From a virus: a stretch of DNA of 24,482 nt. The stretch spans positions 1-24,482 of the IMG/VR virus record IMGVR_UViG_3300032242_000223. One strand, given 5' to 3'. The position numbers and the translations under genes are program-made. The notes beneath the pieces were generated by a model, which searched no databases, was not told where the DNA came from, and worked only from the letters and a program-made list of their open reading frames with translations. Below, piece by piece: positions 1 to 24,482 of the stretch; within the stretch, counting starts at the first letter, position 1; each line of letters opens with the position of its first letter.

Positions 1-600
1 ACAACTGACATTCCAACTATCACTGATTATGATTACTGGACGCCAGCCATGAACCTGCCATTAAATGTAGGGTTACAATCCTTCGATGAATTATGGACAG
101 GTAAATATCTCAACACACTTCCAGATTATGATGCGTTATGGAAGAATAAAATACAATCAGACAAAATTAAAGTTGGCATCCGTTGGTCTGGTAATCCTTT
201 GTATGAACAAGACTTACATAGAACATTACCACTTGACAAATTGATTGCAACATTTGACCCCGATAAGTATCAATTGTATTCATTCCAAAAAGATGATATT
301 GCTGCTAAGATTAAAGACTATCCAGATGTTATTGATTTGAATGAACAACTAACAGATTGGAATCACACAATGTCTGCAATGTCTCAAATGGACATTATGG
401 TATCATCATGCACATCAATTGCTCATGTAGCTGGTGCCTTAGATGTTCGAACATTTGTGTTAACACCAATTATGAATTACTATACATGGGCAGAAGAATC
501 AAATAAACCTTCTTGGTATGGCGTTAACTTCACTTTGATTAGACAACAAAACACTCGTGATTGGGATTCTCCAATGGCTGAGTTGAAAGAATTATTATAA
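1..600 (+). CDS. Glycosyltransferase family 9-like protein (C-terminal part, 5' truncated by window)
   Basis: The reading frame is open from the first base, so the gene starts upstream; the ATG at 49 is an internal Met. The visible 199 residues match the GT-B C-terminal domain seen in heptosyltransferase-like (GT9) modules often fused behind TPR repeats. Seen: a GIRWSGNP segment early (family form GLxWxGNP), an aspartate/arginine-rich stretch DLHRTLPL, a DLNEQLTDWNHTMSAMSQMD segment, then a serine/threonine pocket SSCTSIAHVAGAL (family form SVDTxxAHLAGAL) and a closing RQQNTRDWDSP. The usual DT of that pocket reads SCTS here, so the nucleotide-sugar site is slightly atypical. It overlaps the next gene by one base, implying translational coupling in an accessory sugar-transfer block. 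Substrate unknown. Confidence 0.72.
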   Translation, partial: TTDIPTITDYDYWTPAMNLPLNVGLQSFDELWTGKYLNTLPDYDALWKNKIQSDKIKVGIRWSGNPLYEQDLHRTLPLDKLIATFDPDKYQLYSFQKDDIAAKIKDYPDVIDLNEQLTDWNHTMSAMSQMDIMVSSCTSIAHVAGALDVRTFVLTPIMNYYTWAEESNKPSWYGVNFTLIRQQNTRDWDSPMAELKELL

Positions 601-1463
601 TGGATTTAAGTATTGTATTAAGAACCTGTGGTAATTCAGGTATACTATTAAATACTACACCTAGAATATCAGGTACAGATAGACCAACATTAATTCTTAA
701 ATGTGTTAAGAGTTTAATTGAATCAATCAATAATGTGACCATAGACCTTTCTATGAAGTTATATGTATTGGATGACAATTCAAGTCCAGAATTCTTTGAT
801 AAGATTAAGGATATTGTTGAACAATGTCGTGTGCCTTTTGAATTGGTCAATCTACCAGAGAAACCAGAAGAATATGCTTTCTCTTATAACCATAGTAGTT
901 TTGAGCAGTTTAAATATGGTCGTGAAGCGGATGGTTTAGTTTACTTTGTTGAAGATGATTATCTACATTCTGTCGATGCTATACAATCGATGCTGATGGC
1001 TTACCAACATTTTAGAAGTGGTTCTGATGTAACACCAATTGCATTATATCCTTATGATTCTACTCACAATTATGAAGGTATAAATGAACCGTGTAGATTG
1101 TTCTTCTTACCACATCAAAGAAGATTGTGGAGAAGCACATCTAAGTCAGCATGTACCATGTTTATTCACTCCGATGAAGTGAGAAGATATTGGCCTCTAT
1201 TTGAAATGATGGCTAAAAATTATCGTGGTGATGGTTCTGGTACCAATGAAGATATGTCTTTGAATAGAATGTGGAACAATGCAGTCAATCAATCTGGCCC
1301 AATTTGTTTATTTTCTCCAATTCCATCCGTTGCCATTCATGTTTCATATTCTGAACCAATTGAATTAACTCAACAACTAAATGATTGGCGTATTCGTTAT
1401 GATGAAATTCAAATTGGTGAAACTCAACCAACTAATTCTTGGACTAGTGTAACTAAAGTATGA
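600..1463 (+). CDS. Putative GT-A-type glycosyltransferase
   Basis: A 287-residue protein whose start codon shares its A with the upstream stop codon. The N-terminus MDLSIVLRTCGNS looks like the first beta strand of a GT-A fold, followed by DDNSS at about residues 58-62 and an EDDY motif at 118-121 that fits the metal/nucleotide-sugar binding DxD position after a hydrophobic strand (GLVYFVEDD). I cannot assign a numbered family or a sugar. It is flanked by a GT9-like gene and a small kinase, so it probably acts in one pathway with them, decorating virion proteins, DNA or a cell-surface glycan. The glycosyltransferase assignment rests on fold motifs rather than a recognised close family. Confidence 0.55.
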   Translation: MDLSIVLRTCGNSGILLNTTPRISGTDRPTLILKCVKSLIESINNVTIDLSMKLYVLDDNSSPEFFDKIKDIVEQCRVPFELVNLPEKPEEYAFSYNHSSFEQFKYGREADGLVYFVEDDYLHSVDAIQSMLMAYQHFRSGSDVTPIALYPYDSTHNYEGINEPCRLFFLPHQRRLWRSTSKSACTMFIHSDEVRRYWPLFEMMAKNYRGDGSGTNEDMSLNRMWNNAVNQSGPICLFSPIPSVAIHVSYSEPIELTQQLNDWRIRYDEIQIGETQPTNSWTSVTKV

Positions 1464-1855
1464 AGATATTAATTATGGGATTGCCTGGTTCTGGCAAGAC
1501 AACTTTGGCTGAACATTTACAAAAAGAATTAGATTGCCCTTGGTTCAATGCTGATGTTATTCGTAAGATGTATAATGATTGGGACTTTTCATATGATGGC
1601 AGAATTCGCCAAGCATATCGTATGTGGAGTATGACAACTAGATGTCCAAAACCAAACTATATAATAATGGATATGGTTGCACCTACAGAAGAAATGAGAA
1701 CAATTATTGCACCAGATTTGACTATCTGGATGAATACAATTGAAACATCCAAGTATTTAGATACTAATGCTATATTTGAACCACCAGAATTTGTTGAAAT
1801 TGAGATAACTGGTTTCGACTATGACATTGATGATATATTGAAAAGGATTGGTTAA
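1460..1855 (+). CDS. Small P-loop kinase resembling adenylylsulfate (APS) kinase
   Basis: 131 residues, starting in an ATGA overlap with the upstream gene. It begins with a clean Walker A, GLPGSGKTT at residues 7-15, followed by a WFNADVIRKMYNDWDF segment like the substrate-side NxDxxR region of APS kinases, a hydrophobic strand ending IIMDM, and a late FEPPEF resembling the (Y/F)EPP motif of the CysC family. It is shorter than CysC (about 200 residues) and lacks an obvious lid as long as in that family, so it may phosphorylate a different small molecule, for example a sugar or nucleoside precursor. Its location between glycosyltransferase and oxygenase genes favours a role in modification chemistry. 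Kinase identity is firm; substrate is inference. Confidence 0.68.
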   Translation: MKILIMGLPGSGKTTLAEHLQKELDCPWFNADVIRKMYNDWDFSYDGRIRQAYRMWSMTTRCPKPNYIIMDMVAPTEEMRTIIAPDLTIWMNTIETSKYLDTNAIFEPPEFVEIEITGFDYDIDDILKRIG

Positions 1856-2427
1856 TGAAAGGTGAATGGTGTTTTTACCCAAGTTATTTCACACCTAAAG
1901 AATGTGATAAAATATTAAAATTAGGTTTACAATTACCATCACAAGAAGCATCAATGGGTGTTGGTGGTGAAGTTAAGATGAATGAATTTCGCAGAAGTAA
2001 GATTCGGTTTATTTTACAATCGGATCCTAATTTTACATTTTTATTTGATGCGATGTGGAAAATGGCGATTATGGCAAATGATGAATGGTTTAAATTTCAT
2101 GTTACCAGAATCTCCTATATACAATTAGCAGAATATGATGAGTCGTATCAAGGTGTGTACAAAAGACATAATGATGTTTTTTGGATGAATAATGACCCCG
2201 ATTACCATCGTAAACTCACAGCGGTGGTTCAATTAACCGACCCATCGACATATGTGGGCGGCAACCTAGAACTATTTGGGTTACAAGAATACCCAAACGC
2301 AGATGAAGTAAGAAAACAAGGAACTGCGTTTTTCTTTCCTTCTTTTTTAGAACACCAAGCAACTATGGTCACCAAAGGAACTCGTTACTCGTTAGCGTGT
2401 TGGTTTGATGGACCAAAATGGAGATAA
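1855..2427 (+). CDS. 2-oxoglutarate/Fe(II)-dependent oxygenase, prolyl-hydroxylase-like
   Basis: 190 residues, starting at an ATG whose A is the last base of the upstream TAA. The iron-binding facial triad is visible: H105 and D107 in the HND segment, H167 in FLEHQATMV, and the co-substrate arginine R177 ten residues further on in KGTRYSLACWF, which is the typical spacing of the PKHD/P4H group. A GGNLELFG turn at about 135-142 precedes the second half of the barrel. Such oxygenases are common accessory genes in T4-like environmental phages, where their targets are mostly unknown. The N-terminus WCFYPSYFTPKECDKIL is also typical of the family. Function class is well supported; substrate is not. 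Confidence 0.85.
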   Translation: MKGEWCFYPSYFTPKECDKILKLGLQLPSQEASMGVGGEVKMNEFRRSKIRFILQSDPNFTFLFDAMWKMAIMANDEWFKFHVTRISYIQLAEYDESYQGVYKRHNDVFWMNNDPDYHRKLTAVVQLTDPSTYVGGNLELFGLQEYPNADEVRKQGTAFFFPSFLEHQATMVTKGTRYSLACWFDGPKWR

Positions 2428-2430
2428 ATT

Positions 2431-3582
2431 ATGAGATTTCATGTACTACCCAATCCAAGTATTGTTTCAAACAAAGAATTTCTTTCTTGTGCTTTTACTC
2501 AAAAAGCCATTCGCTTTTGTGAAATGATGAAAGCTAGAGGCCATGAAGTATTTCATTATGGTCACGAAGAGTCCGATTTAGATTGTACAGAACACATTAC
2601 TGTATTGACATCTAAAGAATGGAAAGAATGTTATGGTGACTATGACTGGCGCAAAGGTTGGTTTAAATATGATGTGAATGATTTAGCACATACAGTCTCC
2701 GCTAAAAATGCTATCATTGAAATCAATAAAAGAAAACAACCAAACGATTTCATTCTTCCATTTTGGGGGTCAGGTAATCGAGCAGTATGTGATGGTGTGC
2801 CTGATTTAATTACAGTTGAACCTGGTATTGGATATGCTTATGGTCATTTTGCACCATATAAAGTATTTGAATCATATGCTTGTCATTCAGCGTATTATGG
2901 TCTTGAGTCTTTAGCTTATTGTAATGAAAAATGGTATGATGTTGTTATTCCGTCTTACTTTAATTTAGATAAGTTTGAATTTGCACCAGAAAAGAAAGAA
3001 GATTATTTCTTATATCTTGGTCGTGTTTATGAAGGCAAAGGCCTTAATATTGCTATTCAAGTAACAGAAGCCATTGGTGCTAAGTTAATTGTTGCTGGTC
3101 AGAATACATTGAAGAACATGGGTTATGATAAAGTTCCAGACCATGTGTTTGAATATGGATACGCCGATGAGGAATCAAGAAAAAAATTAATGTCAAGAGC
3201 AAAAGGTGCCTTTGTTGCATCACTCTATAATGAACCATTTGGTTCTGTACATGTTGAATGTATGATTTCTGGTACACCAATCATTACTACTGATTGGGGT
3301 GCTTTCACCGAATACAATATTCATGGTGTAACTGGTTATCGCTGCCGTACATTTGAACAATTTGTATGGGCTGCCAAGAATATTGATAAAATTAACCCAC
3401 AAGATTGTCGTGATTGGGGTGCCGCTAACTTTTCATATGATAAGGTAGGAAGTATGTACGAAGAGTATTTCCAATCAATCCTTAACATCCATGGTAAACA
3501 AGGTTGGTATGAACCAAATGATTCACGAACTGAATTGGATTGGCTTAAAAAAGAATATCCACAAGGCATAAATAAAGCATAA
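2431..3582 (+). CDS. GT4-like (GT-B) glycosyltransferase
   Basis: 383 residues, three bases after the previous stop. The C-terminal Rossmann half begins at YFLYLGRVYEGKGLNIA (about 192-208), the hallmark of GT4 glycosyltransferases, and contains E268 and E276 in EPFGSVHVE, the Ex7E donor-binding motif, followed by SGTPIITTDWGAFTE. The N-terminal half has the expected acceptor-side start, with AIRFCEMMKARGHEVFHYG at about 26-44. It is the last gene of the accessory sugar block and its coding sequence ends over a candidate late promoter for the neck genes. The enzyme class is secure; donor and acceptor are unknown. It could add the second sugar in a pathway with the other two transferases. Confidence 0.82.
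   Translation: MRFHVLPNPSIVSNKEFLSCAFTQKAIRFCEMMKARGHEVFHYGHEESDLDCTEHITVLTSKEWKECYGDYDWRKGWFKYDVNDLAHTVSAKNAIIEINKRKQPNDFILPFWGSGNRAVCDGVPDLITVEPGIGYAYGHFAPYKVFESYACHSAYYGLESLAYCNEKWYDVVIPSYFNLDKFEFAPEKKEDYFLYLGRVYEGKGLNIAIQVTEAIGAKLIVAGQNTLKNMGYDKVPDHVFEYGYADEESRKKLMSRAKGAFVASLYNEPFGSVHVECMISGTPIITTDWGAFTEYNIHGVTGYRCRTFEQFVWAAKNIDKINPQDCRDWGAANFSYDKVGSMYEEYFQSILNIHGKQGWYEPNDSRTELDWLKKEYPQGINKA
3567..3574 (+). promoter_or_regulatory. Candidate late promoter (CATAAATA) for gp13
   Basis: CATAAATA fits the NATAAATA late promoter -10 element of T4-like phages. It sits 36 bases before the ATG of gp13 and overlaps the last codons of the glycosyltransferase gene. It is the least certain of the seven sites because it lies in coding sequence. 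Confidence 0.5.
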
Positions 3583-3602
3583 AATAATTTAAATGGATTA
3601 TT

Positions 3603-4376
3603 ATGGCCACCATAACAACTCGACAAGGTTTTAAAGACTATTGTTTACGCCGTCTAGGTTTTCCAGTTATTGACATTAATGTTGATGATGACCAAATTGA
3701 AGACCGCATTGACGATTCATTACAATATTGGACTGATTACCATTATGATGGTATGCAGAAGACTTATTACATTCATCAATTGACCGAAGAAGAAATCAAT
3801 GCTCGTATCTGCGACATGTCCAATATTAGAGATAATTCAAATAATGTTGTTGATATTGTAGGTGTTACTCGTGTATTTCCTATTCAAGATTCAATGGCCA
3901 CAGTCAACATGTTTGACTTGCGTTATCAACTTCGTTTGAATGAGTTGTACGATTTCACATCAGCTTCTTATATCAATTACACTTTAACGCAACAACATTT
4001 ACGCTCACTAGAAATTATGTTTACTGGTGAAGTTCCTATTCGTTTCCAAAGGCACACTAAACGATTGTATATTGACTGGCGCTGGGATCAATCTGCCGTT
4101 AATCCTGGCTCTATTGTTATTATCGAGTGTTATACTTCTTTAAGTCCTGATGCTTATTCTGATATTTGGAATGACCGTTGGTTAAAAGAATATTCTACCG
4201 CTTTAATTAAAAGAACTTGGGGCAATAACCTGAAAAAATTCTCAGGTATGCAATTACCAGGTGGTGTTATGTTAAATGGTGATAAAATTTACCAAGAAGC
4301 TGAGGCCGAAATCAAAGCACTAGAAGCTGAGATGGAATCTCGTTATGGTGGCGTCCTTGAATTCTTTATGAATTAA
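3603..4376 (+). CDS. gp13: Neck protein gp13 (head completion)
   Basis: 257 residues, compared with 309 in T4. The N-terminus TRQGFKDYCLRRLGFPVIDINVDDDQIEDRIDD matches the gp13 neck family, where this segment is a helical domain binding the portal-neck junction. The protein closes the DNA-filled head and, with gp14, forms the platform that receives the finished tail. It heads a run gp13-gp14-gp15-gp16-gp17 in T4 order. The ribosome binding site is weak (GGATTATT before the ATG), so expression may depend on the local late promoter candidate. The C-terminus is rich in Glu/Ala and probably helical (YQEAEAEIKALEAEMESR). Confidence 0.85.
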   Translation: MATITTRQGFKDYCLRRLGFPVIDINVDDDQIEDRIDDSLQYWTDYHYDGMQKTYYIHQLTEEEINARICDMSNIRDNSNNVVDIVGVTRVFPIQDSMATVNMFDLRYQLRLNELYDFTSASYINYTLTQQHLRSLEIMFTGEVPIRFQRHTKRLYIDWRWDQSAVNPGSIVIIECYTSLSPDAYSDIWNDRWLKEYSTALIKRTWGNNLKKFSGMQLPGGVMLNGDKIYQEAEAEIKALEAEMESRYGGVLEFFMN

Positions 4377-4384
4377 GGTAAACC

Positions 4385-5266
4385 ATGCCAACCAGTGTAT
4401 ATTTTAATAACTATAACGCTAAGAATGAACAGCGATTATTTGAAGACTTAATTGTAGAATCCATTAAGATTATGGGTTTTGACGGATATTATCTTCCTAA
4501 CGATAACGACCAAGCTCGTGACTTGTTGTACGGTGAAGATCCGGTTAAAAGATTTGAAACAGCGTTTCCTATTGAGATGTACCTTTCATCGGCTCTCGAA
4601 TATACAGGCGAAAGAGAATTCTTTTCTAAATTTGGTCTTGAAATTAAGAACAATGTTTCGGTCATTCTATCTAAACGAACATTCATTCAAAGAGTACCAC
4701 AAAATAAATTTGACAGGCCTCGTGAAGGTGACTTGATTTATATTCCAGTTACCAACCAAACCGGTGAATTGTTTGAAGTTAAATTTGTTGATGCAACTAA
4801 AGACTTCTTCACCTTAGGTCGCAAGATTCCGTATTTCTATGAAATTCAACTTGAGAAATTTAAATATTCTAATGAACGCATTGATACTGGTGTGCCAGAT
4901 ATTGATGTGGTGAATATTCAAGATTCATACACTCTCAATCTACAAATGGACAGAAACAATTGGAATTATACACCAAATGAAGTTGTATTTCAAAGTGTTG
5001 ATTCAACATTTGCAAACGCTGTTACAACTGCTGTAGTTTCATCGTGGGATGCTACGGCTAATACTTTATATGTTACAAATATTATGGGTGATTTCCAACT
5101 TGGTTCAAATATTATTGGCCAATCATCACAAACAAGTATTATGCTAACATCATTTGATCCATTAGATGTTACACTAAGTAGAGAAGTTTATGACAATAAA
5201 GTTATTCAAACTGAAGCGGACCAAATTATTGATTTTAGTGAGCAAAATCCATTTGGTGAAATATAA
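4385..5266 (+). CDS. gp14: Neck protein gp14
   Basis: 293 residues (T4 256). Conserved family features: N-terminal SVYFNNYNAKNEQRLFEDL, the GFDGYYLPN segment, the ALEYTGEREFFSKFGLEI segment and RPREGDLIYIPVTN. gp14 joins gp13 in the neck, to which the tail attaches. Residues about 199-260 form a separate beta-rich domain that resembles the C-terminus of the next protein, gp15 (see findings); this extra domain accounts for the greater length. It starts nine bases after gp13 and its stop codon overlaps the gp15 start by one base. Confidence 0.85.
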   Translation: MPTSVYFNNYNAKNEQRLFEDLIVESIKIMGFDGYYLPNDNDQARDLLYGEDPVKRFETAFPIEMYLSSALEYTGEREFFSKFGLEIKNNVSVILSKRTFIQRVPQNKFDRPREGDLIYIPVTNQTGELFEVKFVDATKDFFTLGRKIPYFYEIQLEKFKYSNERIDTGVPDIDVVNIQDSYTLNLQMDRNNWNYTPNEVVFQSVDSTFANAVTTAVVSSWDATANTLYVTNIMGDFQLGSNIIGQSSQTSIMLTSFDPLDVTLSREVYDNKVIQTEADQIIDFSEQNPFGEI

Positions 5267-6258
5267 TGGCTTATAATAAAATAATTCGAAAATTGGTTGT
5301 TGGTTTTGGTAATCTCTTTGATGATATTACTTTAACCAGATTTAATCCTGATGGTTCTGAAGTTCAAAGACAAAAAGTGCCATTGGCTTATGCTTCAAAA
5401 GAGCGTTATGTAATGCGTTTGCAATCTGATCCTGAGTTGGATAAAAAGGTTCAAATTACTTTGCCTCGTATGTCATTTGATATGACTGGAATGACATACG
5501 ATTCTTCTCGTAAACAATTGACGAATATTAAAAATTATGCACCATCCAGAAATGCTGACACAATTCTCTCACAATATAACCCTGTTCCTTATGATTTTGA
5601 TTTTTCTTTATACATTTATGTAAGAAATATCGAAGATGGCACACAAATTATTGAGCACATTTTACCGTATTTTACACCTGATTATACCATTAGATTAAAT
5701 CTAATACCTGAAATGGGTATCGTTAAAGAAATACCTGTGTTGTTAAAATCAACTAATCAGGAGATTGATTATGAAGGTGATAGAGACCATGAAACCAGAA
5801 CAATTATTTGGACTTTAAACTTTACAGTCAAAGGTTTTGTATTTGGTGCCGTTTCTGAACCTAAGGTTATTAAAAAATCAATTACGAATATATATGATAA
5901 TACTCTATCGGATAATGATACCGTTGAATTTGGTATGGGAGAATCTGGTTTAGGAAATTATAAAGAAGGTGAATTTGTTTATCAAGGTTATAGTTTACAA
6001 AATTCAACAGCGTCAGCTAAAGTATTATATTGGACACCAGAAACATCAAAATTACAATTGACTAATATTAGTGGCAACTTTGTAACTTCTCATCCTGTTC
6101 ATGGTAGTCAAACTGGTGCAGTTTATACATTTATGTCGCACCAAGTGTTACCTCAAAAACTTGTTAATATTCAAGTAACACCTGACCCATCGAGTGCTAA
6201 TTCAACTTCTGATTATTTGTATCACGAAGAAATTACTGAATTTCCAAATATTAATTAA
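5266..6258 (+). CDS. gp15: Proximal tail sheath stabilisation protein gp15
   Basis: 330 residues against 272 in T4. The N-terminal half is recognisably gp15: IRKLVVGFGNLFDDITLTR, then PLAYASKERYVMRL and LPRMSFDMTGMTYDSSRK. gp15 forms the terminator ring that caps sheath and tube and docks to the neck. The added length is a C-terminal module at about 235-290 (EFVYQGYSL, then ANL-type strands ending LTNISGNF and HGSQTGAVY) matching one in gp14. The start is the ATG overlapping the gp14 stop by one base. Confidence 0.87.
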   Translation: MAYNKIIRKLVVGFGNLFDDITLTRFNPDGSEVQRQKVPLAYASKERYVMRLQSDPELDKKVQITLPRMSFDMTGMTYDSSRKQLTNIKNYAPSRNADTILSQYNPVPYDFDFSLYIYVRNIEDGTQIIEHILPYFTPDYTIRLNLIPEMGIVKEIPVLLKSTNQEIDYEGDRDHETRTIIWTLNFTVKGFVFGAVSEPKVIKKSITNIYDNTLSDNDTVEFGMGESGLGNYKEGEFVYQGYSLQNSTASAKVLYWTPETSKLQLTNISGNFVTSHPVHGSQTGAVYTFMSHQVLPQKLVNIQVTPDPSSANSTSDYLYHEEITEFPNIN

Positions 6259-6269
6259 GAGAAATTATA

Positions 6270-6716
6270 ATGTCTAAAATTGATGATAATTTAAGTGAAT
6301 TGTTGGATATACCGGTGACACCGGCTGTTGAAATACAACAGCCGGCACCAACACCTGTACCACTTGACAAAAAACTTGATGGCGTAATAGAACATGATTT
6401 GATGCAGGACTATGAAGATTCTCGTAGAAGATTAAAAGAAATTGTGGCCAAAGGTACTGATGCAATTGATGATATGTTGGCCATTGCCCGTGAGTCTGAA
6501 CATCCTCGTGCTTTCGAAGTAGCTTCTAAATTAATTGATTCTGTTACGACTGCTAATGAAAAACTTCTTGGTATTCAAAAGCAAATGAAAGATATTCGTG
6601 GTGTCAAAAATCAAAATCAAACAAATATTGGTAAAGCTGCAATCTTTGTAGGTTCAACTGCTGAACTATCTAAGATGTTAAGAAATAATGACATGAAGAC
6701 TATTGATGGCGAATGA
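6270..6716 (+). CDS. gp16: Terminase small subunit gp16
   Basis: 148 residues (T4 164). After a proline-rich N-terminus, the central part is helical: LMQDYEDSRRRLKEIVAKGTDAIDDML followed by IARESEHPRAFEVASKLIDSVTTANEKLLGIQKQM, the pattern of the gp16 family, which oligomerises into rings and regulates the large subunit during DNA packaging. It overlaps gp17 by 11 bases. Near its start, 6312-6345, lies a GC-rich nested inverted repeat described separately; this is unusual in such AT-rich sequence. Confidence 0.88.
   Translation: MSKIDDNLSELLDIPVTPAVEIQQPAPTPVPLDKKLDGVIEHDLMQDYEDSRRRLKEIVAKGTDAIDDMLAIARESEHPRAFEVASKLIDSVTTANEKLLGIQKQMKDIRGVKNQNQTNIGKAAIFVGSTAELSKMLRNNDMKTIDGE
6312..6345. repeat. 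Nested GC-rich inverted repeats inside gp16
   Basis: Two overlapping perfect inverted repeats: CCGGTG-A-CACCGG at 6312-6324, and CCGGCTGTTG-AAATA-CAACAGCCGG at 6321-6345 (10-bp arms, 5-base loop). They share the central CCGG, so the two hairpins would be mutually exclusive. There is no T-run after it, so it is not an intrinsic terminator. Candidate roles are a terminase recognition/pac-type site or an mRNA structure affecting gp16 translation. Confidence 0.8.
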
Positions 6717-8385
6717 AAATTTAGGATATAGGGATAATCCACTTCTTAAAAAAGTAGGAATACCTCACCAATATACACAAGAAGAAATTGAAGAATACAT
6801 TAAGTGTTCTCAGGATCCAATTTATTTTATTCAAAATTACATTAAGATTGTCAATGTAGATGATGGTTTAGTTCCATTTAATATGTGGGACTTTCAAAAA
6901 ACGATGGTCGAAACATTTAAAGACAATCGTTTTGTAATTATGAAAATGCCTAGGCAGGTTGGTAAAACAACCACAACTGTTGGTTATTTACTTTGGCATA
7001 CTATCTTTCAAGACACACAGAATGTGGCCATCTTGGCCAACAAAGGTTCTCTGGCTCGTGATATTTTAGCTAAGTATCAACTAGCATATGAAAATTTACC
7101 CACATGGTTACAACAAGGTGTAGTAACATGGAACAAAGGTAATGTAGAATTAGAAAATGGTTCTAAACTTTTAGCTGCTTCAACATCATCAAGTGCAATT
7201 CGAGGAGGTTCATTTAACCTTGTATTCCTTGACGAGTTTGCTTTCGTGCCTAATAACATGGCAATCGAATTCTTTAATTCTGTTTATCCTGTAATTTCTT
7301 CTGGTAAAACATCAAAGATTATTATTGTTTCTACTCCAAATGGTATGAATCTGTTCTACAAGATGTGGATGGATGCCATTGAAAAACGAAGCACTTATAA
7401 ACCATTACAGATTCATTGGTCAGATGTTCCAGGTCGAGACCAAAAATGGCGTGATGAAACCATCCGTAATACCAGTGAAGAACAATTTAGGCAAGAGTTT
7501 GAAACAGAATTCTTAGGTTCAAGTAATACATTGATTTCTGGTCAAAAATTACAAACTTTGTCATACAAAGACCCAATTGGCAAACACATGGATATGGATA
7601 TCTATGAGGTTCCAGTAAAAGATAATGAAGATGGAACGGTTAAAGACCATTTGTATGCCATCACTGTAGATGTAGCAGAAGGTAAGAACCTGGACGCATC
7701 CACTATGTCCGTGTTTGATGTTTCAGCGATACCTTATAGACAGGTTGCTAAATATAAAAATTCAGCGATTTCACCAATACTTTTTCCAACTATCATTTAT
7801 AATGCGGCTCGTTATTATAATGATGCCTATATATTGGTTGAGATTAATAATAATCCACAAATCGCAGAAATACTACATAGTGATTTAGAGTATGAAAATG
7901 TGGTTAAAGTACAAACTGGAAATAAGAAAGCTCAGCAAATTTCCGCTGGGTTCGGTAGAGGAATACAATTAGGTGTTCGTATGACACCTCTTGTTAAACG
8001 GGTTGGTTGCACAAACTTAAAAACTTTGATTGAAACTGACAAACTTTTAATTAATGATTTTGAAACAATTTCTGAATTAACTACCTTCGTTGCTGGTAGA
8101 AGTTCTTTTGAAGCGGAAGAAGGCGCAAATGATGACTTGGTGATGAGCCTTGTTTTATTTGCGTGGATGACCACTCAAAAATACTTTAGAGATATTGTTT
8201 CTCATGACATACGAAAACAATTACAACTGCAACACTTTTCACAAGTAGATGAAGAACTGTTACCTGTAGGCGAATTAAGTGACGGAAGAGATGTGCCTTT
8301 TATAGTAGAAGGCGGAGATGTATGGGTTTCAGGTTCTGGTGAAATATATTCTGATTATTTCAATGAAATCACCAGAGGTCTATAA
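6706..8385 (+). CDS. gp17: Terminase large subunit gp17 (packaging ATPase and nuclease)
   Basis: 559 residues from the ATG at 6706 (a TTG directly before it could add one residue); T4 gp17 has 610. ATPase domain: adenine-binding region near FNMWDFQKTMV, Walker A PRQVGKTT at about 82-89, Walker B VFLDEF at about 173-178, followed by a coupling motif in STPNGMN. Nuclease domain, RNase H-like: D322 in VDVAEG, E379 in LVEINN and D476/D477 in GANDDLV, corresponding to the T4 gp17 acidic triad. The protein docks on the portal, pumps DNA and cuts concatemers. It overlaps gp16 by 11 bases, the usual coupling of terminase subunits. No intron or inserted homing endonuclease is visible. Confidence 0.95.
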   Translation: MANENLGYRDNPLLKKVGIPHQYTQEEIEEYIKCSQDPIYFIQNYIKIVNVDDGLVPFNMWDFQKTMVETFKDNRFVIMKMPRQVGKTTTTVGYLLWHTIFQDTQNVAILANKGSLARDILAKYQLAYENLPTWLQQGVVTWNKGNVELENGSKLLAASTSSSAIRGGSFNLVFLDEFAFVPNNMAIEFFNSVYPVISSGKTSKIIIVSTPNGMNLFYKMWMDAIEKRSTYKPLQIHWSDVPGRDQKWRDETIRNTSEEQFRQEFETEFLGSSNTLISGQKLQTLSYKDPIGKHMDMDIYEVPVKDNEDGTVKDHLYAITVDVAEGKNLDASTMSVFDVSAIPYRQVAKYKNSAISPILFPTIIYNAARYYNDAYILVEINNNPQIAEILHSDLEYENVVKVQTGNKKAQQISAGFGRGIQLGVRMTPLVKRVGCTNLKTLIETDKLLINDFETISELTTFVAGRSSFEAEEGANDDLVMSLVLFAWMTTQKYFRDIVSHDIRKQLQLQHFSQVDEELLPVGELSDGRDVPFIVEGGDVWVSGSGEIYSDYFNEITRGL

Positions 8386-8396
8386 AATAACTATTT

Positions 8397-8404
8397 GATA
8401 AATA
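8397..8404 (+). promoter_or_regulatory. Candidate late promoter (GATAAATA) for gp18
   Basis: GATAAATA lies in the 75-base gap between gp17 and gp18, 64 bases before the gp18 ATG, and fits NATAAATA. The leader that follows ends in a strong Shine-Dalgarno sequence, AAGGAGAT at about 8449-8456. Confidence 0.65.
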
Positions 8405-8460
8405 GAATGTATATAGCAATATATGTTCCATCATAATTATAACGAAACAAGGAGATAAAA

Positions 8461-10152
8461 ATGGCGTTTCAACTCTCTCCAGGCGTAAATGTATCTGAGA
8501 TTGACTTAACTACAGTCATACCTTCAGTATCCACTTCTGCCGGTGCAATTGTTGGGGACTTTGTTTGGGGTCCTGCTAACAAAAGAATTTTGGTTGACAG
8601 CGAAATTACGCTAGTTAATCGTTTTGGTAAACCGAATAACACTACATTTGTTTCATTCTTTGCTGCTGCAAACTTTTTAGCTTATGGTAATAATCTAAGA
8701 GTTGTTCGTGCAATCAATGACACAGATTTAACTTTACATGCAAATAATGCTACATCAGTTGGTACTGGCGTTTTAATTCGTAATGAAGACGATTATGAAT
8801 TAAATTATACTGCTAATACCCATACACAATATGGTGGTTTCTATGCTCGTTATCCTGGTGCATTAGGGGACAACTTAGAAGTTGTAGCTTGTTCTAATAC
8901 ATCATCATTTGCTACATGGGCTTACAAATCATATTTTGATTCTGCTCCTGGTACTTCAGCATATGCTGCTTCAGTTGGCGGTGCTCACGATGAACTTCAC
9001 ATTGCAGTTATTGATTCTACTGGTTTAATTACTGGTACAGCTGGTACTGTCCTTGAAAAATTCAGTCATGTGTCTAAAGCATCTGATGCTAAAAACGATG
9101 ATGGTAGTCCAAATTACTACCAAACAGTATTATTCAATAAATCACAATGGGTTTACTTGGCAGCTCACCTAGATACAGGTTGGGGTGTATCGGCTGTTGG
9201 TACTTCTTTCAGTACAACTACACCTAACTATGATGTTTCTCTTTCTGGTGGTTTAGATGGTAACTCAACAGCTGCTAACTATGAATCTGCTTGGGACTTA
9301 TTTGCTAGTTCTGAAGATGTAGATGTTTCATTATTAGTTGCTGGTAATGCTTCCGAAATGGCCGATACTGTTCAAGAATATGTTGCTCAAATTGCTGACA
9401 CTCGTAAAGATTGTGTTGCTTTCCTTTCACCAAATTCAACATCTGCTGTTGGTAACCAAAATCCAGCTACTGCTGTTGTTACTTATAGAAATACATTAAC
9501 AATCAATTCATCATACGCATTTATGGATTCAGGTTGGAAATATCAATTTGACAAATACAACAATGTATACCGCTATGTGCCATTAAATGGTGACACTGCT
9601 GGTTTGTGTGTTTACACAGATTCAGTCCGTGACGCTTGGTGGTCACCTGCTGGTTTCAATCGTGGTATTATTAAAAATGTTGTTAAACTTTCTTGGAATC
9701 CAAACAAAACAGACCGTGATACATTGTATCCAGCTGGTGTTAATCCAGTGGTTGCTTTCCCTGGTCAAGGTGTTGTATTGTATGGTGATAAAACGATGCA
9801 AGCTAAACCATCTGCATTTGATAGAATCAATGTTCGTAGATTGTTTATTGTTCTTGAGAAAGCCATTGCCGTTGCTGCTAAATATTCATTGTTTGAATTC
9901 AATGACCAATTTACACAAGCACAATTTAAAGCTTTGGTAGAACCATTCTTACGAGATGTTAAAGGCCGTCGTGGTATTTACGACTATCGTGTAGTTTGTG
10001 ATTCTACAAACAATACTCCTCAAGTTGTTGATTCTAACCAATTCGTTGGTGATATTTACATCAAACCAGCTCGTTCAATTAACTTTATTCAATTGAATTT
10101 CGTTGCTGTTAGAACTGGTGTTGACTTCACTGAAATCGTTGGGAAGTTTTAA
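8461..10152 (+). CDS. gp18: Contractile tail sheath protein gp18
   Basis: 563 residues (T4 659). The N-terminus MAFQLSPGVNVSEIDLTTVIPSVSTSAGAIVG is the sheath-family signature, followed by GDFVWGPANKR. The C-terminal part PSAFDRINVRRLFIVLEKAIAVAAKYSLFEFND is the conserved sheath core handshake region, ending with FIQLNFVAVRTGVDFTEIVG. The protein polymerises around the tail tube and contracts during infection. The middle (about 100-330) is variable and shorter than in T4, which matches loss of part of the protruding domains. It has a late promoter candidate and a strong ribosome binding site, as expected for an abundant structural protein. Confidence 0.95.
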   Translation: MAFQLSPGVNVSEIDLTTVIPSVSTSAGAIVGDFVWGPANKRILVDSEITLVNRFGKPNNTTFVSFFAAANFLAYGNNLRVVRAINDTDLTLHANNATSVGTGVLIRNEDDYELNYTANTHTQYGGFYARYPGALGDNLEVVACSNTSSFATWAYKSYFDSAPGTSAYAASVGGAHDELHIAVIDSTGLITGTAGTVLEKFSHVSKASDAKNDDGSPNYYQTVLFNKSQWVYLAAHLDTGWGVSAVGTSFSTTTPNYDVSLSGGLDGNSTAANYESAWDLFASSEDVDVSLLVAGNASEMADTVQEYVAQIADTRKDCVAFLSPNSTSAVGNQNPATAVVTYRNTLTINSSYAFMDSGWKYQFDKYNNVYRYVPLNGDTAGLCVYTDSVRDAWWSPAGFNRGIIKNVVKLSWNPNKTDRDTLYPAGVNPVVAFPGQGVVLYGDKTMQAKPSAFDRINVRRLFIVLEKAIAVAAKYSLFEFNDQFTQAQFKALVEPFLRDVKGRRGIYDYRVVCDSTNNTPQVVDSNQFVGDIYIKPARSINFIQLNFVAVRTGVDFTEIVGKF

Positions 10153-10158
10153 TAAATA
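10151..10158 (+). promoter_or_regulatory. Candidate late promoter (AATAAATA) for gp19
   Basis: AATAAATA overlaps the gp18 TAA stop and lies 31 bases before the gp19 ATG, with a Shine-Dalgarno TAGGAGAA in between. Fits NATAAATA. Confidence 0.6.
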
Positions 10159-10181
10159 TAAAAAAGAAATAGGAGAAAAAA

Positions 10182-10718
10182 ATGGCATTTAATATATCAG
10201 AATTTAGATCCAACCTAATTGGTGACGGCGCACGCCCAAATCTATTTGAGGTTAGTCTATCATTCCCATCATATGTTGATAATGCTAATCGTCAATTAAC
10301 ATTCTTAGCAAAAACTTCACAACTCCCTGGTTCCACAATTGGGGTTGTTCCATTGTTTTACTTTGGTCGTGAATTAAAATTTGCTGGTAATCGTACATTT
10401 GCCGATTGGTCTATTACAATCATTAATGATGAAGACTTTAGTGTTCGTAGAGCGTTTGAACAATGGATGAATAGCGTTAATAATCATAACGCTAACTTGA
10501 GAGATACTATGGCTTATAGTCCAACAGATTACTCAACTGACGCATATGTAACTCAATTTGACAAAGCTGGCGCTGTTCTTAAAGAATATAAATTTGTTGG
10601 TATGTTCCCAACTGATTTAGCACCAATTGATTTAGATTGGGGTACTAATGACACCATCGAAGAATTTGGTGTGACTTTAGCCTACCAATGGTGGGAAGCA
10701 ATCGATTCAACTACTTAG
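10182..10718 (+). CDS. gp19: Tail tube protein gp19
   Basis: 178 residues (T4 163). Recognised from the N-terminus FNISEFRSNLIGDGARPNLFEV, the LAKTSQLPGSTIGVVPLFYFGRELKFAGNRTF segment and INDEDFSVRRAFEQWMNSV, all core gp19 features. gp19 hexamers stack into the inner tube that delivers DNA. It has its own late promoter candidate upstream and a hairpin terminator just downstream, which would give a short abundant monocistronic message in addition to readthrough from gp18. Confidence 0.95.
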   Translation: MAFNISEFRSNLIGDGARPNLFEVSLSFPSYVDNANRQLTFLAKTSQLPGSTIGVVPLFYFGRELKFAGNRTFADWSITIINDEDFSVRRAFEQWMNSVNNHNANLRDTMAYSPTDYSTDAYVTQFDKAGAVLKEYKFVGMFPTDLAPIDLDWGTNDTIEEFGVTLAYQWWEAIDSTT

Positions 10719-10731
10719 TATTATGTTATAT

Positions 10732-10760
10732 AAAGAGGGGGAGTAATCCTCCTCTTTTTA
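10732..10760 (+). terminator. Intrinsic terminator after gp19
   Basis: Stem GAGGGGGA (10735-10742) pairs with TCCTCCTC (10747-10754) with one G-U pair, loop GTAA, extended by AAA/TTT and followed by a T-run (10755-10759). Starts 14 bases after the gp19 stop. Confidence 0.88.
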
Positions 10761-10792
10761 TGTTATTTTGATTATTGAAAAAGGAAATAAAA

Positions 10793-12481
10793 TTGGCTTT
10801 CTCACTCTTTGGGTTCCAAATATCTCGTCAACAGGATGATATCGAAAGACAATCTGTTGAACAATCTTTTGCGCCGCCAACAAATGACGATGGCGCATTA
10901 ACCATTTCCCAAGCGGCATATTACGGTACATATGTTGACTTAGATGGTACTGCAAAAAATGAAGTAGAATTAATTGGTCGTTATCGTGAGATGGCGATGC
11001 AACCAGAAATAGAATCAGCTATTGATGATATTTGTAATGAAGCTATCATTCAGAATGATGATGGTGAAAATATCAAGTTGATTACGGACAAGCTAGATGC
11101 TTCTCCCAAGATTAAAAAAGCAATCGAAGCAGAATTTCAAATTATTCTTCGTTTGTTGAATTACAATAACATGGCGCCTGACATTTTCAGACGCTTTTAT
11201 ATCGATGGTCGGTTGTTCTATCATATTTTGATTGATAGAGAAAATCCAGCCGCAGGTATTAAAGAATTACGATACATCGACCCACGCAAAATTCGTAAGG
11301 TGCGTGAAGTTAAAAAAGAAAAAGAACCAAGAACTGGTGTCGAAATGGTCACCGTTGTTAATGAATACTATATCTTCAATGATAAGTCAATTAACGGTTC
11401 ACAGTCTAATTATGGTCCTGTTGGGGTTAGAATTGCCAAAGATTCAATTATAAATGTAAACTCAGGCTTGATGGATTCAAGACGAGCATCGGTATTATCA
11501 TACCTACACAAGGCAATCAAACCACTTAATCAGTTAAGAATGATTGAAGATGCGACAGTCATTTATCGTATCTCTCGTGCTCCTGAACGCCGTATATTTT
11601 ATATTGATGTAGGTAATTTACCTAAGATGAAAGCGGAACAATATCTCCGTGACATCATGGTTAAGTACAAAAATAAAGTTGTTTACGATTCAAACACTGG
11701 CGAAGTCCGTGATGACCGTAAATTCCTTTCAATGATGGAAGATTTTTGGTTACCTCGCCGTGAAGGTGGTAAAGGTACAGAAATTCAAACTTTACCTGGT
11801 GGTCAAAACCTTGGTGAGTTGGAAGATGTTAAGTATTTTGAGAAGAAACTTTACAAATCTCTTAATGTACCAATGTCTAGGTTAGAATCTTCTACATCAT
11901 TTACGATTGGTCGGGCTACAGAAATTAGCCGTGACGAAATTAAATTTGCTAAGTTTGTTAATAAACTCCGCAATCGTTTTACAGAATTATTTGATGATGC
12001 ACTAAGAGTTCAATGTATTCTCAAAGGTGTATGTACTGAAGATGAATGGGTTATATTTAAAGAAAACATTTATTATGATTTCATTCGAGATAATAACTTT
12101 GCCGAATTAAAAGATGCTGAAATTTTGAGAGAACGATTAAGTCTATTATCTCAAATTGACCAGTTTACTGGTAGATATTATTCAATGGATTGGATTCGCC
12201 GTAATGTTCTTCGTTTTAGTGATTTAGAAATTGAAGAAATTGACAAAGAAATTCAAGATGAGCGTGATAGTGGTATTCCAATGCCTTCAGATTTACAATA
12301 CATTGGAATGAGTCCAGGTGGTGGAGAATCTCCACAAACACCAACTCTTGAACAAGACCCAACAATTATGCCTGGAGGTCAGGATGCAGGTCCTGGTGGG
12401 GCTCCAGCGCCTAAACCAAAACAGTCATCTAATGGTGGCGGTAGTAATAATGGTGGTGGCGATTTGAACCTTAAACAATAA
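10793..12481 (+). CDS. gp20: Portal vertex protein gp20
   Basis: 562 residues from the TTG at 10793 (T4 524). I prefer this TTG over an in-frame TTG at 10775 because AAAAGGAA lies eight bases before it and the resulting MAFSLFGFQISR resembles portal N-termini; no ATG is available near. Portal features include SAIDDICNEAIIQNDDGE, the RRFYIDGRLFYHI segment, LRYIDPRKIRKVREV, the helical clip region PLNQLRMIEDATVIYRISRAPERRIFYIDVGNLPK and EIQTLPGGQNLGELEDVKYFEKKL. The dodecameric portal nucleates the prohead and is the packaging channel. The last 60 residues are Gly/Pro/Asn-rich (GGGSNNGGG) and presumably disordered. No late promoter is seen directly upstream, so it probably depends on readthrough of the preceding terminator. 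Confidence 0.93.
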   Translation: MAFSLFGFQISRQQDDIERQSVEQSFAPPTNDDGALTISQAAYYGTYVDLDGTAKNEVELIGRYREMAMQPEIESAIDDICNEAIIQNDDGENIKLITDKLDASPKIKKAIEAEFQIILRLLNYNNMAPDIFRRFYIDGRLFYHILIDRENPAAGIKELRYIDPRKIRKVREVKKEKEPRTGVEMVTVVNEYYIFNDKSINGSQSNYGPVGVRIAKDSIINVNSGLMDSRRASVLSYLHKAIKPLNQLRMIEDATVIYRISRAPERRIFYIDVGNLPKMKAEQYLRDIMVKYKNKVVYDSNTGEVRDDRKFLSMMEDFWLPRREGGKGTEIQTLPGGQNLGELEDVKYFEKKLYKSLNVPMSRLESSTSFTIGRATEISRDEIKFAKFVNKLRNRFTELFDDALRVQCILKGVCTEDEWVIFKENIYYDFIRDNNFAELKDAEILRERLSLLSQIDQFTGRYYSMDWIRRNVLRFSDLEIEEIDKEIQDERDSGIPMPSDLQYIGMSPGGGESPQTPTLEQDPTIMPGGQDAGPGGAPAPKPKQSSNGGGSNNGGGDLNLKQ

Positions 12482-12488
12482 AAAGTAT

Positions 12489-12496
12489 TATAAATA
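12489..12496 (+). promoter_or_regulatory. Candidate late promoter (TATAAATA) for the prohead core operon
   Basis: Exact TATAAATA, the T4 late consensus, eight bases after the gp20 stop and 35 bases before the next ATG, which has Shine-Dalgarno TTGGAGAT. Confidence 0.78.
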
Positions 12497-12523
12497 GTAC
12501 CATATTCAATTTGGAGATTACAA

Positions 12524-12913
12524 ATGAACACAAGACAAATTATAGATTACGCATTAGATGATGACGCAAAAGAAATGCGTGAATCATTATATGCTTCTAT
12601 TTTTGATAGAGTTAATTCTGCTATCGAAGCTAAGAAACAAGAAGTTGCACATAGCCTGTTAGGTGGAATGCCAATGGGTGAATCAGTTGACCATAGTTGT
12701 GAAGATGGTCATGAAGATGAAGTTGAAGATAAAAAATTAGTTAAAAAAATGGTTAAGAAAACTGCTCTTAAAACTGAAGAAGACAAACAATGGTTTAAGA
12801 AAAAAGCCAAGAAAATGGTTAAAGGCTTGCGCTCAGAAGGTTATGACTTATCTGATTTATCTGAAGAAACTGTTGTTGAATTAGCTAACGCAGTTCTTAA
12901 TGACGAAGAATGA
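12524..12913 (+). CDS. Probable prohead core protein, gp67-like
   Basis: 129 residues, very highly charged. The N-terminal half MRESLYASIFDRVNSAIEAKKQEVAHSLLGG resembles the helical start of gp67-type prohead core proteins, followed by an acidic patch (EDGHEDEVED) and then a lysine-rich helix (KKLVKKMVKKT, KKKAKKMVKGL). Position between gp20 and the gp21-gp22-gp23 group is exactly where T4 carries gene 67, which encodes a small abundant internal core component cleaved by gp21. T4 gp67 is only 80 residues, and the basic second half has no counterpart I recognise, so the identity rests mainly on position and composition. Its stop overlaps the next start (ATGA). Confidence 0.6.
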   Translation: MNTRQIIDYALDDDAKEMRESLYASIFDRVNSAIEAKKQEVAHSLLGGMPMGESVDHSCEDGHEDEVEDKKLVKKMVKKTALKTEEDKQWFKKKAKKMVKGLRSEGYDLSDLSEETVVELANAVLNDEE

Positions 12914-13185
12914 GAAAAGAAATTGTAGAAGTAGCTGAAATGGAACTTGAGGGCTTCAAGGAGTCAAAAGCTCACCCTCATGATCCTCCTGCTATTTTAA
13001 TTATGAAAAGAAAGTCCATTAGACAATTTCCTAATGGCCAAAGAGTTGCCATGTATCATATAGAAAAATTGAATAAATTTATTACTATTCCATATGACAT
13101 GAAAGGTGACATGATTACTACAACAGAAGAAACTAAACCGGATACATTAAAAACAATTTTAGGTTGTGCAAGGAATAGAGGTTAA
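12910..13185 (+). CDS. Small protein of unknown function in the gene 68 position
   Basis: 91 residues, overlapping the upstream gene by four bases. I do not recognise the family. The core PPAILIMKRKSIRQFPNGQRVAMYHIEKLNKFITIPY reads as two to three beta strands with a turn at PNGQ, flanked by an N-terminal amphipathic helix (EIVEVAEMELEGF). No membrane segment or catalytic motif is visible. It occupies the position of T4 gene 68 (a prohead core protein) but I see no similarity to gp68, so a prohead role is suggested only by its place between the gp67-like gene and the protease. Confidence 0.7.
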   Translation: MRKEIVEVAEMELEGFKESKAHPHDPPAILIMKRKSIRQFPNGQRVAMYHIEKLNKFITIPYDMKGDMITTTEETKPDTLKTILGCARNRG

Positions 13186-13187
13186 CG

Positions 13188-13742
13188 ATGTCAACATTTT
13201 CATATCAAGTATTAAAAGATACTAATCAAAAGACGGTAATTAAGCTTACTGGTGAGTTTACCGATGGCACTCCTGAAAGTAATAATGCCAGAATTCAAGC
13301 TAATTCACTTTACGGTGCATTAGATAATTCTCGTGCTAACTTATTGTCTAATCCAGCAAATACTGGCGCTCTACCATATTACGGTTTAGAAATTACTAAA
13401 ATATGGTACGATGTTAATATGTATAATTCATCTGGCAAAGGCCATGTTTTATTATATTGGACAGGTACAGCAAACACACAAAACCCAGCAGATACTACAA
13501 ATAATTCACCTATTTTTGCTGCTTCAGATATTGGTAACTGGGACGAACATGGTTCTTATGCTAATATCGATAACAATGCAGTTGGTGGTAATGGTGACAT
13601 TGGTATAACTACAACAGGCCAAGTAGCTAACTGCTCTTACACATTTGTTGTTGAATTGCGTAAAGACAATTATGACTACAGCAGAGGACAAATTGAGGAT
13701 CCAGCCGCATTTAATTATGGCGAATACTCAATGAGACCATAA
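13188..13742 (+). CDS. Putative virion structural protein of unknown function
   Basis: 184 residues, two bases after the preceding stop, with Shine-Dalgarno AGAGG at 13177-13181. I do not recognise the family by name. It looks like a secreted or virion-type beta protein: rich in Asn, Thr, Gly, Tyr and Ser, almost free of Cys, with alternating strand-like segments (KTVIKLTGEF, LEITKIWYDVNMY, GHVLLYWTG, SYTFVVELRK). No signal peptide is evident. A structural or capsid-decoration role is plausible given neighbours that build the prohead and late expression, but that is inference from context and composition. Confidence 0.68.
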   Translation: MSTFSYQVLKDTNQKTVIKLTGEFTDGTPESNNARIQANSLYGALDNSRANLLSNPANTGALPYYGLEITKIWYDVNMYNSSGKGHVLLYWTGTANTQNPADTTNNSPIFAASDIGNWDEHGSYANIDNNAVGGNGDIGITTTGQVANCSYTFVVELRKDNYDYSRGQIEDPAAFNYGEYSMRP

Positions 13743-13751
13743 GGATAAGAA

Positions 13752-14399
13752 ATGAGACTCATTAAAGAAATTAACGAAGCAGTATCTTATTTAACAGAAG
13801 AGACTGAAGATGGTAAAAAGACCATGTTCATTACTGGTCCATTCTTACAAGCCGAACTAGTAAATAGAAATGGTCGTAAATATCTCCGTGAAGTTATGGC
13901 TAAAGAAGTTGGTAGATATACCGAACAGTACATTAACAAAAACCGTGCCTACGGTGAATTGGGACATCCTGATACACCTACAATTAATCTTGATAGAGTT
14001 TCACATATGATTGTGGACCTGCACCAAGAAGGGGATAATTGGATAGGCAAAGCAAAAATTCTTGACACACCAATGGGCAATATTGCAAAGAATCTAATTG
14101 AAGGTGGCGGCCAGTTAGGCGTTTCTTCTCGTGGTATGGGTTCTTTAAAATCAGTTAATGGTATTAATGTAGTTCAAGATGATTTTTATCTTGCCACAGC
14201 GGCAGATATTGTAGCAGACCCTTCTGCACCTGATGCTTTTGTGAGAGGCATTATGGAAAACAAAGAATGGATGATGGTTAACGGAGTTTGGACAGAAATG
14301 GACCAAGACCTAGCACAAAGAAGTATCAAGAAAGCTAGTCGCCGTGAAATCGAAGCTGTATCATTACAGATTTTCGAAAACTTCGTCAGCAAATTATAA
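13752..14399 (+). CDS. gp21: Prohead core protease gp21
   Basis: 215 residues (T4 212). Serine protease of the herpesvirus-assemblin-like prohead protease fold. H72 in YGELGHPDTP and the serine pair S125/S126 in LGVSSRGMG correspond to the T4 gp21 catalytic His and Ser; the N-terminal FITGPFLQAELVNRNGRKYLREVM is also typical. It matures the prohead by cutting scaffold, core proteins and the gp23 N-terminus after (L/I)xE sites. The ATG is preceded by AAGGATAAG overlapping the upstream stop codon, so translation is probably coupled. Late promoter for the next gene starts directly after its stop. Confidence 0.93.
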   Translation: MRLIKEINEAVSYLTEETEDGKKTMFITGPFLQAELVNRNGRKYLREVMAKEVGRYTEQYINKNRAYGELGHPDTPTINLDRVSHMIVDLHQEGDNWIGKAKILDTPMGNIAKNLIEGGGQLGVSSRGMGSLKSVNGINVVQDDFYLATAADIVADPSAPDAFVRGIMENKEWMMVNGVWTEMDQDLAQRSIKKASRREIEAVSLQIFENFVSKL

Positions 14400-14402
14400 T
14401 AT

Positions 14403-14410
14403 TATAAATA
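14403..14410 (+). promoter_or_regulatory. Candidate late promoter (TATAAATA) for gp22
   Basis: Exact TATAAATA three bases after the gp21 stop and 38 bases before the gp22 ATG, with ACAGGAGAT between as ribosome binding site. Confidence 0.8.
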
Positions 14411-14440
14411 AACAATATAAGTCTAACAGGAGATTTTTAA

Positions 14441-15640
14441 ATGACTAAAAAATTCAATCTTTCTGAAGCCGCTGCTGAGATTCTTGGTGGTAATGTTGCC
14501 GGTAAGCAAAAAGGGCAAGATAGCTTCGGATTAGGAAAATCATTAAACCCAGCTGCAGTTAAGCAAGGCCAAGTAGATGTGGGCCATACCCCAACTAAAT
14601 CAACGGATGACAATCCTGATTATACAAAAGGTGTTCCATCAGCAGTTGCTCCAGGTAAAACTGGTCTAGGTAAACAAACAGATGGCGTTGGTATCACTAA
14701 GGCTACTGGTCCTCAAGACCATGAAGGTCGTTCTGATTTGACATCTACTGAAGATGGCGAAGATGCTTACGAAACTATTCGTGACCGTAAAGCAGGCAAG
14801 AAACCTACTCAAACATTTGATAAAAATGCAGGTGCAACATTTCAACAATATGAAGAAACTGAAGAAGATGGTTCTATGATTTCAGAAGAAGATTATGCAT
14901 ATGATGCTTCTGAAGATGTTGACGCATTGTTAGCTGGTGAAAACCTATCAGAAGATTTCAAATCTCGTGCTGCTACAATTTTTGAAGCTGCCGTTGTTGC
15001 TCGTGCAATGACTATTGCTGAAAAAATTGAAGTTAAGTTGAATAACCAATTTGATGAAGCCGTAGAAGAAATCAAAGAAGAATTAGCTGCTAAAGTTGAT
15101 GATTATTTGAACTATATGGTACAAGAATGGATGGCAGATAATGCTATTGCAATTGAAAAAGGTCTTCGTGCTGAAGTTGTTGAAAACTTTATTGGTGGAT
15201 TGAAAGACTTGTTCGTTGAACATTACATTGACATTCCTGAAGACAAAGTTGATATTGTAGAAGAATTAGCAGAAAGAGTTGCTTCTTTAGAAGAAGAACT
15301 AAATGAACAAATCATTCAATCTGTTGAATTAAACAAAGAGTTGAGTGAACACAAGAAAGTTGAAGCTATTTACGCAGTATGTGAAGGCTTGACACAAACC
15401 CAGGTAGAAAAAATTGCTTCACTTGCAGAAGGTGTTGATTTCACTACCGAATCAGAATTTGCCCAAAAGATGGAAATGATTAAAGAATCATATTTTCCAT
15501 CTGGAATTAAAACGGCAACTTCAAAAGAGTTCTTAGAAGAGTCTGTACATTTTGATGACGAAGAAGAAAAGCAAACAAAAATTGCTGATCCGGAAATGAA
15601 CATCTATGCACAAACAATTTCTAAAACTTTGAAAAAATAA
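14441..15640 (+). CDS. gp22: Prohead scaffolding core protein gp22
   Basis: 399 residues, much longer than T4 gp22 (269). The acidic, helix-rich C-terminal two thirds fit the scaffold: LSEDFKSRAATIFEAAVVARA at about 169-189, KIEVKLNNQFDEAVEEIKEEL, and a long coiled coil around 264-310 (VEELAERVASLEEELNEQI). It assembles the prohead core and is degraded by gp21 before packaging. Candidate gp21 sites of the (L/I)xE type are present, including LSE at 7-9, ISE at 147-149, LSE at 169-171 and IFE at 180-182. The first 130 residues are low-complexity, rich in Gly, Lys, Thr and Asp, and probably disordered; this extension explains the extra length. Confidence 0.88.
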   Translation: MTKKFNLSEAAAEILGGNVAGKQKGQDSFGLGKSLNPAAVKQGQVDVGHTPTKSTDDNPDYTKGVPSAVAPGKTGLGKQTDGVGITKATGPQDHEGRSDLTSTEDGEDAYETIRDRKAGKKPTQTFDKNAGATFQQYEETEEDGSMISEEDYAYDASEDVDALLAGENLSEDFKSRAATIFEAAVVARAMTIAEKIEVKLNNQFDEAVEEIKEELAAKVDDYLNYMVQEWMADNAIAIEKGLRAEVVENFIGGLKDLFVEHYIDIPEDKVDIVEELAERVASLEEELNEQIIQSVELNKELSEHKKVEAIYAVCEGLTQTQVEKIASLAEGVDFTTESEFAQKMEMIKESYFPSGIKTATSKEFLEESVHFDDEEEKQTKIADPEMNIYAQTISKTLKK

Positions 15641-15643
15641 ATA
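15636..15643 (+). promoter_or_regulatory. Candidate late promoter (AATAAATA) for gp23
   Basis: AATAAATA overlaps the gp22 stop codon and lies 41 bases before the gp23 ATG; Shine-Dalgarno CTAAGGAGCT follows. Fits NATAAATA. Confidence 0.65.
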
Positions 15644-15676
15644 TAACACCTAATAAGAAAAACTAAGGAGCTAAAG

Positions 15677-17029
15677 ATGTATCTTTCAGAAGAATTACAA
15701 TCTAAATGGCAACCAGTTTTGGAACATCCAGAACTAGAAGCTATCAAAGACCCATATAAAAAGGCTGTTACAGCCATGGTTCTTGAAAACCAACAAAAAG
15801 CTATCCTTCAAGAGCGTATGCAATTGAATGAAACTGATGCTGGTCCTACTAATGTAACCGGTGGTGTAAAGAACTACGACCCAATTTTGATTTCATTGGT
15901 TCGCCGTGCTTTGCCTAACCTAATTGCTTATGATGTTGCTGGTGTACAACCAATGACAGGCCCTACTGGTCTTATCTTCGCAATGCGTGCCCGTTATGAT
16001 GGTCAATCAGGTGCTGAAGCATTCTTTGATGAAGCAAATACAGTATTCTCAGGTAACACATCTGCTGGTAACCAATATGGTTTCGGTGGTACTGCTTCTA
16101 CTGATGCTAATACTAACCCAGCAGCTTATGGTAATATCAATCAATCAGTGAACGGTTCTAACACATTCACTTCTGGTATTGGTATGTCAACATCACAAGC
16201 TGAATATCTTGGCGCTGATAGCAATCCTGCTTTCCAACAAATGGCATTCTCAATTGAAAAAGTTTCTGTAACTGCTCAATCTCGTGCTTTGAAAGCTGAA
16301 TACTCACTAGAACTTGCTCAAGACTTGAAAGCAATCCATGGTTTGGATGCTGAAACAGAATTAAGCAACATTCTTTCAACAGAAATTCTTGCTGAAATTA
16401 ACCGTGAAGTTATTCGTACTATCTACACAGTTGCTAAAGCTGGTGCTCAATACGGTACACAAACAGCAGGTATCTTTAACTTAGATACAGACTCAAACGG
16501 TCGTTGGTCAGTTGAACGCTTCAAAGGTTTGATTTTCCAAATCGAAAGAGATGCTAATGTTATCGCAAAACAAACTCGTAGAGGTAAAGGTAATGTACTT
16601 ATCGTTTCTTCTGATGTAGCTTCTGCTCTTGCTATGGCTGGTGTATTACAATATACTCCTGCTCTATCAGCAGATTTACAAGTAGATGACACAGGTAATA
16701 CATTTGCTGGTCTATTACACGGTCGTATCAAAGTGTATATCGATCCATACTTCGGTGGATATCAATCAAATAACGAATTGGTAACAGTTGGTTATAAAGG
16801 TTCAAGTCCTTACGATGCTGGTATTTTCTACTGCCCATATGTACCTCTACAAATGGTTCGTGCAGTTGACCAATTCACATTCCAACCTAAAATCGGTTTC
16901 AAAACTCGTTACGGTATGGTTGCTAACCCATTTGCTGAAGGTGTTTACAATTCACAAACTGGTAATGGCCGCTTAGTTACTCGTAGCAATGTTTACTACC
17001 GCATTTTCCAAGTTGCGAACTTGATGTAG
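15677..17029 (+). CDS. gp23: Major capsid protein gp23
   Basis: 450 residues (T4 521 before cleavage). HK97-fold capsid subunit: VKNYDPILISLVRRALPNLIAYDVAGVQPMTGPTGLIFAMRARY near the N-terminus is the gp23 family signature, and PFAEGVYNSQTGNGRLVTRSNVYYRIFQVANLM closes the protein as in T4-like capsids. A prohead cleavage site is predicted after E52 in QLNETDAG, matching the gp21 (L/I)xE rule; LQE at 44-46 is an alternative. The codon use seems favoured towards frequent codons compared with its neighbours, and it is followed by the strongest terminator in the window. In T4 this protein needs GroEL plus gp31 to fold, which is relevant to the GroEL gene downstream. Confidence 0.97.
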   Translation: MYLSEELQSKWQPVLEHPELEAIKDPYKKAVTAMVLENQQKAILQERMQLNETDAGPTNVTGGVKNYDPILISLVRRALPNLIAYDVAGVQPMTGPTGLIFAMRARYDGQSGAEAFFDEANTVFSGNTSAGNQYGFGGTASTDANTNPAAYGNINQSVNGSNTFTSGIGMSTSQAEYLGADSNPAFQQMAFSIEKVSVTAQSRALKAEYSLELAQDLKAIHGLDAETELSNILSTEILAEINREVIRTIYTVAKAGAQYGTQTAGIFNLDTDSNGRWSVERFKGLIFQIERDANVIAKQTRRGKGNVLIVSSDVASALAMAGVLQYTPALSADLQVDDTGNTFAGLLHGRIKVYIDPYFGGYQSNNELVTVGYKGSSPYDAGIFYCPYVPLQMVRAVDQFTFQPKIGFKTRYGMVANPFAEGVYNSQTGNGRLVTRSNVYYRIFQVANLM

Positions 17030-17061
17030 TCAAATAAGTCAGCATTAAGACTGACAACTCT

Positions 17062-17090
17062 AAAGAGGCACTTCGGTGCCTCTTTTTTTA
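17062..17090 (+). terminator. Intrinsic terminator after gp23 (UUCG tetraloop)
   Basis: Perfect stem AGAGGCAC / GTGCCTCT with a TTCG loop closed by C-G, extended by two A-T pairs (17062-17071 with 17076-17085) and followed by a T-run to 17089. It would stop gp22-gp23 late transcripts immediately before the next late promoter. Confidence 0.95.
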
Positions 17091-17094
17091 TGCG

Positions 17095-17102
17095 TATAAA
17101 TA
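17095..17102 (+). promoter_or_regulatory. Candidate late promoter (TATAAATA) for the gp3-like gene
   Basis: Exact TATAAATA five bases after the terminator T-run and 27 bases before the next ATG, which has Shine-Dalgarno CAAGGAGAT. Confidence 0.8.
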
Positions 17103-17121
17103 GAGGACACAAGGAGATAAC

Positions 17122-17661
17122 ATGGCCGAACCAAGCGCAATAAATCAACAACCACAGAATACTAGTTTATTACAGACCACCAAGTATGTGTTTGTAATGC
17201 CTCGTATTAATAATGTAACTTACTTTTGTCAAGAGGCGAATCTGCCAGGTGTGTCTTTACCTGCACTTAGTCGTTCTACTCCTATTGTAGATATACATTC
17301 TCCTGGAAATAAATTAGAGTATAACCCATTATCTTTAACTTTTATTATTGACGGTGAACTTAAAGCGTGGACAGATATTCATGATTGGATGCGTGATTTA
17401 ACTTTGTTGAACGGTAATAATTATACCAACATATATGAACGAAAACAACAACAAAGTCAAAAACAAATGGTTCAATATGCCGATGGTATATTAACTGTTA
17501 TGACTGGATTAAATAATCCCAAATTTAGAATTCATTATGCTAATTTGTTTCCAATTAATCTTACTGATATTGATTTTAAATCCACCGGTTCAGCCGATGA
17601 CATCTTAACCGCCACGGTTCAATTTAGGTATGATTTTTACGACATTGAATCCCTCAACTAG
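17122..17661 (+). CDS. Tail tube-fold protein, probably tail completion protein gp3
   Basis: 179 residues. The pattern FCQEANLPGVSLPALSRSTPIVDIHSPGNKLEYNPLSLTFIIDGELKAWTDIHDWMRDL is that of the tail tube superfamily and parallels gp19 in this window (LAKTSQLPGSTIGVVPL then a central beta strand and a helix with a WM pair). In environmental T4-like genomes the gene between gp23 and uvsY is usually annotated gp3, the tail terminator/sheath stabiliser, and T4 gp3 has a similar length (176). I therefore favour gp3, but a tube initiator-type paralogue is possible. It has its own exact late promoter and ends three bases before a sigma70-type promoter, marking the boundary between late structural and replication genes. 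Confidence 0.6.
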   Translation: MAEPSAINQQPQNTSLLQTTKYVFVMPRINNVTYFCQEANLPGVSLPALSRSTPIVDIHSPGNKLEYNPLSLTFIIDGELKAWTDIHDWMRDLTLLNGNNYTNIYERKQQQSQKQMVQYADGILTVMTGLNNPKFRIHYANLFPINLTDIDFKSTGSADDILTATVQFRYDFYDIESLN

Positions 17662-17663
17662 GC

Positions 17664-17692
17664 TTGACATAAGCTCTTGATTATGTTATAAT
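17664..17692 (+). promoter_or_regulatory. Consensus sigma70-type promoter upstream of uvsY
   Basis: TTGACA at 17664-17669, a 17-base spacer, TATAAT at 17687-17692, with TG at 17684-17685 giving an extended -10. Both hexamers are perfect consensus. It lies in the 59-base gap before uvsY and would be read by host RNA polymerase without phage factors. Confidence 0.9.
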
Positions 17693-17720
17693 ATAAGTAA
17701 TTAAATGTAGTGAGAATGAT

Positions 17721-18158
17721 ATGGAAACACTTGAACAAATATTAGAAATATGGCGCAAGGATTCTGAAATTGATATTACAGAACCTTCAAAAGAAATTCT
17801 AAACATCCCAAAAATACATAATAAGTTTTTAACTATTATGTCAAAACATCGTATTGCCAGCAAAAAGGCTTCGTTTGATTATAACAAAATGAAACGCCTT
17901 AAATGGGAATACTATACTGGCAAAATGTCAGAAGATGAATTAACTGAACAAGGTTGGGAACCGTTCAGATATACATTAAAGTCTGATATTGCCACATACC
18001 TTGAATCTGACAAAGATTTGGTTAACTTCTTACAAAAGAAAATATACCATGATGAATGTGTAAGTGTGTGTGAATCTATTCTTAAGGAGTTGAATAACCG
18101 TACATGGCAGTTGAGGGAACATATGCAGCATGAAAGATTTATCTCCGGTGCCCGATAA
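17721..18158 (+). CDS. uvsY: Recombination mediator UvsY
   Basis: 145 residues (T4 137). The pattern METLEQILEIWRKDSEIDITEPSKEILNIPKIHNKFL, with DxxID and an IPKLH/NKY-like segment, and the later KMKRLKWEYYTGKMSEDELTEQGWEPF are UvsY features. UvsY helps load UvsX recombinase on gp32-covered single-stranded DNA. It overlaps the start of uvsW by 29 bases, and is the first gene after a consensus promoter, so uvsY and uvsW form one transcription unit with the following gene. The Shine-Dalgarno (GTGAGAA) is modest. Confidence 0.9.
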   Translation: METLEQILEIWRKDSEIDITEPSKEILNIPKIHNKFLTIMSKHRIASKKASFDYNKMKRLKWEYYTGKMSEDELTEQGWEPFRYTLKSDIATYLESDKDLVNFLQKKIYHDECVSVCESILKELNNRTWQLREHMQHERFISGAR

Positions 18159-19650
18159 AATTCAAATAGCCAAAAAAGATGAGGTGTATGCAAAGATAAC
18201 TTGCGAGAAACATGTAGCAAAAGAGTTATCTGAATACTTTACATTTTTTGTTCCTGGTTACCAATTTACTCCTGCTTTCAAAAATAGAATTTGGGATGGA
18301 AAAATTAGATTGTTTAATTTGTCCAATTCACAAATTTATCTAGGATTAATGTCTTATTTACAAATTTTCTCCGAAGAAAGAGGATATGAACTTGAATTTA
18401 TTGAGCCTTACACAAATTTACAAGATGATTTTCCACTTTATCACGCCAAGAAGTTTGTAGAAGATTTACAATTGCAATCTGGTGGTCGTGATATTGAAAT
18501 AAGAGATTATCAACTTGAAGCCTTTGTAAAGGCCATGCGTGAGCGTAGAAAACTATTACTATCTCCAACCGCCTCAGGTAAGTCCTTAATCATTTATTTA
18601 ATTATTCGACAACTGATACAATATCAAAACCTTCGTGGTCTTATTATCGTTCCAACTACATCTTTAGTGGAACAATTATTTTCTGACTTTGCTGACTATT
18701 CAAATAAAAATGGTTGGAATGTGGAAGAAAATGTTCATAAAATTTATCAAGGTCGTGATAAACATTCAAATAAAAATGTATTGATTTCAACTTGGCAATC
18801 TTTATATACTCAACCAAAAGAATACTTTGAACAGTTTGATTTTGTTATTGGTGATGAAGCACATTTATTTAAAGCTCAATCATTAACTACCATCATGACT
18901 AGTCTATCTAATACAAAATATCGTATTGGTCTCACTGGTACATTGGATGGTACAAAAACACACAAACTTGTTTTGGAAGGTTTGTTTGGCACCGTACAAC
19001 AAGTTACCACAACTAAAGAATTAATGGATACCAACCAAGTATCTGATTTTGAAATTAAATGTTTGGTGTTAAAACATCCTGATGATATATGTAAATTAAT
19101 GAAAGGTAAGAAATATCCTGAAGAACTTGAATATTTAATTTTCTGTGAATCTCGTAATAAATTTATTAGAAACCTTTCGTTAAGCCTTGAAGGCAATACA
19201 CTTTTATTATATCAATTTGTTGCCAAACACGGTAAAATACTGTATAATATGATTTCTGGTGCTGAAAAAATAGGCAACAGAAAGGTATTCTTTATTCACG
19301 GTGGAACCGATACTGACGATAGAGAACAAATTAGAAAGATTGTAGAGAATGAAAATGATGCAATTATTATTGCTTCTTATGGAACATTCTCCACTGGTAT
19401 TAATATTAGAAACCTACATAATATTATATTTGCTTCACCTTCTAAAAGTAGGGTTAGAAATTTACAGTCTATTGGTCGTGGGCTTCGTAAAGGTGATAAC
19501 AAAAGCAAAGCCGTATTATATGATATATCGGATGATTTAAGAACTGGTGAAAATGCTAACTTTACGCTTAAGCATTTTATGGAACGGGTCAAGATATATA
19601 ATGAAGAGAAGTTTTCTTACAAAATTTATAAAATTGGAATTAATAGATGA
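18130..19650 (+). CDS. uvsW: RNA-DNA/DNA helicase UvsW
   Basis: 506 residues, close to the T4 protein (about 500). N-terminal substrate-recognition domain with YFTFFVPGYQFTPAFKNRIWDGKIRLF (about 37-63), then RDYQLEAFVKAM as Q-like motif, Walker A PTASGKS at 146-152, PTTSLVEQ motif Ia, DEAH at 242-245, GLTGTLDG motif III, and late ASYGTFSTGINIRNLHNIIFASPSKSRVRNLQSIGRGLRKG motifs V-VI. UvsW drives branch migration and removes R-loops, switching T4 from origin to recombination-dependent replication. The start lies inside uvsY; GAGGGAA is about ten bases before it. The last four bases overlap the following gene. Confidence 0.95.
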   Translation: MKDLSPVPDKIQIAKKDEVYAKITCEKHVAKELSEYFTFFVPGYQFTPAFKNRIWDGKIRLFNLSNSQIYLGLMSYLQIFSEERGYELEFIEPYTNLQDDFPLYHAKKFVEDLQLQSGGRDIEIRDYQLEAFVKAMRERRKLLLSPTASGKSLIIYLIIRQLIQYQNLRGLIIVPTTSLVEQLFSDFADYSNKNGWNVEENVHKIYQGRDKHSNKNVLISTWQSLYTQPKEYFEQFDFVIGDEAHLFKAQSLTTIMTSLSNTKYRIGLTGTLDGTKTHKLVLEGLFGTVQQVTTTKELMDTNQVSDFEIKCLVLKHPDDICKLMKGKKYPEELEYLIFCESRNKFIRNLSLSLEGNTLLLYQFVAKHGKILYNMISGAEKIGNRKVFFIHGGTDTDDREQIRKIVENENDAIIIASYGTFSTGINIRNLHNIIFASPSKSRVRNLQSIGRGLRKGDNKSKAVLYDISDDLRTGENANFTLKHFMERVKIYNEEKFSYKIYKIGINR

Positions 19651-20021
19651 TTGTAGAAGAAGTCAAAATATTACGCTTAAAAACAGGTGAAGAGATTATT
19701 GGCTATGTTTCAGAAATTGATGAAATGAAACTTAATATTAGGTATCCAATGACTGTGGATATTATGGCTTTAAAAGACATCCAATCTTTCACAATTAGCA
19801 GTTGGTTACCTCATCAGATGTATAAACACAATGATGTTAATCTTTGGGCTAATGATGTAATGTTTGTTGCTGACGCAACAGAAGAATTCTTAGAATATTA
19901 TTTTAAAATGGTAGATAAGTTGGAGAAATATATACTTGCTAATGAAGTATTAGATAATATGGAAGAAGAACAAGAACTGATGGAAGCACTACAAGAGAAA
20001 GAATTAAATGTGGTCCACTAG
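19647..20021 (+). CDS. Small protein of unknown function with Sm-like N-terminal pattern
   Basis: 124 residues, start inside the uvsW stop (ATGA). I do not recognise it with certainty. The N-terminus EVKILRLKTGEEIIGYVSEIDEMKLNIRYPMTVDIM has the strand-turn-strand pattern L-x-TGEEIxGYV that Sm/Hfq-like or SH3-like barrels show, followed by FTISSWLPHQMYKHNDVNLWANDVMFVADATEEFLEYYFKMVDKLEKYI. The C-terminal 30 residues are acidic and helical. Similar short reading frames sit near uvsW/gp55 in marine T4-like phages as I recall, but without known function. An RNA-binding or polymerase-associated role would be speculation. Confidence 0.65.
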   Translation: MIVEEVKILRLKTGEEIIGYVSEIDEMKLNIRYPMTVDIMALKDIQSFTISSWLPHQMYKHNDVNLWANDVMFVADATEEFLEYYFKMVDKLEKYILANEVLDNMEEEQELMEALQEKELNVVH

Positions 20022-20130
20022 GTCTTGGTTTTATTCATATCATTTAGGTACATAGTGGATTATATAGCATGTCAAGCGTTTTGTCAAGTGAATTATGGAA
20101 ATATTATGGTAATAATGAAATGGAGTAATA
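20022..20130 (+). promoter_or_regulatory. 109-base gap ahead of gp55 with direct repeat
   Basis: Longest gap in the window. It holds a 7-base direct repeat TGTCAAG at 20070-20076 and 20082-20088 (12-base period) and a TTGTCA at 20081-20086 that could be a -35 element, but the best -10 candidates (TATTAT at 20102, spacer 15) are weak. A regulatory role is suggested by the unusual size of the gap only. Confidence 0.3.
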
Positions 20131-20670
20131 ATGATAACAAAGAAACCTAAAGCAAAAAAGAATTATATCAACAACGGAGACTTTCTTCAAGCCTTAATTG
20201 ATTATAAGGAACGAAAGAAAAAGAATCCAAATGAACCAATCCCCAATTACATTGGTGAGTGTTTTATGAAGATAGCTGAAGGTTTATCTCATAAACCTAA
20301 TTTTATTAATTATACCTACAGAGATGAAATGATTGGTGATGGTATTGAAAATTGTTTAATGTATTTCGAAAACTTCAATCCTGATAAATCTAAGAATCCT
20401 TTTGCTTATTTTACACAGATTATTTACTTTGCTTTTTTACGAAGAATTGCCAAAGAGAAAAAACAAACCTACATAAAATATAAGGCTACTGAACAATTTG
20501 GTATCTTAGATGAATTTGAAATGATGGAAATGGAAGATGGTACAACTAAGCAATTTGAGATGTATGACAACCTGTCTGAATTTATTGAGAACTTTGAAAT
20601 AACGCAACAAACTAAAAAGAAGAAAGTATCCGACAAGAAAAAAGGTTTAGAACATTTTATTGAGGAATAA
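20131..20670 (+). CDS. gp55: Late transcription sigma factor gp55
   Basis: 179 residues (T4 185). Residues about 60-112, including DGIENCLMYFENFNPDKSKNPFAYFTQIIYFAFLRRIAKEKKQ, correspond to a sigma region 2: the FNPDKSKNPFAYF core-binding/-10 recognition helix pair is the clear gp55 signature. T4 gp55 binds RNA polymerase core and reads the TATAAATA late promoter element, and works with the sliding clamp through a C-terminal peptide; the C-terminus here, GLEHFIEE, is hydrophobic plus acidic and would suit that role. It is preceded by GGAG five bases before the ATG. It explains the NATAAATA elements found in the left half of the window. Confidence 0.93.
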   Translation: MITKKPKAKKNYINNGDFLQALIDYKERKKKNPNEPIPNYIGECFMKIAEGLSHKPNFINYTYRDEMIGDGIENCLMYFENFNPDKSKNPFAYFTQIIYFAFLRRIAKEKKQTYIKYKATEQFGILDEFEMMEMEDGTTKQFEMYDNLSEFIENFEITQQTKKKKVSDKKKGLEHFIEE

Positions 20671-20673
20671 TTT

Positions 20674-21426
20674 ATGGCTAGAAGAGCCCGACCACAACTT
20701 GTAGAAGAACCAATATTACAAGTGCAATCAAAACCAGGTAATCATTTAAAATTAAGAATTGATGATTTAAAAACATTTCAACCTTTAACTGAGAACCAAA
20801 AGAAATTCTTTGATGCTTATAAACAAGGTGATTACTTTGTTGCTTTACATGGTGTAGCAGGAACAGGTAAAACATTTTGTGCTTTATATAAAGCTATCGA
20901 AGAAGTATTGGACAAAGGTAATCCATTTAATAAGATTATTGTTGTTCGGTCCGCAGTACAATCTAGGGAAATAGGTCATTTGCCTGGCGATGTTAATGAA
21001 AAGATGGAAATCTATCAACAACCATATAGGCAGATTTGTGAGACCCTATTTGGGCGCAAAGACGCCTGGGATAGATTATCTGAACAGAACCATATGGAGT
21101 TCATTTCCACTTCTTTTATTCGAGGGATGTCTTTTGATGATGCAATCATTATTGTTGATGAAATGCAGAACTTAACTTTTGAAGAAATTGACACAGTGAT
21201 GACCCGTGTTGGTTACCGTTCAAAGATTCTTTGGTGTGGTGATTACCGCCAAACCGATTTAAATAAAAAGAAAAATGATATGACGGGTATATTGAAATTC
21301 TTTGATATTGCCTATCACATGAGTGCTTTTACCAGAATTGAATTTACAGCTGATGACATTGTTAGGTCATCGTTGGTTAAAGAATATATCTTAGCTAAAA
21401 TAAAATTTGAAGATATAGAAAAATAG
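20674..21426 (+). CDS. phoH: PhoH-family P-loop ATPase
   Basis: 250 residues. Walker A GVAGTGKT at 60-67, SAVQSREIGHLPGDVNEKMEIYQQPYRQ at about 93-120, FIRGMSFDDAIIIVDEMQN with Walker B at about 157-163, and GDYRQTD at about 189-195 are the PhoH order of motifs. phoH is very common in marine T4-like phages; its role in infection is unsettled and may involve RNA or nucleotide metabolism. It follows gp55 after three bases with GAGGAA as ribosome binding site, so both share a transcript. A groEL promoter lies in the 59-base gap after it. Confidence 0.93.
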   Translation: MARRARPQLVEEPILQVQSKPGNHLKLRIDDLKTFQPLTENQKKFFDAYKQGDYFVALHGVAGTGKTFCALYKAIEEVLDKGNPFNKIIVVRSAVQSREIGHLPGDVNEKMEIYQQPYRQICETLFGRKDAWDRLSEQNHMEFISTSFIRGMSFDDAIIIVDEMQNLTFEEIDTVMTRVGYRSKILWCGDYRQTDLNKKKNDMTGILKFFDIAYHMSAFTRIEFTADDIVRSSLVKEYILAKIKFEDIEK

Positions 21427-21429
21427 GGC

Positions 21430-21458
21430 TTGTAATAAATTATAATGTGTGTTATACT
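21430..21458 (+). promoter_or_regulatory. Sigma70-type promoter with extended -10 upstream of groEL
   Basis: TTGTAA at 21430-21435, 17-base spacer, TATACT at 21453-21458, with TG at 21450-21451 (TGn extended -10). Four of six -35 bases and five of six -10 bases match consensus. The groEL ribosome binding site AGGAG (21473-21477) and ATG follow at 21486. Confidence 0.8.
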
Positions 21459-21464
21459 GTTTGA

Positions 21465-23105
<1,641 letters not shown>

Positions 23106-23106
23106 T

Positions 23107-23493
23107 ATGGCCAACTTAGAATTTACACAGGAGAATCTTCAAAAAGTATCTAAATTAATTAAAGACAATTTAACACCAGATTTACTACCAAAGAAATGGA
23201 TTGCAAGGAATTCAACCAATCCAACATTTGGTCATTGTCATAATGCTGCAGGTTGTTTATACAGAGTGTTTGGTGTTAAAAATGTTAAGTTGTATCGTGG
23301 TTTAGATGACGAAGGCATCTACCACTGGTGGGCTCAAGACAAAGAAGGCAATATCATTGATTTGACTTCTGAACAATATACAACAACCGGTAGGACTCCG
23401 CCGTATGATAAAGGTGAAAAAGCGGGTATGTTAGGATTTGATTATCGTAAGCGTGTTGAAACATTATTTGAAAGAGTGAATTCTAAATTATGA
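23107..23493 (+). CDS. Small protein with Cys-His-Asp pattern, possible papain/NlpC-like fold
   Basis: 128 residues from the ATG at 23107, one base after the groEL stop; a longer frame from 23047 runs inside groEL and is not credible because it would use the groEL tail in another frame. C44 in FGHCHNAAG, H73 in YHWWAQDKEG and D85 in IIDLTSEQY are spaced like the Cys-His-Asp/Asn triad of small papain-like folds, and the order GHCHxA, HWW, xDLTxEQ with a late PPYDKG and RKRVETLFERV recalls phage and Bacillus YunG-like proteins. No experimentally known role comes to mind. It overlaps gp47 by four bases, so it is read with the nuclease genes. Confidence 0.72.
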   Translation: MANLEFTQENLQKVSKLIKDNLTPDLLPKKWIARNSTNPTFGHCHNAAGCLYRVFGVKNVKLYRGLDDEGIYHWWAQDKEGNIIDLTSEQYTTTGRTPPYDKGEKAGMLGFDYRKRVETLFERVNSKL

Positions 23494-24482
23494 AAGTAGC
23501 AATCATTACAGACCAGCATTTTGGCGCAAGAAATGACTCGGTTAATTTTATTAACTTCTTTGAGAAGTTTTATTCAACCATATTCTTTCCTACATTGAAA
23601 GAAAATAATATTACCCATATATTAATTTTGGGTGATACTTTTGACCGTAGAAAGTATATTAATTTCTTTTCATTAAAGAAAACTAAAGAAATGTTTTTTG
23701 ATGTTGCCAAACAAATGGGCATCAAGATTGATATGTTGGCTGGTAATCATGATACCTATTTCAAAAATACTAATGATGTAAACTCCGTAGATTTGTTATT
23801 GCGTGAATATGATAATGTAAATGTAATTGATTCTCCAACAACAATTACTGTTGATGGTACACAAATCTGTATGATGCCTTGGATTTGTCCAGAGAATTAT
23901 GAGCAGAGTTTGGATGTGATGAAACAAACTCAAGCTCAAATCTGTATGGGGCATTTTGAGATTGAAGGCTTTGCAATGTATAAAGGCATGCAATCTCATG
24001 AAGGCCTAGATAGAAATCTATTCAATAAATTTGATATGACTTTTTCTGGACACTATCATCACAAATCTTCTAATGGTGATATTCATTATCTAGGTAATCC
24101 ATACGAATTAACTTGGTCAGATTATGATGATGCTCGAGGATTCCATATATTTGATACAAATACTAGAGCCTTAAATTTCATTAGAAATCCATATACAATT
24201 TTTAACAAAGTTACATATGATGATACCATTGAAAATGCTATTGACAAGTATTCAAAAATAGATTTGACAATTTACAAGGATACTTTTGTTAAGGTTATTG
24301 TAACCAATAAAACAAATCCTTTTTTATTTGACTTGTTTATATCCGAATTGTATAAAAATACACCAATTGATGTTTCTATTGTTGAAGATAATATTGACTT
24401 GACAGAAGGCTTAGAATCTGATATTATATCCGAAGCTGAAGACACATTAACTATTCTTAACAAGTATGTGGATAATATCCAA
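23490..24482 (+). CDS. gp47: Recombination nuclease gp47 (Mre11/SbcD-like), truncated by the window end
   Basis: The frame opens with an ATG in a four-base overlap with the upstream stop and stays open to the last base, giving 331 residues (T4 gp47 has 339). Calcineurin-like phosphoesterase motifs are in order: D8 and H10 in TDQHFG, D49 in LGDTFDRRK, N86/H87 in AGNHDTY, a GHFEIEG segment, and SGHYHH for the last two metal-binding histidines. gp47 pairs with the gp46 ATPase to resect DNA ends for recombination-dependent replication. The stop codon lies outside, probably only slightly downstream, and gp46 would be expected next. Confidence 0.93.
   Translation, partial: MKVAIITDQHFGARNDSVNFINFFEKFYSTIFFPTLKENNITHILILGDTFDRRKYINFFSLKKTKEMFFDVAKQMGIKIDMLAGNHDTYFKNTNDVNSVDLLLREYDNVNVIDSPTTITVDGTQICMMPWICPENYEQSLDVMKQTQAQICMGHFEIEGFAMYKGMQSHEGLDRNLFNKFDMTFSGHYHHKSSNGDIHYLGNPYELTWSDYDDARGFHIFDTNTRALNFIRNPYTIFNKVTYDDTIENAIDKYSKIDLTIYKDTFVKVIVTNKTNPFLFDLFISELYKNTPIDVSIVEDNIDLTEGLESDIISEAEDTLTILNKYVDNIQ

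Follow-up and report, generated by a model that had tools for sequence, protein, structure and literature searches.

The small terminase gene, gp16, of a virus carrying T4-type genes contains a GC-rich 10-bp hairpin shortly after its start codon. Judged by the pairing that its close relatives keep, the hairpin is a real, conserved and strong mRNA structure of the coding region at the level of its clade. That it works as RNA, affects translation and does so by pausing ribosomes is what we infer as most likely, and we put at about even the chance that the hairpin tunes early gp16 translation by pausing or spacing ribosomes. What began as a speculative packaging site thus becomes a testable translational element, and the analysis also showed that T4 has a comparably strong hairpin in its own gene 16, within reach of reporter or phage-mutant work.

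Results

A strong hairpin early in gp16

The window (IMG/VR virus record IMGVR_UViG_3300032242_000223, analysed over its 24,482 bases; G+C 34.9%) holds a T4-type block of head and tail genes in which gp15, gp16 and gp17 adjoin one another (Table 1). Both inverted repeats pointed out in an earlier, sequence-only reading were present, 43–76 nt into gp16, with the CCGG at 6321–6324 common to the two. The 10-bp stem occupies nt 52–76 after the AUG, an outer helix reaches back to nt 45, and the whole element spans nt 43–86 of the 447 nt of the gene.

Table 1. Positions of the gp16 hairpin, its parts and the adjoining genes in the window
Feature	Position	Strand	Evidence or remark
gp15, tail sheath stabilizer gene directly upstream of gp16	5266–6258	+	ORF; PHROG 227, E 1.4e-74
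gp16, small terminase gene with the hairpin inside its coding sequence	6270–6716 (447 nt)	+	ORF; PHROG 445 terminase small subunit, E 4.9e-36
gp17, large terminase gene	6706–8385	+	ORF; PHROG 2 and 5989; ATG at 6706 overlaps the end of gp16
Small inverted repeat CCGGTG-A-CACCGG	6312–6324 (arms 6312–6317 and 6319–6324)	+	6-bp arms, 1-nt spacer
Outer helix, 5′ strand GGUG	6314–6317	+	Partner in the window 6346–6349 or 6352–6355; in L002 and L083, the adjacent strand
10-bp hairpin, 5′ arm CCGGCTGTTG	6321–6330 (gp16 nt 52–61)	+	Repeat search, folding, pairing in relatives
Hairpin loop AAATA (5 nt)	6331–6335	+	Variable among relatives
10-bp hairpin, 3′ arm CAACAGCCGG	6336–6345 (gp16 nt 67–76)	+	Repeat search, folding, pairing in relatives
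Two alternative CACC partners of the outer helix	6346–6355 (6346–6349 and 6352–6355)	+	

The inner hairpin had a predicted energy of −17.2 kcal/mol, or −21.6 kcal/mol with the outer helix, and an ensemble probability of about 1; which copy of CACC was chosen by the GGUG strand varied with the length of flanking sequence folded. It was the most stable simple hairpin of the window, in which two hairpins had arms of at least 10 bp and loops of 3–10 nt, the other (17062–17085) being a terminator. That GC-rich repeats of this kind are rare here, as the sequence-only reading had it, was borne out, with a 10-bp arm containing at least six G/C found in 0 of 60 dinucleotide shuffles. The 122-nt stretch around the hairpin had a folding energy of −32.4 kcal/mol, whereas its shuffles averaged −17.4 kcal/mol (z −4.8).

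Compared with synonymous-codon shuffles, early gp16 reached z −5.1, none of 60 shuffles being as stable, and ranked first of 26 window genes both by energy and by z (the gp17 start was placed at 6703, one codon early, in this ranking and at 6709, one codon late, in the start-codon folding test). The codon CCG, which is used three times in and around the hairpin arms, makes up 7 of 169 proline codons across ten window genes. Over the start codon itself (nt 1–42), folding of gp16 was close to expectation in the window (z −0.1) and averaged +0.28 in the family.

Several candidate identities for the element were rejected. The gp16 ribosome binding site, at about 6259–6272, is outside both the 10-bp stem and the outer helix, which argues against a hairpin that sequesters the start site. 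The stem is followed by CACCAACACC and no T run, which is not the arrangement of an intrinsic terminator, and no terminator-like site was found on the + strand within 5900–6900. Nor did the window give any Rfam match at the gathering score. There was no late-promoter consensus near gp16, so that the gene is probably co-transcribed in a polycistronic gp15–gp16–gp17 message.

One structure and not two balanced alternatives

The two repeats had been described as mutually exclusive hairpins, with an RNA switch that controls terminase translation as one possible role. Since the small repeat has a 1-nt spacer, its hairpin could have no more than 5 bp, closed by a 3-nt loop, at −5.3 to −6.4 kcal/mol, and its ensemble probability was 0.0; half of the repeat, the GGUG at 6314–6317, pairs in the outer helix instead. 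In the relative L083 the small repeat is lost and the long hairpin lengthened to 17 bp, with a bulge of 3 nt. A two-state switch needs comparable and conserved folds, and was rejected because the small hairpin is unpopulated next to a fold of −17.2 to −21.6 kcal/mol and absent in L083; there is therefore one structure here. The translational part of the proposal fared better, and a role of the RNA in translation is the best remaining reading.

Pairing is kept among close relatives while letters change

IMG/VR was searched for close relatives with gp15, gp16 and gp17 as queries and with a degenerate hairpin pattern. Three distinct close gp16 genes were among the matches listed: L082, L002 (its gp16 sequence is also that of L084, L085 and L243) and L083, with 90%, 87% and 85% protein identity to the window, respectively. 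All three kept the hairpin. With the four distinct sequences laid on a 14-pair model, 54 of 56 cells were standard pairs, the two broken ones both being in L082. At pairs 48/77, 54/74 and 56/72 (gp16 nt), both sides had changed with pairing retained, and pair 55/73 became G-U in L083, in which pairs were preserved at the price of two protein-altering codon changes (P to L and A to V). Conservation of the repeats against that of the codons, the comparison suggested with the original proposal, thus came out in favour of structure: pairing was kept while letters and codons changed.

How surprising this is depends on the null. When alignment columns were shuffled, covariation as high as that observed came up in 17 of 500 cases, which is modest, and one of six slid controls (+3) scored higher covariation (0.250 versus 0.226) but was only 60.7% paired. 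When the stem changes (four in L082, five in L083) were placed at random, at least three double compensations together with at least the observed pairing occurred in 0.0004–0.005 of 200,000 trials, a range that depends on the transition share, with the state of the window and L002 taken as ancestral. An RNAalifold scan from gp14 to gp18 of the four close phages ranked the gp16 hairpin best of 1509 windows (−21.0, the next being −14.95). As to the strand on which the structure acts, the evidence within the clade is a draw: the G-U of L083 is on the + strand, and the A-C of L082 would be U-G on the − strand. Early gp16 of L082, folded in 60-nt windows, reached z −1.9 only.

The degenerate pattern matched 21 contigs, comprising four known close relatives and 17 outside the listed close gp16 homologues. 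The exact 25-mer of the hairpin was not found elsewhere in the viral contigs searched.

A clade feature within a wider tendency

In the next-nearest clades (11 sequences, 60-nt windows), the picture was mixed. Hairpins of unrelated letters were seen at about nt 44–88 in L086 and L087 (z −4.0 and −3.5) and, more weakly, in L088 and L089 (z −1.3 and −1.75); five members of the L092 clade had one further downstream (z −1.0, −1.2, −1.2, −2.9 and −2.7), and no early gp16 hairpin was found in L094 (z +0.6) or L267 (z −0.3). Across IMG/VR, the best gp16 window was early in 33 of 137 clusters against 27.0 expected, a weak excess, and two members of the window's clade were the most extreme of the 137. 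A structure fixed throughout the gp16 family was rejected, as profiles of 75 clusters (80% identity) and of 137 (85%) gave only a weak, diffuse dip. The mixed next-nearest clades and the weak family excess make the hairpin a feature of the clade and not a fixed family motif. GC-rich perfect stems in the first 150 nt (arm of at least 8, at least four G/C) numbered five in the 137 gp16 clusters and four in the other four genes together, which is suggestive only.

The neighbouring genes showed a broader effect. In IMG/VR relatives, gp14, gp15 and gp17 had excess folding at nt 19–78 and neutral folding at nt 1–42, most strongly in gp14 and gp15; the best window was early in 51 of 111 clusters for gp14 (16.7 expected), 42 of 132 for gp15 (22.4 expected) and 24 of 85 for gp17 (11.3 expected). 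One distant locus from genome contigs entered the gene-wise profiles only.

An equivalent hairpin in T4 gene 16

T4 gene 16 was first met as an extreme case in a control run of 29 T4 genes, where the hairpin CCUCCCCG-GAAUUGA-CGGGGAGG appeared at nt 42–64 (−20 kcal/mol). It is in the same gene as the window hairpin, at the same distance past the start codon and the LLDI motif, and likewise uses rare codons (in 21 late genes, CCC 9 of 383 Pro, CTC 35 of 604 Leu, GGG 34 of 669 Gly and GAG 75 of 619 Glu). Its letters are unrelated, however, and its 3′ arm has an internal Shine-Dalgarno-like run, GGGGAGG, which the window arm does not have. In synonymous shuffles the early structure of T4 gene 16 ranked first of 25 late genes.

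The DNA that forms the equivalent hairpin of T4-type phages codes for a conserved stretch of protein, the motif DLPGIxGEE. A variable linker that leaves the DNA free to evolve such a structure, as had been suggested, holds in the window's own group, but with the T4-type hairpin inside a conserved motif such freedom is no requirement.

Of 15 strabovirus records, five (T4, two mosigviruses, a dhakavirus and VR7) retained the full 8-bp pairing of T4, with the changes among these five being G-U on the + strand; nine of the other ten break the T4 pairing and one is without the motif. Shifted-arm hairpins were found nearby in Merlin, PetCM3-4, Acinetobacter, Proteus, phiAS5 and Aeromonas 25. The most stable 42-nt gene 16 window started at nt 13–79 in 14 of 20 straboviruses, where 3.2 would be expected if starts were uniform; these phages, all related and including two near-identical mosigviruses, were chosen by genus before folding, except T4. 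Among kyanoviruses, the most stable window was early in one of six records. Early gene 16 ranked 1 of 23, 3 of 23 and 6 of 23 in an Acinetobacter phage, Aeromonas phage 25 and VR7, ranks that are biased upward because the phages were chosen after their early hairpin was known.

Two further observations were made on these phages. In gene 16 of the Aeromonas phage phiAS5 (L422), nt 19–47 form a stem of 13 bp closed by a 3-nt loop, of unrelated sequence (−21.9 kcal/mol, z −6.1; region nt 19–60). In the T4 hairpin (L406:21236-21258), the GGGGAGG of the 3′ arm stands 8 nt before an in-frame GTG, a possible masked internal start. Masking of an internal Shine-Dalgarno run was rejected as a general explanation, as the window arm is without the run and, in place of the T4 GTG (which encodes V in GEEIKV), VR7 and the dhakavirus have a codon for A (GEEVTA).

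Discussion

Early translation as the best explanation

A ribosome covers about 30 nt of message. The gp16 stem, from nt 42–45, sits just past the cover of an initiating ribosome, so the start site would stay open. The first translating ribosome would meet the stem with its P site near codon 10–11 and, paused at the stem base about one footprint past the start codon, could throttle the next initiation. Pausing of this kind would set the amount of small terminase relative to its neighbours, lower or higher. Besides recognising DNA, the small terminase regulates the motor, and control of gp16 dosage by the hairpin would explain how it is held in proportion.

Strong mRNA folding 30–70 nt after the start codon is a published class (region B of Peeri and Tuller, PMC7063772). 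By position and behaviour, the gp16 hairpin fits this class as an extreme case: it shares with region B the position, the excess over synonymous shuffles, the lack of a fixed sequence and the occurrence in many genes. Region B, in contrast, is a genome average in cellular organisms, while here a single extreme hairpin with compensatory changes is found in one phage gene. The excess structure at nt 19–78 of gp14, gp15 and gp17 extends the published cellular pattern to T4-like phages.

Other mRNA hairpins are tied to translation in T4-type phages, though they are placed differently. According to the available text of PMC3014915, those of T4 genes e, soc, 49 and I-TevI hide the Shine-Dalgarno sequence or the AUG, whereas the window's starts 45 nt past the AUG. 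T4 genes 25 and 38, which that text also covers, have split ribosome-binding sites; the hairpins there are conserved among T4-type phages as well, but lie between the Shine-Dalgarno sequence and the AUG, and the window's lies in coding sequence.

In favour of a translational effect are the in-silico structure, the two nulls exceeded, the paired changes and the recurrence in T4 and most straboviruses examined. Against it stand the small gp16-wide excess, the five of six kyanovirus records without early structure and a covariation signal drawn from four sequences only. A bolder extension, which we think rather unlikely, is that an mRNA hairpin specific to gene 16 is maintained throughout the T4-type phages, T4 itself among them, and reinvented with new letters in each lineage. 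It would limit small-terminase synthesis, either through a pause of one ribosome a footprint past the start or through binding of gp16 to the message that encodes it, and so match the number of terminase rings to packaging.

The T4 element is apparently undescribed. A search of titles and abstract openings did not find a description of a gene 16 hairpin, and older work on T4 genes 16 and 17, on which the Mosig group reportedly published, is outside the scope of that search, so that an earlier description is possible. A review of post-transcriptional control in T4 (PMC3014915) mentions neither 'gene 16' nor 'terminase'.

Alternative explanations

The main rival, unlikely in our estimate but live, is that the hairpin is a mutational by-product without function, made or perfected, in a linker under weak constraint, by template switching between quasi-palindromic arms. 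Perfect stems and compensatory changes of several bases are both reported, in the available text of PMC8794818, as products of template switching, and the variable linker, with hairpins of unrelated letters turning over between clades, would suit it. The G-U of L083 and the two broken pairs of L082 would not be expected to remain after a switch, however, and rare codons have been retained in both the window and T4. A switch would also have no reason to favour nt 19–78, the early position that recurs in gp14, gp15, gp17 and the straboviruses.

That same recurrence bears on an mRNA stability or processing element, in which the stem would block or guide a nuclease in the polycistronic transcript. 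A stem rich in G/C and flanked by gp15 and gp17, with co-transcription probable, could serve in this way, but the sequence that forms it is translated, and an early position that is also favoured in neighbouring genes points to the start codon and not to intergenic processing. We regard such an element as improbable.

Quite improbable, too, is a translational operator, to which gp16 or another phage protein would bind to repress gp16 translation. T4 offers a precedent in gp43 and gp32, which repress their own messages (as given in the available text of PMC3014915), and a strong gene 16 hairpin recurs among T4-type phages. Yet neither loop nor stem letters are conserved between clades, and the ribosome binding site is outside the helix.

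The original suggestion, that the small terminase recognises the hairpin as a packaging (pac) or synapsis site, has become very improbable. A GC-rich palindrome within the small terminase gene is what would recommend it, as is the preference of T4 gp16 for gene 16 DNA. In the available text of PMC3012670, however, the preferred T4 site is the 3′-end 200 bp of gene 16, defined through DNA binding rather than through a hairpin, and the window element is at the 5′ end of the same gene. Its letters drift while its pairing stays, and the viral contigs searched gave no further exact copy of the 25-mer.

A chance product of a linker coding for proline and glutamine is disfavoured and the least probable of all, since, although short repeats are common and the excess in the wider gp16 family is weak, both nulls were exceeded and pairing is retained where the letters have changed.

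Other features of the window

Right behind the major head protein gene (15677–17029, PHROG 138), positions 17062–17102 hold a UUCG-type GC hairpin with a T run, an intrinsic terminator. On its 3′ side, at 17095, TATAAATA, which we take to be the T4 late promoter consensus, precedes another tail-tube-like gene at 17122. This motif matched the window only at 12489, 14403 and 17095, a number at chance level (shuffle mean 3.5); all three matches are on the + strand and all three are in intergenic gaps.
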